From Polytrichum commune (lineage: Eukaryota > Streptophyta > Polytrichopsida > Polytrichales > Polytrichaceae): 64,000 nucleotides of DNA. A program made the position numbers and the translations under genes. The stretch spans positions 50,806,440 through 50,870,439 of the forward strand of contig OX485807.1 of assembly GCA_950295325.1 (NCBI GenBank), in the 5' to 3' direction. The notes beneath the pieces were generated by a model. The model was not told the DNA's origin. It was given only the letters and a program-made list of their open reading frames with translations, and did no database searches. This document shows, piece after piece, positions 1 through 64,000 of the stretch (positions are counted from its first letter, which is position 1; each line of letters begins with the position of its first letter).

Positions 1-3000
1 AGGGTGCAGTGGGTGTAAAGTTGACTGCCTTTCGAAGAACCATATGTTTGGTGAACAGTCACTTTGCTGCACATATGGAGAAAGTGGCTAGTCGGAATGC
101 AGACTTTGAGTATGTCTACAATCAGATGGCTTTTGGTCTCAAATTGAACACAGTGGCAAGTGCTGCTGCAGGTATGATATTATCTTAACTCCATTCATGA
201 ATGTATTAGAGTCGTCCTTCAACTCAAATGGACGTTTTGGTCGGGAGTTAGTCCCCGATGATTTTCCCCTGGTTGTTTTGCATACATTATTTGCAGACCC
301 AGATGTAGAGCCAATTGTTTTTCTCTATCAATTTTCTAGTGGAATCTGGCAAATTCTTGGAATTTTGAACACTCACTGACCAGTATTGACTTATGGTAGG
401 CCAAATTTTTCCCCTGGTTGTGGAGTGGTTTTGTGGAGAATTTAGGATGATTAGTTTCTGATGCAGGGATGTCAACAGCAATGCAGTCTATGCTCCGAGG
501 GAGCCGCAAATTTTCTGGTAGTCAAGAGTTTCAAGAAAGCTTTGTGGAAGGGGAGACACCTTTATTTCCGGTTAGATCTCATCATATTTCTTGAAAAACA
601 AATAAATTAATCAAACTTCATATCAGTAATGTGTACTTGACACTCTATATGGAATTTGTATAGTTCTATACATTTCACCAATGCTGAAACTTGAGAGCAT
701 TTTTGCAGGAGCAAGACACTCTAGCTGAGCTCTTCATGCCTGAACTTTCAGAGACAGACATCCTGGTTTGGTTTGGAGACTTCAACTACCGAATTGATAC
801 TTCATTTGAGCAGGCCATGGAGTGGATTAAAGACCATCGCTATGAGAAGCTTTTGGCTAAGGATCAATTGAGATATGAAATGGCTTGTGGTCGGACCTTT
901 CCTGGCATGCGTGAAGGGGGCATAGAGTTTCCCCCAACATACAAATTTGATAGAGGAAGTCAAGGTCTGAATTACACAAGACCATCTCAAGTTGAATGAA
1001 TGTATTTTCTTTTGTCACTTTTAGTTCAATGTTAGAGTTATCTGCAAAGTCTCTGGATCAAACTCGTGGTGAGTTGGCTAAAATGTGAGTTTGAGAGCAT
1101 ATGCATAAGTCACCCTAAGTGTTTTTAGGGCTTAGATCCAGATGTGAAAAGAGTGGGGCTAGGCTCAAGAAATCTGGCTCTCTAGCTTGGTATATTAGGA
1201 TAGGTGGGCTAAGCTATCCCTGCATAGGCCAAGCTGGGATTTAAGGTGGTGGATCCCATGGGTTAGACCCTATTTTAGTTTTTAAAGTTCTCAACATTTT
1301 TTTGATTGAAAGAGTAGGTCCAAGAGTTTCACCCAACTTTCAAAATCAGGACCCAACATAAGACTCTCATGAGCTCTTAATAGGAAAGTCACTCAAAGAG
1401 AGACTTTGCAGATAACTCTATGGATACTACTTGTTTTGTTTATTAGTCACATCAACTTAACTTGGTACTCTTTAACTTGTGATGTGCAGTATATGATACA
1501 AGTGAGAAGAGAAGAGTGCCTGCTTATTGTGACAGAGTGGTGTTCCGAGATAGTTTTGATGGGAGTAACACTGCTACATCAAGTCGACTGATGCGGCCTG
1601 CTAAAGTGGGAGTTATACGGTATGATTACAGGTCCCATTTTCTACTTATTCAATATCCTGTGTTATCCAGATTTTCATGTGGTCCAGCCTTGTCAGATGC
1701 TGTAAGGTAAGTGGACTTAATTTAGTTACTCATCTTAATAGCACACCCATGTTTGAGCATTGTGTGGGTAGGTGTGGATCTTTGAACTGACACCAAAAAG
1801 ACACACGTGTAAGGAGATTGAATATGTGCTCAATATTTGTTAACTGTAGGTTCAATAGTCGCCATAATTGGCGAGGATTTATGTGGTCATTTAAGCAGAA
1901 AGAGAATCTGCACTTTGATAATAATATGATATTCAGGTGAGCTTCGAAAATTATGAGGAAAATCTTTACAGCCTCAATTTGGATTTGCTAATGATCTCAT
2001 TCTAATTGCATGTTTAGCATCCTAGGATAAGTGGGTGCGGAGCTAAAGTGTGTATTAGGCACACTTAAGGTAAGCAGGCATTTCAAGGTCACTTTTTCTA
2101 GTCGGACAGATATTTTTTAGTGGTGTGTGGCTAGGTGTGGATGTGAGAATGGACACCAAAAAGCCATGTGCTCATAAGAGACTGGACTAAGTATCAAAAT
2201 ATGTCAACCATTCTAGGTTCATTACACTAAATATACCAAGTAGTGAGTGTGGGAGATTAGTGAGGGTGGGAAATAAGTGAAGGTGATACTAAATTCCATT
2301 ATGCTATGAAATTAGTGCCACCAAAAAATCTAGGAAGTATTGTTTATCCCGGCACTTGGCACTATTCATTGAAAGTACTGGCACTAAGCATGCAAGCATT
2401 GGCACTTGGCACTTTTCAATGAAAGTACTGGCACTTGACACTATTCACTGACAAGCATGTGGCACGCACTAATCACAAGCGTGCACTAATTTTTTTAATT
2501 TTTTGAAATCTATGGTAAATGAACATGTATTCATGAATTTAGTGTCACTCGTTAAAAATTTCAACCGTCGGCAACTTTGAGATTTGGCTAGATTGTGCAT
2601 GTGACTTGAATTAGTATCACTCTCACTAATTGTTATATTTAGTATAGTCAACATAATTGGGGGGGGGGCTATATGTCCATGAGAATTTTCACTTTGACAC
2701 TGAATAAGATACTCATTTGAGCTTAAAAAATTACGAAGAAAATGGCTACAACCTCGATCAGGATATGGTAATTGTCCTGTTCTGATTGTGTCCTTGACAT
2801 CCCAGAAGTGGGTGTAGAGCTAAAATTGTCTGTTTTAGGCACAAGATGGTTAAATCTTATCAAGCAAGTCACATATGAAAAGTAAGCTGAGTTCTTAACT
2901 CTAATTCATGCTGTGTATGTCTTGCAGGTATGATGCTTGCATTGAAGCATCAGATAGTGATCATAAGCCAGTGCGGTGCCTCCTTGATGTAGACTTAGCA

Positions 3001-4054
3001 GTTATTGATGAAGCTGGCCGGCGGCGAGAATTTGGTGATATCATGCAGAGGGATCAAAAAGTTCTTGCTTTCGTGGAGAGGTGCAATGTCATCCCTCACA
3101 CTAGGCTGGAGAAAAATAAAATCATGCTTGAAGGACACTCCATATCCACTGTGCTACTTACAAATGACAGTAAACGGTCATGGACCACGTTCACAGTTCG
3201 TTGTGAAGGGCTTCATTATAACAATGAATGCCCTTGTCAAAGTTACAGTGATCGAGAACGCACCAGCAGTCAATATTTTTCAAGGGGCGCTTATGGGTTC
3301 CCCCAATGGCTTCAGGTTAGTGTTTACCTAGAGGATGTCATGTAACTGGTCAGAATGTACTTTCAGGGCTGCTGTAAATGTAAGTAGGACTAAAACAGAC
3401 ACTTTCTCCTAGGATGTTAAACGTGCAACTAGTATGAGATGAGCAAATCCAAATTGAAGTAGTAGCCATTATCCTCATAATAATTTTTGGTGTTCATATG
3501 AATATTCATTCATTATCAAAGTGAAGATATGCTCTCTTCTAAATTGGTCATAATATAGGTGCCCTCAATGATATTGTCAATTAAACCTTGAATAGTTAAC
3601 AAAATCTGAGCACGTAGTCCAGTCTCTTTACACACATGTTGTTCTTAGATCAACACTCACATATAGGTGTCTGATTTAGATAAGCAACCAAATTAAGCCC
3701 GCTTACCTTAGGCTTTTTTACAACTAATCAAGAATTTATCGAATGGTGAATGCATTCGCATTGGCTAGGGTTCATCCTTGACATATGCTTTGTGTGAGAC
3801 ATACACAGGTGAGACCAGCAGCTGGTATAATAGGACCCCAGAACAGAGTGGCAATCACTTTACAGTACATGGGACCAGGTCCTAAAGTGGATGCTAACTT
3901 GGAGCTCTCAGACTCTCAACCCTACTGGTGGAGTGACATCCCAAATGATGCATGCTTGGAATTGGTGATCACGATGGCAAGTTCGCCCTTGGCAACGTAC
4001 AGACACCATGTTGTTTGTGTGAAGAAGTCCGCATTGACGAAGAGCCAGTCACAA
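1..4054 (+). CDS. Type II inositol polyphosphate 5-phosphatase, FRA3-like (5' truncated by window edge)
   Basis: Hydrolyses the 5-phosphate of inositol phosphates or phosphoinositides; the closest plant type I recall is FRA3 and its paralogues. Exons read as <1-171, 467-570, 709-964, 1490-1631, 2928-3315 and 3809-4054, with GT..AG introns and matching phases. Catalytic motifs run in order: GAVGVKL and NSHFAAHMEKV (exon 1), WFGDFNYRID (exon 3), RVPAYCDRVVFRD (exon 4) and SDSDHKPVRC (exon 5). A C-terminal beta-rich tail follows, with RGAYGFPQWLQ joined to VRPAAGIIGP, and WW at about 3931, as in the FRA3 tail. The usual Trp of the PAWCDR motif is Tyr here. The N-terminal part (a WD40 region in FRA3) lies outside the window. 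The 3' end is uncertain: either read-through to a stop at 4138, or splicing at 4055 to a short terminal exon near 4200. No frame disruption is seen, so it is probably functional. Confidence 0.9.
1740..2075 (+). repeat. Dispersed repeat family A, copy 1 (in phosphatase intron 4)
   Basis: The stretch shares ordered blocks with 2120-2870 and 57860-58205. These are a GTGTGGAT start, GACACCAAAAAG, TTCTAGGTTC-like text, a block around CACTTTGATAATAAT, AAAATTATGAGGAAAAT, TTTGCTAAT, and an end near GTGGGTGCGGAGCTAAA and AGGCACACTTAAGG. It has no coding potential. It is probably a non-autonomous transposon; I could not define its termini. Confidence 0.65.
2120..2870 (+). repeat. Dispersed repeat family A, copy 2, interrupted by a MITE
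   Basis: This is the same ordered text as copy 1 (GGTGTGGATGTGAGAATGG, GACACCAAAAAG, TTCTAGGTTCA, CATAATTGG, AAAATTACGAAGAAAATGGCT, GTGGGTGTAGAGCTAAAA). It is split at 2223-2646 by a 420-bp insertion. The two halves rejoin exactly where copy 1 is continuous. Confidence 0.65.
2225..2644. mobile_element. MITE (TA target site) nested in repeat family A
   Basis: The 420-bp insertion has imperfect terminal inverted repeats: CACTAAATATACCAAGTAGT at the left and the reverse complement of TACTAAATATAACAATTAGT at the right. It is flanked by TA at 2223-2224 and 2645-2646. Copy 1 of the host repeat has a single TA at the corresponding point, so the target-site duplication is supported by an internal empty site. 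The interior carries three degenerate copies of a GGCACTTGGCACTATTCA-like unit at 2355-2450. TA duplication fits the Tc1/mariner (Stowaway-type) class, although the tips resemble CACTA ends. Confidence 0.75.
3385..3725 (-). repeat. Dispersed repeat family A, inverted copy (phosphatase intron 5)
   Basis: Read on the minus strand it repeats family A blocks: the GTGGACTAAATTTGGTT-like start, the AAGAGACTGGACTA block also seen near 2185, TTCAAGGTTTAATTGACA, and AAAATTATTATGAGGATAATGGCTA near 3470. It lies wholly inside the intron at 3316-3808. Confidence 0.5.
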
Positions 4055-6500
4055 GTATGGTTCTCACTTTTTATATGTTTACTTGCAATTGTCCTCTTTC
4101 ATTTACCACCAACTTGTGTGTTGTTACAAAGTGGCTGATGTGGGTATGTTCTGTGGAAAAAGAATCTGTAGTTGGCTCCATATGTATTTGCAATTACAGA
4201 TCACTATTATGAGGTGCTTCATGTTTCATCTTTATTGAGATTTTGCATGTGGGATTTGAGTGGGTCTCAAGCAATACACGACTGTCATGTGGCAAATTTC
4301 CAAGAGCCAAGTCAGTGAAATTCCTCCAGATTGTGTCTAACGGATGAAATTATACTCCTATTTTTACACATTCTGATGTTTGGAGCTGTGAAACCAATGC
4401 AGAGGAGGTAATGATTTGATATTGCACGTGTTATGTGCAATTATCTGTAAATTCTTTCCTGTATCCATTCTCTGGATATTCCTTTTGAAGGTTCTCAGAT
4501 GAGAACTTAGAGGCATGTGGATGCTGCAATGAAGCTTGAATCCTTTTGAGCTGCTATCAACAACAGAAGCTATTTCAAGCTTATTTCAAGCTGAGTGAAG
4601 AGGAGTGAGCAGCTTGGTAGTGATGAAACTATCAGAAATGCACCAACCTGAAACTACCCAATTTGTTTGAAGCCATTGATCACTAGAGAATTGCTGTGTA
4701 CAATGCAAATATGAGAGGAGAATAGAGATCATGGCTGTCATCTATTCTTGCTGGAGCAATAATTATATGTCTCTCCAATCAGTATTTGAGAATGGCGGAT
4801 GATTCAGACACAGCAGCAGAACAGCAGATCAATATTGAATATCTTACATGGTGAACCCTTCTACACTACACCAAGGACACACATGTGTCCATTTACATTT
4901 GCAACAGGCGGAACGAGACTTCTTGAAACCTCCAATCCTGACAACAGTAGTGGCCTAGTCGCTCATTCGTAAGTTCTAGCATCTCCAGGTGTTCGTTGAT
5001 TACATAGTAGTCTTCTTTCTAGAGGAAAGCAAGTGCAGCTGACTTTTTTTAAATCATGATTTGCACTTGGAATTCCTTTGATCGGAAATTAGGTTTATAG
5101 ATTTATTGCAGGCCAGGTTCCACTGTAAGTATGAAGGTATTCTTCACAGTAATTATTTGATGATTTGAAAAAACGCACTTGCACCACCTCTTTGCACATC
5201 TTATATGCATTTGTTCTCCTTTGCAAGTAAGTTAACTGCATGGTTTATATCAATGCCACCACAGAACGCCTTGAATACCTTTGGCTTCTTCAAACTGGAT
5301 TTCACTTGTCAAAAAAACCTCATAATGAGATTTGTAATATTCAAAGATCACTACCCAGTACCTCTCTCCTCAGTACTGTATTGCCAACCTTAGATCTGCT
5401 TGAACTTGTTGTCACTGTCAAAACTTCCACTCTCACATTCACAATTGGGATTGTGTATATTCACCATGGATCTAATCACTTCTCTCAAATTTGTGTGCAA
5501 GGGTAAAGGGTAGAGAGATTACAATAATAATGAGAGATTTCGAGGGCAATTGCAATTTCTAGGATTGTTCAGCAACTAAATTTCCCTGAGCAGACTGTTC
5601 TGAATGGGATGGGGAAGGCATCTATAACTGATAAGAGAGTTTGCATCTGGTTAGGAGCAGTAATAGTTGGGGATTATTGTTCTTGCGAAGAGAAGCAAAC
5701 TCTAAGGACAATGGTTTTATCTTTATTTATTTATATTTATCTTTTTCTTTTCATGAATATGGAAATTGCTACAAATTTTGAAGTGGTATAAGTTATTGGA
5801 ACACATAGTCAATCTATAGGTTAACTCGTAACCGCTCATCTAAATGCTAATACTTGGCTATGACACATGTCGAAACTCTTATAAGGATAGTCAATCAAAG
5901 GCCGCCATCACATAAACTTGAACTTTGTTCACTGAAAAAAATATAGACCTCATCCACATCGGCATTACAAGTTCCCTAGTGAGTAGTTAAATAGACTTGA
6001 TCAATGATAGATGCCTTGACCTTAATCCCCAAGAGTGATGGGCATCACAAATATGTTGGGTGGCATACATCCACTATTGTTGCTCTCAACACCAAATATA
6101 GCAGCCATATTGGAACTCTATACATGAACAAGAATTCCTAGCATGCTAAGAACAAATGAGCATATGTTGTGGGATCCCATACCTTTGATCTTGGATCTCG
6201 TGACTAATCATGGAAAAATAGACAAAACATGTTTAGTTTGTTCGTATTTCCCATCTTATATGTATTGGTAGGACGATGCCCCAATTTTGGAGGTCTTTGT
6301 GGCTTATAAGCAACAAATGGTGACAATAATCCCCATAAAGCGGTGGAGCCATAATGCTCGTGGGAGATTGTAAAGTCTATGCATGAGATCTTGCTTTTGG
6401 AGCCTAGCAAGGCTTTTGTTGCAATCGCCTCCAATGCATTGTATGTAATTCAAATTTCATTGGCTGACCATAGACCTATATGTGGTACATGGATATGTTA
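4055..6500. other. Downstream of the phosphatase: 3' region and intergenic DNA
   Basis: About 4055-4900 may hold the 3' UTR of the phosphatase. No second gene is recognisable. The short open stretches at 5205-5506 and 5609-5791 have no family motif, and I treat them as chance. Confidence 0.4.
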
Positions 6501-6507
6501 GGATGCC

Positions 6508-6560
6508 ATTATTATTGTTATTATTATTATTATTATTATTGTTATTATTATTATTATTAT
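6508..6560 (+). repeat. ATT trinucleotide microsatellite
   Basis: About 53 bp of (ATT)n, broken by two G substitutions. Confidence 0.9.
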
Positions 6561-6719
6561 GGGATTGTTAAATCAACCATACACTAGTTAAAACAACCAC
6601 ATAGACTTCTATTTAAGCATGTGCAAGTAGACTAGGCTATGACTAGGCTATGACTTGTCATCCAAGTTTATTAGTTATAACAAAACTAATACCTTGCTCC
6701 TCTTCATGTGTACAATGAA

Positions 6720-6800
6720 CGAGCCACTCGGGGCCGAGGCCCCACCGTTGGTGGGAGGAGGAGGCCCTCGTAAGGGAGGCGGTTCATCTAGAAGGCAACG
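6720..6800. other. Short GC-rich island in AT-rich DNA
   Basis: GGGGCCGAGGCCCC followed by GGTGGGAGGAGGAGGCCCTC differs sharply in composition from its surroundings. Open frames cross it on both strands (6655-6888 + and 6675-6968 -), but neither shows a motif. It may be the tip of an unrecognised repeat. Confidence 0.3.
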
Positions 6801-6977
6801 TGAATATGCGGGTGTGAAGTTAAGGCCGAAGTCAATCATGAGCTGCTCAATAAAGGGAAAAAAAACTAAAAAAAAACTTAGATGTTGACTTAGATTATTT
6901 AATGTGATAGGGTGTTTATGCAATTTTCCATTGTGAAAAAATAAACATAGGCTTGCTATAAAACTCAAACACTTGAC

Positions 6978-7112
6978 TACACTAATTATCTCATTTAGTG
7001 AGGGTGGGATAATAGTGCGTGTGGGATAAAGTTATATTAAATTTCTTCATGCTATGAAATTAGAGCCACCATAAGATCTAGGAAGCATTGTTCATTCCGA
7101 CATTATTTACTA
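6978..7112 (+). mobile_element. 5' fragment of the MITE family seen at 2225-2644
   Basis: It begins CACTAATTATCTCATTTAGT after TA, then GAGGGTGGGATAATAGTG, and CATGCTATGAAATTAGAGCC, ATCTAGGAAGCATTGTT. These match the first 140 bp or so of the MITE at 2225 in order. The right half is missing. Confidence 0.6.
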
Positions 7113-7119
7113 GAAAAAT

Positions 7120-7640
7120 ATACGCATAGCAAAACTATTCAAAAAAGTCATGCTATTCATACCAACATCATTTCTCCTTATTATCTAAGTTTGTTTCCCA
7201 AATTAGTTCAAATGATGTAGATATGAACCTATAGATGAGTTGAATCAGCAATAAACATATAAGGGATTAAGTAATCGCTATATAAAAATGTAGACCGGGT
7301 TAATTTACCTATAAGGTGAATTAGGTTTGTTGTTGATTCACCTCGTTTATACCTACATTTACAAGTTAGGTGAATCAACAACAAACCTATAGAGGGTCAA
7401 TTTTTGATGTTGGATGGATGAGATATACGCTTGTATGCAATAATTCCCCCTCTCCAAATAGTTTGGACTTGTGTATGCAGGTAGATTACCGGGTTTATTC
7501 ACAAACATGTAGGTTTCATAGGCACAGTCAAGTAAGCATAATGAACTGAAACATTTTACAAACAACACACAACATCACAAGTGCAGGATAAATTGTCGAC
7601 CAAGTCCATTTCACTCTATACAATAATGCTAAAAGTACAA
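7120..7640. other. Intergenic, AT-rich
   Basis: It contains a short inverted pair at 7318-7390 (TAGGTTTGTTGTTGATTCAC against GTGAATCAACAACAAACCTA). No gene is seen. Confidence 0.4.
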
Positions 7641-7709
7641 TTTATGTTGGGAAATTAAAATAAAACATAGGGAAAAAAACAAAAACAAAAAAACATATGT
7701 TGCACATAC

Positions 7710-8001
7710 TTGGACAAGGCAAGCTTTTGTGCTCCTTTTCGAATTCTTTTCGTTTGTTCACATAAGTTGTTACAAATTCATTGAGTTCTGCCAATGGCGA
7801 AAATCCTGGCAGATTCAAGTAGTCAATGAATCCGCAAACATTTAATAGACGCGACTGAGCCTCACTTGGATAGAATTTTTTTTCAATTTTCAATTTTTTT
7901 GGAGCTCTGTCGGGCAACTGAGCTTTCAATTTCGTTAAAAGTGTTGTGTAGTTGATGTTCATTATATCCCCCTCCATATGTGTTTGTGAATTATGAAACA
8001 A
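7710..8001 (-). CDS. Candidate coding exon, unknown protein
   Basis: An open frame runs leftward from an ATG at 8001 (a second ATG lies at 7975) and would encode about 97 aa up to a good donor, GTATGT, read at 7709-7704. If unspliced it runs to a stop at 7642 (119 aa). The product is hydrophilic and compositionally normal (PDRAPKKLKIEKKF, SRLLNVCGFIDYLNLPGF), unlike the low-complexity frames around it. I recognise no family. It could be an exon of a small gene or of a transposon-encoded protein; no partner exon was found. Confidence 0.3.
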
Positions 8002-10560
8002 ATGAAAATAAAGTAGAAATGTATAATAACAACACTTTGATATGTATATATTAGTTTTACTAATATTTCACATGATGCATTGGAATTCAAACAAATGTGC
8101 AAATGACTATTTATGCTGGAGTGCTTTGTTTATCTAAATTTAAATTAAAGATCTGGATTCTAAAAATATGAAAAATGTAAAATAAAACATAAGTATGAAA
8201 ATATGAAATAAAATAAAACTATGAAAACTTAAAATATGAATGTAAAAAAGTAAAAAATATTGAAATAAAATCAAAATTTGACTACTATGGTATATGTTCA
8301 CGATGTAAATCCAATTTATCACGATGTAAAATATGCCTGCATATCCATTGAATGTGTTACTACCACATTATATTCAATAACAAGGATTGATGCCATAAAA
8401 GTAGAACTCGTTTTCAAAAAGCAAACAAGGAATTATAGTTGCAAGTGTGCGTTGCCAACAAGAGTTAAACAATGTTATAAATATTTGGTGGAGATGTCAG
8501 TATTTGCTAACATAGGGAGACTGAGAATGACAATGAGATTGAAGTTGCAGACAATAGGCATACTGCCATTAGGGTTCACAGTTCGAGCATGCAACAAACA
8601 AAGGAACATGACATACTCATCAGTCAGGAAAAACAGAGTCAGGAGGTTGGAAATATATTCACATAGGTTAGTGCGTTACTAGCATACAAAAACAAAAGGT
8701 TACTAAAAGCAAACACAAATCCAAGGTAGGAACTCTAAAAGTGGAAAAATCTTACCATCATCTACAGTAACGGTGTTTAGCTATCCAATATTTGGATAAA
8801 ATGTAAAGGCCATTCACGGTTAATGAGGCCACCTACCCATGCTACACATGGGATAAAAATATAGCATGCATGGGTTGGTAATTACCAATCTCGAAAATGA
8901 AATTTCATATCGTAGAATTCAAGTGGTCAACTCGCCAAGAGTTGGCTTCTTCACTTAGGCACTAGGCACAACTAATATCAGTCCTATGTTACAAAAATAT
9001 CACTACAAAAATGTTACAACCAACTACACATCATATTAGTCTTCAAACCTTACCAATTCATAAGTCTTATGCATAGCTGCAACATGCCCAAGACCACCTT
9101 GGAGAGGGGGAGGGGGAAGGACCAAGGGTGCAATGGGCTTAGGACGGCACATGTCTAAGCAAGTCTAGTCCATTATGCATGACAAGGCATTAATAGCATG
9201 TGGAACTTATATTCGAGATGTCCTCCATCCAAGGTGACATGACTCTCATATATTTAATGTTGAGCCATGTCAACAATGCACCATTTATGGGTTGTCCCAT
9301 AAAGCTTCATCCACGATGATTTTCAGAACACCTTTTCAGAGCCACATTGCAAAGGTGTTGGAACGTCTAGCAAAGAGATTTTAAACCATGTAAGTACATT
9401 AGTGACTTTCACCATATGTAGCACTCATAATGTCTTCTCTCCTCCGCATGCATGTGTTGGATATTCATCGAGAATCACAAGGCTAGGTTTCCTTGGTCCT
9501 CTCAGGTACTTTGTGTGTATGTACTCTGTGTGCTTACATGAAGAAAGTTTGTAATAAGTGATTGGACAATGAGTTATTTTCACCTATTTCTCCAAAGATT
9601 CAAGTCCTTCATCAGACTAGTTTGATAAGTCACCCAACTTGGTCGTCCAGTACATTGAAGCTTACAGGCTCATGCAGAATCCAAGTGCCATAAGTCACTT
9701 CGAGACCCCAGTTCCCTGCAAGTGCAATCGACCCAAGATGGAACCGCCAAAACAATTTTCCCAGTTTTACCCATGAGCTTCAGATTCCTGCACCTCATAT
9801 CTCAATTACTGTGGATTAGCATTTTGGAGTTCCATAATGCTATAATTTTCTACTAAAGGATGCAAATGCTTACACATAGTTTGTTTACAGTTTAGAGAAC
9901 ATAACAAATATTTCAAGGTTAAAAGTCACATTCTTCATAAGAAGTTACAGTACAGTGAAATGTCAAATGCTTACACACACTAATTGAAATAAGCATTCTA
10001 GTTCCAATGGACCGGTCTTAAATCTTGCAGATGTAGATTTTGAGTAACGTGTTGTGAATTTAAGGTGGTGACACTTTATAAGTGATGATTAATTTAAGTC
10101 TTGTCACCTATCTCAAAACATATTACATTTTAGTAAAGCAGTGGGGCACTCCATTCCCTTCAGCACATTTGGTTAAAGTGAGGCCAACATCACACAACAA
10201 ATTGAGTCTCATTTTTCAAACTCATAACAGGAAGACTATGAGGTCACTAATGCTTCTGAAGCTCATTCGAGCATGAGACTGGAAACAAAAATGGTACATC
10301 AGTTACACAAGGACACAACACAAAAAGAAGCAAACAGACGTCTTTCTAGGGACTACTCATGACACATACATCCATTTGGGAACGTTGAAATTGAAAAAAA
10401 ATTGCATTGACATTAACTTCCTGCTCGTCCATCCTACATACTGCCACCTGTTCCATCTGGAAATGTAAGACACTTGAATACTTTACATTGAGGGCAGATA
10501 AGAACACCGACCTGCCACATACAAAACAGGGCGTAACACAAGTCAACTTCTAGATGACCA
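8002..10560. other. Intergenic, nothing recognised
   Basis: It is AT-rich at 8140-8280, then mixed. A 134-codon open frame at 8278-8682 (+) has no recognisable motif. A purine-rich patch, GGAGAGGGGGAGGGGGAAGG, lies at about 9101. No RNA gene or conserved domain was seen. Confidence 0.4.
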
Positions 10561-10571
10561 TGTTCTATTTA

Positions 10572-11346
10572 CAGTCTAACCTTGATAATATCACACCATC
10601 CGTTTCACCATAAAGTGTGATATAAACAAGGTGTGACATATTTGATAATGTCACATTTTGAAGATTTGTGCATAATGTGATATTATCAAAAAAATAGGTA
10701 GAAATATAACAAATACAAGACTTCAATGTTTTTGAATGTAAAATATAATTCAAAATTGTGAATAACAACAAGAGCACATCATAATGTGTCATTGAGATCA
10801 GGTAAAGACCTCTCACTAGAGACAAAGAAGCTTCCAATGTCACATTGTTTTAGTGATGTTAAATGTCCAACACCAATTCTAATGAGTTTGTCATGGATTT
10901 TTTCCTTTCCTAACAACTCTTGAGTGTTGAAAATCTGAGAACCTTGGCTAGCCATAAAATTCAAAACATCTTTAGCATATTTTTGTGCATTGCTTACCTT
11001 CACTACTTTAGACTCATCATCACTGCTATCAACAATCAATGGGTCTTCTTCCATGGAATCAAGTACATGTTTGCCATCTTGCACTAATTGCACAAGCTCC
11101 TCAGTAGAATATTCCACCTGAAAATCATCTTCGCCTTCCATGTTTATGTACTCACCATCACATACAATCCATTCATATTTGATATTATCACATTTACACT
11201 ACGGATTTTGGAAAAAATAGTGACATTATCAAGGGTGATAGGGATAATAACGAGGGAGTTTTACACTAAGAAAATCGGTTTCAAACTTTTAAGTGACAAT
11301 ATCAAGGTGTTCTATTAACAAGGGTGACATTATCAAGGTTAGACTG
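10572..11346 (-). mobile_element. Pogo-like (Tc1/mariner superfamily) DNA transposon, internally deleted
   Basis: The ends are inverted repeats: TACAGTCTAACCTTGATAAT at 10570 and its complement ATTATCAAGGTTAGACTGTA ending at 11348, so the element is bounded by TA duplications (10570-10571 and 11347-11348). Sub-terminal ATAATGTCAC motifs recur inside both ends. The only open frame is 10779-11141 (-). At about 775 bp it is too short for a whole transposase. Confidence 0.75.
10779..11141 (-). pseudogene. Acidic C-terminal remnant of a pogo-like transposase
   Basis: The 120-codon frame starts MEGEDDFQVEYSTEELVQL and continues through an acidic stretch (MEEDPLIVDSSDDESKVV) and a helix (NAQKYAKDVLNFMASQGSQI). 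Plant pogo/Tigger-type transposases often end in such acidic tails after the DDE domain. No DDE motif is present, so it cannot be catalytic. Its position inside an element with inverted ends supports a transposon origin. A related tail lies at 30198-30485. Confidence 0.5.
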
Positions 11347-11348
11347 TA

Positions 11349-12134
11349 CTTGCTTGAACACAAAATAAAATGGATGCGGTCAGACAACATATTCAAGCAA
11401 TTTCAAACCACCGAAGGAAGATAAATTTCTCCAACTTACAAACACATCCTCTGAGACTCGTGACTTATGTATGTAATCATTGGAAGTTTTTTTTGTGTCG
11501 ATCCAAGACTAAAGTGCCTAAAGTTCACCAAGTGCCTAAAGTTCTGTGATTCACTAGTATTGACGGAATTAATATGACTGCGAAGGGCTCAAGTAATGTG
11601 GATTAATGCCAGGACGTATTCATCCTACTCAAATTCAATCCAAAGCCACAGCTTGTACAGTAAACACAAAGAGGCAGTGAGAATACGCAAACTTTGTGCA
11701 ACACCGACAAACAAGAGATCGCAAAACCTATCATTCATGAATCTTATTATCTACATCTTGAAGAAGATCAGAAAGACGACAAGAATCCTCAGAAGCACAG
11801 TGTCGAGGCTAAGGGAGGATTACACAAATTGGTTTGGACACATAGCCCTGAATTTGACATACACAACATCTTAACGAAGGAGTGACCACTATTTCGTCCA
11901 CACAACCTCTCTCAATCCTGCGGTAGTCAATGTTTGTGTGCAACCTTGACGTACGTTGAAGAGTCTGACCAAGATTGTGCTTTTCACATGGAACTAATAC
12001 ATTGTGTGGATTATAGGAGATCTCAAGTACTTTTGACTGTCAGAGGAGATGCAATTGGTACGCAGATGGAGGAAGACGACGAAGACGAAGATGAGTGGGC
12101 AGTGACAATGGTCGAGGGAAGGAGGGACAGAGCC
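11349..12134. other. Intergenic, no recognised gene
   Basis: Overlapping open frames at 11596-11885 (+), including LHKLVWTHSPEFDIHNILTK, could be a small remnant of retroelement coding sequence. The evidence is too thin to call. The frame from 11934 ends in an acidic run (EEDDEDEDEW). Confidence 0.3.
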
Positions 12135-12240
12135 AGTGAACCTAACCCTAACCCTAAAACGAATTGGTGACGTGGCCGCATGAGAGGCCAACATTTCGGG
12201 AGGAGGTTCTAGGCCTCCTCCTCGAAAATCAAAATTTGAC
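12135..12240 (-). repeat. Dispersed repeat carrying telomere-like CCCTAA units (copy 1)
   Basis: CCTAACCCTAACCCTAAAAC is followed by GTGACGTGGCCGC and CCTCCTCCTCGAA. The same order occurs inverted at 51905-51990. The shared non-telomeric flank shows that this is a repeat containing telomere-like units, not a telomere relic by itself. Confidence 0.6.
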
Positions 12241-12290
12241 AAGTCAAGTGTTTGTGCAATGCGTCTTTGTGGTCGTTTTAACAAATAGCG

Positions 12291-12328
<38 letters not shown>
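12291..12328 (+). repeat. AAT trinucleotide microsatellite
   Basis: About 12 uninterrupted AAT units. Confidence 0.95.
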
Positions 12329-12329
<1 letters not shown>

Positions 12330-12607
12330 TGTGGTGAAAGATTAACGTGGCATGCACTGGTAATAACCTCTAAGTTATGAGCTTGTTATGGTGACTTTGT
12401 TTGATTTTGGTGCTCTGTACCCTAAATCACTCTGCATCAAATTAACATGCATGATTATGACATCACACAATAAACTTGGAACAGAAAATTTCCTTCCTTA
12501 TTGTCTGTATCTATTTGTGAAAGTATTTGTTATGTGGTAATATGTGTTATGTTTTTGTTTTTATGTGTATTATTTGCATTGTTGTACATGTGTGGGAAAA
12601 ACATATA

Positions 12608-13331
12608 CTCCCTTTGTTACAAAATAAAAGTTACATTTGGTGAAATTTCTCTTTGCCAAACGAACTGGAATGTTGCCAGAAACAATGTAAATGATATTGG
12701 TGATGAACTACCAAGTCAAATAATAGTTTACACTTGTTTAACAATTAATATTTGGACTCGATCTCGGGGGGGGGGGGGGGGGTAGTCATTGGTTGGAGTA
12801 GCAATATACGTGCGAACAAATGATAGGGTATTTTAAAAACATGAGGGCTAAAAATTATAAATGGACTTAAGAGTAATATAGGGTATCAAAAATGGCATTG
12901 GACATCTTTAAAGTACTATAGGGTATGGAATAATAGGTAATTTGGAATTATAAGTAATGCAAGCCATTTTTCTATTAACCCAAAGTAGAAATTTACATAA
13001 TGATAGCATGTGGAAAAAAGAAGAGAATTGAAAGTAATACCCCCCTATAAAATAGTGGTTGTTCGCACCTATATCCTTAACTTTTTAACACACTGCCCCC
13101 CCCCGAGGACTCGATAGTGTCGATGCACATCAACGCGGTTTTATGTGTGAAATCAATTAGGTGTCAATTGTTAATGGCGATGAACGGGCGTTACTATGGA
13201 CACCTCTAGCTCGCTGGAAAACGCTTAGTGAGAGCTATGCAACGCACGTAGTTTCGTGCTAAAAGTGCGCAAAATTACCTTAAGCCCACAAATTTTCTAA
13301 AACGTAACTTCTATTTTTGAATCGGAAGGAG
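12608..13331. mobile_element. Stowaway-like MITE, split by a nested insertion
   Basis: The left end CTCCCTTTGTTACAAAATAA follows TA at 12606-12607. The right end is the complement of CTCCTTCCGATTCAAAAATA and is followed by TA at 13332-13333. CTCCCT-type tips with a TA duplication are the Stowaway signature. Removing the nested element and its duplication leaves about 371 bp, a normal Stowaway size. Confidence 0.75.
12763..13107. mobile_element. G-tract MITE with 8-bp target duplication, nested in the Stowaway-like MITE
   Basis: The 345-bp element starts CTCGGGGGGGG and ends CCCCCCCGAG. It is flanked by GACTCGAT at 12755-12762 and 13108-13115. Sub-terminal inverted text ATATACGTGCGAACAA (left) pairs with TTGTTCGCACCTATAT (right). 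An 8-bp duplication fits a hAT-type element. No coding capacity is seen. Confidence 0.75.
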
Positions 13332-13333
13332 TA

Positions 13334-15807
13334 CATACATACCTTGTAAGATGAACTTAGTAGGTAGCATACAAGTTGATGTTCATCATTTTGTGTTAAA
13401 TAATATTCTACTCTATGCGACTATTGTATCCATCATCCATAAATCTTGATTTCTATTAATGTGTACCATGTATGAAGCTTAAATGGACGCATCACATAGT
13501 AAATCAATGCAGTAGTTTTTCATATATATGTTTTAAAACTATTGATGAAATTGGCCAACAATGAGAATACAATGCAAGGGAGGGAATTCCATGTTATATG
13601 AATATGGAATCGGACATAAGAAATGAAAGTATATTGAATGTAGACTTATGATTTACAATAATATGAAGAAAAAATAACCATTGATTATTGGACGATAATT
13701 GACAACTTAACTCCACATTATTGTCATATTAATAATGATAATTAAACTATTCGTAACGTAGTATTGTAGTCGTTGCTCTCAACTTTTCTTGGATTGGTAT
13801 GAAACTTTTGTCCATGCTATTCTTCGCCATTTCTCCTTCTTGAAGTCTAAGGCCATGATGGCTACAAGTTATTTGAATATTATTGTTGATCCAATACAAG
13901 TACTCTTAAATGTCTCTCTCACCATCACCCCCAAAAATTACATATTAAGACTCATATCATACTTTAATGTTACCTGACAAATCCTTCATAAAAAAATCTC
14001 ACATTTGCGCTTCACTTTCTTTTAAACCAATGAAATTGCAAAAACTAAAGATTCAATTTACAAATATTTGTTTGAAATTTTCACATTAAATACTAAAATT
14101 GCACATGGAGTAATTTTTTGAATTATATCTAACAACTATAATTACTTTGATAGTTTCATATATGCACCAAGTTGATATTTCAATAATTGGAAAAATAATA
14201 AATCTCGATTGAATTATTATTTTATCTGTTTGTTATCAAATTTAGCATGCATCCAAATATAGATATAATCATTGTCTATTATTCAAACATGATATTTGAA
14301 AAATTCTCGGAATTCAAATTTTATTGTTATCATAGAAATAAAATTTTAATCTTTAAAATTAAATTAAATTAAAAATTAAAATCAACCCAAAAATCCATTT
14401 TTGTCATTATCTCAAAATTCTTTGTAAAAATTCTTTGTTTAATATTTGTATGAGTGTCTGTTAAGCCTCATTAACACTCTCCATCAAAAATTTCATCTTA
14501 CATAAATCTCCCGTTCCTTAAAAAGCTCAAAAGTAGTCTTTATTTTTCTCTCTGAAACCTTGTTCAATATCAACACTTCTGTATAAATCCGCAAGTATCA
14601 AGTAATGTAACAATTATCGAACTGGTTTTCCTTACGAACGATTTAATGCAAAGTTTTCGTTGCAAACATTTCTTTTCGTTATGTCTATTGTTGTTATTCT
14701 TTATAAAAATTCAAAAACTTAAAATACATGTATAGTTTGTTCTATATTGAATGATAATGCATCTTAATTCTTTACGACATGTTCTTACCTTTTCAAATAC
14801 AATTTAATTTTTTCTTCATAATGTACCTTTCTTATCTATATATACTAAAATATACATTCTAAGATGTTGATCTTTATTGTAAGTTACAATTGGAAGAATT
14901 GTTTTTGGAAATTGTGCATTTATAACAATTCACATAAAAATAAATCCCAAAACTCGTCTAAAATAACTCTCAAAACTAAAATATACAAAATATTGATATG
15001 AAAAACACTTGGATTAAGATTTGTGAAAACCATTAAATTATATTTTATTCTACCATTCCGGACTTTCACCTCGGATTTACAAAAATTTTATTAACTAGTT
15101 CTATGTTGTTGTCTGAAAAACCACGAGACTACTCGATATGGTATATTATGAAAAAATATATATAATTTATTTTTGATCCAACCCTCATCTAGTCATTCTA
15201 TATCCTTCAATTCATCATGTTCCTCGTTCATCACTCATACATTCATTACTCAGCTCTTGATTATTTATCAACCGCCATTCATTGTCCTCAATTATTTTTA
15301 CTCATCTTACAATGTACTTATTATTAAAAATTACCTATATCTTATATCGTCAATTTTCTTTTTTCAAGACTTTGTATACTTGTTATGCACATTAACTACA
15401 TATACATCATAATTTTAATTTTTTAGAATTATACGGGACAAGTCGTAGTGTAATTTATTCAACCTGACAATCTACTCTTCAACCTTGCTTTATATATCTG
15501 GTTGCATTTCTATTTATAACTCTAAAATCATAATTATCATACTCCTAAAATTTACATAATATCTATCTATCAAATGACATCAACACACCTACCATATTCA
15601 CATGTGACCAAACATTCAAAGCTAAATCATTTAGCTATTTTACATTCCAAATTTTTTACTGTTAGATTTCATCATTCTCTTTCTAGTAACAATCACGATT
15701 TAAAACTTTACATGTACATAAAAAACTTCCCCTTAAATGCATTTATAGAATCACATATCAAGAATTTACTTCAATCTCATGTAATTCATAAAAAATCAAG
15801 TCTCTAA

Positions 15808-15813
<6 letters not shown>
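13334..15813. other. Very AT-rich intergenic DNA
   Basis: Only short chance frames are present (for example 15173-15412 and 15574-15807). No domain, RNA gene or repeat boundary was recognised. Confidence 0.5.

Positions 15814-15873
<60 letters not shown>
15814..15873 (+). repeat. AT dinucleotide microsatellite
   Basis: About 60 bp of nearly perfect (TA)n. Confidence 0.95.
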
Positions 15874-15875
<2 letters not shown>

Positions 15876-16146
15876 GTAAAAAATACAACTATATTTTGAA
15901 TTCTTTTTTCACATGGCTTCTAATAATTTCAGTACTTTTAGAGATTTTAATACTTCAAAGCCAAAGTTATGAGTGTACTTTCAAGAACCATATAAATTTT
16001 TAATCCCAAAAAATGCCAACGTTCATCCCTATAAAAGTAATTAAATATCACTACTTCTTTTCTTTAACCATTCATACACATTTTTTTTAATAAAAAAGTT
16101 CACGTTGACTAGATGGATATTATTAAGACTATCAGAGTCTAATTTG

Positions 16147-16206
16147 AATAAGTAATAGACCACATCTTAAAGAATGAATACTCCGAATACCCAAAATCGG
16201 GCATTG

Positions 16207-16241
<35 letters not shown>

Positions 16242-16299
16242 CTGTAATAAATGTTGTTAAGGGCATTGCCGCCAGATGACGTAGTCTATTACTTAATCA
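16147..16299. mobile_element. Short MITE-like inverted repeat with internal (AT)n
   Basis: AATAAGTAATAGACCACAT at the left pairs with GACGTAGTCTATTACTTAAT at the right. A (TA)n run at 16210-16239 lies between them. No clear target duplication was read, so a chance or hairpin origin remains possible. Confidence 0.4.
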
Positions 16300-16980
16300 A
16301 TATAGGCCTGCCTAATTTATACTTAATAAGCTAATTATACCCTGGACCCACAATACCTCATAATATTAAGTAGGAATGCTACTGGGGTACCCTTTGGGTC
16401 CATGAGCCTCTCACAAGGTAAATGTACATAAAGTGGAAAAGTTACTCCTTAGTCTAGGTAAAGACTATGCTAAGCAAAGGTAAAATGCACAAATTTAGTG
16501 TCTTACACAAAGTGCCCGCAATTAATAAAAAGCCATTTGCAAATTTAGACTACTACCCAACTTTGCGAAATACCTAATTTTGTCTTTGTTCCCAAGAAGG
16601 CGTTCCCAATGAGGTTTCCAAGAAACTTCATGGGAAGCCCCTCACTCCATCCACCTCCCTCCACAATCCCCCCAAAATCCCAGCCTTCTTCCCGATTTGT
16701 GCACCATCGCCATTCTAATGTGACCACACATCCCACAGGCTCTCCTTATCTAACTTTTCCAAACAAAGATCTCAACTAAATGGCTTAGAATCATTTAAGT
16801 CTTTCAAGCGACAATTAGTTGGTGAAGGCAGAGGCGGAGGGAGGGAGGTTCGATTGCTGATGAGGTTCTTGCCAATATGCTCCTCTTCTTTTCTGTTGTC
16901 TTTTTTTCTCTCTGTTGATGCCTTACGTCCTTCCTGACTCTAGAGTTCTTTTTATAATTGTGCAGATTGTTGTTGCTTTG
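16300..16980. other. Intergenic, nothing recognised
   Basis: The minus-strand frames at 16545-16736 and 16804-16995 are low-complexity and show no domain. Confidence 0.4.
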
Positions 16981-17155
16981 TGGGGGGCAAATCATCAGAC
17001 ACTCAAGCCAACACCCATGAAGTTTTTGGACATAGTTGGTGACTTTTCTAGTGAATGCAAATCCAACTAATTACATGTTGACATTTTCCAGTTTTGCTTT
17101 CTTCATTTGAGGTATATTCTATGAATTCCTCTAAAATGTTTCAGTTCACTCTGTT
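16981..17155 (+). repeat. Dispersed module B, copy 1
   Basis: The module reads AAATCATCAGACACT, AAGTTTTTGGACATAGT, AATCCAACTAATTACATGTT, GACATTTTCCAGTTTTGCTT, CATTTGAGGTATATTCTATG, AATTCCTCTAAAATG. The same ordered text recurs at 17431, 17696, 18750 and 29548. Confidence 0.7.
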
Positions 17156-17430
17156 TGACTCTATAAATGAACATTTATGGAGTGTATGTGTAATCTGTGA
17201 GGTCAAATTTGTTTAGGGTTTGAGTATATCCACTTGCGAAGATATCAGAGGACCACTTCCCTGCAGAAGCACTAGTTGGAGATCGATGCACTTTGTTGAG
17301 CTCCGGCCTAGCTCATTCTCTGTAGTTCCATATTTCTAACATCTATCTTCGATTGTGTGTTCTCATAACTGGTAGCAAACTTTTTGATGATAAATCTAGG
17401 AGGTATACTGATTCAAATGTTTATTTTGTT

Positions 17431-17655
17431 GGGGGCAGATCATCAGACACTGCAAGGCAACACCTAGGAAGTTTTTGGACATAGTCGGTGAATTTCCTAG
17501 TGAGTGCAAAACCAACTGATTACATGTTGACATCTTCCAGTTTTGCTTTCTTCATTTGAGGTATATTCTATGAATTCCTCTAAAATGCTTGACTGCACAT
17601 TTGTTTAACTTTGTTTGTAGATTAGCCAGTGCAATTACATGCATGCTTACTCTGG
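17431..17655 (+). repeat. Dispersed module B, copy 2
   Basis: AGATCATCAGACACTGCAAG, AAGTTTTTGGACATAGTC, ACTGATTACATGTTGACATC and GGTATATTCTATGAATTCCT follow the order of copy 1. The match with copy 3 then extends through a TTTGTAGATTAGCCAGTGCA stretch. Confidence 0.7.
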
Positions 17656-17695
17656 AGCTTTGTTTGAAGGTTGTATCGAGGTTAAGAGAAATGCA

Positions 17696-17920
17696 GGGGC
17701 TAATCATCAGCTAGTGCAGGTCAACGCCCCGGAAGTTTTTGGACATAGACGGTGAAGTGTCTACTGATTATAAATCCAACTAATTACTTGTTGACATCTT
17801 CCGGTTTTGCTTTATTCATTTGAGGTATATTCTTTAAATTCCTCTAAATGGTTTGACTTTACTTTATTTTACTACACATTTATTTGACTTCATTTGTAGA
17901 TTTGCTAGTGCAATTGAATT
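17696..17920 (+). repeat. Dispersed module B, copy 3
   Basis: GGGCTAATCATCAGCTAGTG, CCCCGGAAGTTTTTGGACAT, CTAATTACTTGTTGACATCT and TTTGAGGTATATTC occur in order. It then shares TTTGTAGATTTGCTAGTGCA with copy 2. It is more diverged than copies 1 and 2. Confidence 0.65.
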
Positions 17921-18059
17921 TCAAATTGCAAGTATACTTAAGTTGGCTAATGAGTTGAAATTATGATTGCAGGTTGTACGACTTGGTTCAACTTTGTGCA
18001 ACTTGGTTCAATTTGATTCCAGAAGGTTGATTTTTTTTTTTTACGTTAAACATAATATT

Positions 18060-18356
18060 CTTGAATGGAATTTGAATTGCATCCCTCCCCTCCCGTAAGT
18101 CCAAGGGAGAGGAGATATGCATGCCATCTTAGATGCATAGATAGCTTGCAAACACCATGCTAGATGTAGCACGTTTTACCCTTCCCGAGAGATTCTTTTA
18201 GAAAGGGGTTGGTTTTTTTTGAATTTAATGACGGTTTACAATTGGTGAAGGAATTAGAATTTCCTCACCCATTGTTTATTGAATGTACTTGTTATATTTC
18301 TAATTAAAATTAAATTGGCGGTGCACCCGCTTGTTTAACTTAATTAATTCATTTAA
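18060..18356. other. Spacer between repeat modules
   Basis: It holds a pyrimidine-rich patch (CATCCCTCCCCTCCCGTAAG) and AT-rich text. No feature was recognised. Confidence 0.4.
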
Positions 18357-18381
18357 AACACACACACACACACACACACAA
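18357..18381 (+). repeat. AC dinucleotide microsatellite
   Basis: About 12 uninterrupted CA units. Confidence 0.9.
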
Positions 18382-18489
18382 AATGGCACATTGATGCATG
18401 GCCAAGGAGTTGTTAAAACTTCGGTCGGGACGGGGCCTTAGTAATGTTAATTTTATGGGACAAATTGTTTGAGCAAATGGCAAAGTAGT

Positions 18490-18720
18490 TGAGGTTACCT
18501 CCGCCCTTCGGGGTGGTACTTCATACCAGGGCCACACCGGAGCCCCAGCCGGTCTAACAACTGAAAAACATCAGCCCTGGTTTCCAGGCGGGGCCCCATG
18601 GGCACCTTCCCGGAACAGAAATATGGTTGGGGTGGCTGGGGGAGGGGGGGTGGGGCTGCAACCAACCACCAGCCAATCTGCTCGGCTGGAGCCATCGGGC
18701 AACCCCACCGACTTCCATTC
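18490..18720 (-). other. GC-rich island, probably a fragment of an unrecognised repeat
   Basis: The stretch from CCTCCGCCCTTCGGGGTGG to CAACCCCACCGAC is strikingly GC-rich in an AT-rich region. The minus strand has a 66-codon frame at 18495-18695 (LETRADVFQLLDRLGLRCGP), but no family was recognised. It may be a retroelement piece. Confidence 0.35.
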
Positions 18721-18733
18721 CGCTGCCCCTCCC

Positions 18734-18958
18734 AGTGATCGGCGAGATTTTAGGGCATAACCGGTTGAGATCCTAGTGTTTGCAAGTCCAACTGGTTACA
18801 TGTTGATGTCCCCTAGTTTTCCTTCATTAAATTGGGATATATTCTATAAATTCCTCTAAAATGATCGGTAATTTTCCTGCAGTCTTGAACATCAACCGGT
18901 TATTTCTCAAATTCAACTAGTTCATCTGTAACTATTTGCCGGTTCTCCCCGATCATAG
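18734..18958 (+). mobile_element. Short MITE (module B related) with 9-bp target duplication
   Basis: It starts AGTGATCGGCGAG and ends CTCCCCGATCATAG, giving imperfect inverted tips. It is flanked on both sides by GCCCCTCCC (18725-18733 and 18959-18967). Its interior is module B text (CTGGTTACATGTTGATGTC, GGGATATATTCTATAAATTC, CCTCTAAAATGATCGG). A 9-bp duplication is typical of Mutator-like elements. Confidence 0.7.
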
Positions 18959-18967
18959 GCCCCTCCC

Positions 18968-19650
18968 ACTTTGGTAAATAGCAGTACCAGTAATTACCGT
19001 GGGTAAAAATCATTAATTGAGTGATTAATTTTTATGTACTTAATTAATATTGTATATACTCTTGTCAAAATTAATTAGTTTTTACATATTTAATAACTTT
19101 TGGATAAATATTAATATTTAATTCATAACCGTACTTTTATATTAAATTAATGGCATTATAAATTAATTCCATCCCATAAGCTTATTTACATCACTTAATT
19201 TAATCAATTATGGGACAAAGTTTTAATTCAAAGTCACTTTATTCAAAAAATGAAAAATATCATGTACAAAACATATTCAACTACATCCGTAACAACCACA
19301 ACAACACAAAACAACCTAGAGATTTTTTAATATATCAAAATTTTATCTCCACAAAATTACATACTATATATATTTTATTTTATTTTATTTTATTTTATTT
19401 TTTTCATGTCCTCATTACTTGTGCCTCAAATTCTCTTTTAGTTCCATCAATTGCTTTTGAAATTCTTCACATCTTGTTTCGATCAGCATTTCAAGTTTAT
19501 TGTTTGTCGTTGCATCATTTCCTCAATTTTAATTCTATCCTTTGTTACCCTCTCTTATGCATCAATATTCATCTTGGCAACCCTCTCTTGCGATTCAAGA
19601 GTGGCCTTGGTAGCTTCAACAGCAGCTTGTATCCTGAAAGTTACAAATTT
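18968..19650. other. AT-rich spacer with TTTTA repeat
   Basis: It includes a (TTTTA)n run at 19371-19400. The long frame at 19210-19728 (+) is AT-driven and runs antisense into a better-supported pseudogene, so it is not annotated. Confidence 0.5.
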
Positions 19651-19652
19651 TT

Positions 19653-20390
19653 TCATTTGTTAATCTTTGACTCCTCACTTTTACCATATAATGTAGCAAA
19701 ACCTGACAATGCATTTGTCATGTATTGACTTTCTTGATCAACTTCACGTTGTCTTTGCTTCTCATATGTCTTTTGACCAATAACATTAGCATCAATTATG
19801 TGGCTAGTGGATAGATTGGTTGGTGCAGGTGTTGCAATCATTCTATCAACAACTTTACTACTTGATCCGGCACCTTCAGTTCCTTCCACATGGTTTCTAT
19901 TTTCTTTTGGCTTTTCATGTTCATCATCTTCCATTTTAACATTTAGATCAGATACTTTTGTGGATGTTTCACTTGAATTTACATAAGAAGGTCCATCTGT
20001 AGTACCTACCACAACAGGTCTAGATGATTAACCTGCATCCATATCACATGGAATCCCACTTGATTTTGGAGTAACAACCCAAAGTCTATCACAAACATCA
20101 TAATGTGGCCACGAAATACCTTCAGATGTTCTAGTGCCGGACTGTGATTTCTTCTCTTTGATAATTTTATATCTTTTCTTCACTGTATCAATCATGGACT
20201 TCACTTGCTTCATTGATATCTTCAACAATTACCTCATGTGCCATAACAGAAGCTTCTCTATGACTAGCAGCAGCTTGACCTCTGCTGATAACTTGACCTC
20301 TAGAAACTCCATGTACAACATTTAGATTTGCAGGGACTCCCCTATTACGACCTGAATTTCGTCCTCAAGATCCATCACCTCCTCTAGGTC
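19653..20390 (-). pseudogene. Myb/SANT-like (trihelix) protein of a PIF/Harbinger element, broken
   Basis: Read leftward, MKQVKSMIDTVKKRYKIIKE is followed by SGTRTSEGISWPHYDVCDRL and a hydrophilic tail (KMEDDEHEKPKENRNHVEGT). The first part resembles the last helix and tail of the Myb/SANT-like DNA-binding domain found in the second ORF of plant PIF/Harbinger transposons. An in-frame TAA at 20025-20027 splits the frame (20228-20028, then 20012-19653). Upstream text to about 20390 (HREASVMAHEVIVEDINEAS) lies in another frame, so at least one frameshift is present. It lies head to head with the transposase at 21120-21775, the usual arrangement in these elements. It could instead be a decayed host trihelix gene. 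Confidence 0.6.
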
Positions 20391-21119
20391 TAGTTATGAT
20401 CTTTTAATGTTAACTTCAAATGTAAAAATAAATATTATATTTTCTATAATTTTATAACATAACAATATAAACAAATAAAAAATTTATATCACACCCTATT
20501 AACAACAAAGAATTATGTAACCTACTTGTTGGTCTTGTCCTTTTATAGGTTTAAAAGTTTTTTATTTTCACTATACTTTTTATTTAATTATTTAATTATT
20601 GTTTTTTTTAAATTTATTCTTATATTGAAGCGATGTATCAAAAAAATTTCTTTTTAATTGTACTTTTATTTATTTTTTCTTTCTTTTTATATTTAAGTGA
20701 ATTTTTTTAAGCTTTATCTTGAATTAGATTTTCAAAATTATTCTATTTTTGTAAATACCATGATTTTTTTATTTCTCTTTATATATAAACATTTATGTCC
20801 TTTCATCTTCATACTAATGTGATGTCATAATGATGTTTTATCTATTTTTTTTACATTTCCACTACCGACGTTAAAAAACTATATATAATTCCCGTATTAT
20901 TTTTTGTCATTAAGTTCATTTGATCTTCACAGAATTTTATATCTTATATTTATAGTTTAGGTAAAATCTATCAAAATTATAAGATATGAAAATAGAGTTG
21001 TTATTTGAATTTTCTTATGAATAACATATCCCCAATATTGTTTATATTTTTCTTGTGCTATGACTAGCATTTTTTTTTTAAATTTGAGAGGTCGAGAAAA
21101 AACATTGCCAAGAAGGCAG
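20391..21119. other. AT-rich spacer inside the putative Harbinger element
   Basis: Extremely AT-rich, with no coding signal. It separates the two divergent transposon ORFs. Confidence 0.45.
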
Positions 21120-21775
21120 TGGTGGACATTTCCAAGATCAATTCATTTACGGGACGTCATGTATGAAAAAATTTATCTACTGGATAATGAAATGCAAGAT
21201 GAAGTATGATTTAGGAATTTTCGTATGAAATAAAATACATTTGTTAGGCTTTATGATTTTTTAAAGCCTTACATTGAATATCAAAACACCAATTACAGAG
21301 ATGTTGTTCCTGTTCAGAAAGCAGTTGCAATGGTTCTTCACAAACTAGCTCATGCAGAAACAAATCAAAACGTTGAAAATAAGTTTGGCGTTGGAAAAAC
21401 AACAGTTTTGAAGTATTTGATGCTAATATGTAATGCATTGGCAGACAAAGATAAAATTATATCCATAATTTATTGTTATTCCAACTGGCAGAATATTGAA
21501 AGATATCATACGTGGATTTCATCGTATAACTAAATTGCCTCAAATATGTGGTGCTATAAATGGCTCCCATGTTAAGTTATATAAGAAACCCCAACAAAAT
21601 ATACTCCGGCAGATTATAGATGTCGACACGATGTACATACAATATTACCAGAAGGAATATGTGATAATAATAAAAAAATTGGATGTATATGTTATAGCGC
21701 CGGGGGTACTCATGATGCCATAAAAGCTTGCTTGCGAAGAGGGGTAAAGATGAGATACCTTTTGATGAGACACCG
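21120..21775 (+). pseudogene. PIF/Harbinger transposase remnant
   Basis: Pieces in three frames give the family order. FVRLYDFLKPYIEYQNTNYR and DVVPVQKAVAMVLHKLAHAE are followed by a helix-turn-helix-like FGVGKTTVLKYL, then ITKLPQICGAINGSHVKLY (family form GAIDGTH with the first catalytic Asp; Asn here), then RCRHDVHTILPEGICDNN and SAGGTHDA. The first DDE aspartate is lost (GAIN), there are frameshifts near 21490 and 21620, and a stop lies near 21230. The remnant ends at about 21775, where the third catalytic region would begin. It is dead, but the family assignment is firm. Confidence 0.75.
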
Positions 21776-21789
21776 TAAAATCAACCTAC

Positions 21790-22429
21790 CTTTGAAAAAC
21801 GGGTTCAACTTCAGAGTGTGTCAATCAAATAATAAAACAAATGAAACAAGAACAAAATAATAAATAAAATAAAATAATAAAACCTTAATTAAAATTCGGC
21901 TACAATTTTTAAAAAATTGACAGAAAGGCATGCCAAAATTTTGAATTTGAATTTTCTAATTTTCTAATTTACAATTCAATCTAAAACATTTTAAGTTGTT
22001 TTCATCATATAATTAAGGTTTTCGGATTTATTTTATAAACATTTAAACTAGAGAGAAGCATATTAAATCATAAAAATACACCATACCTCCATATTATTCA
22101 CCCTGTAACCAAATGTAACTCCATTTGTTCGTTGCCACCCTATTCCGTCATCGGTTACCTCCGTAATAATTTTTTTTAAATATAATAAAATAATATCATC
22201 AAATCATCCATAATTTATTAATGAAAATTTTATTTAAAAAAATATAAATACCTAAAATATTATATAATAATTTTAACAAGTCTAAATATAAAAACTTATA
22301 TTTGTATTTTAATTTATATATTTATAATTTTATATATTTATTATATTATAAAATGTATAATAATTTTTTAAAATATATACAACTTACAAAAAAATGATTA
22401 AAACTTATATTGAGTCCCTCGATAACATT
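21790..22429. other. Very AT-rich spacer
   Basis: No coding or repeat feature was recognised. Confidence 0.5.
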
Positions 22430-23058
22430 TTAGCTATTGACGTGGGTGAAAATTCTCAAAGCATCAATAATCTTGATTGCCCTCAATGCCTTATGTGTTA
22501 TGCCGGCACCCACCATCAATAAAAAAACTACGGAATTGAAAGACGACTGAATCTTATTTATAATCATTTTTTTAATTACATCTTCTACCGAATAGGGCAT
22601 AGTCCAATATTCCATTGCTCGATCCAAGCCCAGTCTTCTCCGTAATTGATCATTTGATATTTGAAATTCTATCGCCTTTCTAATATCATCTGCACTTGTA
22701 TCTCAGTAACTGCCAAAGCAGAGTAATAAATGCCCAACCACCACTTTGTCCTCTTTCGTCCTCTATTTCCTCCAGACAAAACTTTCATAGCCATCATTTT
22801 CAACCATATAAGAACTAGAACCTCATCTTTTTTTATTCTATCACTACAGTACAAATCGAAAAAATCAATAATACCCTCCGAGGTGTTGGTTACTGCTAAA
22901 TCATCATCTTCCTTTACAATATTTACATTTAAACCGGTAAGGAAATCGACTTCCACATTTTTAAAAAACTCTTTAATAGTCTCTGCATCATTATTCCATA
23001 GCCCATTGTTTGCAAAAATTATAGCGTATTCCATCTGTAAACTCTCAGATAAATCCAT
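22430..23058 (-). pseudogene. Unknown protein-coding remnant, two frames
   Basis: The first frame, from an ATG at 23058, encodes MDLSESLQMEYAIIFANNGL, an acidic middle, and SEGIIDFFDLYCSDRIKKDE with WWLGIYYSALAVTEIQ. Near 22700 the plausible continuation shifts frame (ISNDQLRRRLGLDRAMEYW, then MPYSVEDVIKKMI) and ends at 22430. Amino-acid composition looks coding despite the AT-rich setting. No family was recognised. It sits just beyond the Harbinger remnant and could be transposon cargo or a captured gene piece. Confidence 0.4.
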
Positions 23059-24000
23059 TGTCGTCCCATCTCGTGTAGTCGCTCGGTAAACCTTCTAAAA
23101 ATCCCTCTCAAAATGGCTTTTGAATTCCTTGATAAATCCCCTGGTAAATTCTTCTCAAAATCCTTCGGATACTCGGTAAATTATCGGTAGCTTGGTAAAA
23201 AATGAAAAATAAAATATGATGGCTTAATATGATGGTCTACAATAATATATGGTCGAATTTATGGAATACATCTTTCAACGCACTGCGAGATACATACAGC
23301 TACCGTAGGAAAGTAGGTATAGAAGGCCTAGTAATCCTCACTCCTCTTTTACGGGATTTTACTACGCCTCCAACAAGAGTGAAAACAAGCCTACCTGTAA
23401 AAGGGCCATGGATGGCAGTATTGTAGGATATCGCGCCTGTGGACGTCTCCTACAACATGATAGAGGTAAAATATGAGATTCGGATGCACGAGTAACTCCC
23501 TCCACCTAGGTATAACACTTTGATCTATGAAAAAAATCATAAAAATGTTAAAAATACTAAATTATTTACTTTACGTCAACATATATATAAAAATATCCAA
23601 ATCAGCATACCAACTTCTAATGCAAATGATATTATTTAATGAACTAATTTATCGCCTTCAAATTACGTTTAACCTATTTTAAATAATAAATAATAAATAA
23701 TTATCAAATAAATAAAATGATTTAAAAATATATTCAATATCATTATAAATATATAATACTAAAATATCTTAAAATATGTAATATTTTTTACTTGAGTATA
23801 CACATACGTCGTTGTTGCCCAAAAAATTGAATATAACAAGAGAATTTGATATATGGCCCGAACGTCACTAACCGATTCGCTTAAAGTTTATTCTAAATGT
23901 ATGGTTTGAAATCAAATCTATTTATTTTGTGGCTCAAACTCGTTCTTTAGATATTGATCTATAATAAACTAAGATAAGAACGTGATGGCTTAATATTATT
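23059..24000. other. AT-rich spacer with a coding-like patch
   Basis: The minus strand of 23300-23420 reads AIHGPFTGRLVFTLVGGVV, with higher GC than its surroundings. It may belong to the remnant at 22430-23058. The rest holds nothing recognised. Confidence 0.3.
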
Positions 24001-25050
24001 GATAGTCCTTAATGGTTTAAGGTTCCGCACAATGATATTTGGTGTAATGTGGATAGTCCTAGCGTCATTGAAGCAAACCTTGCACGAGATACAACCTAAA
24101 GCGCAAACATCACTGCGCGGCATTCACGCAAGCGAGCCTTAGGAAGATGAAAGACGTTTTATCGGGTTGCGACAAGAGGGTAAAGCTGCCTTAAACAGAA
24201 TATACATTGGGTCCGTTCACGAATTTCATAGATGGTTGTATGAAGGCGGAGTGAGTCAGGCGGAAGTCGTCGAGGCCATAATAAGTGATAATGGTAGATC
24301 AAATGGCTAAATTCCCGCAAGATAACAAATACTTGCGATGAATATGGCAAAGTCGAGTTGTACCGGCAACTCCGTTTCGACTCGGAGTGGAAGAGGATAA
24401 TAAGCGAGACCCAATGGTCAAGCAATGTGGAGGATTATTCGCGAAGGAGACGAGAATCGGGGCGCGGATGTGATCAACTCACTTATCGCATCTTTAAGCA
24501 ATGTTATAAGATGCTACTAATTAAATGGTTAATCAATACTTTTCGGTCCAAATGGCATTCAGGGTTATTTATTCGGCATATAAACTAGAATTTGTATCCT
24601 GCATTCCCAAGCCGGAAGCCCTGAATACGAGAGCCCGAACTTAATATTGGTAACATTGTTACCGGTCTTCTATAAGATCCTAAGTAACTATATTATATTT
24701 GTGGCATATGAATCTATGAGGAAAACGGTGCGAGGGGCGTATACACACACGCCTTTCAATTTTCAGATGTGAGTTAACCAGGTAGTGACAAGATGTCGGG
24801 ACGCGAACTTAAAGCTAACGGCGGTGTTGGAAGACAGCCGCCACAAGAAGAATAAGTTGTTTTGCTTATTCACGGATTTCAAGGGAGACATTCACGTCAC
24901 TACCGCTGGGACTCATCAAAGACCATAAATTTGTTAATCCTATGCCCGAAATTGAAGACGATGTGGCAAAAAACTGCGAACAACAATAAAGTGAGACTCG
25001 TGGTTAATGAGAATGTCATTCGAAATTATTTCCAATAAAGGTTCCAGGAT
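24000..25050 (+). pseudogene. LINE-type reverse transcriptase remnant
   Basis: The LINE reverse transcriptase order is visible through frameshifts: a coding-like patch near 24350-24500 (DSEWKRIISETQWSSNVEDY), VTLLPVFYKILSN at about 24651-24689 (the N-Y-R-P-V-T-L-L region), and HKKNKLFCLFTDFKG at about 24842-24886 (the KKLFxxFxDFxKAFD block). The catalytic YxDD region was not found. Composition is less AT-rich than the flanks, which fits a more recent insert than its surroundings. Many stops make it inactive. Confidence 0.5.
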
Positions 25051-26591
25051 ACTTTTTGAAATAGTGCAATTAATTTGTTGACTTGCCCCAAATAAATTCC
25101 ATTGTTTAGTTGTTTTTTAGATTTGTTTTCATTTTAACCTACTCTAGGTGAATTATTTTTTTGCGTTTTAGCATCGATTTAATATTTAAATATTTAAAAT
25201 AAATATTAAATAGTAAAAGTATCTACTTAAATCGATAAAAAATAAGATAAGTAAATTTTAATTACAATTTTAATTTTTCTTTTAAAAGAACATCAAGCCG
25301 GTGCACAGTAGTTTCATGCTCTTTTGTGAAAATTAATTTGAAGCCGCTAAATAATGTTATGCTCTCGCATTCCATATGATTAAGTTTTTAATTTACTAGG
25401 TAAATTGATATAAGACCATATTTCATATCATTATAAGATTTAATTTTGATATAATAATATTATTGCAATACATATATACTAATTTACATCGGTTATGCAA
25501 AAAAAATCTTATTAAAATAGCCATTATTTCTCTTAATAGATTTCATATTATTTAATTATTTTAAAATATACTAAGTTTTTAATTCAATGGATGGATATTC
25601 CAAATATAACCAAATTGATGTTGTATAAGTACAATGATATAAAATGATATTTACTACACCTTGGACAACATTTATTTATATAATAATGCCATACGATGTA
25701 TATTTTGCTGCTCTTTTGTATGAATTAATGGTGGTGCTCTTTGATAGTTTTTGTTTACTTACTTTGAAAAATAATCTTTTTGAGGATCTATGAGCTTGTT
25801 TTGAATGGTTCCGATATAATATTTTTTGGTTTTTTTTCCCAGGTTAAAACAATATGTTTTCAACTCCGAGGTCACTAATATCAAAATATGGGTATTCTTA
25901 AGTTTTTTTAAAACATTCCTTTATTTTTCTCCAATTGTTTACAAATGGTCCTTGTACCATTTTCCAAGGCTTTTAAGTACAAATGTTTACAAATTGAAAT
26001 TAGGCACCTTGGTGCCTAGGTAGCTAATATCAAGATTTGGGTGTTTTTTTAGTCTATCTCACAATTTCCTTTATTTGTTTGATTCCTTAACAAATGACCC
26101 TCATGCCGTTTATGTATGGACTATTATGGCAAGGAGTCTTTCTTTATTAAGTAATTAGTCAAAGATAGAATGATGTTGTTTTTGAGGAGGGAATCACAAC
26201 TATCGGTGAAGGAGAAGATTTATGAAGGATAATATAAGAGGGGTGCTTGTAACCTTTAGGATGACCCCACAAGAATTGTTGCTTAGGATAGTGAATTGAG
26301 GGTATCTTAGGCCACAAATCCTATTACCTACTTAGAAGGTGTAAAAGCGAGTGAGCAATACAAGGAAGTGGTGAAGTTTTGCAATGCATGACCTTGCGTA
26401 TGAATGTAATAGTCTTGGTCCTTCGAATATTAATATTTGGGTTGGAAGGGATTCCTAACTTGTTTGTGTTTGTGATTTGCAGCTTGTCATCGTGTGAGCA
26501 ATTAGTTCCAAGAAGTCTTGGAGAGCTGAGACTTGTGTATGTCTTACCTTCATTTCCCTAATAACAATAAGTATCTACTGCATTAGTGTTA
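25051..26591. other. AT-rich intergenic DNA
   Basis: No gene was recognised. Short frames at 25826-26023 and 26379-26561 lack motifs. TGGGTATTCTTAAGTTTTTT near 25890 and GGGTGTTTTTTTAGTCTATC near 26040 suggest a local imperfect duplication of about 150 bp. Confidence 0.4.
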
Positions 26592-26599
26592 GAGTTAAG

Positions 26600-27010
26600 A
26601 CACGGGGGGTTGACTCCTTGGGGGGTGTTGTATATCACGTGCGACCAAAGTTTGCTACCCCTATATTACATGTCATAAATAATTTTAAAAACTATGAAAT
26701 TTTTTCTACATATACATAATCATTGATAGTATCTTTTGAATATTTTTTTGAAATTTTTAGTCATCTTCATATTTTCTAGTAATTATTTTAGTTCAATTCT
26801 GCGTCATTCTAGTTAGAAACGGTATGTTTTATGAAAAATAGAGATTTTCAATTTTGGTTATCATTTTCTGCTATATCATAGATACCATGTATATCTACTC
26901 ATGAAAAAAAATTAATAAAATTTTGACCCATTTGATGATGCAAATTACCTTCCATTAGATTTTTTTTGGTCGCACGTAGTGAGTAACTTAGATCTAAGTT
27001 CCCCCCCCGG
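26600..27010. mobile_element. G-tract MITE with 8-bp target duplication
   Basis: A 411-bp segment is flanked by GAGTTAAG at 26592-26599 and 27011-27018. It begins ACACGGGGGG and ends CCCCCCCCGG. An inner inverted pair ACGTGCGACCAAA (26639) and TTTGGTCGCACGT (ending near 26978) encloses AT-rich text. Its design resembles 12763-13107 (G tract plus an inner GTGCGA motif), but the interiors are not alike. Confidence 0.65.
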
Positions 27011-27018
27011 GAGTTAAG

Positions 27019-27467
27019 AGGACTAAGTTGGTCAACGCCTCAATATCACTATCGCCTAGAGACCCACCCTCTATAGTATATTGCAGTACTCTTGGTCATT
27101 ATAGATTGATTTAGGAAACTAGAAGTAAACATGGTAGATCAATAAGGAAACAAAATGCATAATTACAAGTTGGAGGGTTAAAACTAATGTTGGACTGGTA
27201 TATAGGTAAATGCATGGTATCAATGAACCTATCAAAATTGCAATACCAGTCAAATATTGATATTTGGTGGGTATGTCAAGGTGAAAGAATCTTTGTATAT
27301 CCAAGTTAGTATTTGGGTCAAAACCAACATATAACGGCATAGATATGGTTGTAAGTAGGTCAATCCATAAGGTAGTACATTTATGAGTTTCGACCAATAT
27401 CAGGGGGTGGGAGGTACATATACAACCTTCAAGAATAGTATCACCGGTAACATGATAGTAATAAGGT
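27019..27467. other. Intergenic, nothing recognised
   Basis: The minus-strand frame 27119-27397 (MVETHKCTTLWIDLLTTISM) has no recognised domain. Confidence 0.4.
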
Positions 27468-27732
27468 CTAGATCACTATATTCGTTAATTTGGGACTTTT
27501 TCGGCATTTTGAGACAGTTACAAATATAAGAACATGGATAAAATCACACATATTTTGGAGAATAGTGTAAGATGCAAATACTTTGAAGCGGGTGTTCATA
27601 TCAAGAACCCAATTAAGAACTCATATCAAGATGGTTTAGGTAGGACGACCCAAACATTAGACCATGTTGTTGTGGTCCATATATTAATTTGAGACAAGAG
27701 AAAGTCTCAAATTAACGAATATAGTGATCTAG
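27468..27732. mobile_element. Short MITE with about 35-bp inverted ends
   Basis: CTAGATCACTATATTCGTTA and ATTTGGGACTTTTTC at the left mirror GAAAGTCTCAAAT and TAACGAATATAGTGATCTAG at the right, with about two mismatches. The ends fall on TA. The length is 265 bp with no coding frame. The interior repeats a CATATCAAGAAC phrase. Confidence 0.7.
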
Positions 27733-28440
27733 GTAGTAGGGGTAATTTAGAATAGAAGGAGTAACTAACATGGATAGTAGAGGGAATTTCATGAGAGCTA
27801 CCGACCTTTTTCAATCGCATTATTGCATAAACACAAATTATGAAAGTAAATGTGTTATGTAGAGGTGGACAAGAATAAAATGAATAAAGTTTTTGTAAAT
27901 TTTTAATAAAGGCATTGACTAAACTGAGATCGTGTAGTGATGCTTATGCATCTACATGTGAAATTTTCAAAACATAGTTGTGGATTTCAAACATTGAATA
28001 TAATCTCTATGTCTATGTGGATTACAGATACATTTAATCATGCTTGTTGGTGTAGTAGCGCTACTTCATTACATCCTAGAGACTTGGCCATATTTGATGC
28101 CATCTTGGCACCATCGTACAATATTCTTTCCTCACCTCATAGTGGTGGCTCAATGGTGAAGATGATCTCCCTCGTTGATGATGATGAGGAACCTGTTCGG
28201 AAAGTTTCATGAAATCCCGATGGAGTACCTAAGTCCCGGCATGTGCACCTTTCATAACACATATGAGTATATGCACGTACACAAAAGTGGTATTAATTTG
28301 AACTTTCTGTACTATGTATACATATATAATACAGATTTAATTCATAGTTCAATGTACATGTATGGAGGACCTCTATAAAATATACAACATTTGTACTTGT
28401 ATGATAGGGTCACTGATTGAGGCTCATTTATTAAGAAATA
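27733..28440. other. Intergenic, nothing firm
   Basis: The frame 27937-28212 (+) has no motif. Confidence 0.35.
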
Positions 28441-28715
28441 TGGAGGCGGATGAGGAGTGTGATTATGATCACACATTGATAAATGATTCTAGTACACAAG
28501 GCGGTGACAAGGAAAATTATAGTGTTGGAGAAGACAATTCAATTTTTGTGCAAGGATATCATCATACAGACGGAATTGATGTAGTCACAGGTTGGAAACG
28601 ATTTACATGAAGATGTGGAGTTGCAAAGTGATCTTCCACTTGCCTTGGATGTTCTAATTGATGATCATGGAAATACTGAAATGCCCTCTCAATCTAATGT
28701 AAAGTCCACTGAAAA
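28441..28715 (+). CDS. Candidate acidic ORF, unknown, possibly frameshifted
   Basis: An ATG at 28441 opens MEADEECDYDHTLINDSSTQ and GGDKENYSVGEDNSIFVQGY and stops at 28610. A second frame continues DVELQSDLPLALDVLIDDHG with similar acidic character. The pair could be two exons (possible GT at 28592) or a broken gene. No family was recognised; this may be transposon cargo. Confidence 0.25.
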
Positions 28716-29440
28716 TACTATTTTCACACTTTGTTGTTTTCTTCTTCTTCTTCTAATTCGAATCTTGGATGTTGCCGTGGTGGTGTGGCTTCCGGATCGT
28801 TGGTGCATCGATCGTGGAGCGAGGGCTTCGAGCGTGTGGCTTTGTGGATGGTGACTGTAGCTCCACGAGTTGCGAATCCCGATTTTAAAGTCCATGATGC
28901 CCAAAGGGCTTAATAATGAGGAGACTCGAAAGAAAGACATAAAGATGGAGCTTCATAGAAAGTGGTTGTTTCCCCACAATAAATTATGTAATAAAGTGAT
29001 ATGTGTGAGAAACCTGCTCCTATCAACACGATGAATGGGGACTAAGTATGGTATTTAGAGTCATATGGTATTTTATGTCGCTGTGGTAGCTTTTTGGATG
29101 ACACTTCTTATGAATAACTGAACAAATATTGTCAAGGATGATTGGAATTTGGACAAAAATCCACTTCGTAAGTGACAGTAATTGCAACACTGTAATTCTA
29201 TAATCCCCTCCCAAGAAAAAGTATAAGGAATGAATGTTGGTGACACTACACCACGGTTTACAATTAGAATCGGTGACACTAAATATCGTAGTTAATGTAG
29301 TTACAGATGAACCGGTTGAGTTTAAGAAACAACTAGTTCAAATTCAAGACTTCAGGAAAATTATTGATCGATCCAAAAGAATATATGAAATATTCTTCAA
29401 TTTAACAAGTAAAAAAACCAAAAGACGTGAGCATGCAACT
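28716..29440. other. Intergenic, nothing firm
   Basis: The frame 29234-29485 (+) contains PVEFKKQLVQIQDFRKIIDR but shows no known domain. Confidence 0.35.
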
Positions 29441-29454
29441 ACTTTATTTAGCAG

Positions 29455-29545
29455 TTTTCGGTCGGGTTCAGAAATTTCAATGTAGGTTGTCCCTGTCCGG
29501 ATATGACACGCCCCATAGTTCGTATGGGGGAACTTAATGTGCGCT
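29455..29545 (+). repeat. Dispersed repeat C, copy 1
   Basis: GGTCGGGTTCAGAAATTTC, GGTTGTCCCTGTCCGGATAT, GACACGCCCCATAGTTCGT and GGGGGAACTTAATGTGCGC match, in order, text at 36338-36430. Confidence 0.55.
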
Positions 29546-29547
29546 GT

Positions 29548-29730
29548 GCTCGAGAAGTTTTCCGGCATAGTTGGTCAAGATCCTAGTGATTCTAAATCCA
29601 GCCAGTTACATGTTGACATTTTCCGGTTTTGCTTTCATTCATTTGAAGCATATTCTTCCATAGATTCCTCTAAAATGATAGGAAATTCTCCTGAAGTCTC
29701 CAACTTCAACCAGTTCATCTGTAATTAAGT
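29548..29730 (+). repeat. Dispersed module B, copy 5
   Basis: GAAGTTTTCCGGCATAGTTG, CCAGTTACATGTTGACATTT, TCCGGTTTTGCTTTCATTC, CCTCTAAAATGATAGGAAAT and CAACCAGTTCATCTGTAA follow the order of the MITE at 18734-18958. Termini are not clear. Confidence 0.6.
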
Positions 29731-29935
29731 TAGCTGTCAGTTGTCCCTGTTCAATGGAGCGAAGGCTGTAATTATTTTCCAAAAGTGGCTTGGAACCTAC
29801 ATACTATTTTAGGGTGTTTTCATTCAATGAGTGTGAGAAGTTCATATCCAGTGATTTTCTCTTGTTGCTTTGCATTATTGATAGTTTTAACATGTTTGTT
29901 TCTTTCGAACTTCCTACTATTGTTGTCCCTCTTTA

Positions 29936-30779
29936 GTATGGCACAATGGGAAACACAAAAGTCGTATTATCGAGGTGTCATCTCCTCATTATATGACAAA
30001 TGGCGTAAAGTTGTCGTATTATTGAGGGAATATAAAAACATAAGTGATATGAGCTTGAAATATATATACAACCAATTTAAGCAGTATAGATGGTATGAAA
30101 TAATAACTTATAACTCCAAAAAAATGCAAAAATTCTCAAGAACTCTTGAAATAAGAGTCCAAATATCTCTGGTGTTGCCTACCCAAGTTAGCATATGTCA
30201 TTTTTTAAAATTCCCCACTAACTTTTGAAAACTAATAATTTTATTAACACAAAAGTATACAGAGTTCTCCAATAAGAAACTAGATAACAATGATGCATGA
30301 AGTTTAGCATCACTACGCTTTACTATAGGTGGAGGATCATCATCCTCATCTATTGTATGTAGATCAATATTAAGATCAAAGTCTAGTGCATAATTGGTTC
30401 CCAAATCAACATCCACCAACTGATCAATAATCAATTTACGGCAACATACTAGGTAGGAGGCCACTCTAACCCTAACCATGTCCATTCTACACTAGTAACC
30501 CTAATTATCATTAAGTTCTTAATGATAAGTAAGGTTCCCAAGTAGTTCCCAAGTGAAAATGAATGTATTCTAGATGTACATAACATAGATGTAAGGGATT
30601 TTAGCATTAACTACCTCTTTAATATGACAAAAACGGTGATTCCAGATGTTGCATTATCGAGTGTCATAGTAGTATAAAAGAGGGAGTTTAGAACTAAAAA
30701 GTTTAGTCTCGCAAAAATGTGTCATAATATCAAGGGTGTTGTATAAATGAGTGTCGTATTAACGAGGTTAGACCATACT
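29936..30779 (-). mobile_element. Second pogo-like element (diverged)
   Basis: The left tip TAGTATGG and the right end GAGGTTAGACCATACTTA form a short inverted pair. The right end (GTCGTATTAACGAGGTTAGA) resembles the end of the element at 10572-11346. GTCGTATTATCGAGGTGTCA near the left mirrors ATTATCGAGTGTCATAG and GTGTCGTATTAACGAG near the right. A transposase-tail frame lies inside at 30198-30485 on the minus strand, matching the orientation in the first element. Confidence 0.5.
30198..30485 (-). pseudogene. Pogo-like transposase C-terminal remnant
   Basis: The 95-codon frame includes LGTNYALDFDLNIDLHTIDE and DDDPPPIVKRSDAKLHASLL, an acidic linker plus helix. The layout matches the tail at 10779-11141 (acidic run, V-K-V-S-N-A, helix). 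No catalytic domain is present. Confidence 0.45.
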
Positions 30780-30889
30780 TAGGGTCCCATGAAAACCGTA
30801 ACTTGTCACCATGATGTGCGTTCTCGATCACATAAGGTAGATGTACCTTAATTGGTTACTCTTTCCAACTAGCCCGCTTCTCTTGGAAT

Positions 30890-31035
30890 ACAAAACACAC
30901 AATTAATACGAGATGGTTAGCAAATCCAAATCAAGGAAATTATCACTTTCTTTATAATTTTTGGAGCTCATATGAGTATCTTATTAATTATTAAAGTGAA
31001 GATTCTCGTGCTCATTAAATGGTCGTACACCTCCC
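30890..31035 (-). repeat. Dispersed repeat family A, inverted partial copy
   Basis: TACGAGATGGTTAGCAAATC, CAAATCAAGGAAATTATCAC, TTTTGGAGCTCATATGAGTA and AAAGTGAAGATTCTCGTGCT match the order of the inverted copy at 3420-3550. It is truncated at the MITE that starts at 31039. Confidence 0.55.
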
Positions 31036-31038
31036 CCC

Positions 31039-31697
31039 AGAGTTCGGGAAGTTTTTGAAGCCTTAGTGGCTAATTGCCGGTAGTTGCTACGAAGGGTCGG
31101 ATTTTTTCCAATTTACATCGGCAAGAGCCGGTCTTTTGTAAAATCAATCGGCTGATTGCTTATATTTTCATATTTTCATTGGCCAATATCCGATTAAATG
31201 GAATTCATATCGGTACTAATTGTTTAAAAAATGTATGAAAAGTTATTAGAAATCATTTCTTAGTACAAAATCTTGAATAAGTGAAAAGAAAGGCATGTTC
31301 AAAACTTTAAATTTTAAGAGTTAATATCCTTGGCAGGAATTGAACCTAGCAATGCCTTCACCGCTTGAAGGCCAAGGGTCCCCCAATTCTCCATAGAAGC
31401 AATCGGATTTGGTAGTGGAAAGGTTGCATAATTCAAAAAGTTTAAGGTTTAGGGTACTTCCTCAAGTGCATCATCAGATGCCCTAGACAAATAGCGCTCT
31501 GGATGCTTCCGGTTGAAATCTAGTAACTCACAAGAAGAATCGGCTACATTTCCAAGACATTTTCTGGTCCATCGGTTAATTGCCGGAGGATTGAAATTAC
31601 AGTCGGATTGCCATCCGATGGTTGGAAATTTGGACCGGCCATGAGGGGAAATCCATCGGCTGATAATGAACTAGCCGTCGGTTTTCCCCGAACATAG
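31039..31697 (+). mobile_element. 659-bp MITE family D, copy 1 (8-bp duplication visible)
   Basis: It starts AGAGTTCGGGAAGTTTTT and ends GTTTTCCCCGAACATAG, giving imperfect inverted tips. It is flanked by CTCCCCCC at 31031-31038 and 31698-31705. It is near-identical over its full length to 49522-50180. No long frame is present. The minus strand contains AGGTTCAATTCCTGCCA, like a pol III B box. The tips and 8-9 bp duplication suggest a Mutator-like or hAT-like non-autonomous element. Confidence 0.8.
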
Positions 31698-31705
31698 CTC
31701 CCCCC

Positions 31706-34700
31706 TCCCCCCCCCCCCCAATTATGAAAAGTAACAAAATGACACCCACACCTTAGCTTGCCTTGTTCTTGGTAAGCTATGGTATGCGGGTGTTATTTAG
31801 TTAGTTTTCTTAATCATACACATATATTTGATTAGTGAATGGTTAAATAACAAATACCATCGAGACATATATATATTTAGTTAACTACTCCTCACTCAAT
31901 AATTTTATGATTGAGTCATCTAATTTTATTGACCACTCCACACCTAATAATGAACACAATTTGGAGGAACTATGCATCCAGTTAAGAAATCAACAAAGAT
32001 GCACTTTTGATGACCGTAACTAAATAAGGAGAGGTTCAATTTCCATACTAGTTTTGTTGAGGGTTCATCACATATTTGCTAATGCAACACAAATGTGAAG
32101 ATGATGAGATGATGATGATGATGATGAAGACATAACACATGGTCAATAGAGGTAGAATATAACACCGGGCCACGTACCTTATGATGTTCTTGTGGGATTT
32201 GAGTGCATTTGAACATATGTGCAAAAGACAAGAGGCTCACAAATTAGTAGTACATTTTTCACTCTTATAGCCACACTGTGTATCATTTTGGAAGTTTGAA
32301 TGGTTATAATCTAGAATAAGTTGAAGTACAAAGCTCCTTACGACGATACACATATTTATTCACTCAATTCTATTGAAACAAGTTGGGTGCACAATGCAAT
32401 TTTTAGGATGAGTTGAGCTCATGATGGTTTATGTTCCATGGGTCTTCTACTCCTAATGTCTACGAGGATTTCTTGCATTGTTAAGATCAAAGGTTATACA
32501 TAGAAAACATTGAAGGTGAAAACATTATTACTATTATTATTGATGAGTGAGCAATCTTGTTGACATTATGTTGTAGACCACAAACTTCGTACACTAGGTT
32601 TTATTAATGCACATGACACTATTTCTAACCCATACCATATTTTTAGTTCAAAATCAATGTGAGCCACAACAATTGTTTTTTTCAAGAAATTGATGTGGAT
32701 GATAGTTTTATTTTATCCTACTTTTGATGTAAGATGACTCTTTTATTCCTGTAGAATATTGGTCATAAATCTCAAAAGAACATTTGAGGGGCAAAAACCA
32801 TGGTCTTGGACCCACCCAAATATATATAAAAACATTATTTGAGATGTATTTTGATTTCCATTTATCCCATTTGAAAAAGAAATGGAAAAGAAATGTCATT
32901 TTGATGCAATGTAAATTGAGCTTGTTCTCTTATACGTGGTCCTAGGGGTGAGCCAATGGGACACCTATAGGTTTATTGCCTACACCCATTAGGGGCCGAT
33001 TCCCACTTAAGATGCTTTATTCAATGTAACAACTAATCTCAAGCATTTGTTTGAGGACCATGTGTAGTTGGTCTAAGCTAAGGTATGTAAGCCACTTCCA
33101 ACTCCACATACACTTCAAGCTGTTGAATTGTGAATTGTGAATCATCTCATCTGGTTAGCAATTATGAATCATGAAAATTGTTCTTTCAAGTGTCAAAGTT
33201 GGAGTTGAGATGTAAAAGTTGTAACATGTCAAAGTGATTTTTATTTTTTCTCTTTCTTCAAGCAATTGCATATGCCCTCCCAATTGATGGTGCACGTAGA
33301 ATGGTGTCCTTGTTTTGAGCGTGGACCTCATCCGATCTCACTGTAACTTGCATTTTTGGTGTTTGTTCTTAACTACAAGCCTTTGCCATATACCACTCAA
33401 ATAAAGGTTTCCGCATAAGACAAGTGTATGCTAAGCAACTACTAGTGTGGGATGACATTGGACATATTGGGCATCATAAAGATGGAAAGAATTTAAACAT
33501 TAAACTTATTTGTAAATTCCTCCAAAGAGGCATGGAATTTTTTTCTAGGACATGCTCTCTATAGGTAAATACTTAGCTCTGTTGTAATAAGGTCACACGT
33601 CCATGTACCGGCCGTTTCGGCAAAGCAAAATACAATTCAATGACTGAAACGAAACTTTTGCTAGTATCTTGAAGCACCCTTTTAGCCAACCATGTAGGGG
33701 AGTTAAAATGTGAGAAAGTAGATTTGCCTTGTTGTCCAACATGGAAGTTGGAATGTGGTGTGCCCCTGCACTTACCCACTTTGAATGTTGCATGGCTAGA
33801 TTGATTGAACTCTTATCTTGAGATGCTAGAAAAATGACAATAAATCCATAATTTATTAAAAAAAATCGGGCAAAATTTGAATAATAAGAATATTGCATCA
33901 TGAAATATAAATCAATGTAAAAAACAACAATTTCATGCCCACATGAACATGAATATGAAAATCATGTTTTTTTTTGCTCGATTGAGAATCAAATTAAGGG
34001 ATATGGAAAAGAGAGGTGGTCTAGTCCCCATCCTCAAACTTCAACTATCCCCTAAAATTGTGTCAACCATCTTTTATTTATGGGGAAAATTAGCACACAC
34101 TTCATTGGTCAAGATCATGCTCAATGTAAATTTGCGGACATTAGTTTGCGGCACTCAAAGTGTTGAACCAGAAGTCACTCTACAATAATCCATTTCAAAT
34201 AAGTCCCATTCAATTCATTTGGGGTCTTTGAAGCTAATTTCTAAATATGTAACATAAGGCAATCTAAGACTTAGTTTATTTTATATATATATTTTTTGAA
34301 TTAGAGTATGTTTCAACATTCAACCTTCTTTAAACAAATCGTAGCAAAGTTTCTCCACAAGCTTTAGTATGATTCACAAGTTTTGTACTAGCTAGTTTTG
34401 GGGATTGGATAAGATTCAATTGGGTCACAAATCCAAGCAAGAGTGGGATGTCCACCAAGATATGCTAATCTAACTACTTGATCTCAATTTTATTTTTTTT
34501 CATTCTCATTCTCATTTGAGTGACAATAGCAGTAGTCTTGACAACATATTCATTAGTGTTGGCAATGTTAAAATAAAATTGGGTTTACTTGGAGAGAAAC
34601 TTGATCAACATGTGAAATTGGTTGTCAATGAAGGAAATTTCTTTATTTATTTTTAGATTAGGCTAGTCTTTTTACAAACTTATAAAACAACCAAGAATTG

Positions 34701-36182
34701 TATGTGTTTATCTCTAGAAGTGGACTTTGGATAGAAGTACACAATCTCTTGTATTTATGTGACCAAAACTCAAAGATGTGGGTGTCTAGCCCTAGTTGCC
34801 AAATTTCACCACTCATTTATAAGAAAATATCCTCCTTACTACACTAGATATGATATTTAGTGTGACGTACTGTTTGGAGTTACACAATGCTATTATTTTC
34901 TCCCTATTAATGTAGATTTTTACCAGGTAAAAATGTTAATATCCTATAACATCCAAACAACCAATTTGACCTTTGTTAGCCAAAAAATGAGATATACAAT
35001 AAATAATTAGAGCATTGCGTGATTCCAAGTAGTAGGTGACACTAAATACAACAATATTTAGTGTTGTATGTTGTTTTTCAGCAACTCAATAAATATAATA
35101 TTCATGGGAATGAGTGGAGATGTTCCTCTTAATTAGTATCCACATCCTTAATTTTCTTAATTACACGAGACTCGTCGGAATTAGAACGACTCCAAAAGTA
35201 AGCTTCCTACCGTTTCAAGCAGCTCCTATTGACTACTACTACTAGGCCGGGGCATCGTGGCACTCAAGTAAAATCTTCCGGTAACAAAAATCGGATGAGT
35301 TCATCAAGAAGCTCGGATGAAGCTAACTTTAGTGAAACACCTCTGAGTTGGCATGTAAGACCCTTTTCCTCCCTTATAGCTATTATGAACTACTAGCTAT
35401 TATATAAATATCAATTAGTTGGCAATGGGCCATGATGTGGCTTTGGATGCTCTAAGCCTATTTTCTAACTTCCAATGAGTTGTTTTCAAGGCCATGATGT
35501 GGATTTAGATTCCACATGGTTATTTTGACAAATTTTACAAATCATGAACGTGTGCAACATGTGGTTATGACATGTTTTTATAGACATTTATTTATTCACA
35601 ACTCATTTATTTTGCACGGATATGATTTCTCAATCATTTGTAATATATCAAAATAATTTATGTCACCTTATGATAAATTGGTAAATTAAAATTAAATATA
35701 ATGATTATTATTATTCTATTTTATATACAAATATAATGAAAATTATTTGAAAATGACTAATATGCATCATATGATTTTTAAAGAGAATAAAATAGTATAA
35801 TAACTCATATAGGTTATAATTAGAAACTTATGATTTCCTGAGTATACCCCATCCATAACATTATCCCACAAGTCTAATTCTAAATAACATATCATTTATT
35901 TATGCTTCATATTACATTGTCTAAAACCAAAAAATATATAATTTTTGTTGTTATATGTTTTATATTTTATCTTCATTGTTTCACTTTGATCATCTTATGA
36001 ACACTTGTACTAATTTATCATGAAAATGAAAAAAAAAAATCAAATGGTAAGTCACAAAAATCATAACTTCGATGTCAATGAAGATTTTGTAATGTTTTTG
36101 CCCTCCAAATTAATTATATGCTTCATTGATGATTTCACGTTTGGAATGAAATTGCAATCAATTGCTTAATTACTAATTGGAA

Positions 36183-36188
<6 letters not shown>
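31706..36188. other. Intergenic, no recognised gene
   Basis: A C-tract (31698-31720) is followed by mixed AT-rich DNA. Simple repeat (GAT)n lies at 32108-32127. Minus-strand frames at 33573-33901 (NSPTWLAKRVLQDTSKSF) look slightly coding-like but carry no known motif. A small palindrome ACACTAAATACAACAATATT / TTAGTGT lies at about 35039-35068. Confidence 0.45.

Positions 36189-36222
<34 letters not shown>
36189..36222 (+). repeat. AT dinucleotide microsatellite
   Basis: About 34 bp of (TA)n. Confidence 0.9.
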
Positions 36223-36224
<2 letters not shown>

Positions 36225-36337
36225 AATTAGACCTTGAAGGTGAAGTGCACTCAATGTGGGATTTGAAGTCATGAGGCCTTCAAGAATGCAAAGGCAATAT
36301 TTTTTTTGAAGTTGGGTGGGGCGGGCATTAGTTTTTG

Positions 36338-36430
36338 GTTGGGTTCAGAATTTTGTTTAGAGGGTTGCCCCAGCCCGGATATAACACCCCCAAAAGTTCG
36401 TGAGGGGTATTTAACGTCCGCCCATGCTAA
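36338..36430 (+). repeat. Dispersed repeat C, copy 2
   Basis: GGTTGGGTTCAGAATTTTG, GGGTTGCCCCAGCCCGGATA, TAACACCCCCAAAAGTTCGT and GGGGTATTTAACGTCCGCCC run parallel to 29455-29545. Confidence 0.55.
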
Positions 36431-36716
36431 ACTTTTAAAAATAACCGGACTAGTAGGGATGGGTTGGCAATCCGTGATGCACCCACTTACTTCCAAATGA
36501 GGTGTTGTTTTTTTTATGACTAACCCCCTTTGTATTATTGCCTTAAGTATTGGATTAGACTAGGATAATTTAGAACTACTAAAACTTTATATTTTTGAAA
36601 CCTTTAAGACAAGTAGCCGACGACGTAAGATAATGTCTAAAGTGGTTCATCTCATCCATAAAGATGAATGAACTCTTATCGATGAGAATACATGAGTGCC
36701 ACGAATCCCCGGTCCT

Positions 36717-36770
36717 ACTACTACTACTACTACTACTCAGCTACTAGTACTCAGCTACTACTACGCAGCT
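36717..36770 (+). repeat. ACT/CTACTACTCAG simple repeat
   Basis: (CTA)n followed by repeats of CAGCTACTA. Confidence 0.8.
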
Positions 36771-36846
36771 ATGATAACTTATTTAGGTCGGTGAACTCTC
36801 GGCGGCCCTGAAGTCAAGTCATTCAATCATGTCATTCAAAGAACGA

Positions 36847-36879
<33 letters not shown>
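36847..36879 (+). repeat. ATT trinucleotide microsatellite
   Basis: About 11 uninterrupted ATT units. Confidence 0.95.
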
Positions 36880-36931
36880 CAGTTTTTGCAACTTTGGATT
36901 CATGGTTGGAGAACTGGCTCTCCGGAGGATG

Positions 36932-37043
36932 CCCCGGAAGATGGGGAAAGCGTGTTGACACTGCTGATGAAGCTACGCGGTGTGTTCCCCCGGAAGATGG
37001 GGAAAGCGTGTTGACACTGCTGATGAAGCTACGCGGTGTGTTC
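36932..37043 (+). repeat. Perfect 56-bp tandem duplication
   Basis: The unit starts CCCCGGAAGATGGGGAAAGC and ends GCTACGCGGTGTGTTC, and it is present twice back to back. The period is not a multiple of three, so a frame crossing it changes phase between copies. Confidence 0.9.
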
Positions 37044-38900
37044 CCCTTCGGACTCTTGCTGGAAGCCTCCTCCACACCCAGCTCTGCACACACTTCACCG
37101 TCTCTGTGGCTCCCTTGCTGCCAACCTCAGCCCATTTCTCGTCAATTGACAAGTGACATCTCTCATCGTCTCCTCATTGTTGATTCGTCTGCCCCGCCCA
37201 AGCTCCTTCAACTTCCTCGCAGGTGAAGCAACCCTTTCAGCGATGTGCACCATAGCCGACTAGTCCACGGGAACGCCATAGTTCTCACTTTGCTTCACCT
37301 GCACAGTTTGTTTCAGATCCGTGGGGAGGCTGTGTGCGGAGCAGTGGAATTATTTGAGGGTTAGGTGTCGGTGGTGTCCGGAGCTTTGAGGCTTGTGAAG
37401 GCAGCAAGAAACACTTGAGAGTTGTCCTTCAACTCAACTCGACTTGTGCCAGGAGGTGGTTGTTTTGAATACAACACCTTCCATCTTCGGAAAGTATAAC
37501 CTGAAATCCTTTTGTTTGAGGAAACGAAAGGTACTATATGTCACAAATCAAACTTATTTCCTAATGGAAGTGGTTTAAGTTAGTAAGGAAGTCGGGTTGT
37601 TTCATTTGGGCCTCAACTCTCTTTGCTTATGTTGGTTGTTTTGTGATGATGCACAACTCTTTTCGAAGGCAGATACAATGAACAATCAGTAACAGTTTGA
37701 GAAATTATATCGAAAAGGTGTTTTTGTGGAGGAATGTATAGAGCCATCCAGGTTGTCAATCCAAGGAAATGCGAACAACAATTGTATATATTATTCGACT
37801 TGTGTAGCTTTGGAGGACTGCAGAAGTTTATGGTTGGATGATGTGGTATAAAGTTAAATTGTCTGATGGGAGGGTGGACGTGCCAATTGTGATGCCAGGG
37901 ATTGCAGAAATTTGGAGTTGCCAGAAATTTGGAACGTACTATGATTTTGTGCAATTAAAGTTGGAGATTTGGTGGCCGGCATAGTCTAAGTTCAGAGTGA
38001 AATTAAGAAACGAATATACCACAATTTTTGATACTTCCAAGGCAGACAAATTAAGGATAGCATGTCCTTTGGTGGTAGTGGGAAGTGTTTGCATACACAT
38101 GGAGGTAAGTGGACTTCTGCTCCAACACATCCACCAAGCGGTTCTTCTTCTTGAACTTTTTCTTCTTCTCCGAGCACCACACGCCCAGACGGCCATCTTC
38201 GAACCAGGCTTCTGCATTGGCTTGGCTCTTTTATCACCACATGTATATTCTCATAACTCATGAACTTTTGTTTGTGCTTACGTGTTTTGTTTCGTCTTAT
38301 ACACCGCTTGCACACCCTGAACGGTGGACGTTTCAAAAAAATAGCCTCGTGTGTACGAGTGCCAACAATCCCAAACGTCTAACGTTCGGATAAAGTGTTC
38401 CAATAGAAAGTCATGACTCATACACGAGGACATGAGCAACTAGAAAATTTGTCACCAATCGTAAGCCATGATTTTTGACAAGAAAAATAGCTTGGTCATT
38501 TGTGTTATTCTGTTTTGAGAGTCGTGGAACGAGTCAAAACATTCAATGACCGTGATCTTGGTCAACCAACGTTAGTGGTGTATTAGTTGTGAATGGGGAG
38601 TTTTTGGGCACGTGTCAAGAGTTAGGAGGGTGTTTCTAGTCTTGGGCTTAACTTAGTATCACAGGGTGGCTTTGGTTCTGAGTTTCTCCATGTGGTGTTT
38701 CACTTGTGTTTCACTGCAATTGACGAACTCTAGATAGATAGCGAAATGTTTCTCTAAATTCTCGAAGTGGAGAAATGGTTAAATCCATATGCCAAGGGTG
38801 TTGTTGGTATCAAGTCCGAGATTTTGGAAGGTGATCTCAGTCCTTCTCCCTCTGCCCTTAGAATGGTTGCGAGGTTGTGTTTGAAGGCTCTTGCTAGGTT
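37044..38900. other. Intergenic, moderate GC, no firm gene
   Basis: It is less AT-rich than its neighbours. The minus strand at about 38100-38230 reads AEAWFEDGRLGVWCSEKKKK then KNRLVDVLEQKSTYLHV, with an open frame in a phase different from its longer neighbours. It may be an isolated exon. No domain was recognised. Confidence 0.3.
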
Positions 38901-38916
38901 TCTTAGGGTTTCTTAA

Positions 38917-38927
38917 CATATATAAGG
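38917..38927 (+). promoter_or_regulatory. Candidate TATA box upstream of the TIR-NLR gene
   Basis: CATATATAAGG lies 556 bp before the first ATG (39483), with AGGGTTTCTTAGGGTTTC-like text just upstream. This would imply a long leader. The call rests on the motif only. Confidence 0.3.
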
Positions 38928-39482
38928 TTTGAAAGGCGAGTCAAGCAAACGAGGTATGTACAATGATATACTGAGTCTTCAATACTACTTAGGCGTCCAT
39001 ATGTCTCACTCACTATCTAGATCAATAGTAACGTCTTGCTCACAAAGTAACGTCTAGGTGGCATTTATCCCTAAACTGCAAGTTTTCATTATAGGGTTAA
39101 TATGTATACAATACGAAGAGTGATTTTGAAGGCGTAAACAAGCATGTATTAGGATTGGATGGACCAAAGTTTCCAATCTTTGTCATAGCAGATGCAATGA
39201 GGTGCCCACATCAAAGTTGTTAAGCTGGCATTTAGTATGTCAACTTTTGTTGAAGATTGTAATGTATTAGGAACTCAAGCTTGTTGGCAACATTTGTAAA
39301 TAGTAGCATCATTTGCATGTCTTTCACATGATTTGCATTGGTTACAAGATTATGTTGATTGTATAACATTGCCCATAGGTTGAATGATGACAGGAAAATA
39401 ATAAAAATTGCACATTTGCATCATTTTATATTCATTTTGTGCAATCAATTTTAATGCAGAATTTGCCCAGTGTCACGGAGCT

Positions 39483-42400
39483 ATGGCGAGTGAGGCTAGT
39501 TGCTCCCACCATTCACCTATGACGATGGAAGCCACAAGGGAGAGTAAGATCTAGTTTGAACCGAGGCGTTTTGACTTGTTTAGAAATTTCTCTGTGTGGC
39601 ATATTAGTTTATCGTATGTCGATAGAGGAGGTTTTGATAACAAATATTATAGGTTAGAAAGTAAGACATTGCGGAGATTTGTACCAACCAATCACCTTGT
39701 TGATGTGCAGATAACTTTGAAAAGTACGATGTTTTTTTAAGCCATCGAGGCCCAGACACAAAGACAAGGTTTGTGGGCTTTTTGTATGAGGACCTCAAAA
39801 GACAAGGGTTGCAACCATACCTAGATTGCAAATCTATTCGTATTGGTGAAGAGTGTTGGAATTCTATCAAGGATGGAATCAAGAAAACTCCGATAGTTGT
39901 GGTGGTCTTTTCAGAGAGATATGCAGAGTCCGAGTGGTGTTTGAAGGAACTACATGTCATGTTGAAGGGTCATCCACGCAAGGAGATTCTTCCAGTATTC
40001 TACAATGTGACACCTTGGGATTTGCGTAATCCAGAAAGAGGTCAATTTAAAGATGGATTCGAGAAGTTGAAAAAGAAATTCAACTCAAACCTCATTGAAC
40101 AATGGAAAGCAGATTTGGAAAAAGCTTCTAAACTTATGGGTTGGGAGCACTCCGATAAATCAACAAGGTACTTTATATCCATAATATATCGTGTTGTGAA
40201 ATGGTCTAGATGGTTAAACTACATCATTCTTGACATGAGACCTAGAATGTTATCGTATGTGCATGGATTGTGTTATTAGAAGTTTTAGATGTTAACTCTA
40301 CATTATTCTTATTCCAAACTAAATTTTATTATAATTGGTTGTTTGTAGAAGCTTGGAAGTGGAATTGGTGGCAAAGGTTGTCAAAAGAGTATTGGAATTG
40401 GCGAACAAGTCATTGCCTTTGGATGTGGGTGAACATGTGGTTGGTCTAAAAGAAGTTGCCGACGAGTTGATTCAATGCCAAGTCTTCGAGAAGGGAGTTT
40501 CTGCGTTGGGTTTGTGGGGAATGGGCGGAATCGGAAAGTCGACTTTGGCAAAAGAGTTATATAACCAATTGTGCAAAAGATTCGAAGCAAGTTGTTATGT
40601 TGAGGATGTAACAGACAAAGTAATGCAAGGTCATGGAGTGGTGGAGATTCAAAAGCGGTTGTTGAAGGATCTTTGTATAAATCCGATCGATAATGATAAC
40701 AAATCGGAGTTGAAACCTATTCTTGAAGAAAGGCTAAGCAAGAAAAGAATTGTTGTGGTCTTGGATGATGTTTCTAATGTTGAGATGTTGAATTACATGA
40801 TGACACGCAAGATGTTAAAAAAAGGTAGCGTATGCATTGTGACATCACGCGACATGCGTGTGTTTGAAGCTTCGAACATATTTGAACTCAACAAGCGAGA
40901 GGTTTATGTTCATGAGGTCAAAATGTTGAACAATGAAGATTCGAAACGTGTGTTTATATCTTTTGCCTTTGCAAGGGATTGTGAAGTGAGACCTAAATAT
41001 GAAGCATTGGCGACAAAGATCAGTAAGCTATGTTGTGGAGTTCCATTGGCGTTGAAAGTTTTTGGAGCTCTCTTGAGGGGTGAGGTGAATCTGCATGTGT
41101 GGAAGGATGTAAAGAGGAAGTTGAAGTCCGGTGGGATTTTGGATGATAAGAATATCTTGAAGTGTCTTCGAATTAGCTATGATTCTCTTGAAGAAAAAGA
41201 GAAAAATATATTTTTGGATATTGCATGTGCTTTACTTGGAGAGTTAGAGGATATGGGTATATGCATTTGGAGATCACAAGAATGGGAGCCTAGCTTGGGC
41301 ATCCGGAATCTTAAAAAGAAGGCACTCATTTCAGTGAGTTTAGAAGGTGCCTTTATAATGCATGACCACTTAAGGGACATGGGACGCGAAATTGAAAGAG
41401 TTGAAGCAGGGGATAATACACGCCGCTTATGGATGCCTAAGTCCTTATCATTATTGGAGGAGAGAAAGGTACACATTTTCAATGCATAAGGCTTTTGATT
41501 AAATATGAGCCATGGATTATTGACAACTCAATATTTGAACAACCAAATATATGAGCTTGATTGTGAAACTATCTAACATCATTGGTTTTAAGCCATTGGA
41601 ATCTATTTAACTTGACAAACACTTTATAATCTTCATGACCTCTTTTAAGCTGAAAAACCAAAGACAACGCCAGACAAAGGTTGGCGTGAATCCAACATAA
41701 TTGATGGATGCTTCATCTTTGACCTAGGGGGTGGACTCTTCGTACCATGTACAATCTAACGTGAGTGTAAGAAGAGTTATTATTTGAGGCATTATCGTAC
41801 GTACATGGTATACATATGGGAGAGGTTTCATTTATCTTTGGTGTGTACATTTGAAAAAGCTAATATCAATAAATTTGAAGTGAAGGTAGATGTACAAAAG
41901 GGGGCCCTAAGGTTTAGAGATTTTTTTGGAGAATAGATGTGTTATTTTTATTCATTTCACATTTTCATTTATTGTTGTCATATGGTAATTGTCCTCAATA
42001 ATTACCATGTCCATTCTTGTTAAGATTTGCATTTGGATTCTAAGTTTTACAAATTGAAGGCTCTTGGAGAGCTCATGGGCTCCCTTGAATTTTGCTCTCT
42101 GGATTGTGAGTAAATTATTGTGTTGAGTTACATGCTATGCATGAAAAAATGTTCAGTGACTTTCTCATTGGAAATCGAAAGTGGACTTTATATGTGATAA
42201 GGTCCTATTATGTTAATGATTTCTATATTGTATATATAGTGGAGGCATTTATAACATTAAATTCAAAAGCTTGGTATAAATACACGAGTCCATTTTCTAG
42301 CATGCCAATAGTATGTATACATTTATTTTTCTTTATAAACTTGTTGTATATAAGGGGTTTAATATCATAGTGACCCACGTACGTCATTTAGGTTTCAATT

Positions 42401-44484
42401 AAGAGTCCACATGCCGGGATCTTTGATTATAGCCGCAAGCTCATATGTGAACCATAAACGGCTTTATAGAGCATGGTTATTGGACAAGTGTTATTGCATC
42501 TTGTCAAAGGTAGTCCCTTTTGGTGAAAGCCAAAAAACAATATAGGCCCATATGAAGATTAAAACCTTGGCCTAAACGTGGATCCATTTGTGTTGTGAAA
42601 GGGGGGGATCTACCTGGATCTTAGAAATGAAGTTGAACTTCCAATGCAAGGAAATTGATGGTATTGGTATATTAGAGTTAAATTATACATATTAATAGTG
42701 ATTTATATTTATCTAAGCTTGGTGCTAGATAGAATAATTATTTAACCTCAAACTAATATACATGTGACATGGATGGTTGTGTGCAGGCATTGCCTCATTC
42801 TCTTCAAACTTTGGTTATCACGCATATAAAACCACACATGAACCTTGCCCTTTCCGACATGAAGGAATTACGAATATTGATATGTGATGGCACCGTCAAT
42901 TTGATTGCAATACCACAAAATTTGCGTGGGCTCTATTATTCCGAAGAGAGTTCTTGGGGACAGTATATTCAAGTAGTACCCAAAAATAATCAATTGGCAT
43001 TTTTGAATCGGTCGGGCGTTAAACGTACATATGACTTTGAAAGTTTTTTTAATGAAAAGGCCATATCAGGTTTTACTGCAAAGCATTACAACTTGCGATA
43101 CTTGGAACTTCGTTGGTGTTATTCATTACACTCTTGCCCATGTGTGGGTGATTTATTTGCCTTGGAGGAACTTTCTTTTGACTGGTGTGTGAACCTTGAA
43201 GAGTTGCCCAACCTACAACAACTCGCACGCTTACGGAAGTTGAACATTCGTTGTGGTGATTCAATCGTAGCGGTGCCGGGGTTAGACAACTTAGTGGCCT
43301 TGGAGGAACTTTCTATTGACTTTTGTTCGAAGCTTGAAGAGTTGCCCAACCTACAACAACTCACGTGTTTACGGAAATTGAACATTTGTTGGTGTGGTGC
43401 AATCGTAGCGGTGCCGGGGTTTGGCAACTTAGTGACCTTGGAGAATCTTTCTTTTGACTCTTGTTCGAAGCTTAAAGAGTTGCCCAACCTACAACAACTC
43501 ACGCGGTTAAGGAAATTGAACATTGAAAGTTGTGCTTCAATCGTAGCGGTGCCGGGGTTAGGCAACTTAGTGGCCTTGGAGGAGTTTATAGCCTCAGAGT
43601 GCCATAGCCTTGTTGCGTTGCCGGACATGCACAAGCTGACAAACTTACAATTATTGGATTCGAGTGATTGCTCTTCACTTAAAGGGGTTCCAGGCTTATG
43701 TGAATTGATAGCTTTGCAAACATTATTTATTGATCATCAAGCAGTACAAGCTGGCTTTAATCCTCACAAGTTGAACAAATTAGTCACCCTAAGTGTGTGT
43801 GATTGGAGTGCATCACCAGCTTTTACTGATGTGGTGAGTTTGGAACATCTATTTATATATGGGTCGGGGGAGGGCATTGAAATGATGCCCAATCTCCTGA
43901 ATCTAACAAGATTACAAAGGGTAAGGGTTTGGAACTGCAAGTTTAAGGATGTGTCATGTTTGGGCAACTTGATTTCCTTACGAAGTTTATCAATATCCAA
44001 TTGCCATAGCTTGGAGACATTCCCTGATATGCTCAAGTTGACAAGATTGAAAAAATTGAGAATCAAATGCTGCCGAAATATTATGCTCTGGGCAGGGGTG
44101 AGCATATCGAAGTCCTTGGACACTCTTTGGGTCGACCGACCTCGAATTGGAACTGGAATGGCGCTACACACTTTGAGACTTGCTAGACTTTGGCCATGGA
44201 GATGTAGAGAGCTACCAGATCTGAGTTTGTTCCCGGAATTGAAAGAGTTGACTATTTATGATTGTCCGAGTTTGGAGAGGTTGATCAGCACTATGCCCAT
44301 GACTGCGTTGGAACGTCTCGACATAGACCATTGCAAAGCATTGCAAGAAGTGCCCGATTTGAGTCAGTGTAAACTTTTGAGTCACTTCAAGATTTGGTAC
44401 TGTGGGAACATATGTTTCACTACAGATGACATTATGAAGCTAGAAGCAATGTGTCCTGGGCTGAAAATAGACTTCCGCTCCTAG
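39483..44484 (+). CDS. TIR-NB-ARC-LRR immune receptor (TNL)
   Basis: Intracellular receptor of the plant NLR class; TIR domains of this class cleave NAD+ to start defence signalling. Exons are 39483-39543, 39711-40167, 40349-41468 and 42787-44484, with phases agreeing (about 1111 aa). The start is the first ATG of exon 1 (MASEASCSHH). TIR motifs are YDVFLSHRGPDTK (residues 26-38), SIRIGEE and SEWCLKEL, with the conserved Glu at about 100. NB-ARC motifs are GLWGMGGIGKSTLAK (P-loop, Lys about 236), RIVVVLDDVS, VCIVTSRD, CGVPLALKVFG, FLDIACALLG and IMHDHLRDMG (MHD at 510-512). LRRs fill exon 4 and include three near-identical 46-residue modules. All key residues are present and no stop interrupts, so it is probably functional. 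A small exon in the 1.3-kb intron 3 cannot be excluded. The partner or effector is unknown. Confidence 0.93.
43160..43614 (+). repeat. 138-bp intragenic LRR modules (three copies)
   Basis: GAGTTGCCCAACCTACAACA starts at 43201, 43339 and 43477, exactly 138 bp apart. Each unit encodes two LRRs: ELPNLQQLxxLRKLNI and then IVAVPGxxNLVxLExLSxD. A fourth, diverged unit begins near 43615. The differences cluster at the solvent-exposed positions after LRKLNI and LSxD. Confidence 0.9.
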
Positions 44485-45267
44485 CAAGCCATATTGAAGA
44501 GGAGGAAAACGATTGGGCCAATTGATCGGGCATTTGATACTGGTGATCGAAACTTGTAGTTGCAGGCCCGAAATGGGCATGGCTTTGTACAATTGGATGA
44601 AACACATGTGATTGAAACTGCCCTACTTTCAGAGGCTTTGTCTCATACTCATCCATGTATGGTCTCACCAATGTTCAAAAATGTGAATTTGAAAGTGCAA
44701 AGTAGTAGATGGGCTTTCAACTAGTGCATATAAATATGGTAACCAAAATGTCATGAGCCATGATATGATGTAGTTCATGTTTTGTAGATGGTTATGAGGT
44801 GGAAAAGTAGATCATTCAAACATTATATTGTGTCTGTAAACATCAGTTGTTACATATTTTGAATAGTCTTGGATTGGTTTGGAGTATGTAAACTCACTCA
44901 TCGTTGGATGAAAGGACTCAAGTTAAAACAAGACCCCTACATGTTGCGGGCCGATTAAATCCAACAAGACCTTACTTACAATGTAATTGGGGGTGTCTCA
45001 TGTCATTCCCGAAATAAAAACATCTTTGAAAAGCCTTTACTTTTTCTAAAATTTTTTTTTCCCACTTACACCTTCCTAATGGTCCCATAATTGTATATAG
45101 ACATGAAAGTACTTGACTTTTCTTAATACATCGAATACATGCATGTGTACATGTGATTAATATTTGATATCCTTGGCTTCTCCTCCAAAACACTAATGCT
45201 TCAAATATGGCTACTATTGGCAATGGATGAATGGTCTTTGACCTTTACGGGTGTAAGGGGCTCAATG
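44485..45267. other. 3' flank of the TNL gene
   Basis: Probably 3' UTR and spacer. CACAATGTAATTGG-type AT-rich text is present, but no confident poly(A) signal can be chosen. Confidence 0.4.
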
Positions 45268-45269
45268 TA

Positions 45270-46310
45270 CAGTGGGGTGACACCGAAATTGGCACCTTGT
45301 GCAATTCCAGGGATAGTGCCCACATTGCTGCCAACTTTGACACCCTCCCGAGCGCTGGAAAATTGTTATTTATACATGAAATTTTAGACACACAATCATT
45401 GTTATGTTGACAACATGTGTACCAAATTTCAAACCTAGGAGATCGATTTTAAAAAAGATATTCAAGATATACTAACAAGGGGTAGCTGTAAGAAATGTTT
45501 CATAGCTGCCAACTTTGACACCCTCCCAAGGATTGAAGAATTTTTTTTTTCACATGGAATTTTTGGAGTAGGAACATCTTTATGTTTTTTACACATGTGA
45601 AAAAATTCAAGTCCAAAAGACCCACAAAAAAAATGATATTCCAAATCTACCAACGGGTGTAGTTGTGAGAAACAAAGGGGAGAATCGTTTCACAACTTCC
45701 AACTTTGATAGCCTCCCTAGGGCTGAGAATCTGTTATTTCAATATGAAATTTTTTTCCTTGAAATTTTTGTCACATGATCTTTATGATGTTGATGTTGAT
45801 CACATGTATGAAAATTTTCAAGGCCAAAAATTTCATATTGGAATAACAGATTCTTAGCCCTAGGGAGGCTATCAAAGTTGGAAGTTGTGAAACAATTCTC
45901 CCCTTTGTTTCTCACAACTACACCCGTTGGTAGATTTGGAATATCATTTTTTTTGTGGGTCTTTTGGACTTGAATTTTTTCACATGTGTAAAAAACATAA
46001 AGGTGTTCCTACTCCAAAAATTTCATGTGAAAAAAAAAATTCTTCAATCCTTGGGAGGGTGTCAAAGTTGGCAGCTATGAAACATTTCTTACAGCTACCC
46101 CTTGTTAGTATATCTTGAATATCTTTTTTAAAATCAATCTCCTAGCTTTGAAATTTGGTACACATGTTGTCAACATAACAATGATTGTGTGTCTAAAATT
46201 TCATGTATAAATAACAAATTTCCAGCGCTCGGGAGGGTGTCAAAGTTGGCAGCAATGTGGGCACTATCCCTGGAATTGCACAAGGTGCCAATTTCAGTGT
46301 CACCCCACTG
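45270..46310. mobile_element. 1.04-kb near-perfect palindrome (foldback, Tc1/mariner-like tips)
   Basis: The left arm starts TACAGTGGGGTGACACC. The right arm ends with its complement GTGTCACCCCACTGTA. TA lies on each side (45268-45269 and 46311-46312). The arms of about 500 bp pair over nearly all of their length with few mismatches and short indels; the loop is about 40 bp near 45790. Each arm is itself a tandem repeat: GCCAACTTTGACACCCTCCC-type units start near 45327, 45505 and 45695 (periods 178 and 190). Paired small frames at 45462-45653 (-) and 45927-46118 (+) are mirror images of one another. The CAGT...ACTG tips with TA fit a foldback Tc1/mariner-type element. Confidence 0.85.
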
Positions 46311-46313
46311 TAC

Positions 46314-48480
46314 TGTACAATAAGAAACTTGTTGAAACTAACACCAATATATAAGATGTAAGACATAGTAGGAGAACAATCATCTTTCAACTAAGTCTAC
46401 TTGAGAATCTACATTAAAAGATAAATTAATTTTAATGACATGCTTCCAACATAATCAAGAATGTGATCGAAAAATTTAAATGATTTGGGCGTGGTTATTT
46501 GAGCATATGACTCCATTATAGGGTTGTATGAGTCCGTCGCATAATATAAATTTATTCTACACGAAGGTCCAATAAGTATTTCAATTAATGAAATTTGCGG
46601 GGCTTATGAACCTTGCATCATGGCCTTGCCGATGAGTGCAAATGGAGTGCTCAATTAGTAAATTTTTGTGGCAAATATAACACATAAAGTCATCATATTG
46701 CAATGTTATAACGCTCACATCATGAATTCATACTTAAGTTGTATATGAATATATACACACACACATCCTTAGATGCATACCACCGTATCATACATCACCC
46801 AATTATGATTTTACTATGTGGCCATTAAATATCACAACTAATTAGGGATTTCGGTTGCATAAGCATTTAGAAGTCAAGTTTGATGTACTCTAGTTTCACG
46901 CACTCAACATGCTTATTGTGCTATACCTATCTTATTATATTACTTTAAATTGAGTTGTGATCATAGGAAATATTGTAATATGGTACGATTAAGATATTTA
47001 GGGTTATTGGCATCGAGATATCGCAATCTACAATGCCATGAGTCGATTCATGTTGTGTTAACTAATTCTGTAAGATACTAGCAAATATTACATGATATAT
47101 ATGATGATCAAGTAGATATAATCCCTCTTATATGTTGTGTCATATATAGAAAAAGTATAATATAATGCATTATTATGTTATATCCTTATTTTTTGTCTCA
47201 AATAATTAGAAAAATCTTTAAAAATCATATTTGCTTTTAGGCCACTTTGTATTGAATTTTAGTAGGAAATTTGTATTAAAAGGATCTAGGTTGCCTATTT
47301 TATGGTAATTACGCTTGCGGTGGACTAATTAGACGTTTAAGAGGGCTAACTGGAACTTTTTTATTGACAAGGCTTTTGAATAAAAAATATGTTATTTATG
47401 AATTAAAGATAAGCGCAAACCAACCTTTTAGCTTGGAAACCTAGGAGGTGCTTACTTTACCTCAGAAACATCTTTTAAAAAAAATTAGATTCAAAGAGTG
47501 CTTAAAATCACAATAATGTTCCTTCTCCATGGTTTTTTCGAGCTCCAATCTTTTGTCTTAGGTCTCAAATTCACACTCCACATGTATATGGATTTTCTCT
47601 CTATCCATGAATCTAAACATGCATTGCAGTGTTTTGCCATAGTCCTCTTCTCAAGCTTAATGTCTCACAAATATCATAGCAACATAATCTTTCATAAAGA
47701 CCAGTTCGTATAACTCTCATACAAAGTAAAATCTATTACCAAGCGAAACTCTGACATACAAGTAAAAAAAAAGCTTTAGGATAAAGAAAAACGTTGAGGT
47801 TAATCGTAGCCACCATAGATGAAATTAGGAAAATCGTTCATAAATTATAGAAGTGACTTGGATGATTGTCTAACTTAGTTTAATTTATTTTTTAAAATTT
47901 CCTTATTTTAGAATAGTATTTTATGGGCTACCTAATTTACTTTCATTCTTCAATTCAATTTTAGATAGAAAGGTGCCCAAGCTACTATAGAGCTACAATA
48001 TGCTTATAATATATGATCTTATAAATATGTAATAAGTTGTGGATGATTTGTGGATAATAAATTAAATGTGTATTACTTGAAAATTGTATTTTTTTGCAGA
48101 TATGATTATATACTAACCATATCATATTGAAAATTCATTATGAAAACATAATTATCATATAGTAAGAAGTTGGATTTAGAAAAGATTTATTAAGAGTAAT
48201 GTGTGGATGCCTCTTCAAGAAATCAAAATATTAAGAAACTAAAGATTTAGTAAAGAATTGTCACACGTATAGAATTGAAGTCTTATTAATATGGTAAAAA
48301 ATAGTCTAGCAACCACTTCATGATAATGAAAATTGATTGCTACCTATACCTTGTTGGAAACCACTTCCAATAACGAAAGACAACAAGCATGAGAATAGGT
48401 TGAGAGTCAAAAGAAGAGAGGTTGTTTTCAAGAGATATTTAGGGGAGTGTGAGAGTTGTTAATGAGTTGAAAGCACTTAG
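46314..48480. other. AT-rich intergenic DNA
   Basis: No gene was recognised. The frame 47498-47713 (+) is hydrophobic and low-complexity. Confidence 0.45.
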
Positions 48481-48489
48481 AAATACTTG

Positions 48490-48715
48490 GCTACTTTGCT
48501 ACCTGGCGATAGGGTAGTTACTCACTTGAAAGAGAAGAAAGAACTTGTTACTCAACTACTTGATTACTTGGGTACTTGGTTATTTGGTCACTCCGCTACT
48601 TGGCTATTGAGCTACTTAGAAATAATGTTAACTAGCCATTTATAGGAGAAGAAGGAGTTTGTTACTTTATTACTTGGTTACTTGGCTACTTGGTTACTCA
48701 TAATGTAAAGCTATT
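48490..48715 (+). repeat. Degenerate TACTTGG-type short tandem repeat
   Basis: Phrases of the form CTACTTGGNTACTTGGTTA recur about 20 times with substitutions, in two blocks. The blocks are separated by GAGAAGAAAGAACTTGTTAC-like text that is itself repeated (48530 and 48650). Confidence 0.7.
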
Positions 48716-49512
48716 TGGCACTATGTACCGGTGGAAGAAGTAATACACTACTTCAAGAAAAAAGGTGCCACTACGAGTTAAGCGAAGGCTAGCAATCAAG
48801 AAGGAGTAGTTCATATTAAATACCCCAAGTTATAATTATTGGGCTTCATAGATATTGTAAGATCCATTGCGTCTCGTTAAGGTCTTGGGGTTATTGCAAC
48901 GGATTAGACCAATCACACACAAGAATTTATGCATATCAAAGCCCCAAATTGGCCTTGATTCCTCATGTAAAGCGGACTTGATTGGCCTCAAATAATTACC
49001 TAACCTTTAAGATATTAATAGCCTTGCTCTTAACCACACGAGGTTAAAAAAACCTTTGACATCTAGTCCTTGGTTAAGTTGTGGCAACACATGGGCAAGC
49101 CTTCGTGATACCCGATTCTCCAATCTTGAAGGCATGATGAAGTTTTGGGATTAAAGGCCGGATGATACCCGTGGGGACTGCCTTATAGATCACTCTTGTT
49201 CCCAATGCCCCGCTTCCAAGGGTTTTCAACCGTTGGGATCTCTCTCCTTGTCCCCGTCCCCATCCCCGTATGTGGCTGTGGAATTCGGTGTTGTTGTTCA
49301 TTCCTCGCGTTTATGTTGGTGTTGGTGGTGGTGGTCATGTCCATGCGGGACTATTCGCCTCACTTTGCATCTTCTCCCCCTATGTGCTAGTCCTTAGGCT
49401 CTCAAATTCCTTGGATCCCATCATGTGCTAACATCATCTTCCAATAGCCGAATATAAATAAGTTAGTTCCTAGTTCCTAATTCATACAAATTGAGTGTTT
49501 CAGTGACCACTG
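48716..49512. other. Intergenic, nothing firm
   Basis: It is less AT-rich around 49080-49400. The frames on both strands there look like chance. Confidence 0.4.
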
Positions 49513-49521
49513 TGTCACACC

Positions 49522-50180
49522 AGAGTTCGGGAAGTTTTTGAAGCCTTAGTGGCTAATTTCCGGTAGTTGCTACGAAAGGTCGGATTTTTTCCAATTTACA
49601 TCGGCAAGAGCCGGTCTTTTGTAAAACCAATCGGCCAATTGCCTATATTTTCATATTTTCATTGGCCAATATCCGATTAAATGGAATTCATATCGGCACT
49701 AATTGTTTAAAAAATGTATGAAAATTTATTAGAAATCATTTCTTAGTACAAAATCTTGAATAAGTGAAAAGAAAGGCATGTTCAAAACTTTAAATTTGAA
49801 GAGTTAATATCCTTGGCAGGAATTGAACCTAGCAATGCCTTCACCGCTTGAAGGCCAAGGGTCCCCCAATTCTTCATAGAAGCAATTGGATTTGGTCATG
49901 GAAAGGTTGCATAATTCAAAAAGTTTAAGGTTTAGGGTACTTCCTCAAGTGCGTCATCAGATGCCCCAGACAAATAGCGCTCTGGATGCTTCCAGCTAAA
50001 ATCCAATAACTCACAAGAAGAATCGGCTACATTTCCGGGACATTTTCTGGTCCATCGGCTAATTGCCTGAGGATTGAAATTACGGTCGGATTGCCATCCG
50101 ATGGTTGGAAATTTGGACTAGCCATGAGGGGAAATCCATCGGCTGATAATGAACTAGCCGTCGGTTTTCCCCGAACATAG
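49522..50180 (+). mobile_element. 659-bp MITE family D, copy 2 (9-bp duplication)
   Basis: It is the same length as 31039-31697 and near-identical to it, with a few percent substitutions (for example GAAGGGTCGG against GAAAGGTCGG). It is flanked by TGTCACACC at 49513-49521 and 50181-50189. Tips are AGAGTTCGGG and CCCGAACATAG. No coding capacity is seen. Confidence 0.88.
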
Positions 50181-50189
50181 TGTCACACC

Positions 50190-50720
50190 ATCGAGGCTAC
50201 CGAGATCATTTCCGTTTGTTTCTCAAAGGTCATTGTGTCACCTCTTGTTTTTTGGAGTTATAATATTGGCATTCATGTGATGATCGGGTTGTATGTAATG
50301 TGGTCCATCTCTAGTGTTATGTTGTCCATATGTGTTCTAGGCAATGACGAAAGTGTGCATTATAAGCATATATACTTGCAATGTACTGTTGAGGTCACCA
50401 TCTACGCTCTTGTAGGCAATACTTAGTAGTAGATGGGGCAAGCCGCTAATGATCGAAAGGTACACAAATTTTGCAACTTAGGCAGATTAGGCTTAGATAT
50501 TTCTACGGTAGATGCCTAATGATTGCCTTAAGTTATCTCTCCGCATAGTAGTTTGAATTCCTTTAGATAAAGTGTCACTTGACTAACTCCAATTAAAACG
50601 TTTTGAGTCTAAATTTTGAACACTTAAGTATTTATCCTTTTTTCATAATTTTTTTAGAAATGTTTGAATCCTACATTCTAAGTTTTTTTAGGGTTGGTTT
50701 AAACTCAAGGTCTTTAATAT
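50190..50720. other. Intergenic, nothing recognised
   Basis: Short chance frames only. Confidence 0.4.
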
Positions 50721-50812
50721 GGATCCCATGGGAGATCCAAGCCTTAAGTTGCCTAAGGTCAGGATAGTACTCGGATGAGTGACCTTCCTAGCCATTGATC
50801 TTTGGTGCATCC
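50721..50812 (+). pseudogene. 5S rRNA-like relic
   Basis: GGATCCCATGGGAGATCC, AAGCCTTAAGTTGCCT, GATAGTACTCGGATGAGTGA, CCTTCCTAG and GGTGCATCC occur in the order and approximate spacing of the 3' two thirds of plant 5S rRNA (GGATCCCATCAGAACTCC, AAGTTAAGC, AGTACTAGGATGGGTGACC, CCTGGGAAG, GTTGCATCC). The first third is not recognisable. The internal promoter boxes are partly preserved. It is either a 5S pseudogene or part of a 5S-derived SINE; no A-rich tail was seen. Confidence 0.6.
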
Positions 50813-51900
50813 TACCACCTTCGATCCACCCAATCATAGTGAGGGTATCCAGGTGAACTGCTTTTTGACACCCAATCACGTGGCAACCTAAGGGCTTGCC
50901 CTTGGGGAGATAAGTGTCGGCCGACTTATCTACACCTACTCAAGATGTTTACCTTTGAAAGGAGGCAGTAGTTGTTGGGGACTCTTTAATTCTCGTAATG
51001 TGCATTTCGGGGATTACATGTAGACTTCGACCAACTCGAAAACGAAGCAACATCATAATTCACACCAGTAACAACAATTGAAACCATGTTTTTTTTTAAG
51101 TTTCCTTACTAGGGAAACATTACAAGCATTTTTCTTGTTAATCTCAAGAAGTAAGTGTCCGATGCTTCTTAAGATAAATGTGTTCCTAAGACCTAATGTC
51201 AATGCTCACTATTCATATACTTAACTCCTTATACCTTGGGAGGACCTAGGTGTAATTGTCTAATATACCTTCTTCTTTGTAAGGTTAAATTTTAAAATTC
51301 TTCTTAATTTTCTCCTTAGTACAACTTATAAAGGCCAAGTGTAATCTCCTAATATTTCTTTCTCATGATATATCAATGTTAGGTGTCATAGACAATAAGT
51401 CTCTTTAATTCCTTCACAAAATCTCTTGTTATTAATAAGTGATTATTGTTGTAGTTATTGAAATTTGTAATCCACTTAGTGATTGTAATGTCTTGTTCAA
51501 TTTGACAAGTTGATGAAGACTTGATGGCATAGGAGATTGTTGTTTTGGCATGTTCGACAGCTTCAAATCATCACCTCGGAATCTTGAACCTCTAATCGCT
51601 AATGAAGTGGATTTCAATTTTGGTTTACATACTGTGTCATCATCTATTAAGTACGTATTAGATATTGCTACTTGGTTTCCTTTGCGCCTAGGCATCACAT
51701 CCACTTTACAATTCTTAGCTTTAAATCTAAGCTATGGAAATGGTGAGTGTACTTACCCTAAATACATGGCTCCGAGATGCAAGTCGTCATTCAATTTACC
51801 TATTTGTGGTTTCCAACTTCAATCATTAGTGTAAATAAATTTGTACTCTCTTGTTTCAATGAGGTTATTACAAGTAACTTCATTCTAATGCTTCAATGTG
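50813..51900. other. Intergenic, nothing firm
   Basis: The overlapping frames at 51432-51834 on both strands have no recognised motif. Confidence 0.4.
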
Positions 51901-51904
51901 GGGG

Positions 51905-51990
51905 TATTCGAGGAGGAGGTTTATAGTCCTTTCTTGAAATGCCGTCCTTTGAGGCGGCCACGTCACTTTCTAGGGTTAGGGTTAGGAACG
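51905..51990 (+). repeat. Dispersed repeat carrying telomere-like TTAGGG units (copy 2)
   Basis: TTCGAGGAGGAGGTTTATAG, GGCGGCCACGTCACTTTCTA and GGGTTAGGGTTAGGAACG are the complement, in the same order, of 12135-12240. Confidence 0.6.
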
Positions 51991-53860
51991 ACAACGATTG
52001 TAAAGTTGTGACAGAAGGACACAAAAACGATTGTAGAGTTTGCGATTGTAAAGCCACAAAATGACTCTTGTATGTAAAATCGTGGTGTTCAAACGTTATC
52101 TAAGTGCCATCCTTCTTCTTCTGAGTGTTAAGGAATTTGATCGAGTAGTTAATTCTTTCGAAGATCATGATGTCAATTGATCCAAGTCGCAAAAGAATGG
52201 GCCTCTAAGGTAGGAATTGCTATATCCAACACCCCACCCAAAAGCAACACATATAAATGTCTCCTAATCATGTGTCCATAACTCACTTTAAACCATCCAA
52301 ATGTCTTTGACGCAAAGCGGAGGCGGATTTGGGTGAATTGCAAGGTGATTATGGGGGAATTCCATGTGGAAAGTGGTAGTGGTTTTGGGTGAAAGTGGGA
52401 TTGGATTTGAGCAAGCATCGGAACGGAACTAGGGGTGGTGAAGAATGAGAGCATTTTGGGCGAGTGCCAAGATGGTTCTAGAAGCCATTTGTAGTGGAAA
52501 AGTGGGAGTCTAGGGACAAATTTAGAAAGCTAGGGGCAAGTGACTTCAAAACTTTGTACTATATTCATATGATGTGCAGTTTATTTTATTTTTGTTTTGG
52601 GCTATGTCTAAGCCAGTTTGCTAAACCCAATCATACATACCACTAATCCAAACAAACTCCCAAAATAGGTTGAATCGCTGAAAGTGTTGGTCTAAGCACC
52701 CTCTATCTTAGTGAAGTTCTTCAAAACATCAAGTCAACCGCTCCGGTGATCATTGTCCACATTTTTGAGATTTCAACCCACATTGTGAGTTAATCCTTTT
52801 CTTTAAGTTGATTTTCCTATGCTAATTTAATTTGATCTCAGTTGCAAGTTAATTCTCGTTTAAGTTAATTGATTCGGTTGTTCAAGTAACACATGCTAAT
52901 ATCTCTCAAAAACCCAAGCGAACATCAATGGTACCATCGTCAAAGTTTCAGGTGACATTCCAAGTTATCAAGTTAAAATTTCAAGGTGTCAAGTAACAAT
53001 CCAAAGTATCAAGTAATAATCTTTGAGTCAGTATCAAATTAACATTTCGAGCATCAAGTACGATATCTAAATTTCACAGTGCAAATCTTAAAATATTGAG
53101 GAGAGCTCGGAGTGAGGAGACACTTATGTAAGATGTTTCGGACCCAATGAAATGTGGCACGGTCCCTAAGTTGGTCCCTTTATGATAGTGTTGTCTCCAT
53201 TAGTTTCTTATGCTTCCTAGTTCCTCATTTAACTAGTTTAAGATTAGGATGTCTATACATTATAAAATTCAAACACTTTTACATCTCTTTTTGGTATATT
53301 TTCTAAATATGATTTCTTCTCAAATTTATTTCCCCTAGCATGTGGAAAGTGAGTGGCTAGATAGTCACTACTTACAACCATCTCTCAAGACCTAGTTTTC
53401 TTTTAGTCTTGGTCTTGAAACTCAAATCCCTTCCCAAGGCTGATAGTCTTGAATAAGAGGTTAGTCGCAAGAGTGCTTTGCTCTATTATTATCACACGCA
53501 CATGGTTTAGTCTTGGTTGGTGGTCTGACCAAGGCCAAACTTGAAATCAATAATCACTTGCAATTGGACTTCATTTGAAGAATGAATTGTTAACACTAAC
53601 ACTTCCAAATCACATCACATACGCAAGTGAATTTGATTGGTTGCCAACTTTTTGGCTCATTTCATTTCAAATACCATCACTAAGTCTCTTCCCACGACAA
53701 AGCTAATAAAGTCTGAAGATTGGGGGCCTTGGGCGGGGCCAAAGCTTCAAAGTCTTCAGTTTCTTGTATTTTGATTCAAGTAAACGGCAAAGAATTGCAG
53801 TATGAAAGTTTGGATGCCACCTTTTGGAAAGAAGAAGTAGTTAAAGTCACATGTTGAGAA
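51991..53860. other. Intergenic, no recognised gene
   Basis: Around 52900-53090 a CAAGTATCAAGTAA-like phrase recurs irregularly. The rest is featureless to my reading. Confidence 0.4.
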
Positions 53861-53879
53861 TTCAAATCTCATTTATTCA

Positions 53880-54160
53880 AGGCTTTAATGCTTTTAACTT
53901 TCACGTATGGCACTAAAATTTGGGGAGGTGACTCGAAAAATCTCATGGGAAGGTTTTTGAGAAGGCACGAAGATATGTATATGGCGTGGCACATCAAAGT
54001 GCATTCTTTGACAACCTGCCATATTTTGTTGGCCGAATTTGGAGAACTTTCCAAGGATTTATATGCTCTTAAGCTAACTATCAATTTTCAACAATGGCTT
54101 ATCCACCTACCCTCCTCTTGGTTACTTAGTCACATGGGGGTGCACCTACACTTGATTTAT
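53880..54160 (+). pseudogene. LINE C-terminal remnant, part 1
   Basis: The open stretch LMLLTFTYGTKIWGGDSKNL, then HIKVHSLTTCHILLAEFGEL and DLYALKLTINFQQWL, follows the order seen after the reverse transcriptase core of plant LINEs (a YGxExWG segment, then an S-x-P/T-x-x-x-LLxExG segment). No catalytic domain is present. Part 2 at 54880-55370 continues the same protein order, with unrelated AT-rich DNA between. Confidence 0.55.
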
Positions 54161-54879
54161 GTATACACATGCGAGAACCCCTTATTTAATTGGGGGGGGG
54201 TATTTACCTTCCTTCGTTGAATATTTTCCACCCTATGAGTAACTAAATTTCTATTGAAGGGTATTTTCTAACACCCTATCATTATATATAAATTTTAGAG
54301 TTGCATAGTTAGAATCACCCTATCTTATTTATAAATAGTAGAAATTTCGTGTGAACAATTTGCACATACATTATGCATACAATAAACTATGCATACATTA
54401 CATTGTGCAAATATTACTCTGCACATTACACACATACAACCATCATATTATAAACTTTAGCACACCACATATAGGTTGTTGAACCCCTCAGGATACCCTA
54501 AATAAGCCAACCAACCCTTCCATCACTGGATGACAATACTTTTCATCCAAGGCGACCATTTCAACAAATCCATCCACATGTCCACATACATTTTGCTTAT
54601 TTTTCATCCAATGCCACTAATGGCAGATGATTTATGTTGAACCTATAAATAAAAGAAATTCTAAATTATATTATATTTATGCTACTTTACATCTAAATAA
54701 AAAAACAACACAACTTAAACCACACTGTACATTATATATGATTCCCAAATTCACATTTAGAACACGTTATTGTATATCTAAGAAAAATGTAAAAATTATG
54801 TGTCTTGAATAAAATCCACCCTACATTTCCTCGCACGTGATTTTCTACATTTTCGCCAGTGCCTACCCCTAGGTTAGTC

Positions 54880-55370
54880 AAGCAACCTCACTTTCCCAAC
54901 GCCTTGCCGAACAAGGATTTGACACTTGGCACAGATCAATAACCATGTGAAAGGCATCACGGGGTTTATCTCATTAGAAGCCCATGACAACCCAACACCA
55001 TCAAAAATCACATTTGATAATCTCAAGGAGGTTTTTCTTGCTAAAGGGAACTCTTTCTATCTTCTGGGAAAGAAACTAGATTACCTCCACCTCAAGGATT
55101 TTCTCAAGACAAATGTGAACTGAACTTAAAGCAACCATTGGCACTACACAATGCAAGATCATTGTTGCTTGCCACACAACAAATCATAGACTTGCCATTG
55201 AAAGTGGACGGTGGTCGACTATCTCTATCTCTAGAGTTAATAAGTTATGCCACTTTTGCTCTTCAAATGTAGTTGAACATGAAGCACACTTTGTGCCAGA
55301 ATGTCCCCAATATAACTCGATTAGGGTTAAATCTCAAGTCTTTATTTTAATTGGATCATCAAGTTGATAT
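54880..55370 (+). pseudogene. LINE C-terminal remnant, part 2, with zinc-binding reverse-transcriptase tail (zf-RVT)
   Basis: VSQATSLSQRLAEQGFDTWH (near 54875) is followed in another frame by ACHTTNHRLAIESGRWSTIS and then LCHFCSSNVVEHEAHFVPEC with PQYNSIR, ending at a stop at about 55368. LAIExGRW and the C-x2-C...H-x4-C pattern are the hallmark of the zf-RVT segment at the end of plant LINE polyproteins. Frames change between blocks, so it is dead. Confidence 0.7.
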
Positions 55371-56209
55371 TGGCTTATATTTCATGGAGGCTACCGCACT
55401 TCGTCACTCTAGAGAATTTAGTTGGTTTGACACCATTGTGTTTACTTTTAGTTCCATAAGCTTTTAGTTCCATAGATCCATAAGCTTTTTGGCTTTCTGG
55501 ACTTTAAAATCGATTTCATTTCATTTCATTTCATTTCATTTCATTTCATTTCATTTCATTTCATTTCATTTCATTTCATTTCATTTCATTTCATGCACGT
55601 TCCCTCGTTCTCAGGGAGTTCCCCAAAGTTCCCTTCGCGTTCCCCAGGAGTTGTTCCCTTCGACAACTTCGTCTTCCCCAAGGTGCAATCTTCGTCGTGC
55701 TCTTCGTGCTCCCAGTCACTCATCCTGTTCATCGTCGTGCTCACTCTCTTGATCTTCGTGCTCGTCTTTCTCATCCTCTAGTCGTCGTGCTTGTCCTCCT
55801 TTCGGTGTATTAAAATTCCGGTTCTGGTTGTGGCTCCGGTTTTGGTTTTGGTGGAGTCCATCGTAGGCGTGTTGAGTTCTCCTCCGGGAGGGATGGAGCA
55901 AAGTAAATGGAGGTTTGGGGATGTGAAAAGAAGAAGAAGAAGAAGAAACTTATATACTAGCTTGTAAAAAATTTATGCTTGCGATCGAACCTGCTCTGAT
56001 CTTCAAAACTGTGTTGCACTTGAGTCATCAAGCTAAGGGTTAACCCTTGGGAGGGCAATTTCTTCAGCTATGGTGGAAGCCTCTAAAATGTGTGCCCACA
56101 GCAATGCTGACTCGGAAACCCATTTTTAGCGATGAAGGAGGTGAGGGCGACCAAGGATTTGGAATTTTCTGCAGGGTAGCCCGCCTCCACGTCAGTATTA
56201 ATGCAACAA
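55371..56209 (+). other. 5' flank and probable leader of the glycosyltransferase gene
   Basis: It holds the (ATTTC)n run, a C/T-rich stretch at 55595-55800, (GAA)n at 55927-55947 and moderately GC-rich text up to the ATG at 56210. No certain TATA element was chosen. Overlapping frames on both strands at 55489-55901 are low-complexity. Confidence 0.4.
55513..55594 (+). repeat. ATTTC pentanucleotide microsatellite
   Basis: About 16 perfect ATTTC units, 616-697 bp before the glycosyltransferase ATG. Confidence 0.97.
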
Positions 56210-59200
56210 ATGGCGGACGCCAACAAATGGAGGAAGCTGACCGGAGCCGATCGTGCAGCGGGTCGCCGGAGCATGAGGTCATGGCTCTTCATAATCGAAG
56301 TTGGTGAGTTCTGAGATTTACCAAAAAGTATCATGTGTAGGTGATTTGTACAATGTAGTAAACATTTAGATAAAAAATGTTGTATACTGAATCGAGTAAT
56401 GCATTATCATTCCAAGATGCCCGTTACTGTGCATCAAAAATCCTACAGAAGTTCACTTCAATCGTCTCAGGGAGTCAGAAATTCTAACGAGTCTTAAATC
56501 CAGTTAATTTATAAGAAGAAGAAGAAAGTGAAGAAGTTCACCTCCTTTATTAGACTCTCTATATCCTCCTCCCATTGTATACTACTTTGCACTGGTGTAC
56601 AGACCTTAACAGAGGATTTAGACAATTTCTTAAAGGAATGAGACCTCCTCAATCTGACGAATATTTTCTTGGATACTTCATTTGAATTCGCTTTTTTACT
56701 CTCTCTTTCACAGTTTGAATGTATGAGATTATCTTGGTCTGCATTGTTTCCCAATCATTGGTTTCTCAAATGAATCAAACTTTTGGCTTTCCTACTTCAA
56801 GGGTTTATCTTATCTCTCCTGTTTTACTTGTGTCGAAATTGAGGTCCTTGTACACATGCTATACAACATTTCCCTTGAGTCTTTCTCTCCAGATCATTTG
56901 CAGCAACTAAATGTAACTCCAAAAGCTTTGGATTGACTACCTCTGTCGATTTTTTAATTTTATGGTTTACTACCGTTATCCGCTAGTGTTGATGTTTGAA
57001 CATTGATACTTAAAAGGATATGTTTCTCAATCACATGCGTGGTCGAACAATTCACATAGAACTATCAAAAGATCACAGAAGGACTCCAGAATCCTATTAA
57101 CACTTCTGTATGACGTTAACTTTCAAATATTGTCATTCAAAGGCTACATCGGTACTTTTAGGTTGTATGAAGTAGTTCTGTCATACGTTCGAACAGGAAG
57201 ACATGTATCATCTTTAGGGCATTTTAAAACTTAACCGTCTGTTCTGACTTTGCAGGGTTAGGAGTGGCAATCTTCTTGGTTATGCTTGCCTTATGGTGGA
57301 CTCTGGAGACCTTGGAAGAGGATGAATTTGCACAAGGAAAAATTGAACGTGTAAGCAGACAGATGGAATTGGAAGTAGATGAGATTGTGTGCGACAGACA
57401 TTTGTATCCACCACCTTGGGAGCTTCGGACTGATCAGGTCACAATTCTTGTGAACGGTTTCGCAGAAGCTCGAATACCATTGCTGCAAGCAAGTGTGAAG
57501 ACATATTCATCATCCTCAGTAGTGAATGCTATATTTGTGCTCTGGGGCAATACATCCACACCTGACTCTCTACTTCTGGCAGCTAAGTTTGAAAGCATCG
57601 GTGCACCGATCTATGTTGTGAGGCAGAAAACTAAAAGCCTCAACGATCGGTTCCTTCCTCGAGATTACATCAAAACAAAAGCTGTCATGATTTGTGATGA
57701 TGACATCACCATTGATGCCAGCAGCCTTCAATTTGCACTGCAGGTATTTTTCAAGCCACCGGTTAAAGAATGTTGTTGCTCTTCTGCCTCCCCTATTGTC
57801 AGTTTGGGTTATGTTGCAAGTTAGACCGGTGTTAATCCAACACACCCAAAATGTGGACACCTACATACAAGTGGTCTATGATTAGGCGTGGATCTATGAA
57901 TGGACATCATAAAAGACATGTGCTCAAAGGAGAATGGAGTACTTGCTCAAAATATGTTAAGCATTCTAGGTTCAACAATCAACAGAATGGATAACCCTAT
58001 ATGAGAACTTCATGAGCACACAAATCTTCACTATGATAATGCAAAAGATTGGGGGGACTCCAAAAATTATGAGGAAATGGCTATGGGCATGATTTAGAAT
58101 TTGCTAATTATCTTGCGTAGCCATTGGATTTGCTAATCATTTTGTGTTTCATATCCTACGAGAAGTTGGCACCGAGAGAAAAATGTCTGTTTAAGGGATG
58201 CTTACCCTATGAATTAGTTTAACATCACATCTTCACTGGGGTTGATCTTAGATTTTTTCTTTTCTTGTCATGATGTTAGACATGAAAATTGTAGAGGGCT
58301 GTTGGGATTGGATGCAGGTGTGGAGGGAGAATCAACAAAGGATTGTTGGGTTTTTTCCACGTGCCCATTCGTACCAGCTGGACAGTCATTCCTGGATTTA
58401 TACCAAGCATCAGCACAAGTATTCCATCATGTTGACAAAGATCATGATTCTTGCCACTGACTATCTTTATCGCTACACCTGTGAAATGCCAACAGGAATT
58501 CGGGAATATGTTGATAAAGGAATGAACTGTGAGGACATAGCGATGAATTTCCTTGTCTCCAACTTCAGGTGTGTGCCTTCATGATTCTCTCCTTCTATGT
58601 CTTCCGTTCTCTTATGTTCTCCATGTTCATCTTCTCCAATTCAAGGCAGGCAACACAATAAAATATTAAAACTGGCCTTCGACTTCCACTTTCAATAGAC
58701 AACATTGTGAGTGACAAGGCTGGTGCGATCACGTGTGACCTGCAAATAATTGCACTGAGAAATGACACAAGGTAGAAGAGCCTATTATGGTTAGTTCCAG
58801 GAGGTTTGGCCTCTTCTGATGTGCGATAAATCCAGGAAAAAAACCCCAGTTGATTTGGAAATCTTGTATATCCAGTCCAATAAGAATGAGACATAGGTGA
58901 CTAAACCTCAACCTCAATTTGTGAAGAATTTTCAAAGAGCGTATATGCGATCTTCTTAAGTGCCTACATATATCTGCGCTTATGTGCGAGCTTATGTGTG
59001 CTAAAGTGGTTAGTGTTGAGCGGTTGTTGAGCATTGACTTTTTGGCTAAACCAACCAATGAACCGTCATTTTAATCCTCAGAATGATACTAGAAGTGCTT
59101 GTAGAAGGCTGTTGTTTGCATAAGACATGTCTACCTTAGGCCTGTTACCATTCATTCTTTTTGGTATGCTCATAACCGACAGCTATTTATGTTGAAAAAT

Positions 59201-62200
59201 TGTTGCAGTGGCCTTGGTCCTTTGCTTGTGGAGGGTCAACCCCGAGACTGGGGAGATACAAGAAATTCAGAGGAAGTAATGACAAACATGGGCCTTAGTG
59301 CACGTATGGACCATAGAAAAGACAGGGGGGACTGCATCATTGAGTTTCAGAAATTATGGAATGGCATGGAGCTTCACTTTAGTTATTCTAAAGCAATCTC
59401 TAATGTGGACGAACAGGTTGGTTTTTTTCCGTTCACTAACCACATTTTATTCACTTAATCATTCTCTGGAGCACGGTGCTGCCTTTCTCAAAACTCTTGG
59501 GTTAACCTCATGTGTTTTGTTCTGTGTTCTGCTCCTGCAGGTAAATTGTGAGAAGTTTGGGCACTTGATTGACTGTGACAAGCAAGCAATTTCAGAGCGG
59601 GATGTTCGAAGACTTGTTGGACATAATCTGGTGAAACGGACACATCGGTTTGCATATGCCACACTGTTACAGGCAAAGCACATGTATTATTCGGCTCTTG
59701 TGTTGGCCCAATCTCTTCGTAATACAGGGACTGTCCATGACCTGGTCCTACTGCTCGATGCAGATTGCGGATTCACCAAAGACAATGAAACCTTGTCCGA
59801 ACATTTTGATGTGGTGAAAGAAGTTGGCAAATCTAGCCATCGTTGGAGCTCTCGGATTTTTGGCAAATTGAACGTGTGGAACCTCAAGGAGTATGATCGG
59901 GTGGTGTATATTGATTTGAACATTCTTGTCTTGTCCAACTTGGACCATTTATTTAACCTCCCAGAGCCAGCAGCTGTTCCACAAGTTAATTTCCCTGAAC
60001 AATTCAACACAGGCTTGGTTGTTCTGCAACCCTCAAATGCAACGTACACAGATCTTCTGAATTGGGTGGAAGATACTTTTGATTCAGTGGAGTTAACTGA
60101 AGATGAGCTCTTGAATGACTTTTTTAGTGGCTGGTTTCAAATGCCAACTGAGCATCGCCTCCCTATGTATTTGAACATGCCATTACACCTAGTGGCCTCA
60201 GCGCCATTTCTAGGTTTAAATGAGAGCTCAATACAAGAGGTGACCAGTCAAAATCAACCAGCTGCACTTCGATTCCAGAAACGGGACCTTACTTTCATGC
60301 TCAAACAAGGTGTACATAATTCTAATAATAGTGATGATATAATCAGCTTTCTGACTCGGAGGAAGTCTAGTGCCATCGCCAATGGTTGGTTTGCCATCTG
60401 GTTGGAACTACTGAATGCTATTAAGAGCAACAGGGATCAACCTTTGGATGATGACAAGGCATCTCATCTATCTTGGAGACCTAGCAAGGTGAAGACACTA
60501 CTTTGGCCACCTAGGCGCCAGATGGTAGCTATCCATACGTATGCAAACTTGAATGCTCCGAGGCGACAAGCTTTTGCTACAGTCATCTGGTCCACTGAGC
60601 AACTTGTTGCTGTTGCAGGTAAGATAACAGCTTCATTTGTGTATAGGTATGCTTTTGTTAAAATTATTTTTCTAAACCCCAGCCAAGTTTGTGTCCTTGA
60701 TTGCTAAGTTAGCTGCTGGGATATGATCAAACTCCTAAGGGCTTGACTGTAGAGCTTGACCATTGAGAATTAAAATCTCTCATTGGTGGAAAAATGTCGA
60801 GACTGTCTCACTTCACTTTAAACTAGAGCTTGAGGACCTGGGACCATTGAATTCTAAAATCTCATTAGTGAGAATATGCCGAGACCGTCCCACTTCACTT
60901 TACACTAGAGCTTGAGGGCCTAAGGAACCAAAGAAGTTTGCATGGATATTAAAACCTACTTGGAGTCCTATATGGCACGCAGTGGATGATGTTTCATGGT
61001 CTCCTGGAATGTCCGTCAATCTCATCTCAAAGAGTGGGTCTAACACAAAACCGAGAGACCATGACTCTTCAAAATCTCCCAATCCTTGATTTATTATAAT
61101 TTGTTGTGTAGAAGGGCCCACATGCATAGGATGGTAATGAATAGCATTCGGTTGAGAGCCCGGTTGTGTATTTCTTTTGAACTACACTTGGAAGACCTGT
61201 GACCACACAAAATGCATTGTCAATTTTCCATGGTACAGCCTTTGGATGAGTTTCAAGGGTCCTCATGATTTCATGGTGACGGCCTGGGCCTTAGTGTAAA
61301 GTGGCCCAAAATTATCATCTTAGTTCTTTGCCGCAAGTGACACCTATTATAACTCTCAGTGATGGATGTGGGTGAACTCCTGATCCATGGTTTAATACAT
61401 ACTAATAATGTAAGACCTTCTAAACACATCAATGTCAATCATTTGTATGATTCAGTGACCATAGCTGATTTCATGTTTTGAATTTCCTGAGTATAGTTCA
61501 TGAAATTCAAGGATAATATGGCTGAAGTCGTTATATGTGTGAAACATATTCTGGAATGACTTCAAAAATGACCTTACACAAATTTGTGAATGATGGAACT
61601 GCAGGTTGGGCAACAACATACTCACAATGGCACCCATCATCACAGTATGAAACGCTTTTACTAGTGCACCCTTCCGTGGAGTGGAATTCATGGCAGCCTT
61701 ACAGGAGTCTGTTTCATACAGTAGTGGCTGTTGGAGAATTTGACCCAAAAATGTCCATCGACAACATGTCTGCAATGGTTGTGCATCTCTGGAATCAGAC
61801 GAACTATAACAAGTTAGTGTACGTAGATCCTAGCTCCATTTTCATAGATAGTTGTAATTTTCTTATGGACTTTGAACCTTTTGCTGCAACACCCAATCCT
61901 ACACTTCCAGATACATTTCTTTTGCAACTCATGGTTATCCAGCCAGATGCAAATAGATTTTCTGAGCTGGTCAGTAAGTTGTCCCTGCGTGGTGACACAA
62001 CTACAGTGCATTTGTTGCACTTTATGAACCAGCAGCTTAGTTATTGGTACCAATCGACCCCCAAGCATCGCATAGGAACCGTATTCAATTCCCGACTGGA
62101 TTTGCATAGGGGTCTCGAAGTGGATGAAAGGCCCTGGAAAATTTTGACATTTTACACTCACAACATACCTCATGATAGAAGCTCGGAGACTGCAAAAATT

Positions 62201-62278
62201 TGGGTAAAGATTGTCTGTAACATGCGGGACGCGGAAAGAACGGGCACATTGCTTGATCCCTTATGTGGTGTGCCTTAA
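56210..62278 (+). CDS. Multidomain glycosyltransferase: GT64 (EPC1-type) fused to two GT8-like domains
   Basis: Exons 56210-56303, 57256-57743, 58318-58568, 59209-59416, 59541-60618 and 61605-62278 join in phase (930 aa). The start ATG gives a basic N-tail (MADANKWRKL) and a membrane anchor at about 25-46, crossing the first splice, so a Golgi type II protein is likely. GT64, residues about 90-347: QVTILVNGF, ICDDDITID (DXD at 179-181), RIVGFFPRAHSY, KYSIMLTKIMIL, NCEDIAMNF, GDCIIEFQKLWNGM. GT8-like 1, about 380-560: FAYATLLQAKHMYYSALVLA, GKLNVWNLKEYDRVVYIDLN, FNTGLVVLQPS; the DXD position reads DLN. GT8-like 2, about 707-930: YNKLVYVDPSSIF (DPS), DTFLLQLMVIQP, RPWKILTFYTHN. Arabidopsis GT64 (EPC1/GMT1, GINT1) and GT8 (IPUT1) proteins act on GIPC sphingolipids, so a GIPC role is a guess. 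No stops interrupt any exon. Confidence 0.88.
57860..58205 (+). repeat. Dispersed repeat family A copy in glycosyltransferase intron 2
   Basis: GGCGTGGATCTATGAATGGA, AGACATGTGCTCAAAGGAGA, GCATTCTAGGTTCAACAATC, AAAATTATGAGGAAATGGCT, GAATTTGCTAATTATCTTG and GAGAAGTTGGCACCGAGAG follow the order of the copies at 1740 and 2120. Confidence 0.6.
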
Positions 62279-63735
62279 ATAACTTGGCTCATTTGTGGCC
62301 ACTAGTATCCAACATTCATTTTAATACAAAACTTGTATAATATTCTTATTTCAGATTCTTCTTTCAACAAGTGTTTGACATTTGAAGGGCTTGGTGTTGA
62401 CTGATTGGTAAAATGGCACATGAATAATGTTGCAAATGCTTTCCAGTTATGAACTTTATGCATTCCCTTGAAAATACATACTTAGCGAGCATTCAAGTGG
62501 CAGGGCTTTGATTATCAACAGAGGCTTCTGTGCCTTCAAAGACTGCTTTCTTCAAAAACCACTGATGTTAACATAGAGATCAGTATTTGTTTTTGTTATG
62601 ACTTCCAGTTCCGGTTTTTAAAAACAACTTAAAAGCAAAAAACCTCTGATCCTGAGTTTTTGAAAGTATTCAGAAGAAAAGAACCCTAGTCCTGGCTATT
62701 TAAAAAAACATTCAATGAAACAGTGGTTTTTTTGAAAGAACTGGGATAGCACTGGTGGTTGTTTAGAAGGTTATTTGATTGGGTTTTGAGTGTTTATGAG
62801 AACTATAATTATGAATTAAGTATGGTTAATTGAAATTTTGAGAACTGTAGTTATGGATTTAAAATACCACCCTAACAACTAGCAAGGGTTTGGTGCCATT
62901 CCTTATACCTGTCCAACATTGGTTCAAATCCATGGAATCTTATATCATTTTCTTAAAGTTGTTAATGAAGATTGTATTGAAAGATTGTACACCTTCTAAG
63001 AGACTAGTTCAAAAATATGATGCCCAACTTACAATATAGTGTTCTGTAACATTCGGGACAACCATATAATAGTTGAACTTACTATATAATTAAATTTTCT
63101 CTTGGGTATAAATCTTCATGCCCAATATGAAAATTGGCAACAACTACTGAAGACAAAATCTCCATCGCCACAAATTAGATAGAGTTGCTTAGAAGAATTT
63201 TTGCATGATCTTGCAAGCCCGCATCTTAAGCACATCGTACCACATCTAAGAGTTAAAATGCATGTAACAACATGCTTTTGAATGCAAAGGCCAAATTGAC
63301 TATAAAAACAATCATCATTGGAAAGATTCTGTCAATTTCGTCATAGTTCCAAACGATGCCAAAAAAACTGGTGAGCCTGGTTTTAGGGTTTGAGCTTGAC
63401 ATCTAATCGAGCAGAAGAGCCTCAAGAATATTATTGGGTCCTGATTTAATGGAGATGGAGAGGTTTTTTGGCTCTGCTTGGGAAGTACCAGACTTTACAG
63501 CTAGAATAAATTAGTGCTTGCCATCACATTCACGTCAGTCACAACCTTGTGATGTCTTTATTGAGTTCAAGCTCAACCATGGCATACAGGCATGGAATTG
63601 ACAAGATCTCCCAAGAGAGAACAATTAACTCAGTGCACTAGAACTCTTGTTTCCGTTCTACAATTGGCCTCCAACTAATGTGAAGTCATGATGAGGACAT
63701 TCCAGGATAAGCATATCACGTACGGAGTGTGTTGA
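62279..63735. other. 3' flank of the glycosyltransferase gene and intergenic DNA
   Basis: The probable 3' UTR starts at 62279; AATACAAAACTTGTATAATA at 62323 could hold a near-upstream element. No further gene was recognised. Confidence 0.4.
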
Positions 63736-63739
63736 TCTT

Positions 63740-63773
63740 ACTGGAGACAATGATGATGATGAGGAAGATGACA

Positions 63774-63815
<42 letters not shown>

Positions 63816-63875
63816 TTGTCCTCTTCCTCATCATCATCATCATTGTGAACAATGATGATGATGAGGAAGATGATT
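63740..63875. repeat. GAT/ATC-rich microsatellite with inverted halves
   Basis: (GAT)n runs from about 63744 to 63813, then CTCTTCCTCATCATCATCAT at 63820-63842, then a GATGATGATGAGGAAGATGA block at 63855. The sense and antisense GAT tracts can pair. The serine/methionine-rich minus-strand frame here is a by-product. Confidence 0.85.
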
Positions 63876-64000
63876 TGGCAACAGCATTGTGAAGGAGACT
63901 ATTCCACAATCCGAGTTGCAACGTGCTCTTTGGCAGGTAAGGGAGGAAATCAAAAAGCATGAAGCTAGAAGGAGGATGAAGAACAAAATGCTCAGTGATA
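63876..64000 (+). other. Right edge, possibly the start of another transcription unit
   Basis: AAGAAGATGATTTGGCAACA-like text followed by TTGGCAG|GTAAGG at 63930-63942 looks like a donor site. The sequence is too short to judge. Confidence 0.2.

Follow-up and report, generated by a model that had tools for sequence, protein, structure and literature searches.

A moss gene predicted to join one GT64 glycosyltransferase domain to two degenerate GT8-like domains

Can a single moss gene encode a GT64 glycosyltransferase domain together with two GT8-like domains and, if so, do all of these domains act as enzymes? This question is raised by a locus in Polytrichum commune that resides in a 64-kb stretch of DNA (C5:50,806,440-50,870,439), which we call the window and whose own numbering is used for nucleotide positions below. 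The genome searched with it comprises 407.8 Mb in 64 contigs, among which seven large contigs of 42-78 Mb sum to about 406 Mb and an eighth has a length of 147 kb. A sequence-only reading of the window had proposed one spliced gene for a membrane-anchored protein of 930 residues, and had suggested from its domains that the product channels substrates or acts like a polymerase, perhaps in relation to GIPC. Elsewhere in the window (39704-44484, forward strand), TIR, NB-ARC (with a Roq1-like winged helix) and LRR frames occur in a row, as in a TIR-NBS-LRR immune-receptor-like gene.

The six exons proposed for the gene are located exactly where they had been placed, on the forward strand between positions 56210 and 62278. 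All borders conform to GT-AG, and the joined frame of 2793 nucleotides specifies 930 amino acids and a single stop codon. Exon 1 (56210-56303; residues 1-31 plus one base) provides the start codon, the cytosolic tail and the start of the anchor, and another ATG in the same frame, at 56201, could serve instead and would lengthen the N-terminus by three residues. Exon 2 (57256-57743; residues 32-194) carries the remainder of the anchor (to about 57293), a stem and the first half of the GT64 domain, including its DDD motif (57696-57704; residues 179-181). The domain continues through exon 3 (58318-58568; residues 195-277 plus two bases), which contains the conserved NCEDIAMNF, and ends in exon 4 (59209-59416; to residue 347). 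The first GT8-like domain (GT8-1, about 59625-60299) is encoded by exon 5 (59541-60618; residues 348-706 plus one base), in which the second (GT8-2) may start near 60477. Exon 6 (61605-62278) carries GT8-2 to about 62200, the C-terminus at residue 930 and the stop codon. Simple repeats of TTTCA and GAT flank the gene (about 55515-55595 and 63740-63860).

To evaluate the reading frame, a codon score was derived from five coding stretches located elsewhere in the genome. Each of the six exons scores above zero in its predicted frame, and exons 2 through 6 score below zero in the five other frames, with exon 1 being too short to tell. Scores below zero were also obtained for the introns in all forward frames, a result that is partly circular because the same introns are in the background set. 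Within exons 5 and 6, 5 of 20 sub-blocks (each of 30 codons or fewer) score below zero. We reject a chance open reading frame, against which the codon scores and the Pfam and PDB matches described below all argue.

A single hydrophobic segment spans about residues 26-44, in agreement with the one membrane anchor that had been claimed. The Pfam search that the sequence-only reading had suggested for the joined protein matched both expected families above their cut-offs. PF09258 (GT64) aligns with residues 94-340 at an E-value of 1e-68 (231.7 bits versus a cut-off of 21.3), and PF01501 (GT8) aligns with residues 439-491 at an E-value of 3.3e-6 (27.3 bits versus a cut-off of 24.3), which is inside the region (residues 380-930) where a GT8 match had been anticipated. 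These are the only two Pfam families in the 930 residues, and the protein, which may function in the manner of an exostosin, does not have the GT47 plus GT64 content of one.

The GT64 domain matches animal exostosins (EXTL3 at 6.7e-34, EXT2 at 2e-31, EXT1 at 2.7e-27 and EXTL2 at 1.3e-19). Its DDD motif and the segment NCEDIAMNFLVS align with EXTL3, and a CEDIAMN-type segment is present at residue 265. The DDD motif is indeed intact as had been stated. The description of the domain as EPC1-type is unsupported, the domain being at about equal distance from both other GT64 genes found in the genome (29-30% identity to pieces of each). One of these genes, on C6, carries a GINT1_N domain (E 1.1e-85), and 74 of 247 positions of its GT64 domain are identical to those of the window. 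The other, on C2, was compared over one exon (42 of 143 positions identical), and we take its exons to resemble EPC1/GMT1. The window domain presumably resembles Arabidopsis At1g80290, an uncharacterised GT64, which we consider a lead. None of the PF01501 matches listed (at least 26 in the genome) is near the C6 or the C2 gene, and thus neither shows the fusion.

The GT64 family has been split into three groups, of which B and C were uncharacterised and A was without established function in the portion available of an earlier survey (Harholt 2012, PMC3342304). The functions of GMT1 and GINT1 were assigned after that survey, according to excerpts of a later paper (PMC9113257). Excerpts of another describe GT64 enzymes as retaining and Mn/Mg-dependent (PMC9178029).

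The two GT8-like domains that had been claimed were both recovered, by different routes. GT8-1 exceeds the Pfam cut-off, and a sequence comparison of exons 5 and 6 with glycogenin yields a match over GT8-1 at 2e-18. GT8-2 (residues 659-930), when searched alone, gave no Pfam match at E-values up to 1. Despite this absence, GT8-2 is a genuine GT8-like domain as judged from its likeness to other GT8 sequences and its predicted fold. In BLASTP comparisons, 27 of 108 positions are identical between GT8-2 and GT8-1, and GT8-2 matches 16 of 32 open reading frames from GT8 relatives at E-values of 0.01 or less. The Smith-Waterman score of the two domains is 129, and the highest score reached by 2000 shuffles is 65. 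GT8-1 matches 30 of the 32 relatives; the misses are L030, for which the long open reading frame taken lay in another frame, and L033.

AlphaFold2 models were generated for exon 5 (mean pLDDT 74, with much of the core above 90) and exon 6 (mean pLDDT 73). In Foldseek comparisons, the best PDB match of the exon 5 model is glycogenin-2 (E 1.2e-20) and that of the exon 6 model is glycogenin-1 (E 6e-11), making glycogenin the best solved-structure match of both domains. These models were built with GT8 relatives as the alignment, which favors a glycogenin-like fold, and the exons were folded separately, such that the GT8-2 model probably lacks its first strand.

If both domains adopt this fold, do they also retain the residues for catalysis? 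The reference for GT8-1 consisted of 24 relatives (23 bacterial and one from a viral contig, with 8 of the 32 retrieved left out), and that for GT8-2 of 23 relatives. At the DxD column, GT8-1 carries DLN (59913-59921; residues 472-474), in which N474 occupies the position of an aspartate present in 24/24 relatives. The DQ site reads ED (60099-60104; residues 534-535), where 23/24 relatives have D and 23/24 have Q. RFQKRDLTF (60270-60296; residues 591-599) aligns with H...KPW, whose residues are each present in 24/24 relatives, placing R591 at the histidine and L597-T598-F599 at KPW. The set of DxD, DQ and H...KPW expected of an active enzyme, as in glycogenin and GUX-type GT8 proteins, is absent from GT8-1, while K456, D472, N503 and G505 are retained. 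The placement of H and KPW depends on the alignment, since one with three other plant rows puts another histidine (GVHN, residue 259 of exon 5) in the metal-His column, with no KPW accompanying it. A predicted strand at residues 242-244 of exon 5 ends at R591, which favors the alignment with the 24 relatives.

Similar losses are evident in GT8-2. Its DPS (61826-61834; residues 781-783) is located at DxD, with S783 at the second aspartate of 23/23 relatives, and its RPW (62129-62137; residues 882-884) is located at KPW, with R882 at a lysine of 23/23. Other changes are L812 for N (22/23), Q814 for G (23/23) and T838 for Q (22/23), and the histidine of the relatives (23/23) falls in a gap. Residues D781, D837, P883 and W884 are retained. 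Given these motifs, both GT8-like domains are most likely catalytically degenerate and would be inactive.

The other GT8 genes recovered from the genome do not exhibit this pattern at DxD. A PF01501 profile search yielded at least 26 matches, which were grouped by position into 13 loci including the window. A D-x-D motif is present in 14 of the 14 other GT8 genes found, namely in one matched piece of each of the 12 remaining PF01501 loci and in two GUX-like genes from another search; the pattern also struck two C-terminal pieces (L062 and L071) outside the motif, and both were excluded from this count. The names GUX-like and IPUT1-like are putative assignments of our own. In the genome, the search detected the GT8-like pair only in the window. 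Among the GT8 loci, the IPUT1-like L017 (C1:56576500-56582000) encodes a GT8 domain and C-terminal hydrophobic segments in one 571-codon frame that is intron-free between them, and L074 (C2) and L077 (C6) have identical 57-residue pieces, as in a recent-looking duplicate.

In a phylogenetic tree, in which two rows are exons joined by eye, GT8-1 joins the GUX-like pair with a support of 90/78, which is not firm, and GT8-2 has a branch length of 6.06 that is too long to place. Glycogenin-like GT8 proteins from Myxococcales and other bacteria (L023-L032 and L039) match GT8-1 with a best E-value of 2e-25 versus 3.7e-11 for the best other GT8 gene of the moss genome, where the two values come from different search spaces. 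A search of viral contigs with a single GT8 protein revealed no relative, and one with a four-row alignment revealed 3 loci. A bacterial origin of the GT8 module is neither shown nor excluded by these comparisons.

From these data, we favor a model, to which we assign a probability of about 0.55, wherein the gene encodes a Golgi type II enzyme with one active GT64 domain and two GT8 domains that form a non-catalytic module. The protein would be a single-pass type II membrane glycosyltransferase, probably residing in the Golgi, and its GT64 domain would serve as the only working catalytic domain, acting as a metal-dependent, retaining sugar transferase. The tandem glycogenin-like GT8 pair is predicted to be folded yet catalytically degenerate. 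It may bind the acceptor glycan, position it for the GT64 site, or hold together a dimer or complex.

This model presumes that exon 4 is joined to exon 5, and intron 4 (59417-59540), which separates the GT64 part from the GT8 part, is the weakest link of the gene model. Its donor (CAG|GTTGGT) looks weak when judged by eye, and retention of the intron would lead to a stop after 13 extra residues, yielding a 360-amino-acid GT64-only protein. Thus, the fusion protein and the GT64-only protein may both be made. We regard as unlikely the more extreme case in which frequent retention, or a second promoter near exon 4, partitions the locus into a GT64-only protein and a GT8-GT8 protein. This arrangement would be consistent with the end of the GT64 match at residue 340 (about 59395), ahead of the exon 4 border at residue 347, and with the frame of exon 5, which extends upstream without a stop to 59283 and includes methionines as well as a hydrophobic segment (LGLTSCVLFCVLLLQ) immediately ahead of the exon. 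However, the intron is only 124 nucleotides long, is preceded by CAG and ends in TGCAG, its removal joins exons 4 and 5 in frame, and it scores as non-coding in all three forward frames, albeit with the intron itself in the score background. Even less probable is that the GT8 part is a passenger in the process of losing function. The loss of conserved residues from both GT8 domains and the very long branch of GT8-2 could be read in this manner, but the stretch from exon 5 onward comprises 583 codons without a stop, which argues against decay, and exons 5 and 6 retain codon scores above zero solely in the predicted frame.

The reverse possibility, that GT64 and GT8-1 are both active, with a metal-light GT8 domain, and add two sugars in turn as has been proposed for LARGE (GT8-GT49) or EXT1/2 (GT47-GT64), seems to us distinctly improbable. 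In its favor are the residues retained by GT8-1 and the mild nature of the D to N and D to E changes. Furthermore, 4ayl, a GT-A enzyme that needs no metal, came up in the structural comparisons of the exon 5 and exon 6 models, and given this match DLN alone is no proof of inactivity. Dual-glycosyltransferase fusions thought to make alternating polymers also exist, according to the part available of one account (PMC9178029). Nevertheless, the histidine and KPW are gone from GT8-1 in the alignment with the 24 relatives, and DxD is kept in all 14 other GT8 genes recovered from the genome. Substrate channelling or polymerase activity, as had been suggested, is not supported: it needs a working GT8 domain, but both domains lack residues kept in 24/24 (GT8-1) and 23/23 (GT8-2) aligned relatives. 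It is similarly a long shot that the ancestor of a GT64 clade in land plants already had a built-in GT8-GT8 module, with a metal-light GT8 domain that let one chain recognise and extend a glycan in two steps, and that flowering plants then lost this module. If true, this history would provide a plant counterpart of the LARGE and EXT polymerases with a GT64-GT8 pairing.

The proposed link to GIPC extends to the level of the families but not to this gene. GINT1 and GMT1/EPC1 share the GT64 domain with the window protein, and we know of no GT8 domain in either; GINT1 is marked by a GINT1_N domain, as is the C6 gene. A GINT1_N plus GT64 gene, a third GT64 gene and an IPUT1-like GT8 gene are present as separate genes, and therefore a GIPC role for the fusion is not implied. 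A GIPC-specific enzyme was rejected for its dependence on family-level reasoning; GT8-1 lies closer to the GUX-like GT8 genes than to the IPUT1-like one, weakly so at a support of 90/78, which is not firm.

The comparison with two-domain animal exostosins that had been drawn from the sequence is a fair one, in that one anchored chain carries a further GT-fold domain besides GT64. EXTL3 (GT47-GT64) shares this layout with the window protein. Its GT47 domain was judged by the authors of one study, in the text available, likely to have lost activity. The precedent is not clear-cut, as the same authors recorded GlcA transfer by their preparations and allow for some intrinsic activity (PMC9178029). 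With one active GT64 and two non-catalytic GT8 domains, the moss fusion would most likely resemble EXTL3 more closely than a polymerase made of two enzymes. The layouts differ in that the extra domain of exostosins is GT47 (GT-B) with GT64 located C-terminally, whereas the window protein has two GT8-like domains C-terminal to GT64.

The GT8 domain of LARGE is catalytic, unlike the degenerate GT8-like domains of the window. LARGE (GT8-GT49) resembles the window protein in the fusion of GT8 to another glycosyltransferase family, which is GT64 in the moss. To our knowledge, exostosins, chondroitin synthases and LARGE are all animal enzymes. Exostosins, chondroitin synthases (GT31-GT7) and LARGE are the tandem fusions named in the portion available of the study cited for EXTL3 (PMC9178029). 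Chlorovirus PBCV-1 A111/114R, likened here by the title of its report, places three glycosyltransferase functions on one chain (PMC7826918) and, unlike the moss gene, is viral. A GT64-GT8 fusion is absent from the matches listed (in some cases the best 20 of 22 or the best 20 of 261) in literature on fusions, on GT64 in early land plants, on single genes and on GIPC enzymes, as far as the text available for these papers extends.

The GT64-GT8-GT8 architecture may already be present, unremarked, in public proteomes. If our favored model of one active GT64 domain beside a non-catalytic GT8 pair is true, this gene would represent a further, independent case of a disabled glycosyltransferase domain adjacent to a live one, and would allow the role of such domains to be tested. 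The fusion is also an entry point to those plant GT64 genes whose function is not established.
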